A stretch of DNA of 64,000 nucleotides from Pseudomonadota bacterium (GTDB lineage Bacteria > Pseudomonadota > Alphaproteobacteria > Rhodobacterales > Rhodobacteraceae), in the NCBI GenBank assembly GCA_020161655.1, contig JAIUPC010000008.1:179385-243384 (forward strand), written 5' to 3'. How positions within the stretch are numbered: position 1 is the first letter of the stretch; every line of letters begins with the position of its first letter. The notes beneath the pieces were generated by a model. It was not told the DNA's origin. It did no database searches and saw only the letters and a list, made by a program, of their open reading frames with translations. The position numbers and the translations under genes are program-made. Below are positions 1 through 64,000 of the stretch, piece after piece.

Positions 1-552
1 GGGGAAGAGCGGATGATGCTCCATCGCGCTGCCTTCGCGCGGCAGGTCCACGGCCCCGGCATCGGCGACGAAGAAGACGCAATGCGGATTGCCCATGCCG
101 ACGGCGGCCGGATCGCCCGCGACGGGCAGGTGGAGAAGGTCCGCATCTTCGGCCAGCGGCACGCCCCGCCAGTCGAGGATCGGATCGCCCATGTTGACGC
201 TGATAAGCCCGTCGGCCCGGCGAACCGCGCCCAGAGTGCCGCGTTCGGTGACGAAGCTGACCGAGTCACTCGCCGACATGACGAGATCGGCGACACAGCG
301 CGAGGCATTGCCGCAGGCGCCCGCCCGGCTGCCATCCGAATTCCAGAAATCGAGCGCATAGTCCGCCCCCGCGACATCGCGGATTTCGGCCAGCTGGTCG
401 AAGCCCACGCCCCGGTGCCGGTCGCCCAGCGCTGCGGCCAGTGCCGGCGTGGTCACCGCTCCGCGCCCGCGTGAATCAATGATCACGAAGTCATTGCCGG
501 CGCCGTGCATCTTGATGAACGGCAGGCCGTCGGAGGGGCGCGCATCCTTCAT
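1..552 (-). CDS. dapF: Diaminopimelate epimerase, N-terminal 184 residues (partial at left edge)
   Basis: DapF converts LL- to meso-diaminopimelate for lysine and peptidoglycan synthesis in the cytoplasm. Read leftward from an ATG at 552, the protein begins MKDARPSDG and carries the family's N-terminal motif [13 protein letters not shown] (residues 14-26). It also has ACGNASRC, whose first cysteine (about Cys80) is one of the two catalytic cysteines; the second lies beyond the window. The stretch [13 protein letters not shown] is the usual substrate-binding loop. The frame stays open to base 1, so the gene is truncated only by the window. A tRNA-Lys gene is divergent to it. Confidence 0.93.
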
Positions 553-608
553 GCCCCGCCATATACGCCCGGCCCTTTGATTTTGCCAGTCACCGCCCGC
601 TTTTGCTC

Positions 609-637
609 TTGACCACCCATGCCGGGGTTCATAAAGA
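609..637 (+). promoter_or_regulatory. Sigma-70-type promoter for tRNA-Lys
   Basis: A -35 box TTGACC (609-614) and a -10 box TAAAGA (632-637) are separated by exactly 17 bases. The tRNA begins 12 bases after the -10 box, so transcription would start just ahead of the mature 5' end. Confidence 0.65.
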
Positions 638-649
638 GCGCCCTGTGAT

Positions 650-725
650 GGGCCGGTAGCTCAGTTGGTAGAGCAACTGACTTTTAATCAGTAGGTCTCG
701 GGTTCGAGCCCCGACCGGCTCACCA
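650..725 (+). tRNA. tRNA-Lys (anticodon TTT), CCA encoded
   Basis: The cloverleaf folds completely. The acceptor stem GGGCCGG pairs with CCGGCTC (one G-T wobble). The D stem is GCTC/GAGC, the anticodon stem is ACTGA/TCAGT around loop CTTTTAA, and the T stem is TCGGG/CCCGA around TTCGAGC. The anticodon TTT reads lysine AAA/AAG. The discriminator is A722 and CCA is encoded at 723-725. A good promoter lies just upstream. Confidence 0.97.
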
Positions 726-753
726 CCATCACCCAGAAATGTGCAGGCGCGGT

Positions 754-1632
754 CTACTTCGACCGCCGGAAGAACCTTGCGCGGGCGTAGAGGTCTTCAA
801 GCCTTTTCATCCGCGCCTGCGTCTCGTCCCAGGTCAGGCCTTGGACGGCGGCCAGCAGCGTCTCCACCAACACTTGAAGCGCCACGGTCGAATCCCAGGC
901 CGAGGGCGCCTCGATATGTGCGGAAAGCCGGAAGCGGGCGTGTTCGGCGGCGGGGCTGACCCATTGGTCGGTCATCAGGATGACCTCCACGCCCTGCTCG
1001 GCGGCCATCTCCACCAGCGCCAGCACGCTGTTTTCATAGCGCCGGATGTCGAAGGCCAGAAGCACGTCGCCCGCCGTCATGTCGATAAGCGCGGGCGGCC
1101 AGGCGCCGGGCACGTCAGAAATCAGCGTCACGTCGCGGCGGATGACCTTCATGTGGGTGACGAAGTAGTCGGCCATTGCATGGGTGATGCGCCCGCCCAC
1201 GGCGAAGAGTTTTCGCGCCGGATCGGCCATCAGCCGGGTGATCGCGTCGAATTCGGCATGGTCGATCTGGCTGAGCGTGGCCTGAAGATTGCCGACGACC
1301 GTGTCGGCAAAACGGTTGAGAATATGCGCGTCGGGCGCGCCTTCGGCCCAGCGGTCATGCTTGGCGATGGGCGAGATCAGGCGTTCCTCGACCTCGCTCC
1401 GCACCACAGCCTGAAAGTCGGGATAGCCCTTGTAGCCAAGCTTCTGCGCCAGCCGCACCACTGTCGGCGTCGACACCTCGGCCGCTTTCGCAAGGGCAGT
1501 GATCGAGCCGAGCATCGCCACCGGATAGTGCCGTGTGATATGGTTGGCCAACTGGCGTTCGGTGCGGGTCAGGCCATCGAACGAGGCCCTGATATGCTGT
1601 TCGACCGTGGCAGCAGGCTTCGGCAAGCGCAT
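754..1632 (-). CDS. MurR/RpiR family transcriptional regulator
   Basis: This is a 292-residue regulator with the RpiR layout: an N-terminal helix-turn-helix (about residues 20-80, including ALAKAAEVSTPTVVRLAQKLG) and a C-terminal SIS sugar-phosphate-type domain (about 125-265, including KLFAVGGRITHAMADYF). RpiR proteins usually sense a metabolite through the SIS domain and control the adjacent catabolic genes. Here the neighbour is the divergent operon at 1768-9538, so it is probably its local regulator. The ATG at 1632 has GGAGG only one base upstream; an in-frame TTG two codons later (1626) has better spacing and may be the true start. The ligand cannot be predicted. Confidence 0.88.
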   Translation of the reverse strand: MRLPKPAATVEQHIRASFDGLTRTERQLANHITRHYPVAMLGSITALAKAAEVSTPTVVRLAQKLGYKGYPDFQAVVRSEVEERLISPIAKHDRWAEGAPDAHILNRFADTVVGNLQATLSQIDHAEFDAITRLMADPARKLFAVGGRITHAMADYFVTHMKVIRRDVTLISDVPGAWPPALIDMTAGDVLLAFDIRRYENSVLALVEMAAEQGVEVILMTDQWVSPAAEHARFRLSAHIEAPSAWDSTVALQVLVETLLAAVQGLTWDETQARMKRLEDLYARARFFRRSK

Positions 1633-1680
1633 TCCTCCGGCAAAGCGCCCGCCGAATGAACAGGGTGCGCCCGTAACTAA

Positions 1681-1700
1681 TGTAACAGAATTTCTGCGTT
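1681..1700. promoter_or_regulatory. Candidate RpiR operator between the regulator and the divergent operon
   Basis: The spacer contains CAGAA-T-TTCTG (1686-1696), a perfect inverted repeat with a one-base centre. ACAGAAT recurs at 1714-1720, partly inside a TTGACA sequence (1711-1716). The AT-rich character and position between divergent genes fit a regulator site; the assignment to RpiR is inferred. Confidence 0.4.
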
Positions 1701-1767
1701 TGAAACTATCTTGACAGAATGCCCCGATGCAAGAGAACCTGCGCGCGCAGAATTGGGGAAAACCTGC

Positions 1768-2547
1768 ATGTCAACCGGACACACTGGAAGCCGCTCTGCG
1801 GTGGTCCACATCGAGAACGGCGATGCGCCGGGACCGTTCCTCATTGTCTGCGAACATGCCTCGAACCACATCCCGCCCGCCTACGGCACGCTCGGGCTCG
1901 ACGGGGCGGCGCGCAAGGCCCATATCGCCTGGGACCCCGGCGCGCTGGGAGTCGCGCGGCGGCTGGCGCAAAATCTCGATGCCCCGCTGGTCCATGCAGG
2001 TGTTTCGCGGCTGGTCTATGACCTGAACCGCCCGCCAAGCTCCGCCGGCGCCATGACCCGGCAGAGCGAAAGCTATGTGATTCCGGGCAACCAGACCCTG
2101 ACCCCGGAAGCGCGCCAGAAGCGGACGAGCGAGATCTGCCTGCCTTTCCACGACGCGCTTCATGCCGAGATCGCGCGGCGGATGGCGATCGGCACGCCGC
2201 CCGTCCTCGTGACCATCCACAGCTTCACCCCGGTCTGGTTCGGCAAGCCGCGCGCGGTTGAATTCGGCATCATCCACGATGCCGACCCGACGCTCGCCAA
2301 GGCCGTCCTTGCCGAGGCGAAGGCGCGGACCGGGCTCGACTGCCGCCTGAACGAACCCTATTCGGCGGCGGACGAGGTGACCCATACCCTTCGCCTCCAC
2401 GCCACACCCTACGGGCTGAAAAGCGTGATGCTTGAGGTCAGGAACGACCTGATCGCCGATCCTGTCGCCGAAACCGCGATGGCCGACGGGCTGACGCCGG
2501 TGCTTTCAGCGGCGCTTCGCGCCTGCACGCAAGAGGTGGCGGCATGA
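1768..2547 (+). CDS. N-formylglutamate amidohydrolase family protein
   Basis: This 259-residue protein belongs to the HutG-like amidohydrolase family, zinc enzymes that cleave the amide of N-formylglutamate or related glutamyl compounds. Typical motifs are LIVCEHASNHIP (residues 25-36, with Glu29, His30 and His34 as likely metal and catalytic positions) and GVSRLVYDLNRPP. I chose the ATG at 1768 because GGGGA lies just upstream; the frame is open to a TTG at 1711, which lacks a ribosome-binding site. No histidine-utilisation genes are nearby. Next to a gamma-glutamyl ligase, the enzyme may instead release glutamate from a gamma-glutamyl product, which is inference. Confidence 0.82.
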   Translation: MSTGHTGSRSAVVHIENGDAPGPFLIVCEHASNHIPPAYGTLGLDGAARKAHIAWDPGALGVARRLAQNLDAPLVHAGVSRLVYDLNRPPSSAGAMTRQSESYVIPGNQTLTPEARQKRTSEICLPFHDALHAEIARRMAIGTPPVLVTIHSFTPVWFGKPRAVEFGIIHDADPTLAKAVLAEAKARTGLDCRLNEPYSAADEVTHTLRLHATPYGLKSVMLEVRNDLIADPVAETAMADGLTPVLSAALRACTQEVAA

Positions 2548-2663
2548 CGGGCCGGCCCAACCAGAAATCCCCAAACCGGCGCCGCGCCCTGCGCCGGGTG
2601 GAAATCCTGCACCACGTCGCGGCCTCGCCGCCATGCGGGCAGGAACGGGCGCAACCAAAATAA
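2544..2663 (+). CDS. Possible small ORF (39 aa) translationally coupled to the amidohydrolase
   Basis: An ATG overlaps the preceding stop codon (ATGA at 2544-2547) and opens 39 codons ending in TAA at 2661-2663. The product is very basic (MTGRPNQKSPNRRRALRRV...), with no recognisable domain. The stop-start overlap is what coupled genes look like, but the arginine-rich composition is also what random GC-rich sequence gives. If it is not a gene, the 153 bases between the amidohydrolase and the permease hold only the permease ribosome-binding site. Confidence 0.22.
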   Translation: MTGRPNQKSPNRRRALRRVEILHHVAASPPCGQERAQPK

Positions 2664-2700
2664 AGCCGCAGACAGATGCGGCGAAAACAGGAGGGACGAT

Positions 2701-4254
2701 GTGACCGACTACAGTGACAAGGACCACCATGAGGATGTGAAGATCCTGCATGGCATGGGCTACGCCCAGGAGCTTTCGCGCTCCATGTCGAAGTTCTCGA
2801 ACTTCGCGATTTCCTTCTCGATCATCTGTATCCTGTCGGGAGGGATCAACTCCTTCGCTCAGGCGATCAGCTCCGTCGGCGGCGCCGGCGCGGGGATCGG
2901 CTGGATCGTCGGCTGTATCATTTCGGGTATGTTCGCGCTCTCCATGGCGCAGATCGCATCGGCCTTCCCGACGGCGGGCGGGCTTTACCACTGGGGCTCG
3001 ATCCTCGGGAACCGGTTCTGGGGCTGGCTGACCGCCTGGCTCAACCTTCTCGGCCTCATCACCGTTCTTGGTGCCATCAACATCGGCACCGCGTATTTCT
3101 TTGCCGGGACCTTCGGGTCGATGTTCGGCTTCACCGGGACCGACTGGCAGATCGTGGGCTTCGTCGCGGTGATCACCATCATCCAGGCGATCTTCAACCA
3201 TATCGGCATCAAGGCCACGACCTTCCTGACCGACATCTCGGGATACATCATCTTCGCCACCACTGCCGTGCTGGTCCTGGCCTGCCTCTACTTCGCTCCG
3301 GCCATCGACATCTCCAGACTCTGGACCTTCACCAACTACTCCGGCGAGGCGGGCGGCAATGTCTTCCCGCAATCCGACAGCATCGGCTACCTCTTCCTGC
3401 TTTCGCTGCTGCTGCCGGTCTACACGATCACCGGCTATGACGCCTCGGCCCACACTTCCGAGGAAACCAAGAACGCCGCCCATTCGGTGCCGCGCGGTAT
3501 CGTTTCCGCAGTCTTCTGGTCGTCGATCGTCGGCTGGATCATGATCTCTGCGATCACGCTGGCCATCCCGGACATGAACGCGGCGGCGGCGCAGGGCTGG
3601 GGCATGTTCTTCGGCACGATGGATGCGATCATGCCGGCGGGCCTCAAGATGGCGCTCTACTTCTTCATCCTGATCGCCCAGCTTCTCTGCGGCCTCGCCA
3701 CCGTGACTTCGGCAAGCCGCATGCTCTTCGCTTTCTCGCGCGATGACGGTGTTCCGGTCTTCTCGAAGGCGCTCGCAGCGGTGTCGCCGAAGTACCGGAC
3801 CCCGGTGAACGCAATCTGGACGGCGACGGTGCTCTGCATCCTCTATGTCGTGCTTGCACTCTCGATCAAGGTGGCGGGAACCTCGATCTACGTGATCGTG
3901 GTGAACTCGACGCTGGTGTTCCTGTTCCTCTCGTTCACCATCCCGCTGGTTGCGGCTATGCTGAACTATGGCGGGCCGAAATGGCCGCAGCCCGGCCCCT
4001 GGGCCATGTCTGCGGGTCTTTACAAGCTCGTCACCGTCCTGTCGGTTGTCGGCATGGGGATCATCCTCTTCATCGCCGTCGCACCGCCGAACGAGCGGGT
4101 GCTCTACGTCGTCCTTGGCTTCATCGCGATTGCGCTGGTGCTCTGGGTGCTGGTGGAGAACCGCCGCTTCGAAGGCCCCCCGACGGGCGAGCGGATCGCT
4201 GCCCGCAAGTCCGCCATCGCGGCGGCAGAAGCGGCCGTGGGCGAACGGACCTAG
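2701..4254 (+). CDS. APC-family amino acid/amine permease
   Basis: This is a 517-residue inner-membrane transporter of the amino acid-polyamine-organocation superfamily, with about twelve hydrophobic segments. The N-terminal region SMSKFSNFAISFSIICILSG and the conserved GYDASAHTSEETKNA (about residues 247-261) match the branch that includes GABA, choline and amine permeases. It starts with GTG at 2701, seven bases after a strong AGGAGGG site. The gene opens the main block of the catabolic run and is followed after a hairpin by a glutamine-synthetase-like ligase, so it probably imports the amine substrate. The exact substrate cannot be read from sequence. Confidence 0.88.
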   Translation: MTDYSDKDHHEDVKILHGMGYAQELSRSMSKFSNFAISFSIICILSGGINSFAQAISSVGGAGAGIGWIVGCIISGMFALSMAQIASAFPTAGGLYHWGSILGNRFWGWLTAWLNLLGLITVLGAINIGTAYFFAGTFGSMFGFTGTDWQIVGFVAVITIIQAIFNHIGIKATTFLTDISGYIIFATTAVLVLACLYFAPAIDISRLWTFTNYSGEAGGNVFPQSDSIGYLFLLSLLLPVYTITGYDASAHTSEETKNAAHSVPRGIVSAVFWSSIVGWIMISAITLAIPDMNAAAAQGWGMFFGTMDAIMPAGLKMALYFFILIAQLLCGLATVTSASRMLFAFSRDDGVPVFSKALAAVSPKYRTPVNAIWTATVLCILYVVLALSIKVAGTSIYVIVVNSTLVFLFLSFTIPLVAAMLNYGGPKWPQPGPWAMSAGLYKLVTVLSVVGMGIILFIAVAPPNERVLYVVLGFIAIALVLWVLVENRRFEGPPTGERIAARKSAIAAAEAAVGERT

Positions 4255-4268
4255 TCAACGAAGAACAA

Positions 4269-4294
4269 CGGCGCGGCGGTCCTACGCCGCGCCG
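4269..4294 (+). other. Intercistronic hairpin between permease and ligase genes
   Basis: CGGCGCGGCG (4269-4278) pairs perfectly with CGCCGCGCCG (4285-4294) around a six-base loop. No T-run follows, so it is more likely an RNA stability or processing element than a terminator. Confidence 0.5.
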
Positions 4295-4320
4295 GACCAA
4301 CAAAAGGGAGAGAGGCTGAA

Positions 4321-5685
4321 ATGCCCGCAAATCTGACATTCGATGCCTTGAAGAAGGCCGTGGCCGCCGGTGAGATCGACACCGTCCTCGTCGCCATGGT
4401 CGACATGCAGGGCCGCCTCATGGGCAAGCGCTTCGTCGCGCAACACTTCGTCGAGAGCGCCTGGGAGGAAACGCATTGCTGCAACTACCTTCTGGCCGTC
4501 GATGTCGAGATGTTCACCGTCCCCGGCTACAAGTCGGCTGGCTGGGAAAAGGGCTATGGCGACTACACCATGAAGCCCGACCTTTCGACGCTGCGCCGCA
4601 TTCCGTGGCTTGAGGGCACCGCACTTTGCATGGCCGATCTTCTCGACCATCACACGCATGAAGAGGTCAGCGTTTCGCCTCGCGCCATCCTCAAGCGGCA
4701 GGTCGCCCGCGCCAAGGCGATGGGCTTTGACGCGATGATGGCGACCGAGCTGGAATTCTTCCTGTTCCAGGACAGCTTCGAAGCGATTCACGACAGCAAT
4801 TTCCAGACGATGCAGCCGCTTGGCCGGCACAATATCGACTACGCGATCTTCGGCACGACCAAGGAAGAATGCGTGATGCGCGCCGTTCGCAACGGCCTCT
4901 GGGGCGCCGGCATCCCGATCGAGAATTCGAAAGGTGAGGCCGAGGTCGGGCAGGAGGAGGTCAACGCCAAGTATTCCGACGCTCTCGACACCTGCGACAT
5001 GCATGCGATCATCAAGAACGGCGTGAAGGAGATTGCCCATCAACAGGGCCGCGCCGTGACCTTCATGGCCAAGTACGACCATCGCCGCGCCGGCTCATCG
5101 AGCCATGTCCACCAGTCGCTGTGGAAGAACGGCAAGCCTGCCTTCCGGGATGAGAATGACCCGCATGGCATGTCGGCGCTGATGAAGCACTACATCGCCG
5201 GGCAACTGGCCTATGCGCGCGAGATCACGCCTTTGCTCGCGCCCTACATCAACAGCTACAAGCGCTTCGTGGTCGGCATGTTCGCCCCGACGAAGGCGGT
5301 CTGGAGCCTTGATAACCGCACCGCCGGCTTCCGCGTCTGCGGCGAAAACTCGAAGGCGGTCCGTGTGGAATGCCGGATCGGGGGCGCCGACCTCAACCCC
5401 TACATGGCCTGCGCCGGGCTTCTGGCCGCCGGCCTTGCCGGGATCGAGCAGAAGCTGGAACTCGAACCTGCCATCGGCGGCGACATTTACAACGCCAAGC
5501 GCGTGCGCGAAATTCCCCATACGCTGGGCGAGGCGGCGGCATTGATGGCGAAGTCGAAGATGCTCCGCGCCGCTTTCGGCGATGATGTGGTTGACCATTA
5601 CGTCCATGCGGCGGAATGGGAGATTCAGGAACAAAACCGCGTGGTGACCGATTGGGAACTGAAGCGGGGATTTGAGCGGCTTTGA
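4321..5685 (+). CDS. Glutamine synthetase family protein (PuuA-like gamma-glutamyl-amine ligase)
   Basis: This 454-residue ATP-dependent ligase has the glutamine synthetase fold: an N-terminal beta-grasp domain and a catalytic domain with the metal-binding glutamates in ATELEFFLF and GEAEVGQEEVN. Also present are the nucleotide motif KYDHRRAGSSSHVHQS, the NRTAGFR loop and VECRIGGADLNPY. Length and divergence from GlnA place it with PuuA-type enzymes, which attach glutamate to an amine rather than to ammonia. The adenylylation-site tyrosine of GlnA is not recognisable. GGGAGAG precedes the ATG. Aldehyde and alcohol dehydrogenases follow, supporting a gamma-glutamylated catabolic route. Substrate candidates are ethanolamine, a polyamine or another amino alcohol. 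Confidence 0.88.
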   Translation: MPANLTFDALKKAVAAGEIDTVLVAMVDMQGRLMGKRFVAQHFVESAWEETHCCNYLLAVDVEMFTVPGYKSAGWEKGYGDYTMKPDLSTLRRIPWLEGTALCMADLLDHHTHEEVSVSPRAILKRQVARAKAMGFDAMMATELEFFLFQDSFEAIHDSNFQTMQPLGRHNIDYAIFGTTKEECVMRAVRNGLWGAGIPIENSKGEAEVGQEEVNAKYSDALDTCDMHAIIKNGVKEIAHQQGRAVTFMAKYDHRRAGSSSHVHQSLWKNGKPAFRDENDPHGMSALMKHYIAGQLAYAREITPLLAPYINSYKRFVVGMFAPTKAVWSLDNRTAGFRVCGENSKAVRVECRIGGADLNPYMACAGLLAAGLAGIEQKLELEPAIGGDIYNAKRVREIPHTLGEAAALMAKSKMLRAAFGDDVVDHYVHAAEWEIQEQNRVVTDWELKRGFERL

Positions 5686-5724
5686 AGCCGCCTGCGGGCG
5701 CGCGTTGCGCCAAGTGAGGACCAG

Positions 5725-7109
<1,385 letters not shown>

Positions 7110-7113
<4 letters not shown>

Positions 7114-8258
7114 ACGTGCCTACCGCCAACTGGTCCTACCCCACCGCCATCAAGTTCGGGCCGGGGCGCATCAAGGAACTGGCCGATCACTGCAAGGCCG
7201 TCGGCATCAAGAAGCCGCTTCTCGTCACCGACAAGGCGCTCGCCTCGCTGCCGATCACGGCGCAGGCGCTTGGCATCCTCGACGCCGCAGGCCTTGGCCG
7301 CGCGGTCTTTTCCGAGGTTGATCCGAACCCGAACGAGAAGAACATGGCCGACGGCCTCGCCGTCTACCGTGCGGGCGGGCACGACGGCGTCGTCTGCTTC
7401 GGCGGCGGCTCCGCGCTCGACCTTGGCAAGATGATCGCGCTGATGGTCGGGCAGACGGTCTCGGTCTGGGATCTTGAGGATATCGGCGACTGGTGGACCC
7501 GGGCCGATGCGTCAAAGATCGCGCCGATCATTGCGGTGCCGACGACGGCCGGGACGGGGTCCGAGGTCGGGCGCGCGGGCGTCCTCACCAATTCGGAGAC
7601 GCACAAAAAGAAGATCATCTTCCACCCGAAGCTCCTGCCCTCGGTCACCATCTGCGACCCGGAGCTGACGGTCGGCATGCCGCGCTTCATCACCGCCGGC
7701 ACCGGCATGGACGCGCTCGCCCATTGCCTTGAGGCCTATTGCAGCCCCTTCTACCACCCGATGTCGCAGGGCATCGCGCTGGAAGGCATGCGGCTGGTGT
7801 TCGAAAACCTGCCCAAGGTCTACGACAACCCCAACGATCTTGAGGCGCGGGCACATATGATGAGCGCCGCCGCCATGGGTGCCGTCGCCTTCCAGAAGGG
7901 CCTTGGCGCCATCCATTCGCTCAGCCACCCGGTCGGCGCGGTCTACGGCACCCATCACGGCACCACGAATGCCGTGGTGATGCCAATGGTGCTGGAGTTC
8001 AACCGCCCCGCCATCGAGGACCGGATCGAAAAGGCCGCGGCCTATCTTGGCTTTGACGGCGGCTTCCCTGGTTTCCACGATCAGGTCATGGAACTTCGGG
8101 CGAAACTTGGCATCCCCGAAAACCTCTCGGCCATGAGCGTGCAGTTCGCCGATCTCGACATGCTGACCGAGATGGCGCTGGAAGACCCGTCCTGCGGCGG
8201 CAACCCCATCGCGATGACGAAGGACAACACCCGCAAGCTTTACGACGCCTGCATGTGA
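7110..8258 (+). CDS. Iron-containing alcohol dehydrogenase
   Basis: This 382-residue group III alcohol dehydrogenase would interconvert a primary alcohol and an aldehyde with NAD(H). It shows the cofactor loop GGGSALDLGK, the PTTAGTGSE motif and the iron-ligand region GMDALAHCLEAY, and further histidines in HSLSHPVGAVYGTHHGTTN. The start at 7110 overlaps the aldehyde dehydrogenase stop; the frame is also open upstream inside that gene, but the alignment-like N-terminus (MNVPTANWSYPTAIKFGPGR) begins here. An alcohol dehydrogenase coupled to an aldehyde dehydrogenase argues that the ligase substrate has a hydroxyl group, as ethanolamine does. Confidence 0.92.
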
Positions 8259-8266
8259 GTGGTGGG

Positions 8267-8292
8267 AGGGGCGGCAGGACCGCCCCTTTCTT
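8267..8292 (+). terminator. Terminator or attenuator-like hairpin after the alcohol dehydrogenase
   Basis: AGGGGCGG (8267-8274) pairs with CCGCCCCT (8280-8287) around CAGGA and is followed by TTTCTT. The stem is short and the T-run is interrupted, so it may only reduce expression of the FAD oxidoreductase, whose ATG follows at 8306. Confidence 0.55.
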
Positions 8293-8305
8293 CCCTGGGG
8301 GGAAG

Positions 8306-9538
8306 ATGGAAACGGTCGAAATCGCGGTCATCGGCGCCGGTATCGTCGGTCTTGCCATCGCACATCGGCTGGCCTCGGCGGGGCGCGAGGTCCTGCTGAT
8401 CGACCGGGCAGAGCCGGGGTCCGGCGCGTCCTATGGCAATGCCGGGACCATCGCCGATTATGCCGTGCAGCCGGTCGGCACGCCGGATGTGCTGAGGAAC
8501 CTGCCGGGTCTTCTTCTGGACCGGAACTCGCCGCTGGCCATCCGCAAGGCGGCGCTGCCGACGCTCGCCCCATGGCTTTTGCGCTTCGCGCGTCAGTCGC
8601 TGCCGGGGGCGGCGAAGGCCAACGCGCAGGCTTTGGCAGCCCTTCTCGCCGATGCGGCGCCGCGCTGGCGGGCACTGGCGACGGATGCTGGCGCCGGGGA
8701 GCTGTTGCAGGACCGGGGCTGCCTTTACTGGTATCAGACCGATGCGGAGTACCGCGCCGCCGCAGCGGACATGGCCTTCCGCCGCAGCCTTGGCGTGGCG
8801 GTGGAACTACTCCCGGCTCGCGATCTCGCCGCCCTTGAACCGGGGCTTCCCGTGACGGGCGGCGGCGCGGCCTTCTTTCCGGGCGCCTTGTTCCTCAGCG
8901 ATCCCGGCAAGGTCGTGGCCCTGGTCTTTGACCGGACGCGGGAGCTTGGCGCGGGCTTTCTGAAGGGCGAGGTGACGGGGCTTCGGGTCGAAACCGATAG
9001 CGTCCAGCTCTCCGGCAACGGCCTTGCCGTCACCGCCCGCCACGCGATCATCGCCACCGGCGCGCATGGACGCGGGCTGGCGCGGAAGGCAGGGGACCGC
9101 GTACCGCTGGATACCGAACGCGGCTATCACCTCGAATGGGACATGGGCACGCCACGCCTCACCCGCCCGGTCTGCCCCACATCGCGCGGTTTCTACCTCT
9201 GCCCGATGGCGGGGCGGCTGCGCGCTGCCGGCACGGTGGAGCTTGGCGGGCTGACCGCGCCACCCTCGCCGCATCGCCTGCAGCGGCTGGAGGAAGGGGC
9301 GCGGTCAATCTTCCCCGACCTTCCCGCGCCAGCCCGGACTTGGATGGGCTTTCGCCCCTCGATCCCCGACTCGCGCCCGGTGATCGGCGCTTCGGCGGCG
9401 GGGGCTGCAGTGATCCACGCCTATGGCCATGGCCATATCGGCCTGACGCTCGCCCCGGTCACGGCGGAAATGGTCGAAGCCGTGGTCGATGGCCGCGCCC
9501 ATCCGCTTTTGCCCCTGACTGACCCGCGCCGCTTCTGA
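8306..9538 (+). CDS. FAD-dependent oxidoreductase (DAO family; DadA-like)
   Basis: This 410-residue flavoprotein of the D-amino acid oxidase/dehydrogenase family starts with the ADP-binding fold VEIAVIGAGIVGLAIAHRLA (residues 4-23). The DAO-type C-terminus includes TRPVCPTSRG and HAYGHGHIGLTLAP. Family members oxidise amines or amino acids to imines. I chose the ATG at 8306, preceded by GGGGGGAAG; an upstream in-frame start at 8255 would overlap the previous stop. As last gene of the amine run it could oxidise the amine or amino acid released by the pathway. Its substrate is not predictable. Confidence 0.85.
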   Translation: METVEIAVIGAGIVGLAIAHRLASAGREVLLIDRAEPGSGASYGNAGTIADYAVQPVGTPDVLRNLPGLLLDRNSPLAIRKAALPTLAPWLLRFARQSLPGAAKANAQALAALLADAAPRWRALATDAGAGELLQDRGCLYWYQTDAEYRAAAADMAFRRSLGVAVELLPARDLAALEPGLPVTGGGAAFFPGALFLSDPGKVVALVFDRTRELGAGFLKGEVTGLRVETDSVQLSGNGLAVTARHAIIATGAHGRGLARKAGDRVPLDTERGYHLEWDMGTPRLTRPVCPTSRGFYLCPMAGRLRAAGTVELGGLTAPPSPHRLQRLEEGARSIFPDLPAPARTWMGFRPSIPDSRPVIGASAAGAAVIHAYGHGHIGLTLAPVTAEMVEAVVDGRAHPLLPLTDPRRF

Positions 9539-9677
9539 TGCCGAAGCGTGGCGCTGCCTCCGATTGTACCGGCGCGCGGAACAAACCCGCCAAGCCATCG
9601 CCTGCGGCGCGCGCCCCGGTTGACAGTTCCCACCGCTTCACCCCATGTCGGGGCGGCAATTGCATGAGGGTCCATTC

Positions 9678-10982
9678 ATGAAGATCGCAATGATCGGCAC
9701 CGGCTATGTCGGCCTTGTCTCCGGGGTCTGCTTTTCGGACTTCGGCCATGATGTCGTCTGCGTCGACAAGGACCCGCGCAAGGTCGAGATGCTGACGAAG
9801 GGCGAGGTGCCGATCTATGAGCCCGGCCTCGACACGCTGATGGCCAAGAACGTCAGCGCCGGGCGGCTGAATTTCACCGGCGACCTCAAGGCGGCCGTCG
9901 ATGGCGCCGAGGCGGTCTTCATCGCCGTCGGCACGCCGACAAGGCGCGGCGACGGCCATGCCGACCTTTCCTATGTGATGGCCGCGGCCGAGGAGATTGC
10001 CGAGGCGCTGACCGGCTATGCGGTCATCGTGACGAAATCGACCGTCCCCGTCGGCACCAATGCCAAGGTCCGCGCGGTGATCGAAGGCGCGGCTCCGGGC
10101 AAGGCATTCGACGTCGCCTCGAACCCCGAATTCCTGCGCGAAGGTGCGGCCATCGACGATTTCATGCGGCCTGACCGCGTCGTCGTCGGCACCACGTCCG
10201 AGCGCGCGAAGAAGGTTATGGGCGAGGTCTACCGCCCGCTGTTCCTGCGCGACTTTCCGGTCCTTTTCACCGATCTTGAGACGGCGGAGATGATCAAATA
10301 CGCCGCCAACGCCTTCCTTGCGACCAAGATCACCTTCATCAACGAAATCGCCCGGCTGTGCGAAAAGGTCGGCGCGGATGTGAAGCAGGTGTCGAAGGGC
10401 ATGGGGCTGGACAACCGCATCGGCAACAAGTTCCTCCATGCCGGCCCCGGCTACGGCGGGTCGTGCTTCCCGAAGGATACGACCGCGCTCGCCCGGATCG
10501 GGCAGGAATATGCAGCGCCCATCCAGATCGTCGAGACCGTCATCAAGGTCAATGAAGAGGTCAAGCGCCGGATGGTCGAGAAGGTCATGGACCTTTGCGG
10601 CGGTTCGGTGAACGGCAAGACCGTCGCCGTCCTCGGCGTGACCTTCAAGCCCAATACCGACGACATGCGCGACGCGCCCTCGCTGACCATCGTGCCGGCG
10701 CTGGTCGGGGGTGGTGCCAAGGTGCGGGTGGTCGACCCGCAGGGCCGCCGCGAGGGCGAGCATCTTCTGCCCGGCGTCGAATGGCTCGACGATCCCTATC
10801 AGGCGGCGAAGGATGCCGATGTGGTGGTGCTTCTGACCGAATGGAACGAATTCCGGGCGCTCGATCTTGGGCGGCTGGCCCGCGCGATGAAGCATCCGCG
10901 GATGGCCGACCTTCGGAATATCTATTCGCCAAAGGATGCCGATCTCGCGGGTTTCGAGGCCTATACGGCGGTGGGGCGCTGA
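9678..10982 (+). CDS. ugd: UDP-glucose 6-dehydrogenase
   Basis: This 434-residue enzyme makes UDP-glucuronate from UDP-glucose with 2 NAD+, for surface polysaccharides. The N-terminal Rossmann motif is MKIAMIGTGYVGLVSG. Catalytic Cys263 lies in GPGYGGSCFPKD, and ATKITFINEIARLCE and the C-terminal UDP-binding domain (VLGVTFKPNTDDMRDAPS) are intact. The ATG at 9678 fits the family start exactly. The 139 bases before it (9539-9677) show no gene. It has no glycan genes beside it, but galU and galE at 39848-41746 supply and use the same UDP-glucose pool. Confidence 0.96.
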   Translation: MKIAMIGTGYVGLVSGVCFSDFGHDVVCVDKDPRKVEMLTKGEVPIYEPGLDTLMAKNVSAGRLNFTGDLKAAVDGAEAVFIAVGTPTRRGDGHADLSYVMAAAEEIAEALTGYAVIVTKSTVPVGTNAKVRAVIEGAAPGKAFDVASNPEFLREGAAIDDFMRPDRVVVGTTSERAKKVMGEVYRPLFLRDFPVLFTDLETAEMIKYAANAFLATKITFINEIARLCEKVGADVKQVSKGMGLDNRIGNKFLHAGPGYGGSCFPKDTTALARIGQEYAAPIQIVETVIKVNEEVKRRMVEKVMDLCGGSVNGKTVAVLGVTFKPNTDDMRDAPSLTIVPALVGGGAKVRVVDPQGRREGEHLLPGVEWLDDPYQAAKDADVVVLLTEWNEFRALDLGRLARAMKHPRMADLRNIYSPKDADLAGFEAYTAVGR

Positions 10983-10990
10983 GCCGGACC

Positions 10991-11037
10991 GCCGGGGTTC
11001 CACCCCGGACCCCGGGGGTATTTGGACAACGAAGAAG
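10991..11037 (+). repeat. Short intergenic repeat, copy 1, with hairpin downstream of ugd
   Basis: After the ugd stop, CCGGGGT (10992-10998) pairs with ACCCCGG (11002-11008), followed by ACCCCGGGGGTATTTGG. A closely similar element lies on the opposite strand at 25645-25690, also directly after a stop codon. Both end with CCCCGGACCCC, then GTATTT and GGACA. It may act as a weak terminator between the convergent ugd and matB genes. Confidence 0.6.
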
Positions 11038-11038
11038 C

Positions 11039-12547
11039 TCAGGGCGTGAAGAGAGTTTTGAGGTCTTCGCGAAGGAGGTTCTTCTGCACCTTGCCCATCG
11101 TGTTGCGCGGCAGGTCTTGGCGGATGTCGATGTGCTTGGGCTGCTTGAACTTGGCGAGGCTTGAGGCGAGCGCTGCCTGAACCGCCTTGGCGTCGATTGA
11201 CGCCCCCGCCTCGGGCACCAGCACGGCCACCACTGCCTCGCCGAAATCGGGATGCGGCACACCGATCACGGCGCTTTCTTGGACGCCGGGCAGCGCGTCG
11301 AGCGCCATTTCCACCTCTTTGGGGTAGACGTTGAAGCCGCCGGAGATCACCAGATCCTTGGCGCGGCCGACGATGGTGACATAACCATCGGCGTCGATGG
11401 TGCCGAGGTCGCCGGTGATGAAGAAGCCGTCGGGGCGAAGCTCCTCGGCGGTCTTTTCGGGCATCCGCCAGTAGCCCTGGAAGACGTTCGGGCCGCGCAC
11501 CTCGATGGTGCCGATCTCACCTTTCGGCACCTCTTTGCCGGTGCCGTCGCAGACCTTCACCTCCACGCCCGGCAGCGGGAAACCCACCGTGCCGGCCTGC
11601 CTTTCGCCTTCGTAGGGGTTCGAGGTGTTCATGTTGGTTTCGGTCATGCCGTAGCGTTCAAGGATGCGCTGGCCGGTCCGCGCCTCCCATTGCCGGTGCG
11701 TCTCGGCCAGGAGGGGCGCGGAGCCTGAGACGAAAAGCCGGATGTTGCCGACAAGATCGCGGGTCAGGCGGGGATCGTCGAGAAGGCGCGTGTAGAAGGT
11801 CGGCACGCCCATCATCGCGGTCGCCTGCGGCAGGAAGCGGACCACCTCCTCGGCGTCGAACTTCGGCAGGAAGATCATCGGGCAGCCGGCGAGAAGCGCC
11901 ACGTTGGTGGCGACGAACAGCCCGTGGGTGTGGAAGATCGGCAGGGCGTGGAGAAGGACATCCTTTTCGGTGAAGCGCCAGTAATCCGTCAGCACACGGG
12001 CGTTCGACAGGAGGTTGTCGTGGCTGAGCATTGCGCCCTTGGAGCGGCCCGTCGTGCCGGAGGTATAGAGGAAGGCGGCAAGATCACCGGGGGCGCGGGG
12101 TTCGACGGCCATGGGGGGCAGTCCCCGCGCAAGGTCGGCAAGGCTGCCGGTCCCGTCCGGGTCGAGTGTCAGGAGCCGCGCCCCGGCGGCCTCGGCCACA
12201 GGGGCAAGCGCAGCGGCGACCTTGTTGCCGGCGACCAGCAGCTCCGCACCGGCGTCACCGACAAAATAGGCCATCTCAGTTGGCGTGTAGGCAGTATTCA
12301 GCGGCAGGAAGACCACGCCCTGCCGGATCGCCCCGGCGATGAGGGCGAGCATGTGGGGGCTTTTGTCCATCTGCATCGCTACCCGGTCGCCGGGCATTAG
12401 CCCCGCCTGACGAAGCGCCGCGCCATAGCTTGCGGCAAGATCGCAGAAGGCGCCATGCGTCAACGAGGACCCGTCGGGAAGATGGAGGAACGGGGTTGCC
12501 AGCCCCTCATGCCGGCCAAAGAGCGCGTCGTAGAGATGATTGGCCAT
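11039..12547 (-). CDS. matB: Malonyl-CoA synthetase (MatB-type) or related acyl-CoA ligase
   Basis: This 502-residue AMP-forming acyl-CoA ligase activates a carboxylate via an acyl-adenylate. It has the P-loop-like motif LYTSGTTGRSKGAMLSHDNL, GVPTFYTRLL, ERYGMTETNM and the C-terminal hinge and lysine motif PRNTMGKVQKNLLRE. Length and the segment LPIFHTHGLFVATNVALL match malonyl-CoA synthetases, the basis for the name. Methylmalonate or another short acid is an alternative. It is read leftward, 50 bases downstream of znuB, and could be at the end of the zinc operon by read-through, though no functional link is apparent. No malonyl-CoA decarboxylase is in view. Confidence 0.8.
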   Translation of the reverse strand: MANHLYDALFGRHEGLATPFLHLPDGSSLTHGAFCDLAASYGAALRQAGLMPGDRVAMQMDKSPHMLALIAGAIRQGVVFLPLNTAYTPTEMAYFVGDAGAELLVAGNKVAAALAPVAEAAGARLLTLDPDGTGSLADLARGLPPMAVEPRAPGDLAAFLYTSGTTGRSKGAMLSHDNLLSNARVLTDYWRFTEKDVLLHALPIFHTHGLFVATNVALLAGCPMIFLPKFDAEEVVRFLPQATAMMGVPTFYTRLLDDPRLTRDLVGNIRLFVSGSAPLLAETHRQWEARTGQRILERYGMTETNMNTSNPYEGERQAGTVGFPLPGVEVKVCDGTGKEVPKGEIGTIEVRGPNVFQGYWRMPEKTAEELRPDGFFITGDLGTIDADGYVTIVGRAKDLVISGGFNVYPKEVEMALDALPGVQESAVIGVPHPDFGEAVVAVLVPEAGASIDAKAVQAALASSLAKFKQPKHIDIRQDLPRNTMGKVQKNLLREDLKTLFTP

Positions 12548-12597
12548 GGTCGCCCCCAGTTTCCTGCCAAGGGCTTAGCGGCCCCTGCCGGCGAATT

Positions 12598-13386
12598 CTA
12601 GCGGGCCCTACGGCCTTTCGCGAGGCTGAAGGCGAATAAGGCGGCTGCGGCGGTCACGATGCTTGGCCCCGCCGGCGTGTCATAGGTGAAGGAGCCCCAG
12701 AGGCCGGCAAGGACCGAGGCGCAGCCGATGAGGACGGCGATCAGCGCCATGCCTTCGGGCGTGCGGGCAAAGCTCCGCGCGGCGGCGGCGGGCACGATCA
12801 GCATGGCGGAGATGAGAAGCGCGCCGACGATCTTGATCGCCACGGCGACGACGAGCGCCAAGGCTACGGTCAGCACGAAACGCTCCCGGCGGGGGTCGAG
12901 GCCCGCCGCCTGCGCCAGTTCCTCGTTCACCGTCGCAGTCAAAAGCGCGTTCCAGCGCCAGGCGAGAAGGCCGAGAACGATGGCCGCCCCGCCCCAGATC
13001 CAGGCAAGGTCGGCAAGGCTGACCGTCAGGATATCACCGAAGAGAAAGGCGCTGAGGTCGCTTCGGACCTGCGGCGCGAAGGAAATGGCGACAAGGCCGA
13101 TCGCCAGCGCCGAATGGGCAAGGACGCCAAGGATGGTGTCGGCGGCGCGGTCGCGGCTGGACAGGACGGTGACGAGCGAGGCGACGGCGAGCGCAACGAG
13201 CGCGGTGCCAAGGGCAACCGGCAGGTCGGACAGCAGCGCCAGCGCCACGCCGAGAAGCGCCGCATGGGCGGTGGCATCCCCCATGTAGGCCATGCGTCGC
13301 CAGACGACGAAGGCGCCAAGCGGGCCGGCGGCCAGCATCAGGCCGACCCCGGCGAGGGCCGCATGGATCAGGAAGGCGTCAGGCAT
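12598..13386 (-). CDS. znuB: Zinc ABC transporter permease ZnuB
   Basis: This 262-residue inner-membrane permease of the ABC-3 metal transporter family forms the channel of the ZnuABC zinc importer. About eight hydrophobic segments are visible, with family motifs GDATAHAALLGVALA near the N-terminus and AIKIVGALLISAMLIVPAAAA in the second half. The frame is open further upstream, but that part is the shadow of the His-rich znuC tail. The ATG at 13386, overlapping the end of znuC by eight bases, gives the normal family length. Confidence 0.93.
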   Translation of the reverse strand: MPDAFLIHAALAGVGLMLAAGPLGAFVVWRRMAYMGDATAHAALLGVALALLSDLPVALGTALVALAVASLVTVLSSRDRAADTILGVLAHSALAIGLVAISFAPQVRSDLSAFLFGDILTVSLADLAWIWGGAAIVLGLLAWRWNALLTATVNEELAQAAGLDPRRERFVLTVALALVVAVAIKIVGALLISAMLIVPAAAARSFARTPEGMALIAVLIGCASVLAGLWGSFTYDTPAGPSIVTAAAALFAFSLAKGRRAR

Positions 13387-14143
13387 CGGCACCCTCATGA
13401 TGATGGTGGTCGTGGTCATGATCGCAGCCGTCATGGACATGGTCGTGGTCGTGCATGTGCCGGTAAAGCGCCAGCGCGCCCCCCGTCCCCATGCCGAAAA
13501 GCGCGCGGTACTCCGGGGCGGCGGAGACGATCTCCGGCGTCCCCTCACAGCAGACATGGCCGTTGAGGCAGATCACCCGGTCCGAGGCGCGCATGACGAC
13601 GTGAAGGTCATGGCTGACCATAAGCACCGCCGCTCCGGTTTCGGCCCGCACCTCTTCCAGAAGCTTGTAGAACGCAGCCTCGCCGGGCTGGTCGAGGCCT
13701 TGGGTCGGTTCATCGAGGATCAGGATTTCGGGCGCGGAGAGAAGCGCCCGCGCGAGGAGCACGCGCTGCAGCTGGCCACCAGACAGCGCGGAGACCTGGC
13801 GGCGTTCCAGTCCGGCGACCCCGGTCCGGCCAAGCGCCTCGGCGGCGACGGCATCGCTTACGGGACGGGGCAGCGACAGGAAGCGGCGCACGGTCATCGG
13901 CAGGGCCGCATCGACATGGAGGCGCTGCGGCACGTAGCCGATGCGAAGGCCGGGCTTCCGCGTCACCGCGCCGCTGCTGCCGGGCTCGAGCCCGATCAGC
14001 GCGCGGATCAGCGTCGACTTGCCGGAACCGTTCGGCCCGAGGACGGTGACGATCTCACCGCCCGCGATGCGGAAGTTCACGCCGCGGAGGATGTCGTGGC
14101 TGCCGCGCCGGACGCCAAGCCCCTGCGCCTCAATCAACGGCAT
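13379..14143 (-). CDS. znuC: Zinc ABC transporter ATP-binding protein ZnuC with His-rich tail
   Basis: This 254-residue ATPase powers ZnuABC. Walker A is GPNGSGKST, the signature is LSGGQLQRVLLARAL and Walker B is EILILDEPTQGLD. The last 25 residues are dominated by His and Asp (HDHDHVHDGCDHDHDHHHH), a likely zinc-binding extension. I chose the ATG at 14143 (MPLIEAQGLGVRRG); it lies inside the 3' end of zur with a 14-base overlap, so the three genes form one tightly coupled operon. Regulation is probably by Zur at the box beside the zur start. Confidence 0.94.
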   Translation of the reverse strand: MPLIEAQGLGVRRGSHDILRGVNFRIAGGEIVTVLGPNGSGKSTLIRALIGLEPGSSGAVTRKPGLRIGYVPQRLHVDAALPMTVRRFLSLPRPVSDAVAAEALGRTGVAGLERRQVSALSGGQLQRVLLARALLSAPEILILDEPTQGLDQPGEAAFYKLLEEVRAETGAAVLMVSHDLHVVMRASDRVICLNGHVCCEGTPEIVSAAPEYRALFGMGTGGALALYRHMHDHDHVHDGCDHDHDHHHHEGADA

Positions 14144-14636
14144 GGGGCACCCCGCGGCAGGCGGGGCAAAGGCCCACGGCCTCCACATTCATCCGCTCGA
14201 CCGAAAAGCCGATGGCTTTCGCGGCATCGTCCATCGCCCGGCCGACCGCATCGGCGGGGGCTTCGGCCACGGCGTTGCAGGCATGGCAGATGAAGAAGGC
14301 GGGGCGGTGCGCGGTGCCGGGGCACATGCAGGCGGCGAAGGCATTCAGCCGCCGGATCCGGTGCGCGAGCCCATGATCGACGAGGAAATCGAGCGCGCGG
14401 TAGGCAACCGGAGGCTGCTTGCCGAAACCGTCCTCGGCCAGTTGCTCCAGAACCTCGTAAGCGCCCATTGCGCGGTGCGAACGCAGGAGGATCTCCAGCG
14501 CCCGGCGGCGCACCGGCGTCAGGTTGACGCCCTGCCGTTCGCTGAGCGCGTCGGCCTCGGCCAGAACGCCGTCGGCACAATGGGAATGGTCATGCGAGCG
14601 GAAAGCCAGCGGGGCGGTGTCAGGATCGGGCGGCAT
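14130..14636 (-). CDS. zur: Zinc uptake regulator Zur (Fur family)
   Basis: This 168-residue Fur-family repressor binds DNA when zinc-loaded. The winged helix spans about residues 35-100 (LTPVRRRALEILLRSHRAMGAYEVLEQL), followed by a dimerisation domain with three cysteine pairs: Cys103/105, Cys117/120 and Cys157/160. These are structural and sensing zinc sites. Its own start codon touches a Zur-box-like palindrome, which implies autoregulation. It is divergent from znuA and co-transcribed with znuC and znuB, so the assignment as Zur rather than Fur is well supported by context. Confidence 0.95.
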   Translation of the reverse strand: MPPDPDTAPLAFRSHDHSHCADGVLAEADALSERQGVNLTPVRRRALEILLRSHRAMGAYEVLEQLAEDGFGKQPPVAYRALDFLVDHGLAHRIRRLNAFAACMCPGTAHRPAFFICHACNAVAEAPADAVGRAMDDAAKAIGFSVERMNVEAVGLCPACRGVPHAVD

Positions 14637-14650
14637 GTTATAGTATCACA
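14636..14650. promoter_or_regulatory. Zur-box-like palindrome 1 (zur side)
   Basis: TGTTATAGTATCACA is an imperfect inverted repeat (GTTATA facing TATCAC) abutting the zur start codon. It resembles Zur boxes of alphaproteobacteria, which carry GTTATA/TATAAC halves. Confidence 0.55.
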
Positions 14651-14661
14651 ATCTGGTTGAC

Positions 14662-14678
14662 ACGTTACGATATAACAT
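14662..14678. promoter_or_regulatory. Zur-box-like palindrome 2 (znuA side)
   Basis: GTTA-CGATA-TAAC (14664-14676) is an inverted repeat followed by a further CATACTAAC. It lies 41 bases before the znuA start, where a bound repressor would block the znuA promoter. Together with box 1 it suggests separate repression of the two divergent units. Confidence 0.6.
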
Positions 14679-14718
14679 ACTAACAGCCTCCGCCAACCGC
14701 AATGCCCCGGAGTACCCG

Positions 14719-15588
14719 ATGCGCCTGTCCCCGTCCGCCGCTCTTCTCGCCTTTCTGCCCGTGGCTGCGCAGGCCGAAGTTCCCGCCGTTGTCGCCGATA
14801 CGCCGGTGGTGCATTCGCTGGTGGGTGAGGTGATGGGCGATCTAGGAACGCCCGAGCTTCTGGTCAGTGGCGGCGCCGATCCGCATGATTACCAGCTTCG
14901 GCCATCGCAGGCGCGGGCGCTGGCGAATGCGGGGGCCATCTTCTGGGTCGGGCCGGAGATGACGCCCTGGTTGAACGATGTGGTGGCCACGTCAGGGGCG
15001 GGCGACAAGGTTGTGTTGCTCGATCTGCCCGGCACGCATCTGCGTGACTTCGGCGCCGGAGACGAGCCGGATGAGGGCCGCGATTCCCATGCCTGGCTCG
15101 ATCCCGGCAATGCGCGCATCTGGCTTGGCGCGATCGCCGAAACGCTCGCCACGAGAGACCCCGACAACGCGACGGCCTATCGGGCGAATGCGGAGGCTGC
15201 GACTCAGGCGCTCGACCGGCTCGACGCCGATCTGAAGGCGCGTCTCGCGGGCGTCGCGGGCGGCATCGTCGTGGCGCATGATGCCTATGGCTATTTCGCC
15301 GATCACTACGGCCTCACGGTGGTTGCCAGCCTCGCGGGCGGCGATGCTGCCCAGCCGGGCGCGGCGCATCTTTCGGAGGTTGCGGCACTTGTCAGGGACG
15401 GCGGCGCCACCTGCGTCTTTCCCGAGACCGGCCATGACCCGAAGCCCGCCGTGGCCTTGGCCGGGGAGACCGGCATCAAGGTCGGCGAGGCGCTCGACCC
15501 CGAAGGACTGGGCATGGCGCCCGGCCAGGGCCTTTACGCAGCGCTGATGACGGCACTTGCCGAAAAGATCGCGGCCTGCGCCGGCTGA
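14719..15588 (+). CDS. znuA: Zinc ABC transporter substrate-binding protein ZnuA
   Basis: This 289-residue periplasmic protein captures zinc for ZnuBC. A signal peptide (about residues 1-19, ending AAQAE) is followed by the cluster A-I fold with likely ligands His56 in GGADPHDYQL, a His in DSHAWLDP, a His in VAHDAYGYF and the ETGHDPK region. The His-rich loop found in many ZnuA proteins is reduced here to a short acidic segment (GDEPDEGRDSH), while the His-rich stretch sits on ZnuC instead. It is divergent from zur across two Zur-box-like sites. Confidence 0.94.
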   Translation: MRLSPSAALLAFLPVAAQAEVPAVVADTPVVHSLVGEVMGDLGTPELLVSGGADPHDYQLRPSQARALANAGAIFWVGPEMTPWLNDVVATSGAGDKVVLLDLPGTHLRDFGAGDEPDEGRDSHAWLDPGNARIWLGAIAETLATRDPDNATAYRANAEAATQALDRLDADLKARLAGVAGGIVVAHDAYGYFADHYGLTVVASLAGGDAAQPGAAHLSEVAALVRDGGATCVFPETGHDPKPAVALAGETGIKVGEALDPEGLGMAPGQGLYAALMTALAEKIAACAG

Positions 15589-15666
15589 GGCCGTTCTCTC
15601 TGTTGCCTTGCGGACGGGGCTGGCGGAAGATGACCCGAGGCCCACAAGGCCAATGCAGAAAGCGCC

Positions 15667-16176
15667 ATGCCCCGATCCGTCGATTTTCCCGAAGCTTTCA
15701 GCGAGCTTGGCCAACTCGTCGGCCTCTCGCGCCCGGCGGGCCTGTGCTTTGCCGCGATCTGGCGGGCGGCGCAGGCGCCTTGTGCCGATGATCTGACGGC
15801 GACGCTCGGCCTGTCCCGCTCGAACGTCTCGACCGCGCTGAAGGAGTTGCGCGACTGGGGGCTGGTCTCGCGGGTCAGGGCGCCGGGCGACCGGAAGGAA
15901 TACTTCGCCGCCGATCCCGACCCGTGGCAGGTTCTTGGCGTCATGCTCGGCGCGTTCCAGCGCCGGGCGCTGTCGCCGGCCATCGACCGGCTTCTATCGG
16001 CCGAAGAGGGCGGCGATGCCCGCGCGGCAGCCCTTCATGCGGCGCTGAGCCCGCTTTCCGACCGGCTGGCCGCCCTTGCAGCCCTTCCCGCCCGCGACCT
16101 TGCTGGCGCGGCTGAGTGGAATGGCGGCAGGGCTGAAGCGGGCGGCAAGAAGAAAAAGAAGAAGCGCAAGGAATAG
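15667..16176 (+). CDS. GbsR/MarR-type winged-helix regulator with Lys-rich tail
   Basis: This 169-residue DNA-binding protein of the GbsR-like MarR family has its winged helix at about residues 20-85 (ADDLTATLGLSRSNVSTALKELRDWGLVSRV). The C-terminus ends in GGKKKKKKRKE, a basic tail that may add nonspecific nucleic-acid affinity. GbsR relatives often control osmolyte or betaine genes. It follows znuA on the same strand and ends seven bases from the convergent HyuA-like gene at the end of the amine cluster. Whether it regulates that cluster is unknown. Confidence 0.75.
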   Translation: MPRSVDFPEAFSELGQLVGLSRPAGLCFAAIWRAAQAPCADDLTATLGLSRSNVSTALKELRDWGLVSRVRAPGDRKEYFAADPDPWQVLGVMLGAFQRRALSPAIDRLLSAEEGGDARAAALHAALSPLSDRLAALAALPARDLAGAAEWNGGRAEAGGKKKKKKRKE

Positions 16177-16183
16177 GCAGCCG

Positions 16184-18190
16184 TTACCCCCGGGCGATGC
16201 GTGGGCGGCCGGTGACGCGGATGCGAAGCCGCGCCTCGATGAACATGGGCTGGCCTTCCACATCGACCTCGGTGAGGTCGCAGTGCTCCGTCACCCGCAC
16301 GTCCTCCACCCCTGCCGCCACGGCCTTGGCGCGGGCCTCGGCCTCAAGCGCCGCGCGCAGCCGCTCGATGGCCTTGTCGCGTTCGTTGAACCGGGCCGGG
16401 CCTTCGGCGAGATGCGCCACGAAAAGGCCGGGGCCGGGCGAGGAGACGAGCCCTTCGGCATGGACGGCACTTTGGCCGACGACCGCGCCGATGGCATTGG
16501 CGACGCCGGCATGTTCGGGCAGGATCATCCGGGCATTCAGCGCCTGACCGACCGCGCCGTAATAGCTCGGCGCCGACGCGCCAAGGCCGATCACCGGCAG
16601 CGCGAGTTCGGCATTCAGGCGCAGGATACCCGAATGCCCGGCCAGACCGGCGCGCAGAAGCGGATGGCGGGCCAGAACTTCGGGCGCGTCATGCCAGCCT
16701 TCCTCCTCGGCGAAGGCCGCCTCAAGCAGGCACTCCACGGTCTGTTCGGTCAGCTGGTCGATGATGCCCTGCGCGATGACCTCGGGGCTTTCCGCGATCC
16801 GGTCGCCGCGCCCGTTCCGGCGCTTGGCGAACAGCGTCACCGCCTTCCGCGCCGCCTTTGCATCCCAACTGTCGAGCCGGCCAAGGACATGGGAGGCGTC
16901 CGACGGCGTCACCCCGGCGATCATCACCTGTCCGCGAGCAACCAGCCGCATCAGCGCCGGCAGGTCGAGCCGGGTCCTGACCGCATCCGCCAGCCGCACC
17001 GGGCCAGCCTCAAGCCTTGCGACCACGCCTTCCTCGCGCGGGGCGAGGCCCAGGGGCGGCGTGCCGCGCCACATCGGCAGGGCAAAGCGCCCGTCCATCT
17101 CGCCCACCGCATCCTGCGCCAGCCAGGCGTCGAGTGCGTCATGGACCAGCCCCGGCCAATCGCGCGCGGCCAAGGACACCGGCACCAGCCGGCGCGGCCC
17201 GAGGCGGAGCCTTGTCCGCAAGCCCTCCTCAAGATGCACCTCGCTGTCGCCGCCAAGGCCGGTCGTCCGCATCGCCACGGCCTCGACCATGGTGCGGAAC
17301 TGGCCGACACGGGCGCCGAGGGGGTCGATGGCCGGCAGGCCGCCGCGCAGAAGGCAGACATCCGTCGTGGTGCCGCCGATGTCGGAGATGAGCGCGTCGG
17401 TCTCCCCCGTCAGCCAGCGCGCCCCGGCGACGCTCGCGGCGGGACCGGAGAGGATGGTCTCGATCGGCCTTTCGCGGGCCATGGTCGCAGAAACAAGCGC
17501 GCCGTCGCCACGGACGACCATCAAGGGCGCGTCGATGCCGATCCGGATCATATGGCCTTGGCAGGAGGATATGAGGTGGTCGATCATGCCGATCAGCCGC
17601 GCATTCAGCACCGCCGTCAGCGCCCGGCGCGGGCCGTTCAGGCCGGCGGAAAGCTCATGCGAGCAGGTGACGGGCTTGCCGGCCATCTGGCGGATCAGGT
17701 CGCGCGCGGCAAGCTCATGCGCCGGGTTGCGGGTGGCAAAGCTCGCCGCCACGGCAAAGCCGCTGACGCCGCCGGCGAGGTCGTCCAGCTGCGCCCTCAG
17801 CGTCGCCACATCCAGCGGCCTGAGTTCTGTGCCGCCATGGTTGTGGCCGCCCGCGACCCAGATCACCGGATCGCCCTTCATCGATTCCTCAAGTCCGGCG
17901 CGGCGGAACTCTCCCTGATCGAAACCGATGAACACCAGAGCCACGCGGCCACCCTGCCCTTCCACCAGCGCATTGGTCGCAAGCGTCGTCGACAGCGAGA
18001 CGAGGCCCACCTGCCCCGGCGCGATCCCGGCCCTGGCGATGGCGGCGTCGATGGCGCCACCGACGCCGATGGCAAGATCGGGCCGCGTGGTCAGCGCCTT
18101 GGCCGAAGCGATGACGCGGTCCTCGCCTTCATCCAGCACGACCGCATCGGTATAGGTGCCGCCTGTATCGACACCGAGAAGATAGCTCAT
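16184..18190 (-). CDS. HyuA-like hydantoinase/oxoprolinase family protein
   Basis: This 668-residue protein of the hydantoinase A family has an actin-like ATPase fold: N-terminal phosphate motif LLGVDTGGTYTDAVVLDEG (residues 4-22) and second motif ALISDIGGTTTDVCLLRGG. Family members hydrolyse cyclic imides or amides with ATP, or carboxylate ketones, usually with a HyuB partner encoded next door; no HyuB is present here. It is the last gene of the leftward cluster, nine bases after the GMC oxidoreductase. Related actin-fold ATPases also reactivate corrinoid methyltransferases, a role worth considering because an MttB-like gene lies in the same run. Substrate unknown. Confidence 0.82.
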   Translation of the reverse strand: MSYLLGVDTGGTYTDAVVLDEGEDRVIASAKALTTRPDLAIGVGGAIDAAIARAGIAPGQVGLVSLSTTLATNALVEGQGGRVALVFIGFDQGEFRRAGLEESMKGDPVIWVAGGHNHGGTELRPLDVATLRAQLDDLAGGVSGFAVAASFATRNPAHELAARDLIRQMAGKPVTCSHELSAGLNGPRRALTAVLNARLIGMIDHLISSCQGHMIRIGIDAPLMVVRGDGALVSATMARERPIETILSGPAASVAGARWLTGETDALISDIGGTTTDVCLLRGGLPAIDPLGARVGQFRTMVEAVAMRTTGLGGDSEVHLEEGLRTRLRLGPRRLVPVSLAARDWPGLVHDALDAWLAQDAVGEMDGRFALPMWRGTPPLGLAPREEGVVARLEAGPVRLADAVRTRLDLPALMRLVARGQVMIAGVTPSDASHVLGRLDSWDAKAARKAVTLFAKRRNGRGDRIAESPEVIAQGIIDQLTEQTVECLLEAAFAEEEGWHDAPEVLARHPLLRAGLAGHSGILRLNAELALPVIGLGASAPSYYGAVGQALNARMILPEHAGVANAIGAVVGQSAVHAEGLVSSPGPGLFVAHLAEGPARFNERDKAIERLRAALEAEARAKAVAAGVEDVRVTEHCDLTEVDVEGQPMFIEARLRIRVTGRPRIARG

Positions 18191-18199
18191 CTTAACGTC

Positions 18200-19834
18200 C
18201 TAACGTGCGTCCCTGAGGATGCGCGCGGCGCCCATCCAGCCCACCAGAATGCTGGGCGCATTGGTATTGCCGCCGATCAGCGTTGGAAAGACCGAAGCGT
18301 CACAGACCCTGAGGCTACGGACGCCCCGCACCTTCATATCGGGGTCAAGCGCCGAGGTCGCGGGATCGGTCCCCATCCTGACGGTGCAGGAGGGGTGGTA
18401 GACCGTACCCGACCGCGCGCGGAAATCGGCGATCAGGTCGTCGTCGGACTTAACCTCCGGGCCGGGGCGCAGTTCCTCGGCGATCAGCGCGCGGATCGGG
18501 TCCTCTGCGGCGATCTTGCGCAGGTATTTCACCGCCGCCAGCATCTCGGCCACGTCATGGTCGGTGGAAAAGGCGTTGGCGGTGATGCGGGGATGCGCGA
18601 AGGGGTCGGGCGATTTCAGCGCGATCTCGCCCCGGCTGGTCGGGCGGCAGTTGGAAAGGCCGATGGACATGCCGGAAAAGGGATCGGGGGTCAGCAGCGG
18701 ACGTTCGCCGTCACGCGGGATCAGGGTGGAAAAGGCCTGAAAGTATAGCTGCATGTTGGGGCGGGGAAGTGCCGGGTCAGTGCGGAAAAAGCCGCCAGCG
18801 TGGTTGATCGACTTCGCCAGGGGGCCGGTGCCAAGCAGGAAATACTCGATCCCGACGCGCAACTTGCCCCACCACGGCCGCAGGATGTCGTTGTAGGTCG
18901 GCACGTTCATGCGCCAGGTGTAGTTGATGCCCTGATGGTCGTTGAGGTTCTGCCCGACCTCGGGGCTGTCGGCGACAATGGCAATCCCGTGGTCGCGAAG
19001 ATGCGCCGCAGGGCCGATTCCCGACAGCATCAGAAGCTGCGGCGAGTTGATGGCGCCGCCGGCAAGGATCACCTCGCCCGCCGCCATTGCCTGCTTGGTG
19101 ACACCGTTGTAGCGGTATTCGACCCCGGTGGCGCGCCCATCCTCGACAATGACCCGCGTGACATGGGCACCGGTCAGCACCTTCACATTCGGCCGCTTCA
19201 TCGCCGGATGCAGGAAGGCGCGAGCGGCGGAGTTGCGGCGGGCATTCCGGATCGTCATCTGGTAGATGCCGACGCCTTCCTGTTCCGCCCCGTTGAAATC
19301 GGCAAGCCGCTTCAGGCCGGTAGCTTCGGCCGCCGCGATATAGCTTTCGACCAGAGGATGCAGGTCGCGCCGGTTGGCCGAGATGAAGAGGGGGCCGCCG
19401 GTGCCGCGATGGGCGTCGCCACCCGCCTCGTTATCCTCGATGGCGCGGTAGGCGGCGGTCACGGCCTCCGCCCCCCAGTCCGGGCCAGCAAGGTCGGCCC
19501 AGTCGTCGTAGTCGCTTTTGTGGCCCCTGATCCAGACCATGGCATTGATGGAGCTTGATCCTCCAAGGATCTTGCCGCGCGGCCAGTGGTCGCGCTGCCC
19601 GGCCAGCCCCGGATCGGGTTCGGTCCGGTACATCCAGTTCACGGCGGGGTCGTAGAAGAGCTTGCCGTAGCCAAGCGGCAGCCGGACGTATAAGCGCCGG
19701 TCGCTGCCGCCCGCTTCCAGCACCAGAACCCGGTGCCGACCGCTGGCCGAGAGCCGTTCGGCCAGAACGCAGCCGGCGGAGCCTGCCCCGACGATCACAT
19801 AATCGAATTCTGCCTTGTCGGGTAACACGCTCAT
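18200..19834 (-). CDS. GMC family oxidoreductase (choline dehydrogenase-like)
   Basis: This 544-residue flavoprotein of the glucose-methanol-choline family oxidises alcohols to aldehydes. It has the FAD fold DYVIVGAGSAGCVLAERLS (residues 10-28), the GMC signature GGSSSINAMVWIRGH, and the C-terminal active site HPSCTVRMG with the final GGNTNAPSILVG. It resembles BetA, but no betaine aldehyde dehydrogenase or BetI is adjacent, so the substrate may be another hydroxylated amine. It sits between a beta-hydroxyacid-dehydrogenase-like gene and the HyuA-like gene, all leftward. Confidence 0.88.
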   Translation of the reverse strand: MSVLPDKAEFDYVIVGAGSAGCVLAERLSASGRHRVLVLEAGGSDRRLYVRLPLGYGKLFYDPAVNWMYRTEPDPGLAGQRDHWPRGKILGGSSSINAMVWIRGHKSDYDDWADLAGPDWGAEAVTAAYRAIEDNEAGGDAHRGTGGPLFISANRRDLHPLVESYIAAAEATGLKRLADFNGAEQEGVGIYQMTIRNARRNSAARAFLHPAMKRPNVKVLTGAHVTRVIVEDGRATGVEYRYNGVTKQAMAAGEVILAGGAINSPQLLMLSGIGPAAHLRDHGIAIVADSPEVGQNLNDHQGINYTWRMNVPTYNDILRPWWGKLRVGIEYFLLGTGPLAKSINHAGGFFRTDPALPRPNMQLYFQAFSTLIPRDGERPLLTPDPFSGMSIGLSNCRPTSRGEIALKSPDPFAHPRITANAFSTDHDVAEMLAAVKYLRKIAAEDPIRALIAEELRPGPEVKSDDDLIADFRARSGTVYHPSCTVRMGTDPATSALDPDMKVRGVRSLRVCDASVFPTLIGGNTNAPSILVGWMGAARILRDAR

Positions 19835-19897
19835 CGCCCGGATATGACCATCCGCCCCTTGGCCCGGCTGTCACCGAACCGACACGAAAGGTCGCAT

Positions 19898-20797
19898 CTA
19901 TTCCAGCCGCGCCGGGAAGCCATCGGCGCGAAGGTCGGTCCCCAGCAGGTCCTCAAGCAATTTCGCGATCATCGGCGACTGGGCGGCACCGCCATAGGCC
20001 GCCTTCGCCGCGACATAGGTCTGTTCCGTCGCGGCGGCGAGGTCCAGCGGTACGCCAAACTCACGCCCGAAGCCCAGTGCGAAGCCGAGGTCCTTCAGCG
20101 CCAGATCGACCGAAAAGGCGATGTCGTAGGAGCCATTGAGGATCAGCGCCCCTTCCGTCTCATGCACGAAGGAATTGCCGGATGAGGCGCGAATCGCCTC
20201 CCACGATTGCTTCAGGTCCAGCCCGCCGCGTTTGGCCAGCATCAGCGCTTCGGAGGTGGCTTTCAGGTGGATGAAGGCCAGCATGTTGGTGATGACCTTG
20301 ATGATGGCCGATGACCCGAGCGGCCCCATGTGGAAGATGCGGTTGCCCATGGCTTCCATCGCCGGGCGGTGCAGCTCCACCAGATCGGCATCGCCGCCCG
20401 GCAGCATGGTGATCTCACCGCGCGCGGCAAGGTGGACGCCGCCGGTGACCGGCAGTTCCAGCATCCGGACGCCCGCGTCCGATGCGATCTTCGCCAGCCT
20501 GAGCACGTCGTCGCGGCCAAGGGTGGACATCTCCACCCATGTCGCGCCGGGTTTCATCACCGGCAGAATCTCCCGCAGAACTGCCTCGGACACGGTGGGC
20601 GACGGCAGGCAGGTGACGACATGGTCGACCGAAGCCGCCAATGCGGCAGCGCTTGCGGCCCCGACCGCGCCCAGCGCGAGAAGCGGCTCTGCCAGGCCCT
20701 GATCGCGGTCATAGACCATGAGGCCCGACCCCGCGCGGGCCAGACAGGCAGCGCATTTGCCGCCGAGATTTCCCAGCCCTATGTAGCCGTACATCAT
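19898..20797 (-). CDS. NAD(P)-binding beta-hydroxyacid dehydrogenase-like protein
   Basis: This 299-residue protein of the 3-hydroxyisobutyrate/6-phosphogluconate dehydrogenase family has Rossmann motif GYIGLGNLGG at the N-terminus, the substrate motif LPVTGGVHLAARGEITMLPGG and catalytic lysine motif GSSAIIKVITNML. It would oxidise a hydroxy acid or reduce an aldehyde acid. I prefer the ATG at 20797, since GAGG lies five bases upstream and the gene then starts after the methyltransferase stop. An earlier ATG at 20815 overlaps that gene and has no ribosome-binding site. Substrate unknown. Confidence 0.83.
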   Translation of the reverse strand: MMYGYIGLGNLGGKCAACLARAGSGLMVYDRDQGLAEPLLALGAVGAASAAALAASVDHVVTCLPSPTVSEAVLREILPVMKPGATWVEMSTLGRDDVLRLAKIASDAGVRMLELPVTGGVHLAARGEITMLPGGDADLVELHRPAMEAMGNRIFHMGPLGSSAIIKVITNMLAFIHLKATSEALMLAKRGGLDLKQSWEAIRASSGNSFVHETEGALILNGSYDIAFSVDLALKDLGFALGFGREFGVPLDLAAATEQTYVAAKAAYGGAAQSPMIAKLLEDLLGTDLRADGFPARLE

Positions 20798-20804
20798 GGC
20801 GACC

Positions 20805-22358
20805 TCAGCGGACATAGATGTTGTAGGCCTTGCGGAGCGCGCGGTCGATCTCGGGGTCGATCAGGTTGCCGGCCTTGGCGAGGATCTCGTTCTTCCGGGC
20901 GATGGCGGTGTCAAGGAGCAGCGGCTTTCCGGCCTCGTTCCATTCCTTCGGGCTCATCCGGTTGCCGACGGCGGGGTAGATGTATTCCGTCTGCATCAGG
21001 CTCAGCGTCTGGTCCGAGCCGAGGTAGTGGCCCGGCCCGCCAAGGCAGACCTCCTTCATCGCCTCGATCGAGGTCGAATCCGGCGTCACGTCGATCCCGC
21101 GCACCAACCGCATCGCTTGACCGAGAAGATCGTCGCCAAGGATCAGGCTTTCCATGCAGAACCCGAGAAGCGAGGCATGCATGCCGACCGCCTCATAGCA
21201 CATGTTGAGGCCGGCAAGCCCGGCGAGGGCGTTGGTGATCCCCTGCTCCCAGCCGGCCTGCATGTCCGGCAGCTTGCTGTCGGAAATGCCCGAGGCCGCG
21301 CCGCCGGGGAGGTCGTAGAAGCGGTGCATCTGCGCGCAACCCGCCGTCAAGAGCGCCTGTTCCGCAGAGCCGCCCGACATGGCGCCGGTCCTGAGGTCGC
21401 TGACAAATGGCCAGGTGCCGAAGATCGCCGGGGCGCCCTTCCTGATCGCGTTCACATAGACGACGCCGGCAAGGCATTCGGCCACCGCCTGCACGATGGT
21501 GAGCGCGATGGGCGCGGGCGCCGTCGCCCCGGCCTGCCCGGCGCTCAGCAGCAGCATCGGCATGCCACGGCGGATGCAATCCTCCATGGTGATGCAGCTT
21601 TCCTCGGCGAATTTCATCGGCGGCACGACGAAGCAGTTGGAGTTCGAGACGAAGGGCCGCTCCAGCCATTTCTCCTCGCCGCCCGCGATGGTGTAGAGCA
21701 TGTCGAAGCAGTCGGCGACATGGGAGGGGTCGCTGAACGAGGTGCCGATGTGCTTCCGCGTGCCGGCAATGCAGGCGTAAAGCGTGTTGAGGTCCATCTC
21801 CTTGTTGTCGACCACGTCACGGGCAACCATCGTGCGCTGGTAGAAATGGATATTGTCGAGATTGTCGACGAGCCGCGCCGCGTCATAAAGATCCTGCGCG
21901 GTGGATTCGCGGTAGTCGAGCGTTATGGGATCGACGATATGCACCGCCGCGCCCGCCGTGCCGTAATGGACCTTGGTGCCGGATAGGTGCAGGTCGTGCT
22001 TCGGGTCGCGGGCATGAAGCGTGATGTTGCGCGCAGCGACCGCCAGCATGTCCTCGACCAGCGCGCGGGGAAAGCGGATGCGCCCGTCGTCGCCCTGAAT
22101 GGCACCGGCGCCGGTCAGGATTTCCACCCCCGATTGCGGCGCCTGGCTGAGGCCGATCACCTCAAGCGCCTCAAGGGCTGACGCATGGATCGTCTGTACA
22201 TCGGCCTCGGTCAGGGGCTTGTACTGGCCGCCCGACATGCCTGCGCGCACCGGGCGCAGGTTCTCGGCCAGAGGGGCCGCCCGCGCCGCCCGCCGCGCCT
22301 CACGCCCGCCGGCGCGTGCCGCCCGCCTCGGTTCACAATTCAGCGCTTCGTCAGACAT
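20805..22358 (-). CDS. Trimethylamine methyltransferase (MttB) superfamily protein, without pyrrolysine
   Basis: This is a 517-residue member of the MttB superfamily (COG5598-type). Archaeal MttB moves a methyl group from trimethylamine to a corrinoid protein using pyrrolysine; this one is read through without an internal TAG. It therefore belongs to the non-pyrrolysine branch that includes glycine betaine methyltransferases. Recognisable parts are EALEVIGLSQAPQSGVEIL near the N-terminus and NALAGLAGLNMCYEAVGMHA in the barrel. No corrinoid protein or reactivase is seen in the window. Its start overlaps the end of the PEP-mutase-like gene by eight bases, and two DMGDH-like genes lie upstream, which points to stepwise demethylation. 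Confidence 0.87.
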   Translation of the reverse strand: MSDEALNCEPRRAARAGGREARRAARAAPLAENLRPVRAGMSGGQYKPLTEADVQTIHASALEALEVIGLSQAPQSGVEILTGAGAIQGDDGRIRFPRALVEDMLAVAARNITLHARDPKHDLHLSGTKVHYGTAGAAVHIVDPITLDYRESTAQDLYDAARLVDNLDNIHFYQRTMVARDVVDNKEMDLNTLYACIAGTRKHIGTSFSDPSHVADCFDMLYTIAGGEEKWLERPFVSNSNCFVVPPMKFAEESCITMEDCIRRGMPMLLLSAGQAGATAPAPIALTIVQAVAECLAGVVYVNAIRKGAPAIFGTWPFVSDLRTGAMSGGSAEQALLTAGCAQMHRFYDLPGGAASGISDSKLPDMQAGWEQGITNALAGLAGLNMCYEAVGMHASLLGFCMESLILGDDLLGQAMRLVRGIDVTPDSTSIEAMKEVCLGGPGHYLGSDQTLSLMQTEYIYPAVGNRMSPKEWNEAGKPLLLDTAIARKNEILAKAGNLIDPEIDRALRKAYNIYVR

Positions 22359-23184
22359 CGCCCGACCCTTTCTTCAAAAACCCGTCTATTTCATCGCCCG
22401 ACGCCGCCGCCATCAGCGGCGCGAAGGAACCTTTGCCCAGCATTGCAGCCACGGAATCGCGGATCGCCGCATGGGTCACCCGTGCAACCTGTGACCCGAC
22501 CGAAATGCGCCTGACGCCCATCGCCGCCAGCTCCGGCACTGTCAGCGCCCGGATCGGCCCCGCCGCCAGCGCATTCACCGGCTTTTTCACCGAAGCCAGC
22601 ACCTTTGCCAGTTCCGCCTTTCCGGGTGGCGCCGGCAGGTAAAGCAGGTCGGCCCCCGCCGTCTCGAACGCTTGCAGACGGCGGATGCCCTCGGCCAGAT
22701 CATAGCTGCCGTTCATCACGCCATCGGCGCGGGCGCACAGCACGAAGGGCCGGCCAAGGCCCCGCGCCGCCGCAACCGCCGCCCTGATCCGCTCGACGGC
22801 AAGATCGAAGGCATAGGCGGGATTGCCCGCCTCCATCACCGTATCCTCGATGGAACAGCCCGAAAGCCCGACCTCGGCGGCGAGCCGGATCGTCTCGGCC
22901 ACGCCGTCGGGGTCATCGGCGAAGCCGTTCTCGAAATCGCCCGAAACCGGCAGGGGGGACGCGGCCACCAGATCCGCGGCATGGGCCAGCGCCTCATCCC
23001 GGCTGACGCCGCCAAGGTCGGCGCGGCCAAGGGTGAAAGCATGGGCCGCCGAGCTGGTCGCCAGCGCCTTGGCGCCCAGCGCCGCCATCATCCGCGCCGA
23101 TCCCCGGTCCCAGGGGTTGGGGAGGACGAAGCAGCCCGACTGGTGGAGGTCGTGGAAGGCCTGATGCCGCGCCGCCAGTGTCAT
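22351..23184 (-). CDS. Isocitrate lyase/PEP mutase family protein
   Basis: This 277-residue TIM-barrel enzyme of the PEP mutase/isocitrate lyase superfamily has the metal-site segment DFENGFADDPDGVAETI and the following VGLSGCSIEDT, typical of the small oxaloacetate-decarboxylase or carboxyvinyl-phosphonate-like branch. Members cleave or form C-C or C-P bonds next to a carboxylate. The KKCGH-type motif of true isocitrate lyase is absent. It overlaps both neighbours (4 bases with the DMGDH-like gene, 8 with the MttB-like gene), so it is translated in the same chain. Reaction not predictable. Confidence 0.83.
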   Translation of the reverse strand: MTLAARHQAFHDLHQSGCFVLPNPWDRGSARMMAALGAKALATSSAAHAFTLGRADLGGVSRDEALAHAADLVAASPLPVSGDFENGFADDPDGVAETIRLAAEVGLSGCSIEDTVMEAGNPAYAFDLAVERIRAAVAAARGLGRPFVLCARADGVMNGSYDLAEGIRRLQAFETAGADLLYLPAPPGKAELAKVLASVKKPVNALAAGPIRALTVPELAAMGVRRISVGSQVARVTHAAIRDSVAAMLGKGSFAPLMAAASGDEIDGFLKKGSGDV

Positions 23185-25625
23185 AGCTTCACCCGTTCGG
23201 ACTTCGGATCATACATCGGCTGAAGGCTCGCCTCGGCCGTCACCCGCCGCCCGGCGATCTCGATCTCGTAGGCGGAGGCCAGCACTTCCTCCGCGCTTTC
23301 ACCGCGACAGGGCACATAGCCCATGCCGATCGCCCCGCCGAGGTGATGGCCGTAGTTGCCCGAGGTCACGGTGGAGACGATCCTGCCGTCGCGCACCACC
23401 GCCTCATTGTGGAAAAGGCTCGGCTCCGGGTCGGTCAGGCGGAACTGCACCAGCCGCCGGTCCAGCCCCGCCTCCTGCTTCCGCAGCACCGCATCACGGC
23501 CGATGAAGGCGGGCTTCTTCTTCGACACGGCAAAGCCAAGCCCCGCCTCAAGCACGTGATCCTCGTCAGTTATGTCATGGCCCCAGTGCCGGTATGCCTT
23601 CTCGATCCGGCAGCTATCAAGCGTATGGAGGCCGCAAAGCTTCAGCCCGACCTCCGCCCCCGCCTCGTCCAGCGTCTCGAAGACATGGGCGGTCTGGTCG
23701 GAGCTCACGTAAAGCTCCCAGCCCAGCTCGCCGACATAGGTCACGCGGTGCGCGCGGGCGATGCCCATGCCGATCTCGATCTCCTGCACGGTTCCGAAGG
23801 GGAAGGCGGCGTTGGAGAAGTCATCGGGGCTGACAAGGGTCATGAGGTCGCGCGCCTTCGGCCCCATGATGCAAAGCACCGATTCCGCTGCCGTGACATC
23901 GGTGATGACAGCGAAATCATCGCCGACATGGGCGCGAAGCCAGGCGAGGTTGCGTTGCAAGGTCGCCCCCGGCACGACCAGAAGATAGGCCGTCTCCGAA
24001 AGCCGCGTCACCGTCAGGTCGGCCTCGATCCCGCCGCGTTCGGTCAGGAACATGGTGTAGGCGATCCGCCCCGGCGCCACGTCCATCTCGGCCGAACAGA
24101 CGCGGTTGAGGAAGGCCGTGGCCCCCCGCCCCTCGACCCGGATCTTGCCGAAAGAGGTCATGTCGAAGAAGCCGACGCCGGCCCGGATCGCCAGATGCTC
24201 GGCCTTCTGGTTGTCGAACCAGTTGGTCCGGCCCCAGGAATATTCGTATTCCGCCTTCTGGCCCGGGTTCGCGAACCAGTTCGCCCGCTCCCAACCCGCC
24301 GCCTCACCAAAGACGGCACCCCGCGCCTTCAGGTGATCGTGGATCGGCGTCCGCCGCACCCCGCGCGAGGTCGTGACCTGGCGGTAGGGGAAATGGTCGG
24401 CGTAAAGCAGGCCCAGCGTCTCCGACACCCGTTCCTTCAGATAGCGGCGGTTCCGCTGGAACGGCTGGGCGCGGCGGATATCCACCTCCCAAAGGTCAAA
24501 GGGCGGTTCGCCATCGTTCATCCATTGTGCCAGTGCCATGCCCGCGCCGCCGGAACCCGCGATCCCGACGGAGTTGTAGCCTGCGGCGATCCAGTAACCC
24601 TTCTTCTCAGGGCTTTCGCCCAGATAGTAGCGGTCATCCGGCGTGAAACTTTCCGGACCGTTGAAGAAGGTATGGATGCCGGCCGTCTGGAACATCGGCA
24701 GCCGGTTCATCGCCTGTTCGAGGATCGGCATGAAATGGTCCCAGTCCTCAGGCAGCGTGTCGAACTCGAAATCCTCGCGGATGCCGTTCATGCCCCAGGG
24801 CTTGGCCTTCGGCTCAAAGGCGCCGAGCATCATCTTGCCGGCGTCTTCCTTGTAATAGGCACATTCATCCGGCACCCGCAGCACCGGCAGGCGCGACAGG
24901 CCCGCGATCGGCTCGGTGACAAGATAGAAGTGCTCGCAGGCATGAAGCGGCAGCGTCACGCCCGAGGCGCCCGCCAGCTCGCGCCCCCACATGCCGCCGC
25001 AGTTGACCACCATCTCGGCGACGATCGACCCCTTCTCGCCGCCCGCCTCCCATTCGACGCCGGTCACGCGGGCGCCGTCGTCGGTGACCTTCGTCACCTT
25101 CACGCCCTCAAGGATCTTCGCCCCCCGCATCCGCGCGCCCTTGGCCAGCGCCTGGGCGATGTTGGCCGGGTCGCATTGCCCGTCCAAAGGCAGATGCACC
25201 GCCCCCACCACGCCCGAGACATTGAGATGCGGATACATCGCCTTCACTTCGGCGGGCGAGATTTCCCCGACCTCCACGTCGAAGGCGCGTGCCAGTGTCG
25301 CCTGCCGGTAAAGCTCTTCCTTCCGCGCCTCGGTCAGCGCGACGGAGATCGAGCCGACCTGCCGCATCCCGGTCGCCACCCCGGTCTCGGCCTCGAGCTT
25401 GACGTAGAGATCGGCCGAATACTTGGCGAGCCGCGTCATGTTCTGGCTGGCGCGCAATTGCCCGATCAGCCCGGCCGCATGCCAGGTCGTGCCCGAGGTC
25501 AGCTTCCGCCGTTCCAGCAGCACGATGTCCTTCCAGCCGAGCTTGGCCAGATGATAGGCGACCGAACAGCCGGAAATACCGCCGCCGATGATGACGACAC
25601 GGGCATGGGTAGGAACGTCAGCCAT
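23181..25625 (-). CDS. Dimethylglycine/sarcosine dehydrogenase-like flavoprotein (FAD + GcvT), copy A
   Basis: This 814-residue two-part enzyme has an N-terminal FAD domain (VVIIGGGISGCSVAYHLAKLG, residues 10-30) and a C-terminal GcvT-like folate domain (about 440-810). His49 in TTWHAAG matches the residue that binds FAD covalently in dimethylglycine dehydrogenase. Such enzymes remove an N-methyl group oxidatively and pass it to tetrahydrofolate as methylene-THF. GcvT features include SFGKIRVEGRGATAFLNRVCS and GELGWELYVSSDQ. It lies 63 bases after a paralogue (25689-28130) and overlaps the next gene by ATGA. Which methylated glycine each copy uses is unclear. Confidence 0.9.
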   Translation of the reverse strand: MADVPTHARVVIIGGGISGCSVAYHLAKLGWKDIVLLERRKLTSGTTWHAAGLIGQLRASQNMTRLAKYSADLYVKLEAETGVATGMRQVGSISVALTEARKEELYRQATLARAFDVEVGEISPAEVKAMYPHLNVSGVVGAVHLPLDGQCDPANIAQALAKGARMRGAKILEGVKVTKVTDDGARVTGVEWEAGGEKGSIVAEMVVNCGGMWGRELAGASGVTLPLHACEHFYLVTEPIAGLSRLPVLRVPDECAYYKEDAGKMMLGAFEPKAKPWGMNGIREDFEFDTLPEDWDHFMPILEQAMNRLPMFQTAGIHTFFNGPESFTPDDRYYLGESPEKKGYWIAAGYNSVGIAGSGGAGMALAQWMNDGEPPFDLWEVDIRRAQPFQRNRRYLKERVSETLGLLYADHFPYRQVTTSRGVRRTPIHDHLKARGAVFGEAAGWERANWFANPGQKAEYEYSWGRTNWFDNQKAEHLAIRAGVGFFDMTSFGKIRVEGRGATAFLNRVCSAEMDVAPGRIAYTMFLTERGGIEADLTVTRLSETAYLLVVPGATLQRNLAWLRAHVGDDFAVITDVTAAESVLCIMGPKARDLMTLVSPDDFSNAAFPFGTVQEIEIGMGIARAHRVTYVGELGWELYVSSDQTAHVFETLDEAGAEVGLKLCGLHTLDSCRIEKAYRHWGHDITDEDHVLEAGLGFAVSKKKPAFIGRDAVLRKQEAGLDRRLVQFRLTDPEPSLFHNEAVVRDGRIVSTVTSGNYGHHLGGAIGMGYVPCRGESAEEVLASAYEIEIAGRRVTAEASLQPMYDPKSERVKL

Positions 25626-25644
25626 GAGGTTTCTGCACTTTCTG

Positions 25645-25690
25645 TCCTGAAATACTCCGGGGGTCCGGGGGCAGCGCCCCCGGCACCCTC
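25645..25690 (-). repeat. Short intergenic repeat, copy 2, with strong hairpin between the two DMGDH-like genes
   Basis: Read on the minus strand, the element begins at the stop codon of the upstream DMGDH-like gene. It forms CCGGGGGC/GCCCCCGG with a three-base loop (25665-25683), then ACCCCCGGAGTATTT and GGACA. It matches copy 1 at 10991-11037 in order and orientation relative to the preceding gene. There is no long T-run, so it may dampen or process the transcript rather than end it. Confidence 0.65.
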
Positions 25691-28130
25691 AGCCCTTGAT
25701 ACGTTCGTTCTTCGGGTCCCAGATCGGACCGTCGCCCTCGACCGTGGCCGGGAAGCGTTCGCCGTAGATCTCGACCTCGACCCTGGTCCCCGGTTCGGCA
25801 AGATCGGCGCGGAGCATGCCCAGCGCCAGCGACTTGCCCACCCGGTAGCCCCAGGCGCCCGATGTCGTCTCGCCCGCCACCTTGCCATCATGCCAGAGCG
25901 TCGACATGTAGGGCGCATCCGCTGCCCCGGCCTCCACCGTCAGCGTGACGAAGCGCTTCTTCACGCCGGCCTGCCTTTCGGCCAGAAGGGCGGCCTTGCC
26001 GGGGAAGTCCTTTTCCCAGCGCACGAAGCGTTCCAGCCCGCCTTCCAGAAGCGAATAGTCCGTCGAAAGGTCGCCCTTCCAGGCGCGGTAGCCCTTTTCG
26101 ATGCGCAAGGAGTTCAGCGCCCGCATGCCGAAGGGCACGGCGCCCCCCGCCAGAAGGGCCTCGTAGATCGCGGGCGCGTCGGCGCGGTCGCAGTGGATCT
26201 CCCAGCCAAGCTCGCCAGCGAAGGACACCCGCACCAGCGCCACATCGCGGCCAGCGACCTTGGCGAAATACTGGACCGAAAGCCAGGGGAGCGTCAGGTC
26301 GCCCTCGGTGATCGGGGCGAGGAGGTCGCGCGCCTTGGGGCCGGTGACGATGAAGCAGTGGATACGGTCGGACCAGTCCTCGATCGTCACCCCGTCCGGC
26401 AACCCGCGCTTCAGCACGTCCCGGTCATGCCACTGGGCGACGGAGGCGGTGATGACGCCCACATCCTCGTCGCTGAAGGGCAGCACCGTCATCTCGGTCA
26501 GGATGCGGCCGCGGTCGTCGGCGAAATAGGCGAGGCCGGTCTTTCCCGGCTGCGGCAGGCGCGAACAAGTCAGGCTGTCGAGATGCGCGCGCGCGCCGGG
26601 GCCTGTCAGCCTGAGCCGCGTGAAGCCCGAAAGGTCGAGCACGCCGACAGCGTCCCGCACCGCCTCGCATTCGGCGCGGATGCGATCCTCCCACGGGCCG
26701 GCGCGGTTCCAGGTCTGGGTCGCATCCCAGCTGGTGTCATCGCCCGGCTTGGCGAACCATTCCGCCCGCTCCCAGCCGTTATAGGGCGCCATCTGGCCGC
26801 CGAGCGCCTTCAGCTTCTCATGCACCGGCGACAGGCGCCGGTCGGGGGCGGCGGGCCAGCGCGCCATCGGGAAATGCATGCCGTATTCGTGGCCGTAGAC
26901 TTCCTTGCCCTTGGCCACGCAATAGTCGGCATCGGCATAGCCGGTGAAGCGGCGCGGGTCGCAGGACCACATGTCCCATTCCGTCGCCCCTTCCGTCACC
27001 CATTCCGCCAGCACCTTGCCCGCGCCGCCGGCCTGGGCGATGCCGAAGGTGAAGACGCAAGCCTCGAACGCATTCGGAACACCCGGCATCGGGCCGATCA
27101 GCGGGTTGCCGTCGGGCGCATAGGGGATCGGGCCGTTGATGACCTTGGAAATCCCGGCGGTGCCCAGAAGCGGCACCCGCGCCATCGCATCCTCGATATA
27201 CCATTCCAGCCGTTCCAGATCGTCGGGGAAAAGCTGGAAGCTGAAATCCTCGGGGAAGGGATCGTCGGGGTTCACCCAATGGGCGCGGCAGTTCCGCTCG
27301 TATGGCCCAAGGTTGAAGCCGGTCTTTTCCTGACGGAGATAGTAAGAAGAATCCACATCGCGCAAGAGTGGCAGCTTGTGGCCGACCTCCTTCGACCATG
27401 CCTCGATCTCGGCGACAGGTTCGGACAGCAGATACTGATGGCTCATCACCATCATCGGCACGGTGCGGCCGCCGTAAGGCTTGAACCATTCGCCGACCTT
27501 CTGGGCGAAGTAACCAGCGGCGTTGATGATGATTTCGCAGCGGATCGAGCCTTTTTCGGTGTGGACGATCCATTCGCCATTCTCGCGGCTGACCCCGGTT
27601 GCCGGGGTGAAGCGCAGGATCGTCCCGCCCATGTCGCGCGCACCCTTGGCCAAGGCCTGGGTCAGTTGCGCAGGATCAATGTCGCCATCGGCGGGATCGT
27701 AGAGCGCGCCTTTCAGGTCATGGGTCTCAAGGAAGGGATACTTGCCCCGGATCTCATCCGTGCCGAGCACTTCCAGCGCCATGCCCTGATAGCGGCCCAT
27801 ACCCTTCGCGCGCTCGAACTCCTGCATCCGTTCCTTCGAATGGGCAAGGCGGATCGACCCCGTGACATGGTAGTTCATCGGATAGTCGACCGCCGCGCCG
27901 AGGCTCCGGTAAAGCTCGGTCGAATAGCGCTGCATGTTCATGAGCGACCAGGAGGTCGAGAAGGTCGGCACGTTGCCGGCGGCGTGCCAGGTGGACCCCG
28001 CCGTCAACTCGTTCTTTTCCAAGAGCACGACATCGGTCCAGCCGGCCTTGCAGAGATGAAAAAGCGACGACACGCCCACCGCGCCGCCGCCGATGATGAC
28101 AACCCGTGCTGACTTCGGAAAACCGCTCAT
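25689..28130 (-). CDS. Dimethylglycine/sarcosine dehydrogenase-like flavoprotein (FAD + GcvT), copy B
   Basis: This 813-residue protein is a paralogue of copy A with the same domain order: FAD fold VVIIGGGAVGVSSLFHLCKAG (residues 10-30), His49 in STWHAAG for covalent FAD, and a C-terminal GcvT domain (RLRLTGPGARAHLDSLTCSR, GELGWEIHCDR). It should oxidatively demethylate an N-methylated glycine and load the carbon onto folate. I chose the ATG at 28130 because GAGGGTGGGC precedes it; an upstream ATG at 28142 forms part of that site. As first gene of the leftward cluster it is divergent from the LysR gene, 102 bases away, and probably carries the cluster promoter. Confidence 0.9.
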   Translation of the reverse strand: MSGFPKSARVVIIGGGAVGVSSLFHLCKAGWTDVVLLEKNELTAGSTWHAAGNVPTFSTSWSLMNMQRYSTELYRSLGAAVDYPMNYHVTGSIRLAHSKERMQEFERAKGMGRYQGMALEVLGTDEIRGKYPFLETHDLKGALYDPADGDIDPAQLTQALAKGARDMGGTILRFTPATGVSRENGEWIVHTEKGSIRCEIIINAAGYFAQKVGEWFKPYGGRTVPMMVMSHQYLLSEPVAEIEAWSKEVGHKLPLLRDVDSSYYLRQEKTGFNLGPYERNCRAHWVNPDDPFPEDFSFQLFPDDLERLEWYIEDAMARVPLLGTAGISKVINGPIPYAPDGNPLIGPMPGVPNAFEACVFTFGIAQAGGAGKVLAEWVTEGATEWDMWSCDPRRFTGYADADYCVAKGKEVYGHEYGMHFPMARWPAAPDRRLSPVHEKLKALGGQMAPYNGWERAEWFAKPGDDTSWDATQTWNRAGPWEDRIRAECEAVRDAVGVLDLSGFTRLRLTGPGARAHLDSLTCSRLPQPGKTGLAYFADDRGRILTEMTVLPFSDEDVGVITASVAQWHDRDVLKRGLPDGVTIEDWSDRIHCFIVTGPKARDLLAPITEGDLTLPWLSVQYFAKVAGRDVALVRVSFAGELGWEIHCDRADAPAIYEALLAGGAVPFGMRALNSLRIEKGYRAWKGDLSTDYSLLEGGLERFVRWEKDFPGKAALLAERQAGVKKRFVTLTVEAGAADAPYMSTLWHDGKVAGETTSGAWGYRVGKSLALGMLRADLAEPGTRVEVEIYGERFPATVEGDGPIWDPKNERIKG

Positions 28131-28203
28131 GCCCACCCTCATTGTTCCGGCGGGATTATCCTCGGGCGGCGGCGGGCTTTCAATTCGATGGACTTGGGCT
28201 TAT

Positions 28204-28222
28204 TGATCGGAAATTCCGATCA
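28204..28222. promoter_or_regulatory. Perfect 19-bp palindrome in front of the LysR gene
   Basis: TGATCGGAA-A-TTCCGATCA is a perfect inverted repeat with a one-base centre. Its right end touches the AGGAG ribosome-binding site of the LysR gene and it lies in the 102-base spacer to the divergent amine cluster. It is probably the LysR binding site, used for autoregulation and for control of the cluster. Confidence 0.6.
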
Positions 28223-28232
28223 GGAGCCAGCC

Positions 28233-29105
28233 ATGCAGCTTGAGCTTGTCGAGACCTTCCTCGACCTTTGCGACACCAAAAGCTTCAACCGCACGGCGGA
28301 CAGGCTCGGGCTGACGCAATCCACCGTTTCGGGCCGGGTCCGGGCGCTTGAGGCGAGCCTTGGCCGGACGCTGTTCACAAGGTCGCGGGCAGGGACGGAG
28401 TTGACGTTGGAAGGGTTGCAGTTCGAACCCCATGCCCGTGCGCTCAGGCATTCCTGGAACGAGGCGGTCCATGCCACCCGTTCGGCTGGGACGGCGGCGA
28501 TGCGGCTCAGGATCGGGATGCAGCACGACCTGACCGGGTCGATGATCGGCGGCTGGGTCCGCGACTTCCGCGCCGCCCTCCCCGATACCGCCTTTTATAT
28601 CGAGGCGGATTATTCGCCGGCGATGTCGTCGGATATCCTCATCGGTGCGCTCGACTTCGCCATGGTCTACACCGCGAAAGTGCATCCCGACCTTTATTTC
28701 GAGACCCTGGGCGAGATCCCCTATCGCATGGTCTCGACCGTGACCGACCACATGGCGGGGGTCAGGGTCGAGGATTACGTCCTGACCAACTTCTCCCCCG
28801 CCTTTGCCGCGACCCACGCCGGGCTGCACCCGGAGCTTTCTGGCGCGGCGGTGTCGAGCGGCCAGAGCACGGCGGTTGCCGGGCTGATGCTGTCGATGGG
28901 CGGCTCGGCCTATGTGATCGAAGAAATGGCGCGGGAAATGGTCGCGGCGGGGCAATGCCGGCTGGTCGCCGACGCCCCGGTCATTTCGCAGGCAGTCTTT
29001 GCCGGCGTTCATCTGCGCAACCGGCACCGCGCCGCGCACCGGCGCCTTCTCCAATATCTTCGCAGCCATTTCGGCGCCCCGGCAGCGCGTCGGCGCCGCG
29101 GCTGA
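28233..29105 (+). CDS. LysR family transcriptional regulator
   Basis: This 290-residue regulator has the N-terminal LysR helix-turn-helix (FLDLCDTKSFNRTADRLGLT, about residues 8-27, continuing QSTVSGRVRALEASLG) and a C-terminal effector-binding domain (about 90-285). The ATG at 28233 has AGGAG seven bases upstream; the open frame before it contains the palindrome and is not coding. It is divergent from the DMGDH/MttB cluster, the classic arrangement for a LysR activator of neighbouring catabolic genes. The inducer could be a methylated amine or glycine derivative, which is inference. Confidence 0.9.
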   Translation: MQLELVETFLDLCDTKSFNRTADRLGLTQSTVSGRVRALEASLGRTLFTRSRAGTELTLEGLQFEPHARALRHSWNEAVHATRSAGTAAMRLRIGMQHDLTGSMIGGWVRDFRAALPDTAFYIEADYSPAMSSDILIGALDFAMVYTAKVHPDLYFETLGEIPYRMVSTVTDHMAGVRVEDYVLTNFSPAFAATHAGLHPELSGAAVSSGQSTAVAGLMLSMGGSAYVIEEMAREMVAAGQCRLVADAPVISQAVFAGVHLRNRHRAAHRRLLQYLRSHFGAPAARRRRG

Positions 29106-29131
29106 ACCCCGATCTCTCCAATTGGTTGATT

Positions 29132-29150
29132 GTTAACGATTTTCGTTAAC
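29132..29150. promoter_or_regulatory. Perfect palindrome GTTAACGA-TTT-TCGTTAAC upstream of a small unknown gene
   Basis: Two eight-base arms pair perfectly around TTT in an AT-rich patch just after the LysR stop. The TTAAC halves recall CtrA sites, but the spacing between TTAA cores is nine, not the seven of the CtrA consensus. It could be an operator for the gene at 29237; it is too AT-rich to be a normal terminator. Confidence 0.4.
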
Positions 29151-29236
29151 CTGCCTGAAACGACATGTCTAAAAAGCCAAGTTCCAGAATCAGGGTGAGG
29201 CATGAAATATGACACGTATAGGTGGTGTTGATTGTG

Positions 29237-29497
29237 ATGAATTCTACGAAGAGTAATACAGGTTCAGGTCATTTGTTTCCGGAACTGCCGCCAACAAGGG
29301 ATAATCTCCCGGTTGGCGGCGGCCCCGGCAAGGCTAGTAAGGCGTATGAGTTCGGGGCCTCCTGGCTCCTCAGGGTGTTGTCTGGTGTGGTGGTGGCGGC
29401 TGTCCGAGATCTCGGACAGCCCCTTCTCCGCCTCCCGGTTCTGGAATTCACCGCGATCCTGGTCATGTTCGCCATGATCATTTTCTCGCTCGGCTGA
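29237..29497 (+). CDS. Hypothetical small protein with C-terminal membrane helix
   Basis: This is a predicted 86-residue protein of unknown function. The first half is polar and Gly/Pro-rich. The last 20 residues (EFTAILVMFAMIIFSLG at the end) form one hydrophobic segment, so it could be tail-anchored in the inner membrane. The first codons use many A/T-ending codons, unlike the neighbouring genes, while the second half looks native. The frame also contains a 24-bp perfect palindrome (29398-29421). A GTG at 29222 is an alternative start. I do not recognise a family and the gene may be spurious. Confidence 0.42.
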   Translation: MNSTKSNTGSGHLFPELPPTRDNLPVGGGPGKASKAYEFGASWLLRVLSGVVVAAVRDLGQPLLRLPVLEFTAILVMFAMIIFSLG

Positions 29498-29625
29498 TCC
29501 CCCCCCAAACCATCCGGCATTGAGCGCGCGCCGTGAATGCCGTACACCGGCGCGGCGCAAGGGCGCCCGGCTTTCTCTGTTCCGGCCTCGGTCCCCTGCC
29601 CAAGCTTTCGGTTGCGGAGCCACGG

Positions 29626-30240
29626 ATGACCATTCACCTGCATCGACATGACCTGCCCGACGGGCTCGACCTAGGGCCGGTGGTCGCCATCGACACCGAG
29701 ACGATGGGCCTTGACCCGCGCCGCGACCGGCTCTGCCTCGTGCAGTTGTCCTCCGGCGACGGCAACGCCCATCTCGTCCAGATCGGCAAGGGCCAGACCT
29801 CGGCGCCCAATCTGGAACGGATGCTGGCCGATCCCAGGGTGCTGAAGCTTTTCCATTTCGGGCGCTTCGACGTGGCCGCGCTGAAGAACGCTTTCGGCGT
29901 AACGACCGCCCCGGTCTACTGCACCAAGATCGCCTCGAAGCTGATCCGCACCTTCACCGACCGGCACGGGCTGAAGTACCTCTTGCAGGAACTGATCGGC
30001 GTCGACGTCTCGAAGCAGCAGCAGACCTCCGACTGGGGCGCGGAAGAGCTGAGCGAGGCGCAGCTGGAGTATGCCGCCTCGGACGTTCTCTACCTCCACC
30101 GGCTGAAAGAGGAACTTGACCGGCGCCTGACGCGCGAGGGGCGGATGGAACTGGCGCAGGCCTGTTTCGGTTTCCTTCCCGTGCGGGCCGAACTCGACCT
30201 TCTGGGGTGGGATGCGACCGCCGACATCTTCTTGCACTAG
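29626..30240 (+). CDS. rnd: Ribonuclease D (short, single-domain type)
   Basis: This 204-residue 3'-5' exoribonuclease of the DEDDy family trims tRNA and other RNAs. Asp23 and Glu25 in AIDTETMGLDP, the FHFGRFDVAALKN segment and the tyrosine motif EYAASDVLYLHRL supply the catalytic residues. It lacks the HRDC domains of E. coli RNase D, as is usual for alphaproteobacterial versions. The ATG at 29626 (MTIHLHRHDLP) is preceded by GGAG. It lies four bases before kdsD and starts the LPS/sigma-54 block. Confidence 0.93.
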   Translation: MTIHLHRHDLPDGLDLGPVVAIDTETMGLDPRRDRLCLVQLSSGDGNAHLVQIGKGQTSAPNLERMLADPRVLKLFHFGRFDVAALKNAFGVTTAPVYCTKIASKLIRTFTDRHGLKYLLQELIGVDVSKQQQTSDWGAEELSEAQLEYAASDVLYLHRLKEELDRRLTREGRMELAQACFGFLPVRAELDLLGWDATADIFLH

Positions 30241-30244
30241 GCCG

Positions 30245-31213
30245 ATGACCGATAACGAAACCCTCCTTGCCACCGCCCGCCGCGTCATCGACATCGAGGC
30301 GCAGGGTCTTCATCGGCTGCGCGAGGCGCTTGACGGCGGCTTTGCCGCGGCGGTCGACCTGATCCTTGCCGCGAAGGGCCGGGTCATCGTCTCGGGGATG
30401 GGCAAGTCGGGCCATGTGGGCCGGAAGATCGCGGCGACGCTCGCCTCGACCGGGACGCCGGCGCAGTTTGTCCATCCCGCCGAGGCGAGCCACGGCGATC
30501 TTGGCATGATCACCGAGGGCGACGTGGTGATGATGCTGTCGAACTCGGGCGAGACGCCGGAGCTTTCCGACATCATCGCACACACCCGCCGTTTCTCGAT
30601 CCCCATGATCGGCGTGGCGAGCCGGGCCGAGTCCGCCCTCATCCGCCAGTCCGACGTGGCGATCATCCTGCCGGCGGCGGAAGAGGCCTGCGGCACCGGC
30701 ATCGTGCCGACGACCTCCACCACGATGACGCTGGCGCTGGGCGATGCGCTGGCCGTAGCCCTGATGGAACACCGGCATTTCACCCCAGACCATTTCCGCA
30801 CCTTCCATCCCGGCGGCAAGCTTGGCGCAAAGCTTCTGAAGGTCGCCGACCTGATGCATGACGGCGAGGCGATGCCCCTCGTGCAGGAAGCGACGCCGAT
30901 GGGTGAGGCACTGCTGGAGATGAGCCGCAAGGGCTTTGGTGTCGCCGGCGTGACCGGCAAGGATGGCGCGCTGGTCGGCATCGTCACCGATGGCGACCTC
31001 CGCCGCCACATGCGCGGGCTTCTCGACCGCAGCGCGGGCGAGGTGATGACGCCTGCGCCGCAGACGATCGACCCCGGCGCCGTGGCCGAAACCGCCGTCG
31101 CACTGATGAAGGAACGCAAGATCACCTGTCTTTTCGTGGTCCCCCGCGACGGGGCGGGCCGGGCTGCGGGCATCCTCAACATCCATGACTGTCTCAGGGC
31201 CGGCGTGGTCTAG
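30245..31213 (+). CDS. kdsD: Arabinose-5-phosphate isomerase (KdsD/KpsF)
   Basis: This 322-residue enzyme interconverts ribulose-5-phosphate and arabinose-5-phosphate, the first step to Kdo. It has an N-terminal SIS domain (about 30-180, GRVIVSGMGKSGHVGRKIAAT and MLSNSGETPEL) and two CBS domains (about 205-320). The ATG at 30245 sits four bases after the rnd stop. It stands directly before lptC-lptA-lptB, linking Kdo synthesis to LPS export, and its product pathway reaches kdsB at 41984-42784. Confidence 0.95.
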   Translation: MTDNETLLATARRVIDIEAQGLHRLREALDGGFAAAVDLILAAKGRVIVSGMGKSGHVGRKIAATLASTGTPAQFVHPAEASHGDLGMITEGDVVMMLSNSGETPELSDIIAHTRRFSIPMIGVASRAESALIRQSDVAIILPAAEEACGTGIVPTTSTTMTLALGDALAVALMEHRHFTPDHFRTFHPGGKLGAKLLKVADLMHDGEAMPLVQEATPMGEALLEMSRKGFGVAGVTGKDGALVGIVTDGDLRRHMRGLLDRSAGEVMTPAPQTIDPGAVAETAVALMKERKITCLFVVPRDGAGRAAGILNIHDCLRAGVV

Positions 31214-31217
31214 GCCG

Positions 31218-31826
31218 ATGGCGGTATTCGACAACAGCTATTCGCGGATCATCTTCTGGCTGAAGATCATCCTGCCGCTGCTGGCGCTGGCCGTGCTGTC
31301 GACGCTTTTCCTGTTTTCCTCGCGCATCGACATCGAAGGATCGCTGCCGTTCAGCGAGGTCGATGTCGAACAGCTCGCGCGCGAGCAGCGCCTGACCCAG
31401 CCGGAATATTCCACAGTCACCGCCGACGGCAGCGCGCTCAGGATCAATGCCGATGTGGCGCGGCCGCAGGTCGGGGCCACCGGCGTCGCCTCGGCGCGGG
31501 AGCTTGTCGTCCGCTACGAGACGACCGGCGGGTTGAACATCGACCTGACCTCGAAGACCGGGCGGCTCGATGACGCGAAGGGCGAGATCATCCTGCGCGA
31601 CGGCGTCACGATCAGGACCTCGAGCGGTTACGATATGGTGACGCCCGGCCTTGATGCGGCACTCGACCGGACCCGGCTCATCTCCCAGGGGGCGGTCACC
31701 GCGACCGGCCCGCTCGGGCGGATAGATGCCGGCCACATGGAAATCACCCGTGCGGATGCGGCAACGAGTGACTATGTTCTGATTTTCAATCAGGGGGTCA
31801 AGCTGGTATATCAGCCAGAAGATTGA
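31218..31826 (+). CDS. lptC: LPS export protein LptC
   Basis: This 202-residue bitopic protein links the LptBFG ABC transporter to LptA in the periplasmic LPS bridge. One N-terminal membrane helix (about residues 11-34, IIFWLKIILPLLALAVLST) is followed by a beta-rich periplasmic domain. Sequence similarity in this family is low; the assignment rests on topology, length and the position between kdsD and lptA. The start at 31218 lies four bases after the kdsD stop, and the end touches the lptA region. Confidence 0.88.
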   Translation: MAVFDNSYSRIIFWLKIILPLLALAVLSTLFLFSSRIDIEGSLPFSEVDVEQLAREQRLTQPEYSTVTADGSALRINADVARPQVGATGVASARELVVRYETTGGLNIDLTSKTGRLDDAKGEIILRDGVTIRTSSGYDMVTPGLDAALDRTRLISQGAVTATGPLGRIDAGHMEITRADAATSDYVLIFNQGVKLVYQPED

Positions 31827-31834
31827 GGATTTGG

Positions 31835-32332
31835 ATGTTACGCACCGCTGCAATTCTGGCTATCCTGATCGGGTTCACGGCGCTTCCGCCAAAGGCTGAG
31901 GCTCAGGGCGCGACCGTGTCCTTCGGCGGGCTCAAGTCCGACACCAGCCAGCCGGTCGAGGTGACATCGGACGAGCTTGCGGTGAACCAGACCGACGGAA
32001 CGGCGATCTTCACCGGCAATGTGGTGGTGGTCCAGGGCGACATGCGGCTGGCGGCGGAAAGCGTGCGTGTGGAATACGCCAAGGACGACAAGACCAAGGT
32101 CGATCGCATCATCGCCTCGGGCGGCGTGACGCTGGTCAGCGCCACCGAAGCCGCCGAAGGCAAGGAGGCGGTCTATACCGTCGGCACCGGCGAGGTCGTG
32201 ATGACGGGCGATGTCCTTCTGACGCAGAACGGCGGCACCATCGCCGGGCAGAAGCTGGTCGTCGATCTCGACACCGGCACGGGCCGCATGGACGGGCGCG
32301 TCAAGACGGTCCTTCAGCCCAAGGCCAATTGA
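31835..32332 (+). CDS. lptA: LPS transport periplasmic protein LptA
   Basis: This 165-residue periplasmic protein of the OstA/LptA beta-jellyroll family carries LPS between LptC and LptD. A signal peptide ([23 protein letters not shown], residues 1-23) is followed by the typical [22 protein letters not shown] pattern. The ATG at 31835 has TTGAGGA at good spacing; the TTG at 31823 inside that site is an alternative but would spoil the signal peptide. The stop overlaps the lptB start region. Confidence 0.92.
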
Positions 32333-32334
32333 CG

Positions 32335-33096
32335 ATGCCCGAACGCCTGCATCTTTCCGTCTCCGAAGGCTCCCCCGGGCTCAAGGTACAGCACCTGCGG
32401 AAAAGTTACCGCAAGCGCCCGGTGATCCGCGATGTCTCTCTCGACCTCGCGCGGGGCGAGGTGGTGGCGCTGCTCGGGCCGAACGGTTCCGGCAAGACCA
32501 CTTGCTTTTACAACATCGCCGGACTCATCTCGCCCGACAGCGGTCAGGTCATGATCGACGGGCGCGATGTCACCGGCCTGCCGATGTACCGGCGCGCCCG
32601 GCTTGGCATCGGCTATCTGCCGCAGGAAGTGTCAATCTTCCGCGGCCTGTCGGTCGAGGACAACATCCTCGCCATCCTCGAGATCAACGAGGCCGACGTT
32701 CACAAGCGCCGCGAGAAGCTTGAGGAACTCCTGTCCGAGTTCTCCATCACCCACCTGCGCCGCGCCCCGGCGCTGGCGCTGTCGGGCGGCGAACGGCGGC
32801 GGGTCGAGATTGCGCGCTGCCTTGCGGCCGAACCGAAGTACCTGCTTCTGGACGAACCCTTCGCCGGGGTCGATCCGATTTCCGTGGGAGACATCCGCAC
32901 GCTGGTCCATGACCTGAAGTCGCGCGGGATCGGTGTCCTCATCACCGACCACAACGTCCGCGAGACGCTTGAGATCGTCGACCGCGCCTATATCCTTCAC
33001 GACGGCGCCGTCCTGATGAGCGGGACCGCCGATGAGGTCGTGCGCGACGAAAACGTGCGGCGGGTCTATCTGGGGCAGAGCTTCCGACTCGGCTGA
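32335..33096 (+). CDS. lptB: LPS export ABC transporter ATP-binding protein LptB
   Basis: This 253-residue ATPase of the LptBFG complex extracts LPS from the inner membrane. Walker A is GPNGSGKTT (residues 48-56), the signature is [16 protein letters not shown] and Walker B is [13 protein letters not shown], all intact; [18 protein letters not shown] is typical of LptB. The partner permeases LptF/LptG are not in the window. The start at 32335 follows the lptA stop by two bases and rpoN follows after 16 bases. Confidence 0.96.
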
Positions 33097-33112
33097 AGGG
33101 ACGCGAGGGGCG

Positions 33113-34426
33113 ATGGCACTGAAATCGCGCGTCCATCTCAAGACCCAGCAGGGCCTCGCCTTGTCGGCGCAGATGCGCACCGCGATCACTGTCCTCAGGA
33201 TGCCGACCGCCGCCCTTCTCGACGATCTCGCGCGCGAGGCGGCGGAAAACCCCTTCCTTCTGGTCGAGGCGCCGGCGCGGGGCGGCGGTTCGGCCTATGA
33301 CTTCGCGCTGGAAACCACTGCCGCGCCCGAAAGCCTGGAAGACACACTCACCCGGCAACTGGCGCTTCAGCGCCTTGACCCTGGCACCCTGGCGGCGGCG
33401 ACATACCTCATCGGTGAGTTGCGGGAGGATGGCTATCTCGACGTGACGCTTGCCGAGATTGCCGAGGCGACGGGGGCGCCGCTTCCGGTGCTTGAGGCCG
33501 GCCTCCACGCGCTCCAGCGCTGCGAACCACCGGGGATTGGCGCCCGCGACCTTGCCGAATGCCTCGCCCTGCAACTTGTCGATACCGGGATCGCCGAGGA
33601 TCTGGCGCGGCGCATCACCGCGTTCCTCGGCGATTTCGCGGCAGCGCGCTGGCCAAGGCTTGAGATGGCGCTGGCGCTGCCCCGGGGGGAGCTTGAACGC
33701 ATCGCCGATCTCTTGCGGAACTTCCGCTCCCGCCCGGTCGAGGCGGACGCCACCATGCCGGCAATGCTGATCCCCGAGGTCCGCATCACGGCCCGCGCGG
33801 AGCAGGTGGAAGCGCAGATGACCGACAATGCCCTGCCCCGGGTGGCGCGGCTCAAGACCGCCCGGGCAGCGCTTTCCTCGGACGAGTTGCGGAGCCTCTA
33901 CGACCGGGCCGGCGTGCTGGCCGGGGCCGTCGCTGCCCGCGCCTCGACGCTTCTTCGCATCGCCACCGTGATCGCGGAGCACCAGAAGGATTTCTTCACC
34001 GGCGGCCACACCAGCCTTCAGCCCCTGTCGCGCGCCGGGGTGGCCGAGGCCTTGGCGCTCCACCCTTCGACGGTGGGCCGGGCGCTGGCCGGAAAGGCCC
34101 TGATCGCCGATGGCAAGGTCTATCCCTTCAGCCGCTTCTTCTCGCGCGGGATTGCCGCCGACAGCGGCGAATTGTCGCCGTTCGATGTCCAGCGGCGGAT
34201 TCGTGCCATGATAGATCAGGAAGATTCCCGCACGCCCCTGGCCGACACCGAGATTCAGTCGAACCTGGTCAACGAAGGCGTTGACATCGCCCGTCGAACT
34301 GTCGCCAAATATCGCAAATGCATGCGCATACCGTCATCCTTCGCGCGCCGGACCCGCAAGCTTCTTGCGAAGGATGGGGATCAGGCCGCAGCACGACACC
34401 ACCCCCACTCACCACCCGCCCGATGA
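33113..34426 (+). CDS. rpoN: RNA polymerase sigma-54 factor RpoN
   Basis: This 437-residue sigma-54 is needed for nitrogen- and other enhancer-dependent promoters. Region I is at the N-terminus (LKTQQGLALSAQMRTAITVL), the core-binding domain spans about 80-250, and the helix-turn-helix region includes LALHPSTVGRALAGKAL. The RpoN box is ARRTVAKYRK, where the last residue is Lys instead of the usual Glu. About 35 residues follow the box, longer than in E. coli RpoN. It lies after lptB and before hpf and ptsN, the standard order in proteobacteria. Confidence 0.95.
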   Translation: MALKSRVHLKTQQGLALSAQMRTAITVLRMPTAALLDDLAREAAENPFLLVEAPARGGGSAYDFALETTAAPESLEDTLTRQLALQRLDPGTLAAATYLIGELREDGYLDVTLAEIAEATGAPLPVLEAGLHALQRCEPPGIGARDLAECLALQLVDTGIAEDLARRITAFLGDFAAARWPRLEMALALPRGELERIADLLRNFRSRPVEADATMPAMLIPEVRITARAEQVEAQMTDNALPRVARLKTARAALSSDELRSLYDRAGVLAGAVAARASTLLRIATVIAEHQKDFFTGGHTSLQPLSRAGVAEALALHPSTVGRALAGKALIADGKVYPFSRFFSRGIAADSGELSPFDVQRRIRAMIDQEDSRTPLADTEIQSNLVNEGVDIARRTVAKYRKCMRIPSSFARRTRKLLAKDGDQAAARHHPHSPPAR

Positions 34427-34474
34427 TGCCGTCCACAAGAGCCGGGTCACGGGCATTTGTTCTATGGAGGACAC

Positions 34475-35047
34475 ATGCGCTATCAGATCAGTGGCAAACA
34501 GATCGACGTAGGTGAGGCCCTTCAGACCCATGTGAAGACCGAACTGGGCGAAACTGTCGAGAAATACTCGCAGCGCCCGACCGACGCCATCGTCATCTTT
34601 TCGCGCAACGCCCATGAATACCTCTGCGAGGCGACCGTCCACCTGTCGACGGGCCTCACTGCAGCGGCGAGGGGCCAGGCGACCGAGGTCTATGCCGCCT
34701 TCGAAGCCTGCCGCGAGAAGATGGACAAGCAGTTGCGCCGCTACAAGCGCCGCCTGAAGGACCACCACCGCGATCGCGCCGAACCGGTTGAATTCGCCGG
34801 GGCGCCCATGTATGTGCTCGCCGCGAATGGTGGATCACAGGAAACCGAGCCCGAAAGCCTGCAGCCGATGATCATCGCCGAAATGGAAGCGAAGATCCCT
34901 TCGCTCTCTGTCGGCGAGGCAGTGATGCAGATGGAACTGACGGGCGCGCCGCTTCTGGTGTTCCGCAACGAGAAAAGCGGTGGGGTCAATGTCGTCCATC
35001 GCCGCGACGACGGAAACTTTGGTTGGATCGACCCGACCGTGATGTAG
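34475..35047 (+). CDS. hpf: Ribosome hibernation promoting factor, long form
   Basis: This 190-residue ribosome-binding protein silences ribosomes in stationary phase. The N-terminal S30AE domain spans about residues 1-105 (RYQISGKQIDVGEALQTHV) and a C-terminal dimerisation domain spans about 130-190 (VGEAVMQMELTGAPLLVFRN, GNFGWIDP). The long form makes 100S dimers without a separate RMF. The ATG at 34475 has GGAGG at ideal spacing. Confidence 0.95.
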   Translation: MRYQISGKQIDVGEALQTHVKTELGETVEKYSQRPTDAIVIFSRNAHEYLCEATVHLSTGLTAAARGQATEVYAAFEACREKMDKQLRRYKRRLKDHHRDRAEPVEFAGAPMYVLAANGGSQETEPESLQPMIIAEMEAKIPSLSVGEAVMQMELTGAPLLVFRNEKSGGVNVVHRRDDGNFGWIDPTVM

Positions 35048-35083
35048 AGTGCCCGCGGGTTGGGTGCGGAACAGTAAAGGCAA

Positions 35084-35548
35084 ATGGATCTCTCAAGCCT
35101 ACTGAAGCCTGCGGCCGTTCGCGTCGCAAGCCACGTGACAAGCAAGAAGCGGCTCTTTCAGGACCTCGCGGACATCGCCATGAGTGTGTACCGGCTTGAG
35201 CCTGCGGAAACCGTGAACGCGCTGCAGGAACGCGAAAGCCTCGGGCCGACCGGCGTCGGCCACGGGGTCGCGCTGCCGCATGCCCGGCTTGAGGGGCTCG
35301 ACCGGGTCGTGGGTGTGTTCATCCGGCTTGAGCGGGCGATGGATTTCGACGCGGTCGACCGCCAGCCGGTCGACCTGATCTTCGCGCTCTTCGCGCCGAA
35401 GGATTCCGGGGTCGACCATCTGAAGGCGCTGGCGCTCGTCTCCCGCACGATGCGGGATGCGGCGACCTGCGCCAAGCTCCGCTCGAACGACGATCCGGCG
35501 ACGCTTTACGCGGTCCTGACTGAATCGCGATCGACCCAGGCAGCCTGA
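35084..35548 (+). CDS. ptsN: PTS IIA-like nitrogen regulatory protein PtsN
   Basis: This 154-residue EIIA-Ntr acts as the phosphate acceptor of the nitrogen-related phosphotransferase system, tuning potassium and nitrogen responses. The phosphorylated histidine is His66 in GHGVALPHARLEGL. Its length and the neighbouring rpoN and hpf are typical. It ends ten bases before the convergent sulfotransferase-like gene. Confidence 0.95.
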   Translation: MDLSSLLKPAAVRVASHVTSKKRLFQDLADIAMSVYRLEPAETVNALQERESLGPTGVGHGVALPHARLEGLDRVVGVFIRLERAMDFDAVDRQPVDLIFALFAPKDSGVDHLKALALVSRTMRDAATCAKLRSNDDPATLYAVLTESRSTQAA

Positions 35549-35558
35549 GCCTGCGTCC

Positions 35559-36992
35559 TCACGAAGGCGGCAGCGCGGCTTCGTAGCCGAGAAGCTGGTA
35601 GTCGCGGCTGTAGGCAGCCTGCGCCATTGCCGCGACCATGTCATCCACGATGCGCGCCAGCCCTTCCCGCAAGTCCGCCGCCTCCTGCGTGACGGTCGCG
35701 GGCGGCGGGGCAAGACCGAGGCTCTGCGCCAGATGGCCAAGATCGGCCTCCAGCGTCTCTTCCCGCGCAATCAGGTCGGGCAGCGCGAATTGCGCCATGC
35801 CTTGCAGGACCGACATCTGGCTGGCCCAGAGGAGGTTCTGCTGCACCGGGGTCTGCCCCCGCAGGTTGGCGCGGATGAAGCGCAGGAAGCCATGGAAGGC
35901 CGCCCGCTCCTGCTCGGCAGCGACAGGCTCACCGGGTTTCGGCCTGAGGCGCGGCATCTCCCACGCCTCTTCCAGCCCGACCTTGAGCCCTTCGAAATCC
36001 GCATCGCTCTGCACCTGCCGGAAGATCGCATAGGCGCGGAGCATGGGATGCCGCACGACGGTGAAAGAACGATGCCGGGGCCGGTCGCGAAGCCAGTTGC
36101 GCAAGGTGCCTTGCGTGAAGCCCTCCGCCAGCCCGCCCTGCCCGAGGCCGGAAAGCCAGTCGCGAATGCCGGCACCGCCGCAGGAGGGGATCGGCAGATA
36201 CATCAGCGGCGCATCCGCCGCCGCCACCGCCCGCCCCACGCCGGGGCTGCGCCATGTCTCGAACGCGGGGATGCGGGTGAGATCGGCCCAGTCCACGCCG
36301 GCAACCGCCCTCTCCATCTCGGTGACATTGGCGACCTTCTCCGTCAGCGAGGCCGGATTCTGCGGCACCAGACGCTGGGAGATCCGCGCCGCCCGCGCCG
36401 CTGTGCCAAGGAATGCCAGAAGGCCGTTGATGACCTCGACCGATTGCAGGTCGTCATAGTCGATATGGAAAGCCGTCTGGCCTGAAATTTGCAGCGCGCG
36501 GTTGACCTCGCGCCGGAACGTGCCGCGGCTGGCGAGGATCGCCGCGAACTCCTCCCGGTCAAAGCGCGGCTGCGGCGCTTCTTCGACCGGCGCGGCGCGG
36601 GTGCGCCATTCCCCGGTCCGCCGCGCGATCAGGAGGCTGACATAGCTTTCGACCGGGTTGCGGCTGAGCATGATCTTGGCGCAACCGGGATCGGCCAGGA
36701 GCGCCGGCAGCACCCGGGGATCATGGTCGTGGAAGAACCGGAACCCGTTCAGCCCCGGTTCCGCCTTCAGCCGGTCGAGAAGGCCAAGGGGGGCGGCGTC
36801 ACGCTCCGCCTTGGTCATGCCGAAGGCGAGGTCCTTGCCCGGCCCGCCGAGATGGGCGTGGTTGAAAAGCTCGCCGTGGCTTTTCACGCCCTCGACCTGA
36901 TTCAGGGTCTCTTCCAGCAGATTAGACCCCGTCCGCATTTCGGCGAAGATGACGAAAGATCCGAACCCGCCCGCCAAGCCGCCGCCCCTCAC
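35559..36992 (-). CDS. Sulfotransferase family protein (NodH-like)
   Basis: This 477-residue predicted PAPS-dependent sulfotransferase has the 5'-phosphosulfate-binding loop in FAEMRTGSNLLEETLN (about residues 16-31) and the 3'-phosphate motif LSRNPVESYVSLLIARRTGEW near residue 110, both as in NodH-like enzymes. The second half (from about 265, PIPSCGGAGIRDWL and RSFTVVRHPMLRAYAIFRQ) looks like a second sulfotransferase-type nucleotide-binding unit, so this may be a two-domain fusion. It starts with GTG overlapping the stop of the branching glycosyltransferase-like gene (GTGA), so both probably modify the same glycan. Acceptor unknown. Confidence 0.8.
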   Translation of the reverse strand: MRGGGLAGGFGSFVIFAEMRTGSNLLEETLNQVEGVKSHGELFNHAHLGGPGKDLAFGMTKAERDAAPLGLLDRLKAEPGLNGFRFFHDHDPRVLPALLADPGCAKIMLSRNPVESYVSLLIARRTGEWRTRAAPVEEAPQPRFDREEFAAILASRGTFRREVNRALQISGQTAFHIDYDDLQSVEVINGLLAFLGTAARAARISQRLVPQNPASLTEKVANVTEMERAVAGVDWADLTRIPAFETWRSPGVGRAVAAADAPLMYLPIPSCGGAGIRDWLSGLGQGGLAEGFTQGTLRNWLRDRPRHRSFTVVRHPMLRAYAIFRQVQSDADFEGLKVGLEEAWEMPRLRPKPGEPVAAEQERAAFHGFLRFIRANLRGQTPVQQNLLWASQMSVLQGMAQFALPDLIAREETLEADLGHLAQSLGLAPPPATVTQEAADLREGLARIVDDMVAAMAQAAYSRDYQLLGYEAALPPS

Positions 36993-38689
36993 CGGACCAC
37001 GTGCGGTTTGCTGCGCGCCGGGGCGTCGGCGCGTTGGGCGTCGCCCGGCGTCACGAACTCACCCATGACGATCGGCTGCATCCCCTGGTTCTTGAGGTTC
37101 TGCAGGAACTGGCCGAAGCCGCTGAGGTCGGTCATGCGCGGCGCCTCGGCGGGTAGCCGCGCCGCCTGCGGCCGGATCTCGTCGATGACGGTCTGAAGCG
37201 CTTCCATCGGGCTTTCAAGAAACTCCGCCATGCTCCAGATGCGGACCCGCGCCTTGACGAAATTGGTCCTGAGGATCTTCAGATGATCGGTCTCGATCCG
37301 TTGCAGCCGCGCCGCCTCGCGGCGGATATCGGCGAAGTCCATGTTCGAGCGGAGGAGCCTGACCGCCCAGGTGCCGGAAATCACCGAGATCTGCGCGTTG
37401 GGATCGGTCGCCATGAACCAGTTGCAGGCCTGATTGTCGCGCGGCGAGAACTGGAAGCACTGCCGGTCGCCCCGGGTGTTCCAGATGAGATTGGTCAGGA
37501 AGGACTGCGGGTTGTAGTCGCGCAAGGCCTCGCTGTCGGACAGGCAGCCGTTATAGACCGTCTCGCCACCGGCGAACTCCGCCCGCTCCGGCGCGAAGAG
37601 ATGGCCGTGGACCCGGCCGCCCACCGTCCGGCCCAGCCAGAGGTCGAACTCCTCGAAGAGGTCGGAAAAGCCGTGAAAGACACTGTAGGGGCCGGCGGTC
37701 TTGCCGTTCTCGTGGTCCTTCAGGGGATAGCGGCTTTGCATGTAAAGGCCGGGCCTGCCGCGCATCCGCCGGTCCACCGCCCGTGCGAAAAGCCGGTCGA
37801 TCTTTTCCGGCGAAGGTTCGGCCCGCATCCCCTGCGATGGCGCCGGCGCGAGGAAGGTGCGGTAAAGCCGGTCTGCATGGGGCCAGATCTTGCGCGCGAC
37901 AAAGCAGTCGGAACGGCGCAGAAGCTGCAGGTGGTCGTCGTAGAAGTTGTAGGGCTTGCCCTCGAAATCGAACTTCGACAGCGTCAGCGACCGGCTTTCG
38001 ATATTGATCGCGTAAAGCCGCGCGAGGGTCTGGAAGTAGCTTTCATCGGGAATCCAGACGGTGCGGAAAAAGCGGTCGTGGCGCGCGCGGTCTGGGTCCT
38101 GCAGGATCGCCGACAGGGTCTGCCGGCTGAGGCACCACCATTGCGAGCCGAGATGCGGCACGACCCCCTTCGGCAGCCGCCGTTCGACCTTCAGCAGCCG
38201 CTGCACCCGCACCACAAGGTCGAAAAGCCGCCGGTGACTGCGCCAGCCAAAGGGGAAGTGCAGCGAGAACCTCTCCCGGTCTAGCCCGCCCTTGGTCCAG
38301 ACCACGTCCGAGGTGGTGACGCTTTCGATGAAGTCGGTCTGCGGCCGGGCGGCCAGATAGTCGATCAGCTCCGCCGCCGACCGCAAGGGCAGGCAGGCGC
38401 CCGAGGCGAGGTAGACGTGACGCACCCCGGCATGACGGTGCAGCATCTGCTCTGCCGCCGCCTGCGTCGCCGCGACCAGCGACCAGGTGCCCCAGCGGCA
38501 GGCAAAGCGCGGCGAGAAGCTGACGCTGTCAAGATCAGCCAACTGGCGGACCAGGGGATCGTAATCCTCGCGCGGCACGCGGCGGTCGACATGGATCACC
38601 ACCGGGCAGCCGGCCTCGGCCCAGTGCCGCGCCACCTCAGCCGCGCGGCCAAGTGCCGTGTGGCACATCATGATGAAGCCGACCGTCAC
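36989..38689 (-). CDS. Core-2/I-branching (GT14-type) glycosyltransferase-like protein
   Basis: This is a 566-residue protein. The N-terminal 270 residues resemble beta-1,6-N-acetylglucosaminyltransferase-like enzymes (VGFIMMCHTALGRAAEVARHW, VYLASGACLPLRS, LGSQWWCLSRQTL). The C-terminal part (about 320-566) is of a kind I recall only from Rhodobacteraceae relatives and has no assigned function; it contains WNTRGDRQCFQFSPRDNQ. It starts with GTG at 38689 and no signal peptide, so it acts in the cytoplasm. It overlaps the sulfotransferase gene and follows a family 2 glycosyltransferase by ten bases. Confidence 0.75.
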   Translation of the reverse strand: MTVGFIMMCHTALGRAAEVARHWAEAGCPVVIHVDRRVPREDYDPLVRQLADLDSVSFSPRFACRWGTWSLVAATQAAAEQMLHRHAGVRHVYLASGACLPLRSAAELIDYLAARPQTDFIESVTTSDVVWTKGGLDRERFSLHFPFGWRSHRRLFDLVVRVQRLLKVERRLPKGVVPHLGSQWWCLSRQTLSAILQDPDRARHDRFFRTVWIPDESYFQTLARLYAINIESRSLTLSKFDFEGKPYNFYDDHLQLLRRSDCFVARKIWPHADRLYRTFLAPAPSQGMRAEPSPEKIDRLFARAVDRRMRGRPGLYMQSRYPLKDHENGKTAGPYSVFHGFSDLFEEFDLWLGRTVGGRVHGHLFAPERAEFAGGETVYNGCLSDSEALRDYNPQSFLTNLIWNTRGDRQCFQFSPRDNQACNWFMATDPNAQISVISGTWAVRLLRSNMDFADIRREAARLQRIETDHLKILRTNFVKARVRIWSMAEFLESPMEALQTVIDEIRPQAARLPAEAPRMTDLSGFGQFLQNLKNQGMQPIVMGEFVTPGDAQRADAPARSKPHVVR

Positions 38690-38699
38690 CGCCCTGCCC

Positions 38700-39710
38700 T
38701 CATGCCCAGCTACCCTTCGACATCAGCCCGAGGATCTCAAGCTGGCGCCAGTTCACGTATTTCTCCGACCAGCGGTTGGTCAGCGTGATCTCGGACCGAA
38801 GCGCCTCGGCATAGGCCGAATACTCGCGGCTGTCGGCGAAATGCTCGCGCCGCTCCATCTCGTCCGAGACCTTCTTTGGCAGGGTGGAAAGGAACTTTGC
38901 GTGGAGAAGACAGCCCGAAGACCTCTCACCGCCCCATTCGTCATAGGTCCCGTTCAGACCGCGCGGCAGCAGCATGTGGGTCGAACTGGCATAGGCATAG
39001 TTCCAGGCCCATTTCACCAGCGGGATCTTGTTCAAGGACGGCGCATTCACCGGATCATCGGCGAACATCGCCCGCGCCCTTGGGCCGCCCTGAATCCAGA
39101 GGTTGCCGTACCAGGTATTGCGCGAGATGGTGTAGTTGCCGCCGTCGAAGTGATCGGCGATCTCGAAGGGGTTGCCTCCGGGCAGATAGGTCTCGCCGGT
39201 CATCCCGTCCCGGGGGTACATGTCGAGAACCATCGCCGGATAGGACGACTTGTCGTTGGAATCGAGCCAGTCGGTCAGCGCCCGGATCGGCCGGCTGTCG
39301 CAGAAGGGATAGACGAAGAACTCGTCGATATCGACGACCAGCGCCCAGTGGCGCCGGGCATGGCGCATCAGGATCCAGTTGGTCCAGTCCAGCCCGTAGC
39401 GCGCGGCCTTGTAGCTTCCCTTCGCGGACCAGAGCGTCACATCCGGCTGCACCGACAGCCAGGCGAGCGAGCCGTCGTCCGACTGGTTGTCGATCATCAG
39501 GAAATGGTCGATGCCAAGGTCGCGGTAGTAGCGCATGAAATACGGCAGCAGCGTCATCTCGTTGCGCAGGACCGAGACGAGCAGGATCGAATCCTTGCCG
39601 ATGCCCTGAAGCCGGTCGGTGACCGGGGTGATTTGGCGGCGGCTGCGGAACGCGCGAAAGCGCAGCAACCTGCGGCGCGCGCGAAGCCGGTATCGCTGCC
39701 AGAGGTTCAT
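38700..39710 (-). CDS. Family 2-type glycosyltransferase
   Basis: This 336-residue GT-A fold glycosyltransferase includes LLVSVLRNEMTLLPYFMRYY and MIDNQSDDGSLAWLS, followed by the metal-binding-like motif VVDIDEFFVYPF. Such proteins are often annotated as glycosyl transferase family 2 or 92. A basic N-terminus (RLRARRRLLRFRAFRSRRQ) may contact the membrane. It is the first of three leftward genes ending with the sulfotransferase. The 137 bases upstream to galE hold no gene. Donor and acceptor are unknown. Confidence 0.82.
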   Translation of the reverse strand: MNLWQRYRLRARRRLLRFRAFRSRRQITPVTDRLQGIGKDSILLVSVLRNEMTLLPYFMRYYRDLGIDHFLMIDNQSDDGSLAWLSVQPDVTLWSAKGSYKAARYGLDWTNWILMRHARRHWALVVDIDEFFVYPFCDSRPIRALTDWLDSNDKSSYPAMVLDMYPRDGMTGETYLPGGNPFEIADHFDGGNYTISRNTWYGNLWIQGGPRARAMFADDPVNAPSLNKIPLVKWAWNYAYASSTHMLLPRGLNGTYDEWGGERSSGCLLHAKFLSTLPKKVSDEMERREHFADSREYSAYAEALRSEITLTNRWSEKYVNWRQLEILGLMSKGSWA

Positions 39711-39847
39711 GCCTGTCCTGTCTCCCCAAGGGCGGCCGGCGGTCTATGCGCCGGGCGGGGCCATCCCGGGCCCGCAACTCGCGCCGGCAAGGATATAGAC
39801 TGACAAAACGTTGGTAAACGATTGAGTTCTCGCCGGGCCGGGAGGCC

Positions 39848-40834
39848 TCAGCCGCGGAATCCCGGTCCCTGATGCCAGCGCCAGGCATCCGCGATCATCG
39901 TCGCCATGTCCGACCGCGCGGGCTGCCAGCCAAGGTCGCGGACTGCGCGGGCACTACCGGAGACAAGCGAAACCGCATCGCCGGCGCGGCGGTCGCCGTA
40001 GATCACCGGCACGTCGCGGTTGGTCACGCGGGCAGATTGGGCAATGACCTCGCGCACCGAAAAGCCGCTGCCGGTGCCGAGGCAGAAGACATTGCTGCCC
40101 CTGCCGCCCTCAAGCCAGTTCAGCCCAAGGACATGGGCATCGACAAGGTCGGAGACATGGACGTAATCGCGGATGCAGGTGCCGTCGGGCGTCGGATAGT
40201 CGGTGCCGAAGACCGTGAGCGCTGCCCGTTTGCCGTCGATCGCATCGAGCATCAGCGGGATGAGATGGGTTTCCGGCTGGTGGAACTCGCCGACCTCGCC
40301 ATCAGGGTCGGCGCCGGCCACGTTGAAATAGCGGAAGATCACGCTTTCAAGCCCATGGCTCGCGCTGAAATCGCCCAGCATCTGCTCGATGGCGAGCTTC
40401 GACTTGCCATAGGCGTTGATCGGTTGCTGGGCGGTGTCCTCGTTCAAGAGCACCCCGTCCTGATCGCCATAGGTGGCGCAGGTCGATGAAAAGACGAACC
40501 TGCCGCAGCCCGCAGCAATCGCCGCCTCGATCAGGTTCAGCGCGCCAAGGACGTTCCGCCGCCAGTAGGTGCCGGGGTCGCGCATGGCGTCGCCGACGAG
40601 GCTGAGGGCGGCGAAATGCATCACCGCCTCGGGCTGGTAGGCGGCAAAGACCTCGTCGAGCCGCGCACGGTCGGCAAGGTCGCCCTCTTCCAGCGGACCG
40701 AAGCGCACCGCGTCGCGCCAGCCGGTCGAAAGATTGTCGAAGGTCACCGGCACATAGCCGGCGCGGCTCAGCGCCTTGCAGGCATGGGCGCCGATATAGC
40801 CGGCGCCGCCCGTGACCAGGATATGCCGCGGCAT
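39848..40834 (-). CDS. galE: UDP-glucose 4-epimerase
   Basis: This 328-residue SDR enzyme interconverts UDP-glucose and UDP-galactose. NAD-binding motif is GGAGYIGAHACKALSRAGY (residues 8-26), and catalytic residues are in FSSTCATYG and INAYGKSKLAIEQ (Tyr-x-x-x-Lys); the C-terminus has YGDRRAGDAVSLVS. It stands six bases after galU, so UDP-glucose made by GalU is available to both GalE and Ugd (9678-10982). Confidence 0.95.
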   Translation of the reverse strand: MPRHILVTGGAGYIGAHACKALSRAGYVPVTFDNLSTGWRDAVRFGPLEEGDLADRARLDEVFAAYQPEAVMHFAALSLVGDAMRDPGTYWRRNVLGALNLIEAAIAAGCGRFVFSSTCATYGDQDGVLLNEDTAQQPINAYGKSKLAIEQMLGDFSASHGLESVIFRYFNVAGADPDGEVGEFHQPETHLIPLMLDAIDGKRAALTVFGTDYPTPDGTCIRDYVHVSDLVDAHVLGLNWLEGGRGSNVFCLGTGSGFSVREVIAQSARVTNRDVPVIYGDRRAGDAVSLVSGSARAVRDLGWQPARSDMATMIADAWRWHQGPGFRG

Positions 40835-40840
40835 GCGCGG

Positions 40841-41746
40841 TTACTCGGCCGCCTTCCGCATCGCGGTCATGCCGAAGAGGAACTGCTCGAACTCGTCGCG
40901 GAGATCGTCGCGGGCAAGGCCAAAGGCCACCGTCGCCTGCAGGAACCCCGCCTTCGATCCGCAATCGAAGCGCTGGCCGCGGAAGCGGAAGCCGAAGACG
41001 TTGTTGGACCGCCGGATTTCCTCGGCGATGGCGTCGGTCAGCTGGATCTCGCCGCCGGCGCCCGGTTTCTTGCGGTGGAGATGCTCCATCACCTGCGGCG
41101 TCAGGATGTAGCGTCCGATCACCGCAAGGTTCGACGGCGCCTCGGAGGCTTTCGGCTTTTCCACCATGCCCTTCACCGAGACGAGCGAGCCCATGTCCTC
41201 CCGGATGTCGAGAACACCGTAGGCCGAGGCCTTGTCATGCGGCACTTCCATCGCGGCAACGATATTGCCGCCGGTTTCGGCATGGGCCTCGACCATCTGC
41301 TGAAGGCAGGGTTTCTCCGCCGCGATAACGTCGTCGGGGAGGAGAACCGCGAAAGGCTCGTCGCCGACCAGACGGCGCGCGCACCAGACGGCATGGCCAA
41401 GGCCCAGCGCCCTTTGCTGGCGGATATAGGCGATGGCGCCGGATTCCATGTCGGTGGCCTTCAGGATCTGCAGGAGATCCTTCTTGCCCTTCCTCTTCAG
41501 CTCCGCCTCGATCACCGGGGCGTGGTCGAAATAATCCTCAAGTGCGGACTTGCCGCGCGAGGTCACGAAGATGAATTCCTTGATGCCGGCAGCCCGCGCC
41601 TCGTCGATCGCATACTGGATCAGCGGCCGGTCGACGAGCGTCATGATTTCCTTCGGGATCGACTTGGTCGCGGGCAGGAACCGCGTTCCAAGACCGGCCA
41701 CCGGAAAGATCGCCTTCGTGACTTTACGCTTCATGTTTTTCACCAT
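40841..41746 (-). CDS. galU: UTP-glucose-1-phosphate uridylyltransferase
   Basis: This 301-residue nucleotidyltransferase makes UDP-glucose from UTP and glucose-1-phosphate. Signature motifs are IFPVAGLGTRFLPATKSIPKEI and VDRPLIQYAIDEA near the N-terminus and KPGAGGEIQLTDAIAEEI later. I chose the ATG at 41746 (MVKNMKRKVTK); the frame is open upstream but that part has no ribosome-binding site. The 237 bases before it (to kdsB) contain a small CCGCC-GAA-GGCGG hairpin and no gene. Confidence 0.95.
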   Translation of the reverse strand: MVKNMKRKVTKAIFPVAGLGTRFLPATKSIPKEIMTLVDRPLIQYAIDEARAAGIKEFIFVTSRGKSALEDYFDHAPVIEAELKRKGKKDLLQILKATDMESGAIAYIRQQRALGLGHAVWCARRLVGDEPFAVLLPDDVIAAEKPCLQQMVEAHAETGGNIVAAMEVPHDKASAYGVLDIREDMGSLVSVKGMVEKPKASEAPSNLAVIGRYILTPQVMEHLHRKKPGAGGEIQLTDAIAEEIRRSNNVFGFRFRGQRFDCGSKAGFLQATVAFGLARDDLRDEFEQFLFGMTAMRKAAE

Positions 41747-41983
41747 TTCGTTCCGACGGGGGCCCGGTTCATCCGCCTTCGGCGGCAGACAGGTCCGACA
41801 TTGAATTCTCTGCGTCCAATAGGACAAGCTTATGACATCTTACCGCTTCTCAGGGGGGGAAAATGCCCAAAAAGCACTCCCTTTGGCAACGGTAGCTGCC
41901 GATTGCGGCAGATTGTAGTCCGGAATTCCCGCGTCCCCGGCGAATCTCGGCCGCCGCATCAGCGCTCTCTGGTGCGTTTCTGC

Positions 41984-42784
41984 TCATGCCATCCCCATCT
42001 CGGCCATCATCGCCTCGATTCGGGGAACGTCCGAGGGGTTGTTGAGTTCCCAGAACTGCCGCCCGCGCGATTCGACCTCGACGCAAAGCACTGGGCGCCC
42101 GCGTTCGAGAAAGCGCAGCTGCTCCAGCCCTTCAAGCCCCTCGAGCGCGCCCGGTTCCCAGCCCGGATAGGCGGCCAGTGCTGCGGGGCGGTAGGCATAG
42201 ACGCCGACGTGGTGAAAGACCGGGGTCGGCGCTTCGGGCGCATAGGTTTCGGCAGTGAATGGGATCACTTCCTTCGAGAAATAAAGCGCTTCGCGACCCG
42301 TGCCGAAAACCGCCGTGGTGCCACCGACGCGACCGGCGCGGCGGTCGTCCAGAAGGCCCTTCAGCGCCGCCCCGTCGCAGCGCAGGACAGGCGTCGCGAC
42401 CTCGGCGCCGGGATTGGCGCGAAGGCCGGTCACGAGGTCCTCGATGAACCAGGCCGGGGTCAAGGGCGCGTCGCCCTGCAGGTTGACCACGATGTCGTGA
42501 CCGCCGCCGAGCTTTTCATGCGCCTCGGCGCAGCGTTCCGTGCCGTTGCGCCAGGTGTCGGAAGTCATCACCACCTCGGCGCCAAACCCTTCGGCGGCGG
42601 CGCGGATGCGGTCGTCGTCGGTCGCCACCACGACGCGACCGATGCCCTTGACCGCGATTGCGGCGCGCCAGCTCCGCTCGATCAGGCTCTGCGTCTGGCC
42701 CGTCGCACCACGAAGCCCGACAAGCGGCTTGCCGGGATAGCGGGTGGAGGCGTAGCGGGCGGGGATGACCAGTAGAACAGACAC
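41984..42784 (-). CDS. kdsB: CMP-Kdo synthetase
   Basis: This 266-residue enzyme activates Kdo with CTP for lipid A core or capsule assembly. Motifs are LLVIPARYASTRYPGKPLVGL and NLQGDAPLTPAWFIEDLV. The GTG start at 42784 overlaps the cysQ stop by one base (TAGTG), so the two genes are translationally coupled. The upstream open frame is a shadow of cysQ. With kdsD at 30245 it shows that Kdo is made. KdsA, KdsC and WaaA are not in the window. Confidence 0.94.
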   Translation of the reverse strand: MSVLLVIPARYASTRYPGKPLVGLRGATGQTQSLIERSWRAAIAVKGIGRVVVATDDDRIRAAAEGFGAEVVMTSDTWRNGTERCAEAHEKLGGGHDIVVNLQGDAPLTPAWFIEDLVTGLRANPGAEVATPVLRCDGAALKGLLDDRRAGRVGGTTAVFGTGREALYFSKEVIPFTAETYAPEAPTPVFHHVGVYAYRPAALAAYPGWEPGALEGLEGLEQLRFLERGRPVLCVEVESRGRQFWELNNPSDVPRIEAMMAEMGMA

Positions 42785-43587
42785 TATTTCACCAGAAGTA
42801 CGCCGGGCGCATAGGCGATGAAGAAGGGATTGGCAAAGCCGGGCTTGCCATAGGTGAAGGGCTGGTGATCGTCGAAGCGCACCATCTCGCCGCCCGCCCC
42901 GCGCAAGACCGCATCGCCCGCCGCCGTGTCCCATTCCATCGTCCGGCCAAGGCGCGGATAAAGATCGGCCTCGCCGGTGGCGACAAGGCAGAACTTCAGC
43001 GACGACCCGGCCGAGGTCATGTCTTGCACGCCATATTGCGCGATGTAGTCGTCTGTCGCCTGATCGCGGTGCGATTTCGACGCCACCACCATCAGCGCGC
43101 GGTTGTCCGGCACAGAGACGGTGATCGGCACCACCTCACCGGCATGATCCTTGTCGAACGATCCCTTTTCCTCGACCGAACGGCCATCGGGCAGGGTGTA
43201 GAACAAGCGCCCCTTGGCCGGCGCATAGACGACACCGCGCAGGGGCACGCCGGCTTCGACATAGGCGATGTTCACGGTGAAATCGCCGCGGCGCTGGACG
43301 AACTCCTTGGTCCCGTCCAGGGGATCGACGATGAGGAAGGTCGCGACCTCCTGGCCATGGCTCGCTGCCTGTTCCTCGGTGACAAGCGCCACCTGCGGGA
43401 AGGCTTCGGCGAGGCCTTCCGAGATCAGCGCATCGGCGGCCTCGTCGGCGGCGGTGACCGGGCTTTCATCGGACTTCGCCCGCACATCGAAGTCGGGGCC
43501 GTCGTAGATCGCCATGATGCGGTCCCCGGCCTCCAGCGCGAGCCGGCGGATGACAGGGATCAGGCGTTCGAAATCCACAGGGCTCAC
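42784..43587 (-). CDS. cysQ: 3'(2'),5'-bisphosphate nucleotidase CysQ
   Basis: This 267-residue Mg2+-dependent phosphatase of the inositol monophosphatase superfamily hydrolyses PAP, the by-product of PAPS-using sulfation and reduction. The metal motif is VDPLDGTKEFVQRRGDFTVN, the second site is in RTMEWDTAAGDAVLRGAGG, and the Glu pair is in LVTEEQAA. Its neighbourhood with a sulfotransferase gene and direct coupling to kdsB suggest a role beside glycan sulfation, in addition to general sulfur assimilation. Confidence 0.93.
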   Translation of the reverse strand: MSPVDFERLIPVIRRLALEAGDRIMAIYDGPDFDVRAKSDESPVTAADEAADALISEGLAEAFPQVALVTEEQAASHGQEVATFLIVDPLDGTKEFVQRRGDFTVNIAYVEAGVPLRGVVYAPAKGRLFYTLPDGRSVEEKGSFDKDHAGEVVPITVSVPDNRALMVVASKSHRDQATDDYIAQYGVQDMTSAGSSLKFCLVATGEADLYPRLGRTMEWDTAAGDAVLRGAGGEMVRFDDHQPFTYGKPGFANPFFIAYAPGVLLVK

Positions 43588-43716
43588 TCCTCAGCTTTCG
43601 TCCCGTTGTGCGGCGCGTTTCGCCCCCTTATGATCGCACGTTAAGGGATCGGCAAGAATACCGTGCGACGTGGGGGTCAGAGCTTACCTCCTCCGGCCAG
43701 AAGGCGGCAACAGGGC

Positions 43717-44538
43717 ATGTTCAGGGTTGAAACGCGGCAGAACGGGTACACGAAGGCGGCCCGTACCTTCGATCTGATCTTTCACAATACTGTCAGGTCG
43801 GTGCGCCGGGGCCATTCCAATGCGGTGATCGGACTTTTTAGCAACATCGTCCAGACCCTGATCTTGTTCGCCATCTTGTTCTCGCTCTTCGCATTTCTCG
43901 GCATGCGAGGGGCGGCGGTCCGGGGCGACTACGTCCTCTACATCCTGTCGGGCATCTTTGTCTTCATGACCAATACCAAGTCCATGGGGGCCGTCGCCGG
44001 ATCGGAAGGCCCGACATCGGCCATGATGCAGCACGCACCGATGAACACGGCGGTGGCAATCGCCTCATCGGCACTGGCCGCACTTTATACTCAGGCCCTG
44101 ACGATCGGGGTCATCCTCGCCGTCTACCACCTCGCCTTCACGCCGGTCTCTATCCAGGATCCAATCGGCTACATGGCGATGGTGCTGCTGGCCTGGTTCA
44201 GCGGCGCCTGTGTCGGGCTTGTCGTCCTTGCCGCTGCGCCTTGGGCACCCGCATTCGTCGGGCTCGTGACAGCGATCTATTCGCGTTCCAACATGATCTT
44301 TTCCGGCAAGATGTTCCTCGCCAATACGCTGAGCTACACCATGCTCAAGTTCTTCGACTGGAACCCGCTCTTTCACATCATCGACCAGTCGCGGGGCTAC
44401 ATGTTCATCAACTACTACCCGCACAACTCGACGCTCAGCTATCCGGTCTATGTTTCGCTCGTTCTCCTGATGATCGGCCTGATGGGCGAGTTTTACACCC
44501 GCCGCCATGTCTCGCCGAGCTGGACGGCCGGCAAGTAG
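43717..44538 (+). CDS. ABC-2-type polysaccharide export permease (KpsM-like)
   Basis: This 273-residue inner-membrane protein has about six hydrophobic segments, resembling capsule or O-antigen export permeases (NTVRSVRRGHSNAVIGLFSN near the N-terminus, NPLFHIIDQSRGYMFINYYP near the end). Such permeases work with an ATPase (KpsT/Wzt); none is encoded nearby, so the ATPase must be elsewhere. I prefer the ATG at 43717 (MFRVETRQNG, preceded by CAGGG) over a GTG at 43663. It is divergent from cysQ across 129 bases. Confidence 0.8.
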   Translation: MFRVETRQNGYTKAARTFDLIFHNTVRSVRRGHSNAVIGLFSNIVQTLILFAILFSLFAFLGMRGAAVRGDYVLYILSGIFVFMTNTKSMGAVAGSEGPTSAMMQHAPMNTAVAIASSALAALYTQALTIGVILAVYHLAFTPVSIQDPIGYMAMVLLAWFSGACVGLVVLAAAPWAPAFVGLVTAIYSRSNMIFSGKMFLANTLSYTMLKFFDWNPLFHIIDQSRGYMFINYYPHNSTLSYPVYVSLVLLMIGLMGEFYTRRHVSPSWTAGK

Positions 44539-44546
44539 CGGCCCCC

Positions 44547-45200
44547 TCAGTCGACCACGCGCAGCGTCAGGTTGATCCGGCCGCCCTTCGGCAGCAGGGT
44601 CGAGGTGCCGGCTTCGGTCCGGTCGATGCCGTGATAGGCAAGCCGCGCCTCACCGCCGAGCAGAAGGACATCGCCCGACCTGAGCCAGACCGACCGGGTC
44701 TTGCCGCCGCGCGTTGTCCCGCCGATGCGGAAAAGGGCGTCGTCGCCAAGGCTGACCGACAGCACAGGCCAGGAAAAATCCGCTTCGTCGCGGTCCTGGT
44801 GCAGCCCCATCCGCGCGCCCTCGCGGTAGAAGTTCACCAGACAGCAATCAGGCTCGCGGTCGGCGCTGACGAGATCGCGCCAGATTGCCAGCACCGGCGC
44901 CGGGATCGCCGGCCAGTCCATGCCGTCCGGGTGCGTGGCGCTGTAGCGGTAGCCCTTCCTGTCCGTCACCCAGCCGTAGCGGCCAGCCGAGGTCATCCTG
45001 ACCGACATCGGCTTGCCCCATGGCGTCACCGGCGTGAAAAAGGGCGCTGCCTCTGCGACGGCGCGCACCGCCTCGACCAGCCCGCGCTGTTCCTCAGGGC
45101 TCAGCCAGCCGGAAAAGAGCTTTGCCCCGCCAAGGTCCGCCGCGGCCGGACGGGCGGTTGGCTCAATGCGGGACTGCTGCGGGTTTTCCAAGATTTTCAC
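44547..45200 (-). CDS. alkB: AlkB-type Fe(II)/2-oxoglutarate-dependent DNA repair dioxygenase
   Basis: This 217-residue dioxygenase of the AlkB family oxidatively removes alkyl groups from DNA bases. The iron ligands are His134, Asp136 (LHQDRDE) and His190 (AYHGIDR); the 2-oxoglutarate contacts are Arg208 and Arg214 in GRINLTLR; NFYREGARMG is also conserved. The start is GTG at 45200, without a strong ribosome-binding site. It is divergent from dnaK, whose heat-shock-type promoter lies in the shared 157-base spacer. Confidence 0.93.
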   Translation of the reverse strand: MKILENPQQSRIEPTARPAAADLGGAKLFSGWLSPEEQRGLVEAVRAVAEAAPFFTPVTPWGKPMSVRMTSAGRYGWVTDRKGYRYSATHPDGMDWPAIPAPVLAIWRDLVSADREPDCCLVNFYREGARMGLHQDRDEADFSWPVLSVSLGDDALFRIGGTTRGGKTRSVWLRSGDVLLLGGEARLAYHGIDRTEAGTSTLLPKGGRINLTLRVVD

Positions 45201-45222
45201 CGATTTTCGTGGCGCGACGGCG

Positions 45223-45252
45223 CTTGCAGCACCTATCCGCCCTCCTTATATA
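45223..45252 (+). promoter_or_regulatory. Heat-shock (sigma-32-type) promoter for dnaK
   Basis: CTTGCA (45223-45228) and CCTTATATA (45244-45252) are separated by 15 bases. Both boxes resemble the alphaproteobacterial sigma-32 pattern (CTTG, then CYTATNT). It lies 106 bases before the dnaK ATG. No CIRCE inverted repeat was seen. Confidence 0.6.
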
Positions 45253-45357
45253 CCCGACGAAGCTGGTCGGGCAGGCCCGGCCTGACATCAAGGGATCGGC
45301 GCCAGAGGCCGCGATCGGATCTGGTGCCAGCACATCGCCGAAGGAAAGGTACTGAAC

Positions 45358-47271
45358 ATGTCTAAAGTCATCGGAATCGACCTCGGGACCACGAACTCCT
45401 GCGTCGCCATCATGGACGGGTCGCAGCCGCGCGTCATCGAGAACTCCGAAGGCGCCCGCACCACGCCCTCCATCGTGGGCTTCACGGATAGCGAGCGTCT
45501 CGTCGGCCAGCCGGCCAAGCGTCAGGCGGTCACCAACCCGACCAACACCATCTTCGCCGTCAAGCGCCTGATCGGCCGCCGCATCGGCGAGCCGGAAGTC
45601 GAGAAGGACAAGAAGCTTGTCCCCTATTCCATCGTCAACGGTGGCAATGGCGACGCCTGGGTCGAGGTGAAGGGCGAGAAGTATTCCCCCGCGCAGATCA
45701 GCGCCGTGATCCTTCAGAAGATGAAGGAGACCGCCGAATCCTATCTGGGTGAGCCGGTGACGCAGGCCGTCATCACGGTTCCGGCCTATTTCAACGACGC
45801 CCAGCGTCAGGCCACCAAGGACGCTGGCAAGATCGCCGGGCTTGAGGTCCTGCGCATCATCAACGAACCGACGGCGGCGGCACTCGCCTACGGGCTCGAC
45901 AAGAAGGAAACCAAGACGATCGCGGTCTATGACCTCGGCGGCGGGACCTTCGACATCACCATCCTGGAAATCGACGACGGCCTCTTCGAAGTCAAATCGA
46001 CCAATGGCGACACCTTCCTTGGTGGCGAAGACTTCGACATGCGCATCGTGCAGTACCTCGCCGATGAGTTCAAAAAGGAGCACAACGTCGACCTCGCCGG
46101 CGACAAGATGGCGCTCCAGCGCCTGAAGGAAGCGGCGGAAAAGGCCAAGATCGAACTGTCGTCGAGCCAGCAGACCGAGATCAACCAGCCGTTCATCTCG
46201 ATGGACCGCAACACCGGCACGCCGCTGCACCTCGTGATGAAGCTGACCCGCGCCAAGCTGGAAAGCCTTGTCGCCGACCTCATCAAGAAGTCGATGAAGC
46301 CCTGCGACTCCGCGCTGAAGGATGCCGGCCTTTCCAAGGGCGACATCGACGAGGTCGTCCTTGTCGGCGGCATGACGCGGATGCCGAAGGTGATCGAAGA
46401 GGTGAAAGCCTTCTTCGGCAAGGAACCGCACAAGGGCGTGAACCCGGATGAAGTCGTGGCCCTTGGCGCGGCGATCCAGGCCGGCGTTCTGCAGGGCGAC
46501 GTCAAGGACGTGGTCCTTCTCGACGTGACGCCGCTCTCCCTCGGCATCGAGACGCTGGGCGGGGTCTTCACCCGGCTCATCGACCGCAACACCACGATCC
46601 CGACCAAGAAGTCGCAGATCTTCTCCACGGCCGAAGACAACCAGAACGCCGTGACGATCCGTGTCTTCCAGGGCGAGCGTGAGATGGCGGCCGACAACAA
46701 GCTACTCGGCCAGTTCAATCTTGAGGAAATCCCGCCGGCGCCGCGCGGGTTGCCGCAGATCGAGGTGACCTTCGACATCGACGCCAACGGCATTGTCCAT
46801 GTCGGCGCCAAGGACAAGGGCACCAGCAAGGAACAGCGCATCACCATCCAGGCTTCGGGTGGCCTCTCGGACGCGGATATCGACAAGATGATCCGCGATG
46901 CCGAAGCCAATGCCGAAGGCGACAAGAAGCGCAAGGAACTGGTCGAGGCCAAGAACCAGGCCGAAAGCCTGATCCATTCGACCAAGAAGGCGCTTGAAGA
47001 CCATGGCGACAAGGTCGACGGCTCCACCGTCGAGGCGATCGAACTGGCCATCGGCGCGCTTGAGGAAACCCTCAAGTCCGAGGATGCCGGCAAGATCAAG
47101 GGCGGCATCCAGAACGTGACCGATGCCGCGATGCGTCTCGGCGAGGCGATCTACAAGGCGCAGGCCACCGAAGGCGGCAAGGCCGATGACGAGGAAGCCC
47201 CGCGCGGCGTTGACGACGACATCGTCGATGCCGATTTCGAGGACCTCGGCGAGGACCGCAAGCGCAAGTGA
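45358..47271 (+). CDS. dnaK: Chaperone DnaK (Hsp70)
   Basis: This 637-residue Hsp70 folds nascent and stress-damaged proteins with DnaJ and GrpE. The nucleotide-binding domain begins [19 protein letters not shown] and contains [16 protein letters not shown] and [13 protein letters not shown]; the substrate-binding domain follows [14 protein letters not shown]. The acidic C-terminus ends [19 protein letters not shown]. It is full length and co-directional with dnaJ, with a stable hairpin between them. GrpE is not in the window. Confidence 0.98.
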
Positions 47272-47284
47272 CGCGACCGGAACA

Positions 47285-47322
47285 GCATGGGCCGGCCTGA
47301 CTTCGGTCGGGCCGGCCTATGC
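47285..47322 (+). other. Long hairpin between dnaK and dnaJ
   Basis: GGCCGGCCTGAC (47290-47301) pairs with GTCGGGCCGGCC (47306-47317) around a TTCG tetraloop with one T-G wobble. Outer GCATG/TATGC extends the stem to 17 pairs. There is no T-run, so it probably partially ends or protects the mRNA and sets a DnaK:DnaJ ratio. Confidence 0.6.
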
Positions 47323-47342
47323 GTTCCCCGGAAGGAACTGAG

Positions 47343-48485
47343 ATGGCCAAACGCGACTATTATGAAGTTCTGGGCGTGTCGCGCGGCGCTTCGGCGGAAG
47401 AGCTCAAGAAAGCCTATCGCCAGAAGGCCAAGGAGCTTCATCCCGACCGCAACAAGGACAAGCCGGAAGCCGAGGCCCAGTTCAAGGAAGTGAACGAGGC
47501 CTATGACGTCCTGAAGGACGACACCCGCAAGGCCGCCTACGACCGTTTCGGCCACGGCGCCTTCGACGGCAGCATGGGCGGCGGTCCGCGTGGCGGCCAT
47601 GGCCAGGGCGATTTCGCCTCCGCCTTCTCCGACGTGTTCGAGGATCTTTTCGGCGACTTCATGGGTGGCCGCGGCGGTGCCGGCGGACGGCAGCGCGCGA
47701 GCCGCGGCTCCGACCTGCGCTACAACATGCGCGTCACGCTGGAAGAAGCCTATGGCGGCGTCCAGAAGACGATCAATGTCCCGACCTCGGTCGCCTGCGG
47801 CACCTGCAGCGGTACCGGCGGCGAGGGCGGGGCGGAACCCCAGACCTGCCCGACCTGCTCCGGCATGGGCAAGGTCCGCGCCCAGCAGGGCTTCTTCACG
47901 GTCGAGCGCACCTGCCCGACCTGCGGCGGCCTCGGCCAGACGATCAAGAACCCCTGCAAGGTCTGCCATGGCGCCGGCCGCATCGAAAAGGACCGGTCGC
48001 TTTCGGTGAACATCCCGGCAGGCGTGGAAACCGGCACCCGTATCCGGCTGGCCGGCGAAGGCGAGGCCGGGATGCGCGGCGGCCCGGCGGGCGATCTCTA
48101 CATCTTCATCGAGGTCCGCGAACACGCGCTCTTCCAGCGCGACGGCGTGACGCTCTACTGCCGCGTGCCGGTGTCGATGACGACCGCCGCCATGGGCGGC
48201 AAGGTCGAGGTGCCGACGATCGACGGCGGCCGCAGCAGCGTCGCCATCCCGGCGGGCGCCCAGACCGGCAAGCAGATGCGGCTCCGCGGCAAGGGCATGC
48301 CCGCGCTCAGGGGCGGCGGCACCGGCGACATGCTGATCGAGATGGCGGTGGAAACCCCGGTCAACCTCACCTCGCGGCAGAAGGAACTGCTGCGGGAGTT
48401 CGAGGAGCTGAGCAAGGACAACAACCCCGAGGGATCGTCCTTCTTCTCCAAGGTCAAAAGCTTCTGGGATGGTATGAAGGGGTGA
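47343..48485 (+). CDS. dnaJ: Chaperone DnaJ (Hsp40, type I)
   Basis: This 380-residue co-chaperone stimulates DnaK. The J domain (residues 1-70, [20 protein letters not shown] and HPDRN) is followed by a Gly/Phe-rich linker. A zinc-finger domain then has four CxxCxGxG-type repeats ([32 protein letters not shown]), and a substrate-binding C-terminus closes the protein. The ATG at 47343 fits the family; GGAAGGAAC lies upstream. Confidence 0.98.
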
Positions 48486-48511
48486 GGGATGGTCGGGCCC
48501 GCTGGGCCCGA

Positions 48512-48604
48512 TTCATCGCTCCAGTGGAGCGATGAAAATCCCGAACGCCTGCCGCGCAAGCGGTAGGCCGGGAGAGAGCCGCCCGTGATCGCTCCGGTGG
48601 AGCG
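48512..48604. repeat. Pair of REP-like palindromes downstream of dnaJ
   Basis: TTCATCGCTCCA-G-TGGAGCGATGAA (48512-48536) is a perfect palindrome. A second unit CGCTCC-GGT-GGAGCG (48590-48604) repeats its core with one base changed in the loop. Immediately before the first lies TCGGGCCC-GCT-GGGCCCGA (48493-48511), a hairpin that could end the dnaJ transcript. The arrangement resembles REP/BIME elements. Confidence 0.6.
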
Positions 48605-48639
48605 CCCCTCCTCCCCCGACGCCCTCCATCTGCACGCCC

Positions 48640-48668
48640 GGTGTACGGGGGGTGTACGCCCGGTGTAC
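48640..48668. repeat. Three GGTGTAC direct repeats with 11-base period upstream of radC
   Basis: GGTGTAC occurs at 48640-48646, 48651-48657 and 48662-48668, exactly one helical turn apart, 67 to 95 bases before the radC start. This is the spacing expected for cooperative protein binding on one DNA face. No known regulator is matched. Confidence 0.55.
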
Positions 48669-48734
48669 CGCCATTTTCGCCCTTCCCGGGGTGCCGTTAA
48701 CCCTTTCTTCACCTTGCCGCGCGACGGTTGCGGC

Positions 48735-49496
48735 ATGTCCTCTCCGCTCGCCTTCCACGAAGCCCCCCTGCCCCTCTTCGAACCCGATGAGGCGGCGGGG
48801 GAGGCGCTGGTTCAGGGCCGGCTGCCGTCCTACATAAGGGACCACCGGCAACGCCTGCGCGACCGGTTCTCCGGCGGCGGCGCTGCGGCAATGCCGGATT
48901 ACGAGCTCCTCGAACTGGTGCTTTTCCGCGCCATTCCCCGGCAGGATGTAAAGCCTCTGGCCCACCTTCTTCTCGACCGCTTCGGCGATTTCAACCGGGT
49001 CCTCTCCGCCCCGGCGGAACGGCTGAAAGAGGTGAAGGGCGTCGGCGATGCCGTCATTCTCGAACTGAAGATCGTCGAAGCCGCCGCCCATCGCCTCGCC
49101 CGCGCAAGGGTGATGCACCGACCGGTTCTATCGTCCTGGGACCAGCTTCTCGACTACTGCCGCAGCGCCATGGCGCATCGGGAGACGGAGCAGTTCCGCG
49201 TCCTCTACCTGGACCGCAAGAACGTGCTGATCGCGGATGAGGAACAGGCGAAAGGCACGGTCGACCACGTCCCGGTCTACCCGCGCGAGGTCATCAAACG
49301 GGCGCTTGAGATCAACGCCAGCGCCTTGATTCTGGTGCATAATCACCCGTCGGGTGACCCCACGCCGTCAGATCAGGACATCCGCCTGACCAGCCAGATC
49401 GCCGAGGGCGCGCAGGTCATGGGCATCGTGGTCCATGACCACCTCATCATCGGCAAGACCCGCGATCTCAGCTTCCGCTCGGAAGGTCTGCTCTAG
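48735..49496 (+). CDS. radC: RadC family protein (JAB/MPN domain)
   Basis: This 253-residue protein has an N-terminal helix-hairpin-helix region (ERLKEVKGVGDAVILELKIV, about residues 95-114) and a C-terminal JAMM metalloprotease-like domain with HNHPSGDPTPSDQD. Although called DNA repair protein RadC, its real function is uncertain. The ATG at 48735 gives MSSPLAFHEAPL; the open frame before it runs through the repeat region and is not coding. Three 11-base-spaced repeats lie upstream. Confidence 0.92.
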   Translation: MSSPLAFHEAPLPLFEPDEAAGEALVQGRLPSYIRDHRQRLRDRFSGGGAAAMPDYELLELVLFRAIPRQDVKPLAHLLLDRFGDFNRVLSAPAERLKEVKGVGDAVILELKIVEAAAHRLARARVMHRPVLSSWDQLLDYCRSAMAHRETEQFRVLYLDRKNVLIADEEQAKGTVDHVPVYPREVIKRALEINASALILVHNHPSGDPTPSDQDIRLTSQIAEGAQVMGIVVHDHLIIGKTRDLSFRSEGLL

Positions 49497-49498
49497 CC

Positions 49499-50536
49499 CT
49501 ACTGGCTGGTCGCGACGGAAAGCGGGCCTTCCCAGCCCGGCAGCGGCGACAGCACCAGATCACCCACCGCATCGCAGTCCGGCATCGCCTGTTTCAGCGT
49601 CTCGCGCATCCCGATCCTGCCGCCCGCCATGGTGACGACATGCGCCTTCAGCGCCCGGCCGCAAGTCGCAGGCGTGGCCTCGGCCTCCGCCTCGAAGGTG
49701 ACGCTTCCGGCATCCTTGCCGGCGGTGAAAACCTCAACGATCTTCGGGGCTTCCAGCGCGGCATCGCCCAGAACCACGATCGTCGCGGCAGAGGCCGGAT
49801 CGCCGGGGTTCAGCGCTGAGAAATGCCCCTCGGCGCCATAAGCCGCACCGTCCTCATAGGCATTGAGGCGCACCGCCCCGTCGCCCGAGAGCGCCATCCT
49901 GCGAAGACCCTCAAGATCCGGCACAACGCGCTCGGCACTCAACACCTCGCCATTGGCAAAGCCCGCATCGACGGTTGCGGCGGCAAGCATTGCCGGGATC
50001 GTCACCGAAACGCTGCCCGAAGCGTCGGTCAGCATGGCGAACGAGAGGCCGGCATGGCTGAAGACTACGCGTTCATCCGGGTGGCATGGGGCGGCAAGCG
50101 TCGCACGAAGGGTTCCGCTGGCGCCGAGGCTGAGGTCAAGCTTCGAAGAGCCGCAGGGAATGCCGAAGACGCTGTATTCCGCATCCGCATCGGTCGCGGG
50201 CCTTGCATAGCTGTCGGCCACGGCATCCATGCGGGCGGCCAGGAGCACGCCGGAGGTCAGGGCCTGCGCCTGTTCGCTGGGGAGGTCGGGCAAGCCGCCG
50301 GTCTTCGGTGTGGCGGCGGGCAGGGAAGTGCCCGCGACCAGCACCGCATCGGTCGGCTGCGGTGTCGGCAGTGCGGCAGCAGGGGTCGTCGCTTCAGCCA
50401 TGGCCTCGGCAGGCTCGGTCGACAGAGCGCCGCGCAGCTTCTCGCCGATCGTGTGACCGTTCTGCATGACATGGCCGGTGGCCGCAGCCAGAAAGAATGT
50501 GGTGCCCGCCATCACGATTCTGCGTTTCAACGGCAT
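49499..50536 (-). CDS. Unknown exported protein encoded next to secA
   Basis: This 345-residue protein of unknown function has a basic N-terminus and a hydrophobic stretch (MPLKRRIVMAGTTFFLAAATG), suggesting a signal anchor or signal peptide. It then has an Ala/Pro-rich linker (about 45-95), and the remaining part is acidic and probably periplasmic with several isolated cysteines. The ATG at 50536 has GGAGGG five bases upstream. It is co-directional with and 224 bases downstream of secA and convergent with radC. Homologues beside secA are sometimes labelled translocase in this family, as I recall, without functional evidence. Confidence 0.7.
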   Translation of the reverse strand: MPLKRRIVMAGTTFFLAAATGHVMQNGHTIGEKLRGALSTEPAEAMAEATTPAAALPTPQPTDAVLVAGTSLPAATPKTGGLPDLPSEQAQALTSGVLLAARMDAVADSYARPATDADAEYSVFGIPCGSSKLDLSLGASGTLRATLAAPCHPDERVVFSHAGLSFAMLTDASGSVSVTIPAMLAAATVDAGFANGEVLSAERVVPDLEGLRRMALSGDGAVRLNAYEDGAAYGAEGHFSALNPGDPASAATIVVLGDAALEAPKIVEVFTAGKDAGSVTFEAEAEATPATCGRALKAHVVTMAGGRIGMRETLKQAMPDCDAVGDLVLSPLPGWEGPLSVATSQ

Positions 50537-50760
50537 GCGACCCTCCGCAAACAATCCCCAAGCCCACGGAATAGCGAAGGAACGGGGCACCTTCGGGGCT
50601 GCGGCATGACATTCCACGCCGGTGAAACAATCGAACCGGCTACATCATCTTGGGGAGGGCGGTCGCGGTCTGGCCAGATACAGAAAGGCGGCGACGCACC
50701 GAAGCGCGCCGCCGCCACAATCATGCCATCATTTCACCGCTGTTCCCGGCCGCCCGCGAC

Positions 50761-53472
<2,712 letters not shown>

Positions 53473-53657
53473 TTTTTCTCCGCTCGGGTTCGAATGACTG
53501 TTTCGTGTGCAGGGCGCCCTTGCCGCGCCGCTATGCCTTGCCTAGAAGGGCTGCGAAATGACGGACGGCATGGCCCTGACAGGACCCAACGCGATGTAAG
53601 GGGCTGCCGCCGGTTAGTCAACGCCATGGGTTCCATGGCCCCTGCGGGAGCGCAAGA

Positions 53658-54497
53658 ATGAGAACATCCACCCTCTTTGCGGCACTGGCTGCCGTATCGA
53701 TCGCCGCCACAACCGCCGTCCGCGCCGAAGAGCCGACCGCCGACACGGTTGTCGCCACCGTGAACGGGGCGAACATCACGCTTGGCCAGATGATCGCGCT
53801 GCGCACCACCCTGCCGGAGCAGTACCTGCAGCTTGATGACAAGGCGCTCTTCGATGGCATCCTCCAGCAGATCATCCAGCAGACGGCCCTGGCCGGTGCG
53901 GCCACGCCGACCAAGAAGGACGAGCTGACGCTGGAGAACACTCGGATCGGTTACCTCGCCGGCAAGGTTCTTGAGGACACGGCGGCCGCGGCCGTCAGTG
54001 ACGAGGCCGTGAAGGCCGCCTATGACGCGAAATTCGCCGCTGCCACGCCCACCAAGGAATACAACGCCGCCCATATCCTCGTGGAGACCGAGGATGAGGC
54101 CAAGGCAATCAAGGCCGAACTCGACAAGGGCGCCGATTTCGACACCCTCGCCAAGGAAAAGTCGACCGGCCCCTCTGGCCCGAATGCCGGCGATCTTGGC
54201 TGGTTCAGCGCCGGCATGATGGTCAAGCCCTTCGAGGATGCCGTCATGGCGATGAAACCGGGTGACGTTTCGGCGCCGGTGCAGACCGAGTTCGGCTGGC
54301 ACATCATCAAGCTGAAGGAACTGCGCGATGCCGCGGTGCCGACGCTTGATGACGCCAGGGAAGAGCTTTCCGGCGATCTCCGGCAGAAGGCGGTCGAGGC
54401 GCGGGTGAAGGAAGTCACCGAAACCGCAAAGGTCGAAAAGATGACCGACGGCATCGACCCGGCGGTGATCAAGAGCGAAACGATCCTGGCGAACTAA
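53658..54497 (+). CDS. Periplasmic parvulin-type peptidylprolyl isomerase
   Basis: This is a 279-residue exported folding factor. A signal peptide (about residues 1-22, MRTSTLFAALAAVSIAATTA) is followed by a helical SurA-like N-domain. The parvulin domain spans about 130-225: AAHILVETEDEAKAI, STGPSGPNAGDLGWFSAGMM and VQTEFGWHIIKL. It probably assists folding of exported proteins. It is divergent from secA over 185 bases that contain no gene, and is followed 30 bases later by argJ. Confidence 0.92.
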   Translation: MRTSTLFAALAAVSIAATTAVRAEEPTADTVVATVNGANITLGQMIALRTTLPEQYLQLDDKALFDGILQQIIQQTALAGAATPTKKDELTLENTRIGYLAGKVLEDTAAAAVSDEAVKAAYDAKFAAATPTKEYNAAHILVETEDEAKAIKAELDKGADFDTLAKEKSTGPSGPNAGDLGWFSAGMMVKPFEDAVMAMKPGDVSAPVQTEFGWHIIKLKELRDAAVPTLDDAREELSGDLRQKAVEARVKEVTETAKVEKMTDGIDPAVIKSETILAN

Positions 54498-54527
54498 GGC
54501 AGAACCGGGCTGATCGGGAGAAGCGGG

Positions 54528-55895
54528 ATGGCCAAGGCGGACAAGGACTGGAAAGCGGAAGCGAAGGAACTGCGGGCGAAGCTGAAGAAGCTCCGTGGAA
54601 AGCTTGCAGCCGAACCGGCCAAGGCCGAGGAGGGCAAGAAGGTGAAGGCGCCAAACCCGGTGTCGCCTCTTGCCCCCAAGGGCGGCTTTCCCGCGCTGCC
54701 GGTGATCGCCGGCGTGGAGTTTGCCGCCGTCGAGGCAGGCGTGCGCTATGCCAATCGCAAGGATGTGATGCTGGTCAGGCTCGCCCCCGGCACCGCCATC
54801 GCCGGCGCCTTCACCCGGTCATCGACCCGGGCGGCCTGCGTGCTCGACTGCCAGGCCAAGCTGAAGGAGAAGGTGCCGGCGGAGGCGGGCGCCGCCATCG
54901 TGGTGAACTCGGGCAATGCCAATGCCTTCACCGGCGCGCTGGGGCAAGAGGCGGTGGACCGCGTGACCGGCGGCGTCGCCGAGGCGCTTGGCGTGCCGGC
55001 AAGCCGCGTCTTCTCATCCTCGACCGGGGTGATCGGCGAGCCGCTGCCATGTGACCGCATCACCGCCAGGATCGGCGATCTGCAGGGCGCGCTTGACGCC
55101 GGCGGCATCGAGATGGCGGCGCGGGCGATCATGACGACCGATACTTTCCCCAAGGGCGCTTCCGCCGAGATCGACGGCGAGGGCGGCAAGATCCGCATCG
55201 CCGGTATCGCCAAGGGGTCGGGCATGATCGCGCCCGACATGGCGACGATGCTGGTCTATCTGTTCACCGACGCGAAGATTGCCGCCCCGGCTTTGCAGAA
55301 GATCCTGTCGCGGACTGTCGATGAGACTTTCAACGCGATCACCGTCGACAGCGATACCTCGACCTCGGACGCGCTGATCCTTGCCGCCACCGGCCAGAGC
55401 GCGGCGGCGGCCATCACCGACCTGCGGTCCCCTACTGCCAAGGCCTTCGAAGCGGCGCTGAAAGACGTCATGCTCGACCTCGCGCAGCAGGTGATCCGCG
55501 ACGGCGAGGGTGCGACGAAGTTCGTCGAGATCCGCGTCACCGGCGCGAAGGACGCGGCTGATGCCCACCGTGTCGCCATGGCCATTGCCAATTCGCCCTT
55601 GGTCAAGACCGCCATCGCCGGGCAGGACCCGAACTGGGGCCGCATCGTCGCCGCCGTCGGCAAGTCCGGCGCCGAGGCGGACCGCGACCGTCTGTCGATC
55701 CGCTTCGGCGAGTTTCTGGTGGCCGAAAAGGGCTGGCGCTCGCCCAACTACAGCGAGGCGGATGGTGCTGCCTACATGAAGCAGGAGGATCTGGTGATCG
55801 CGGTCGATCTTGGCCTTGGCAAGGGCAAGCGCACGGTCTGGACCTGCGACCTGACGCATCGTTACATCGACATCAACGCCGACTATCGTTCGTGA
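54528..55895 (+). CDS. argJ: Glutamate N-acetyltransferase/amino-acid acetyltransferase with Lys-rich N-terminal extension
   Basis: This 455-residue bifunctional ArgJ transfers acetyl from N-acetylornithine to glutamate in arginine synthesis. It is made as a precursor that cuts itself before the nucleophile Thr240 in GMIAPDMATML. Other motifs are NSGNANAFTG and QDPNWGRI. The first 45 or so residues (KDWKAEAKELRAKLKKLRGK and on) form a charged, probably helical extension not present in typical ArgJ proteins, which start near VSPLAPKG. A start nearer residue 46 is possible only without an obvious Met. Its stop overlaps the mutT start (GTGA). Confidence 0.94.
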   Translation: MAKADKDWKAEAKELRAKLKKLRGKLAAEPAKAEEGKKVKAPNPVSPLAPKGGFPALPVIAGVEFAAVEAGVRYANRKDVMLVRLAPGTAIAGAFTRSSTRAACVLDCQAKLKEKVPAEAGAAIVVNSGNANAFTGALGQEAVDRVTGGVAEALGVPASRVFSSSTGVIGEPLPCDRITARIGDLQGALDAGGIEMAARAIMTTDTFPKGASAEIDGEGGKIRIAGIAKGSGMIAPDMATMLVYLFTDAKIAAPALQKILSRTVDETFNAITVDSDTSTSDALILAATGQSAAAAITDLRSPTAKAFEAALKDVMLDLAQQVIRDGEGATKFVEIRVTGAKDAADAHRVAMAIANSPLVKTAIAGQDPNWGRIVAAVGKSGAEADRDRLSIRFGEFLVAEKGWRSPNYSEADGAAYMKQEDLVIAVDLGLGKGKRTVWTCDLTHRYIDINADYRS

Positions 55896-56290
55896 AGGTC
55901 GTCCTCGTTTCTGCCGTCGCACTGATCGACGTCGATGGCCGCGTCCTTCTGGCGCAGCGGCCCGAGGGCAAGTCTCTGGCGGGGCTCTGGGAGTTTCCCG
56001 GTGGCAAGGTCGAACCCGGCGAGACGCCGGAGGCCGCGCTGATCCGCGAATTGCACGAAGAACTGGGCATCGACACCTGGAAAAGCTGCCTCGCGCCCCT
56101 GACTTTCGCGAGTCACAGCTATGAGGATTTCCACCTTCTGATGCCGCTTTTCGCCTGCCGCCGCTGGCAGGGTACGCCCGTAGCAAAAGAGGGCCAGACC
56201 CTCGCCTGGGTGCGGGCGCGGGACCTGACACGATATCCAATGCCACCCGCCGATCTGCCACTAATCCCGGTGCTTCGCGACTGGCTCTAG
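55892..56290 (+). CDS. mutT: NUDIX hydrolase, MutT-type (8-oxo-dGTP diphosphatase)
   Basis: This 132-residue nucleotide-pool sanitising enzyme has the full NUDIX box GGKVEPGETPEAALIRELHEELGI, split by position as GGKVEPGE (about residues 35-42) and RELHEEL. LAQRPEGKSLAGLWEFPGG is characteristic of MutT. It starts with GTG overlapping the argJ stop by four bases. The downstream 175 bases hold no larger gene. Confidence 0.93.
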   Translation: MKVVLVSAVALIDVDGRVLLAQRPEGKSLAGLWEFPGGKVEPGETPEAALIRELHEELGIDTWKSCLAPLTFASHSYEDFHLLMPLFACRRWQGTPVAKEGQTLAWVRARDLTRYPMPPADLPLIPVLRDWL

Positions 56291-56349
56291 TGCAGGATCG
56301 CAACACTACAACCATTGGCGGCGGCGATTTGTTGCTTAGCGCCCCCTGG

Positions 56350-56364
56350 AACAATAATATTGTT
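56350..56364. promoter_or_regulatory. AT-rich palindrome upstream of the 45-aa gene
   Basis: AACAATA-A-TATTGTT is a perfect inverted repeat with a one-base centre, flanked by GG and TCC. It lies about 100 bases before the small ORF at 56466 in an unusually AT-rich patch, so it may be an operator. Confidence 0.4.
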
Positions 56365-56465
56365 TCCAACATGGCCTGTTTATGGCAAGTCTAAGACAAG
56401 AAGATTCACGGTGTGTAAAGGGTAGGTAGGTTTAACTGAGGCAGCCGCGGTTGGGGAGATTTGCG

Positions 56466-56603
56466 ATGCTGCGCACCATCACACTCGGAAGCTGCGTTTC
56501 CGTTCAGGGCATCTTTGAACGGCAACTGGAAAACGGCAAGATTCTGGTCCGCGTGGGCAGTCTTCTGTTCGAGGGATTCCCGGTCGCAAGAAAGGCCGCC
56601 TGA
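56466..56603 (+). CDS. Small conserved-looking protein, 45 aa, unknown function
   Basis: This 45-codon ORF has a strong GGGGAG ribosome-binding site nine bases before its ATG and reads MLRTITLGSCVSVQGIFERQ at the start. It continues through a beta-like, mixed-charge sequence ending FEGFPVARKAA. I recall similar short proteins in other Rhodobacteraceae, but cannot check. No signal peptide or membrane segment is visible. It stands alone between mutT and the infB terminator, with its own AT-rich upstream region. Confidence 0.7.
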   Translation: MLRTITLGSCVSVQGIFERQLENGKILVRVGSLLFEGFPVARKAA

Positions 56604-56634
56604 TCCTCAAACGGCCTTCTTGAATCGGTCCTGA

Positions 56635-56659
56635 AAAGGCAGGCCTCTGGCCTGCCTTT
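56635..56659. terminator. Bidirectional intrinsic terminator (small ORF and infB)
   Basis: AAAGGCAGGCC (56635-56645) pairs perfectly with GGCCTGCCTTT (56649-56659) around TCT. The flanking A and T runs allow function in both directions. It ends the 45-aa gene on the plus strand; on the minus strand it begins right after the infB stop codon. Confidence 0.85.
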
Positions 56660-56660
56660 C

Positions 56661-59189
56661 TTATGCCAGCTTGCGCTCGACTTCCTCGCGTTCGAAAATC
56701 TCGATCACGTCGCCGGGGCGAATGTCGTCGTAGTTCTCGAAGGCCATGCCGCATTCCTGGCCGGACTGCACTTCCTTGACTTCGTCCTTGAATCTCTTGA
56801 GGGTTTTCAGCGTCCCCTCGTGGATCACGACGTTGTCGCGCAGGAGGCGAACGCCGGCCGAACGGCGGGCGACACCTTCCGTGACAAGGCAGCCAGCGAC
56901 CTTGCCGACGTTGGAGACCTTGAAGACTTCCTTGATCTCGGCATAGCCGATGAAGGTCTCGCGGATCTCGGCCGACAGGAGGCCCGAGGCCGCCTTCTTC
57001 ACGTCATCGACGAGGTCGTAGATCACCGAATAGTAACGGATCTCGACGCCCTTCTGGTTGGCGGCGGCACGTGCCGGCGCATTGGCGCGGACGTTGAAAC
57101 CGATGACCGGAGAGCCGCTGGCCTCGGCCAGGCCGATGTCCGATTCGGTGATCGCACCGACGCCGTAATGGAGCACGCGGACACGAACTTCGTCGTTTCC
57201 GATTTTTTCCATTGCCTGAACAATCGCCTCGGCGGAACCCTGGACGTCAGCCTTCACCACGATGGGCAGTTCCGACACGCTCTTGTCAGCCTTGGCCTTG
57301 GCCATGAGCTGTTCGAGCGTCGTCGCGGCACCGGCGGCGGCGCGCTTGTCCTTCGCGGCCTGTTCGCGGTAGGCGGCGATCTCGCGCGCCTGCGCTTCGG
57401 TCTCGACCACGTTCAGCACGTCACCGGCTTCGGGTGTGCCGTTCAGGCCCAGAACTTCGACCGGAACCGAGGGGCCGACTTCGTCCACCCGCTCGCCCTT
57501 GTCGTTCACCAGTGCCCGAACCTTGCCCCACTGCTCGCCGACAACGAAGATGTCGCCTTTGCGCAGGGTGCCGTTCTGAACCAGAACGGTGGCGACCGGA
57601 CCACGGCCCACATCGAGCTTGGCCTCGATCACGGCGCCAAGCGCGGCCCGTTCCGGGTTGGCCTTGAGTTCAAGTATCTCGGCCTGCAGCGCGATCGCTT
57701 CCAGAAGGCTGTCGAGGCCCTTCCCGGTCGTGGCGGAAACCTCCACGTCCTGCACTTCGCCCGACATCGCTTCGACCACGACCTCGTGCTGAAGGAGATC
57801 GGTCCGCACCTTCTGCGGATTGGCCGCAGGCTTGTCGATCTTGTTGATGGCGACGATCATCGGCACCTTGGCGGCCTTGGCGTGGTTGATCGCCTCCACC
57901 GTCTGCGGCATGACCGCGTCATCGGCGGCGACAACCAACACCACAATGTCCGTCACCTGCGCGCCACGGGCACGCATGGAGGTGAAGGCGGCGTGGCCGG
58001 GCGTGTCGAGGAAGGTCAGGACCGCGCCCGATTCCGTCGTCACCTGATAGGCGCCGATGTGCTGGGTGATGCCGCCGGCTTCGCCGGACACCACGTTGGT
58101 CTTGCGGATCGCATCCAGAAGCGAGGTCTTGCCGTGGTCGACGTGGCCCATGATCGTGACGATGGGCGGCCGCGAACGAAGGTTTTCGGCGGTGTCCTCG
58201 ACCGAGTCGATGGCCTGTTCCACATCGGCATCCGTCACGCGGACGGCGTGATGGCCGAATTCCTCGATGATGAGTTCCGCGGTATCGGCGTCGATGGCCT
58301 GATTCATGCTGACCATCATGCCCATCTTCATGAGCGCCTTGACCACGTCGGCGGCCCGTTCGGCCATCCGGTTGGCAAGTTCCGACACCACGATGGTTTC
58401 CGGCAGCTGCACGTCGCGCACCTGCTTTTCGGCCTTGTGGCCCATGCCCATCGCCTTCTGGCGGGCCTTGTCCTGCTTGCGCTTCATCGCGGCGAGCGAG
58501 CGCTGGCGACCACCCTCGTCGAGCGCCTCGTTCAGCGTCAGCTTGCCGGCGCGGCGGTTGTCGTCGCGCGTCGTGCGGCTGTTGCGGTTGTCGCGGTCGG
58601 GGCCGCGATCATCACGCTCACGGTCGGTCTTGCGCGGGCCGCCAACCGGAACGCCCTTGGTTTCGGCGCGGGCAGCAGCGGCCTGAGCCGCAGCCTGATC
58701 GACGGGTGCTGCCGGCTTGGCATCGACCTTCTTCAGTTCTTCCTTGCGGGCGGCGCGAGTCTCGGCCTCTTCGGCGCGACGGGCCTCTTCCTCGGCCTTG
58801 AGCCTCAGGGCCTCTTCGCGCTCGCGATCCTCGCGTTCCTTGGCTTCGACCTCGGCGCGGCGACGTTCGCGTTCCTCTTCGCGGGCACGCTCTTCGGCGG
58901 CGCGACGCTCGGCGTCTTCCACCTCGCGCGCTTTTGCGGCCTGAAGCGCCCTCAGCCGGCGTTCCATCTCGGCATCGGTGATGCCGGCAGGGCGGCGCGA
59001 CGGATCGCCAAGGTTCGGCGAACCACCCGGACCGGCAGGCGCCACACCCGGCTTCGCCGGCACGACGACGCGCTTGCGCTTCGTCTCGACGACGACGCTT
59101 TTCGTCCGGCCGTGGCTGAAGCTCTGCTTCACCTGACCGGAACGCCCGCCACCGAGGCCGAGAGGTTTTTTGCCGTCTGTATCGCTCAT
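56661..59189 (-). CDS. infB: Translation initiation factor IF-2
   Basis: This 842-residue GTPase places initiator tRNA on the ribosome. A long charged N-terminal part (about residues 70-165, Arg/Glu/Ala-rich helix) precedes the IF-2 N-domain and the G domain with [14 protein letters not shown] (about 345-358), DTPGHAAF and NKIDKP. Domains II-IV follow, with the C-terminal tRNA-binding part ending [14 protein letters not shown]. It is last in the rimP-nusA-ylxR-infB operon and followed by a shared terminator. Confidence 0.98.
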
Positions 59190-59194
59190 GCCGA

Positions 59195-59815
59195 TTACAA
59201 TTCCTTTTCGGCGGACGTTCCGCCGTCTTTCCGTCTGAGGCCCGTAAGCTTCGCCGCTTCCTCTACAACACGTCTGGAGAGTCCACCAGCGGCAAGCGCG
59301 CCATGTATCACACTATCCCGGCCAAACGCCAGCCCAAGCTCGGAGGCCGTCAGGCAACCGAACCAGCGGCCCCCTTCCGGGGTCCAGAGCTTGCCTTTTC
59401 CGCGTTCGGAACCGTCCGAGGCCTGCAAGAGAACCTTCGCCTTGCCATCGGCAAGCCAGCCCTTGACCTTCTCGAACCCGGCGACGGCATAGCCCGCCTT
59501 CCGCGCCAGCGAGATGTACTCGACCACGCGCTTCGCCTGTCCGCGTTCAACCTGCTCGCTCAGATCGGCCGATGCCTGAACCGGCTTCTTGGCGGCGCGG
59601 GAGAAAAGGCCCTTCTTCACCGCCTTGTCGATCAGGTCACGGTCAGCCGTAACCCAGATGCCGCGGCCAGGAAGCTTGCCGGCCAGATCGGGAAAAACCT
59701 GCCCCTCGGGGGAGACGACAAAGCGGACAAGCCCCGCCTTCGGCTGCACATCGCCCGTGACGATGCAGCGCCGTTCGGGATCATCCCCTGTCGTGTCCTG
59801 TCCCCCTCGGGTCAT
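59195..59815 (-). CDS. ylxR: YlxR (DUF448)-L7Ae-like RNA-binding protein
   Basis: This 206-residue protein has an N-terminal YlxR domain (about 12-90, [19 protein letters not shown] and [10 protein letters not shown]). A C-terminal L7Ae/YlxQ-like domain (about 95-190, [20 protein letters not shown]) binds structured RNA. The fusion is common in alphaproteobacteria, replacing separate ylxR and ylxQ genes. It lies between nusA and infB, five bases from the latter, and likely acts in transcription-translation control. Confidence 0.9.
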
Positions 59816-59838
59816 GTGCTATCCCTCCGAGGCCCATA

Positions 59839-61443
59839 TCAGGCCTCGGCCTCCTCGTCGGCTTCTTCGTCCCCGGCCTCAAGTTCGGCCGGATCGACCC
59901 AGCCAAGCTGGATGCGGGCGGTCATGACCATATGCTGGGCTTCCTCGAGGCTCACCTCGAACTTCTCAAGGATGCCCTCGTCCTTCACACGCTCGCCGTT
60001 CACGGTGGTCCAGCCGCCGGCGATCTCCCAGTCGGCCAGAGTCGCGAAGTCTTCCAGCGTCTTCACGTCGTCCTTGGCAAGCGCCTCGATCATCTGCGGG
60101 GTCAACCCCTCGAAGCCGACGAGGCTGTCCTCAACGCCAAGGGCGCGGGCGTTTTCCAGAGCCTTGCGGTTCTGTTCCTCGATCACGTCGCGGGCGCGGG
60201 CCTGCAGCTCGGCGGCGGTGGATTCGTCCACGCCCTCGATCGACAGAAGTTCGTCGAGATCAACGTAGGCCACTTCCTCAAGGTTGGTGAAGCCTTCGGA
60301 CACCAGCAGCTGGGCGAAGAATTCGTCAAGGTCCAGCGCTTCCATGAAGAGCTTGGTACGCTCGGCGAACTCGGCCTGACGGCGCTTGCTTTCTTCTTCC
60401 TCGGTGAGGATGTCGATGTCGAGGCCGGTGAGCTGCGAGGCAAGCCGCACGTTCTGGCCGCGACGGCCGATGGCGAGCGAAAGCTGCTCGTCCGGGACCA
60501 CGACCTCGATCTTGCCGGCCTCCTCGTCGATGACGACCTTTGACACCTCGGCGGGCTGCAGCGCGTTCACGAGGAACGTCGCCTGATCCTCATTCCACGG
60601 AATGATGTCGATCTTTTCGCCCTGAAGCTCGTTCACCACGGCCTGAACGCGGCTGCCGCGCATACCGACGCAGGCGCCCACCGGGTCGATGGAGCTGTCA
60701 TAGGAGATGACGCCGATCTTGGCGCGCGAACCCGGATCACGGGCCACGGCCTTGATCTCGATGATGCCGTCATAGATCTCCGGCACTTCCATCTTGAACA
60801 GCTCGGCCATGAACTGCGGATCGGTGCGCGAAAGGAACACCTGCGGGCCACGCGCCTCGCGCCGGACATCCTTGATGTAGCTGCGGATGCGGTCGTTCGG
60901 GCGGTAGCTTTCGCGGCCGATCTTCTCGTTCCGGCGTAGGATCGCTTCGCCCCGGCCGATGTCGACGATGATGTTGCCGTATTCCTCGCGCTTGACCACG
61001 CCGTTGATGATCGTGCCCTTGCGGTCCTTGAATTCCTCGAACTGGCGGTCACGCTCGGCTTCGCGGACCTTCTGCAGGATCACCTGCTTGGCCGATTGCG
61101 CGGCGATACGGCCGAGATCGACCGGCGGCACTTCGTCGATGATCTCGGCGCCGACCGCGGGGTCCTTAATGTACTGCTTGGCCTGCGCGACGGTTAGTTG
61201 CGCCTGGTAATTCTCTACCGCGTCATCCTCGACCACGGTGCGGACGCGGGTGAAGGTGGCGCGACCGGTCTTGCGGTCGATGGCAACGCGGATGTCCATC
61301 TCGGCGCCGTAGCGCGACTTCGCGGCACGGGCGAGGCTTTCCTCCATCGCCTGCACCACAAGCTCCGGGTCGATCATCTTCTCGCGCGCGACCGCCTCGG
61401 CGGTCTGGAGAAGCTCAAGCTGGTTGGCAGAGGTAATCGCCAT
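59839..61443 (-). CDS. nusA: Transcription termination/antitermination factor NusA
   Basis: This 534-residue NusA binds RNA polymerase and nascent RNA to modulate pausing, termination and antitermination. It has an N-terminal polymerase-binding domain (to about 125), an S1 domain (about 130-200, [21 protein letters not shown]) and two KH domains (about 230-345, including [15 protein letters not shown]). Two C-terminal helix-hairpin-helix repeats follow, ending in an acidic tail. The ATG directly follows the rimP stop with no gap. The operon leader contains an attenuator that NusA could influence. Confidence 0.97.
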
Positions 61444-62013
61444 TCATTCCTCCTCGGAAGTCTCTTCTTCAATTGCATCGAATGCGGCCTCGTCCACCGC
61501 GCCGGTGGCCTTCTTCTGCCGCAGCATTTCCGCGATCAGCTCATCGGTCAGGATCAGCTTCGCATCGGCAAGCCAGTCGAACTTCAGCCCGATGGTGCCT
61601 TCCTCGATCTCGATCAGGACCTCATCGCCCTCGGTCCCCGCGATCAGGCCCTTGAAGCGCTTGCGCCCGTCGATCAGTTCCGACGTCTCGATCCGCGCCT
61701 CGTAACCCTTCCAGGCATCGAAATCCTTCAGCCGCGTCAGCGGCCGGTCGATGCCGGGCGAGGATACCTCAAGATGATAGGCCTCCTCGATCGGGTCTTC
61801 CACGTCGAGCACCGCCGAAACGGCGACCGAGATCTTGCCGCAATCCTCGACGTCGATCCCGCCCTCGGGCCGGTCCGCCATGATCTGCAGGGTCTTGGTG
61901 TTGCCGCCCATCAGCCGGATGCGCACAAGCTCGTACCCCAGACCTTCGATGGTCGGGGTCACGATCTCGGCCAGGCGGCGGTCGATGGCGGCTTTCGCGA
62001 TGAGTTCGGTCAA
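61444..62013 (-). CDS. rimP: Ribosome maturation factor RimP (probable TTG start)
   Basis: This 189-residue factor helps 30S subunit maturation. Family motifs are [20 protein letters not shown], the [16 protein letters not shown] segment and the C-terminal Sm-like domain. No ATG lies near the family N-terminus; the only good candidate is TTG at 62013 (read [12 protein letters not shown]). An upstream ATG at 62187 would have to translate through the leader terminator and lies beyond the promoter, so I reject it. It is first gene of the nusA operon; a rare start codon may keep expression low. Confidence 0.92.
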
Positions 62014-62031
62014 TTCCCAAGTCCAGACAAC

Positions 62032-62096
62032 AAAAAACGGGCGCTGCGGCCCGTCGATCTTTCCCGGTGGGCTGCGAGTTTGGACCCCGCAGCGCC
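62032..62096 (-). promoter_or_regulatory. rimP-nusA leader attenuator (antiterminator/terminator switch)
   Basis: In the transcript, ACGGGC and GCCCGT (62054-62049 and 62042-62037) form a hairpin followed by a run of U, an intrinsic terminator ending about 20 bases before the rimP start. Upstream, GGCGCUGCGG (62096-62087) pairs perfectly over ten bases with CCGCAGCGCC (62049-62040), which is the loop plus 3' arm of the terminator, so the two structures exclude each other. A third segment, CGCAGC (about 62077-62072), can pair with the same upstream strand and would release the terminator. Confidence 0.75.
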
Positions 62097-62108
62097 GCTG
62101 TTGAGGTG

Positions 62109-62137
62109 CATATAGGGTAACGCCCCCGAGTCTGCAA
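62109..62137 (-). promoter_or_regulatory. Promoter of the rimP-nusA-ylxR-infB operon
   Basis: On the minus strand TTGCAG (62137-62132) and TATATG (62114-62109) are 17 bases apart, a good sigma-70 match. Transcription would start near 62102 and give an about 90-base leader containing the attenuator. Confidence 0.7.
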
Positions 62138-62220
62138 GGAAGGAATGCAACGCTGGACCGGATGACGCGGCCATCATAGTCTTGCATTCGCGGGTCGCCG
62201 AGTCTAAATGGCGCCCGAGT

Positions 62221-62297
62221 GCCGCCTTAGCTCAGCTGGTTAGAGCACCAGATTGTGGATCTGGGGGTCTCCCGTTCGAACCGGGAAGGCGGTACCA
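62221..62297 (+). tRNA. tRNA-His (anticodon GTG), CCA encoded, A73 and no G-1
   Basis: The cloverleaf is complete: acceptor GCCGCCT/AGGCGGT, D stem GCTC/GAGC, anticodon stem CCAGA/TCTGG around TTGTGGA, T stem TCCCG/CGGGA. The discriminator is A (62294) rather than C, and the base before position 1 is T, so the extra G-1:C73 pair that marks most tRNA-His is missing. This is a known feature of many alphaproteobacteria. CCA is encoded at 62295-62297. Confidence 0.96.
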
Positions 62298-62365
62298 CTC
62301 TCTCATCGCCTGAGAAATTGCCGAACCAGCTTCGCTGCTGCCGCTAACAGCCCTTTCGCGACGGC

Positions 62366-62381
62366 AAATATGATCATATTT
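62366..62381. promoter_or_regulatory. Perfect 16-bp AT-rich palindrome upstream of gabT
   Basis: AAATATGATCATATTT is a perfect palindrome in the 156-base gap between tRNA-His and gabT. Such an AT-rich stretch is rare in this GC-rich window and lies about 73 bases before the gabT start, where a repressor or activator would act. No other gene lies in the gap. Confidence 0.5.
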
Positions 62382-62453
62382 TCGCTCGAACCTTCCTGAC
62401 TCGCTTTTCGGGCGCTCAGGACCACCCTACCGCCGCACACCGGGAGTCACGCC

Positions 62454-63731
62454 ATGCTGAACGCCGAAATCGAAACCCGCCGCAAGGCCGCCATGTCGCG
62501 CGGTGTCGGCGTGATGACGCAGATCTTCGTCGACCGCGCCGAGAACGCCGAGATCTGGGACAAGGAAGGCAACCGTTACATCGACTTCGCCGCGGGCATC
62601 GCCGTGGTCAACACCGGCCACCGCCACCCGAAGGTGATCGCGGCGGTCAAGGACCAGCTCGACCATTTCACCCATACCTGCCACCAGGTCGTGCCTTACG
62701 AAAACTACGTGCGCCTCGCCGAGCGGCTGAACGCCATCGTCCCGATCAAGGGCGAGAAGAAGTCGATCTTCGTGACCACCGGCGCCGAAGCCGTCGAGAA
62801 CGCGATCAAGATCGCCCGCGCCGCGACCGGGCGTCAGGCCGTCGTCGCCTTTTCCGGCGCCTTCCACGGCCGCACCTTCATGGGCATGGCGCTGACCGGC
62901 AAGGTCGTGCCCTACAAGGTCGGTTTCGGCGCCATGCCGAACGACGTCTTCCACGTCCCCTTCCCGGTGCCGCTCCACGGCGTCAGCGTCGAACAGTCGC
63001 TCGACGCGCTGAACTATCTCTTCAAGGCCGATGTGGACCCCAAGCGCGTCGCCGCGATCATCCTTGAACCGGTGCAGGGCGAAGGCGGCTTCTACGAAGC
63101 GCCGCGCGAGTTCTTCAAGGCGCTCCGCGCGCTTTGCGACGAACACGGCATCTTGCTGATCGCCGATGAGGTTCAGACCGGCTTTGCCCGCACCGGCAAG
63201 ATGTTCGCGATGGAACATCACGATGTGCAGCCCGACCTGATGACCATGGCCAAGGCGCTGGCCGGCGGCTTCCCCCTTGCCGCCGTCACCGGCCGGGCCG
63301 AGATCATGGACGCCCCCGGACCGGGCGGCCTTGGCGGCACCTATGGCGGCTCGCCCATGGGGATCGCGGCGGCGAATGCCGTTCTGGACGTGATCGAAGA
63401 GGAAAAGCTCTGCGACCGCGCCAACCAGCTTGGCTCGCGCCTGAAGCAGCATCTTGAGTCGCTCCGCGACGAAGTGCCGGAAATCGCCGACATCCGCGGC
63501 CCCGGCTTCATGAATGCGGTCGAGTTCAAGGATGCCAAGACCGGCCAGCCTTCAGCCGATTTCGCCGGCAAGGTCCGGGTTGAGGCACTGAAGCGCGGCC
63601 TTATCCTCCTGACCTGCGGCGTCTACGGCAACGTCATCCGCTTCCTGTCGCCGATCACCATTGGCGATGCGGTCTTCACCGAGGCGCTCGGCAAGCTTGA
63701 CGAAGCGATGCGCGCGGCTCGGAAGGCTTGA
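62454..63731 (+). CDS. gabT: 4-aminobutyrate-2-oxoglutarate transaminase
   Basis: This 425-residue PLP enzyme of the class III aminotransferases moves the amino group of GABA to 2-oxoglutarate, giving succinic semialdehyde. Motifs are VFVTTGAEAVENAIKIARA-like VTTGAEAVENAIKIA, the LLIADEVQTGFARTG metal/cofactor region and the PLP lysine Lys267 in MTMAKALAGGFPLAAV. It is full length. GabD and GabR are not in the window; related omega-amino acid transaminases remain possible. A strong terminator follows directly. Confidence 0.9.
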   Translation: MLNAEIETRRKAAMSRGVGVMTQIFVDRAENAEIWDKEGNRYIDFAAGIAVVNTGHRHPKVIAAVKDQLDHFTHTCHQVVPYENYVRLAERLNAIVPIKGEKKSIFVTTGAEAVENAIKIARAATGRQAVVAFSGAFHGRTFMGMALTGKVVPYKVGFGAMPNDVFHVPFPVPLHGVSVEQSLDALNYLFKADVDPKRVAAIILEPVQGEGGFYEAPREFFKALRALCDEHGILLIADEVQTGFARTGKMFAMEHHDVQPDLMTMAKALAGGFPLAAVTGRAEIMDAPGPGGLGGTYGGSPMGIAAANAVLDVIEEEKLCDRANQLGSRLKQHLESLRDEVPEIADIRGPGFMNAVEFKDAKTGQPSADFAGKVRVEALKRGLILLTCGVYGNVIRFLSPITIGDAVFTEALGKLDEAMRAARKA

Positions 63732-63749
63732 GGCGGGGTTACACCGACG

Positions 63750-63779
63750 ATGGAAAGCCCGCTTCGGCGGGCTTTCCAT
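63750..63779 (+). terminator. Intrinsic terminator after gabT
   Basis: ATGGAAAGCCCGC (63750-63762) pairs perfectly with GCGGGCTTTCCAT (63767-63779) around a TTCG tetraloop. The T content of the 3' arm and the position 19 bases after the gabT stop support termination. Confidence 0.85.
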
Positions 63780-64000
63780 TTGGTATGAAGCCAAAGCACG
63801 CTGGCCCGCATTGCCGAGCGTGTGTCAGTTCCAACCATCGACCCAAATGTACTGAGGGGGTGACCTGCCACTGGTCTTTCATCCAGCCACGACCGGAGCC
63901 CGGTGGTCATTTACGCCGTTCGGCGCGGGTTGAGCAATCGCCCGGCGCGCGGAACTTTCGTCGCGTGCAGCGGGTCGGGCGATTGCGGTGGTCAGGTGCA
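63780..64000. other. Right-edge region without a supportable gene
   Basis: No convincing gene starts in these 221 bases. On the minus strand a frame is open from the edge to a TGA at 63881-63879, giving 39 residues ending DHRAPVVAG, rich in Arg and Ala. It could be the end of a gene that continues beyond the window or an insertion-sequence remnant, or neither. No inverted-repeat ends are visible. Confidence 0.3.

Follow-up and report, generated by a model that had tools for sequence, protein, structure and literature searches.

A putative transcription attenuator with a conserved 5'-end antiterminator pairing upstream of rimP-nusA-ylxR-infB in Rhodobacteraceae

How might transcription into an operon encoding NusA and IF-2 be controlled from its own leader? 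rimP was ranked first among genes with a predicted attenuator in 2010 (Naville and Gautheret; PMC2965389), and in the part of that account cited here the switching mechanism was not settled, since the general form of the leader showed no antiterminator. We analyzed a 64,000-nucleotide stretch of a Rhodobacteraceae genome (the window, to which all positions refer) in which an earlier note had described a complete attenuator in front of rimP-nusA-ylxR-infB. The predicted terminator, antiterminator and sequestering hairpin are all present, and the operon genes have NCBIfam matches (Table 1). The leader is very probably a genuine attenuator, and it is likely that attenuation with an antiterminator at the RNA 5' end controls this operon. 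A bacterial family that combines a comparatively supported antiterminator with genetically tractable members makes the question of NusA feedback directly testable.

Operon, promoter and terminator

The leader is flanked upstream by a divergent gabT-like gene on the other strand, and the nearest named RimP records come from Rhodobacteraceae, Defluviimonas among them. Between the end of the U-tract (62032) and the TTG start of rimP lie 18 nt. At 62018-62007 the window reads GGGAATTGACCG, while the near-identical record L032 (positions 48-58; RimP 99% identical) reads GGGAATGACCG with an ATG; the start is TTG here because the window has one T more, which is either a real difference or a sequencing error.

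Table 1. Features of the leader and the operon in the window
Feature	Position	Strand	Remarks
Leader attenuator region (putative)	62137-62032	minus	promoter, ~71 nt leader and intrinsic terminator; directly 5' of rimP-nusA-ylxR-infB
-35 element	62132..62137	minus	TTGCAG; TTG kept in 77/77 parsed relatives
-10 element	62109..62114	minus	TATATG, G at -7; 17-nt spacer to -35
Predicted transcription start	62102	minus	A of AACAG; placed by spacing
5' antiterminator strand (predicted)	62094..62098	minus	conserved core GCGGC, within AACAGCGGC; pairs 62050-62046
Ten-base antiterminator strand (predicted)	62087..62096	minus	GGCGCTGCGG; pairs CCGCAGCGCC, 62049-62040, perfect
Central hairpin	62071..62093	minus	8 bp, 62093-62086 / 62078-62071; heptaloop GUCCAAA; changes on both sides in 7/8 pairs
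ACCGG segment	62064..62068	minus	ACCGG or ACCGA in 87/92 leaders
Intrinsic terminator stem-loop	62037..62054	minus	ACGGGC-CGCAGC-GCCCGT; arms 62054-62049 / 62042-62037
U-tract	62032..62037	minus	six U, the first shared with the stem as its final base
rimP	61444..62013	minus	TTG start; NCBIfam match for RimP
nusA	59839..61443	minus	NCBIfam TIGR01953
ylxR-type RNA-binding protein gene, RnpM-like	59195..59815	minus	NF006622 above cut-off; NF047356 below cut-off
infB (IF-2)	56661..59189	minus	NCBIfam TIGR00487
tRNA-His gene	62221-62297	plus	divergent, upstream of leader

For comparison, 80 named loci of relatives were fetched via RimP, and more by DNA and model searches. Automatic processing passed 114 of 130 loci, 113 of them with a rimP-like start downstream by a loose pattern, and the other 16 were oriented by hand. 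Parsing of 109 of 112 loci (L032, which is too short, L069 and L083 were left out) yielded 92 distinct leaders.

A generic sigma-70 scan of the leader region found no promoter. The comparison nevertheless bears out the promoter claimed earlier: among the 79 named relatives examined, 77 could be parsed (all except L105 and L110), and in all 77 the spacer is exactly 17 nt, with 16-19 nt allowed. The -35 element begins with TTGC in 73 of them, and the base at -7 is C in 41, G in 34, A in two and never T. The AACAG start follows the -10 hexamer at a distance of 6 nt in 57 relatives, 7 nt in 18 and 5 nt in two. As judged from these sequences, the leader promoter fits a published alphaproteobacterial type, described in the cited part of that work as having A, C or G at -7 and as possibly activated by CarD (PMC8407463).

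The terminator, too, stands as claimed. It is the only terminator-like site in the 601 bp scanned (shuffled sequences average 0.4), a GGGC..GCCC hairpin followed by six U. Across 100 aligned leaders of the family the stem is near-invariant apart from a basal A-U/G-C pair, and its 5' arm CGGGCC is the same in every row.

Attenuators of the trp type use mutually exclusive terminator and antiterminator helices. The present leader resembles them in its alternative helices and differs from them in that none of ATG, GTG and TTG occurs in the 71 nt from the predicted +1 to the last U of the terminator, and therefore there is no leader peptide. Among the 92 distinct leaders ATG is found in 15, GTG in 32 and TTG in 18, none being a fixed feature, and a peptide-coding attenuator was rejected. 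Minimum folding energy was likewise rejected as evidence for the element. Since it is not unusual by itself (z of -0.81 for 123 nt and -1.59 for the 71-nt leader), the case for an attenuator rests on the comparison of leaders.

Alternative helices within the leader

The central hairpin overlaps the ten-base strand and can sequester it, as the earlier note had suggested for a third segment of the leader. We evaluated it together with the terminator in a model-based alignment of 100 leaders, 99 of which come from genomes other than that of the window. Covariation was 0.287 versus 0.122 in shuffled alignments (0 of 500), 94.0% versus 84.6% of the cells could pair (0 of 500), and eight pairs versus 6.1 were changed on both sides (35 of 500); these values are favoured because the alignment was fitted to the same structure. 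When the partners were slid, the joint covariation dropped to at most 0.059. The heptaloop GUCCAAA is common, not universal. For the ACCGG segment, folding predicts pairing with CGG of the 5' strand, or a weak helix with its neighbours beside the antiterminator; the segment is too invariant for a covariation test, so these pairings are folding predictions.

The second conserved pairing involves the RNA 5' end. Its first nine or so nucleotides, AACAGCGGC, can form 4-7 bp with the terminator, on its inner 5' arm and loop, and this helix is compatible with an intact central hairpin. In 220 of 222 leaders (L269 and L055 were left out; some species are doubled under two sources), 204 have at least five contiguous pairs with G-U allowed. 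These leaders comprise 93 distinct combinations of 5' end and loop, of which 91 allow four or more such pairs (the exceptions are L221 and L282), 78 five or more and 32 six or more. With shuffled loops, at least five pairs occurred in 27.7 +/- 4.1 combinations, with a maximum of 40 in 300 rounds. Pairing of each strand with its own loop reached 14.62 versus 13.63 +/- 0.18 when loops were permuted (0 of 20,000), and in the 27 combinations whose strand lacks AGCGG the values were 12.8 versus 10.6 +/- 0.44 (0 of 20,000), in both cases by a permutation that ignores ancestry. Control segments of 12 nt gave no signal either upstream of +1 (44 combinations with letters; 2084 of 5000) or in the linker (93 combinations; 2203 of 5000). 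A control with reversed strands, applied in an earlier form of the test, also beat its permutations (0 of 5000), and shared base composition therefore contributes to the pairing signal.

Individual replacements agree with these numbers. AGAGG/CCTCT takes the place of AGCGG/CCGCT in six of 79 rows, AGAGG occurring only with CCTCT and vice versa. On a RimP/NusA tree of these 79 rows each motif requires three changes by parsimony, and two independent pairs of changes fall on well-supported branches, too few for significance (p 0.5). L222 carries another combination, ACGGC/GCCGT. In the 25 combinations whose loop departs from the CCGC type, the own strand pairs slightly better than the consensus strand (12.4 versus 11.8), a gain to which no significance is attached. 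When folding was done without the outer 3' arm, 81 of the 92 distinct leaders had the 5' strand paired with the terminator segment over 4 bp or more; in the other 11, which form one clade of the RimP/NusA tree and include the co-change case L059, the folded antiterminator helix has fewer than four pairs.

Column by column, the antiterminator covaries weakly (0.058 versus 0.055 shuffled, 36 of 500), with two pairs changed on both sides (68 of 500 shuffles as high). Most positions of the helix are invariant, and in other clades the register is shifted; since its columns hardly vary, the support for the antiterminator stands at the level of the whole helix, where the 5' end and the terminator loop appear to change together. 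Covariation in relatives, the absence of which the earlier note had named as one refutation of its proposal, is thus strong for the central hairpin, seen as co-change of whole helices for the 5' end and the loop, and weak for single columns of the antiterminator; the proposal withstands this check. Taken together, the compared leaders point to the terminator and the 5'-end antiterminator as conserved, mutually exclusive alternative helices, as expected of a switching attenuator.

The perfect ten-base helix in which the earlier note had seen the antiterminator is real in this strain, its length being reached in seven of 20,000 shuffles of the first 24 nt, and fails as the general form, being present in one of the 92 distinct leaders, that of this strain. 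The longest Watson-Crick run in the others is four in nine leaders, five in 46, six in 30 and seven in six. Even in the close relative L003, whose leader is otherwise alike, the loop differs and the ten-base helix is missing. On these sequences we regard it as a strain-specific extension of the shorter conserved antiterminator.

Distribution and relation to known rimP leaders

A covariance model of the leader (R1), built from 42 leaders (alignment A2), matched 283 of 295 genomes of the family (E up to 0.01). Weak matches are among them, and individual inspection covered the fetched loci. In the genome of the window it has one strong place (E 1.6e-27), the next having E 0.007. Among 144 genomes of the class 22 gave any match: three belong to the family (E 4e-13 or better), and the others have E 1e-5 or worse. 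Eighteen of the 19 matches outside the family lie away from rimP. The remaining one, in G113 (L331:106-168), is that genome's own rimP leader, a weak match of 27.9 bits with the terminator GGGTGGGCCGCAGGGCCCGCC.

The terminator is distributed more widely. Of 87 rimP loci scanned in other families 73 gave a terminator, and 55 of these terminators hold GTGGGC; AACAGCGGC was found upstream in none and ACAGCGG in one (L328). A search for a 5'-end antiterminator in 65 of the other-family leaders gave no significant excess of complementarity (10.91 versus 10.49 +/- 0.26 permuted, 660 of 10,000; control segment, 5583 of 10,000). Single leaders from other alphaproteobacterial families (L328, L319, L338, L114 and L117) have 5' ends and loops complementary over 7-9 pairs, G-U included, in differing sequences. 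Judging by these sequences, a like design may exist elsewhere and may have evolved independently in a few lineages (L328, L319, L338 and L114/L117), although such complementarity is not a trait of the class as a whole.

As far as the cited part of the 2010 account goes, the "rimP-leader" is a terminator, GGGc(...)gCCC with a U-stretch, 4-130 nt from the gene start, with no visible antiterminator in its general form (a gammaproteobacterial tandem variant excepted) and no larger conserved element (PMC2965389). The leader described here shares with it the operon, the position, the GGGC-CGCAGC-GCCC hairpin with U-tract (the GGGC arm being present in 100 of 100 family rows) and the short gap to the gene, which is about 11-46 nt in named relatives. 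It differs from that description in the 5'-end antiterminator and the covariant central hairpin predicted throughout the Rhodobacteraceae, and we set it apart as a variant because of the conserved 5'-end pairing. The terminator is the known part; what appears to be new, from comparison of leaders, is a lineage-specific antiterminator. Literature searches, which covered few subscription journals, brought up no description of an antiterminator for rimP leaders of Alphaproteobacteria.

With the Rfam family RF01770 (rimP) the leader shares the name and the operon. Membership, raised in the earlier note together with this search, is not borne out: in the genome of the window RF01770 did not match the leader, its best place lying elsewhere (E 0.375), and it exceeded its cut-off in none of the 21 genomes of the relatives search, the window's own included, and in one of 14 control genomes. 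No match to the leader was obtained with Rfam on 61950-62300 at E up to 10, and six further loci likewise gave none (E up to 0.1). Elsewhere in the window, on the minus strand, Rfam matched the Ruegeria Cis2 small RNA family RF02645 (44281-44432, 68.2 bits) and the pyrrolysine insertion sequence mttB, PYLIS_3 (21188-21287, 44.4 bits versus a cut-off of 38); the latter is perhaps a mere similarity of an mttB-like gene.

Candidate mechanism and alternative explanations

Folding of the growing chain suggests an order of events. At 40-48 nt the minimum-energy folds contain the central hairpin and the CGG of the 5' strand paired with CCG of ACCGG; at 56-62 nt the five-base antiterminator core is predicted beside the intact central hairpin with a probability of 0.7-1.0. 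Transcription would start near 62102 and the central hairpin would fold first. As transcription exposes the terminator's loop and the inner 5' arm before it, GCGGC at the RNA 5' end would pair with GCCGC; in the resulting junction the inner 5' arm would be occupied, giving antitermination. If instead the 3' arm GCCCGT wins, the terminator would form and a leader RNA of about 71 nt would be released. In this strain the ten-base extension would shift the isolated leader towards read-through: with the 3' arm out, the folding probabilities in the 71-nt leader are 0.11 for the terminator versus 0.72 for the ten-base helix. When 118 nt reaching into rimP are folded, the terminator dominates (P 0.99).

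In 81 of the 92 distinct leaders the minimum-energy fold is the terminator. Compared with the best structure that forms when the outer 3' arm is withheld, its advantage in stability across the 92 has a median of ~6 kcal/mol. As the terminator is the more stable structure in most relatives, kinetics, and probably a factor acting in trans, would decide on read-through. In these folding models the antiterminator is an early, weaker state, which would suit regulation by a factor able to hasten or delay folding of the terminator hairpin. The obvious candidate is NusA, since its gene follows, since in B. subtilis NusA is reported to enhance termination in the leader of its own gene (Mondal et al. 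2016, summarised in the cited part of PMC12288461), and since NusA feedback has been proposed for Streptococcus agalactiae, where a short rimP leader RNA was seen (PMC4448216, cited part). The E. coli rimP 5' UTR is named in a test of Rho (PMC7815308, cited part). In B. subtilis, as presumably in the present locus, a leader terminator controls transcription into the NusA gene within a feedback logic; NusA dependence is reported in that summary and is proposed here by analogy. NusA would then promote use of the terminator in front of its own operon and thereby limit its own synthesis by negative feedback, a step to which, as an analogy, we give an even chance.

The stability of the terminator would also fit a constant, partly efficient terminator with no regulation, which fixes the expression level of the operon and does not switch. 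For such a device a conserved competing pairing would be needless, as would a promoter spacing that places the start at the pairing strand, and we consider it improbable. Regulation might instead run through the terminator motif alone, NusA or another factor acting directly on the invariant GGGC..GCCC hairpin, as proposed in the cited part of the 2010 account (PMC2965389), and the 5' end being kept for initiation or protein binding and not for pairing. The invariance of the CGGGCC arm, the similar terminators across the class with the near absence of the 5' motifs upstream of them, the lack of an antiterminator in the general form as described in 2010 and the weak column-wise covariation all accord with it. 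It leaves unexplained why otherwise variable loops stay complementary to the 5' end (0 of 20,000 permutations) and change along with it in separate lineages, and it seems to us rather unlikely. It is very unlikely in our estimate that the chief product is the terminated leader itself, working in trans as a small RNA. Termination would set free 71 nt of RNA carrying two stable hairpins and a U-tail, and a leader-derived small RNA, UpsM, has been reported in Rhodobacter (PMC5089854, cited part), but the leader has no Rfam match, and such a role would in any case be compatible with attenuation.

We thus retain attenuation with a 5'-end antiterminator and tentatively extend it, in a reading that we think somewhat more apt to fail than to hold, to a switch of the whole family: the first nine nucleotides of the Rhodobacteraceae leader would act as an antiterminator racing the 3' arm of the terminator, the outcome being set by the speed of NusA-driven hairpin folding, and the same design might have arisen separately in a few other alphaproteobacterial lineages. 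If this is true, the cell meters core elongation and initiation factors by a folding speed that one of them controls.

In a longer transcript the GCGGC of the 5' strand could also pair with a GCCGC in the start of rimP (61988-61992), a complementarity that is possibly due to chance.
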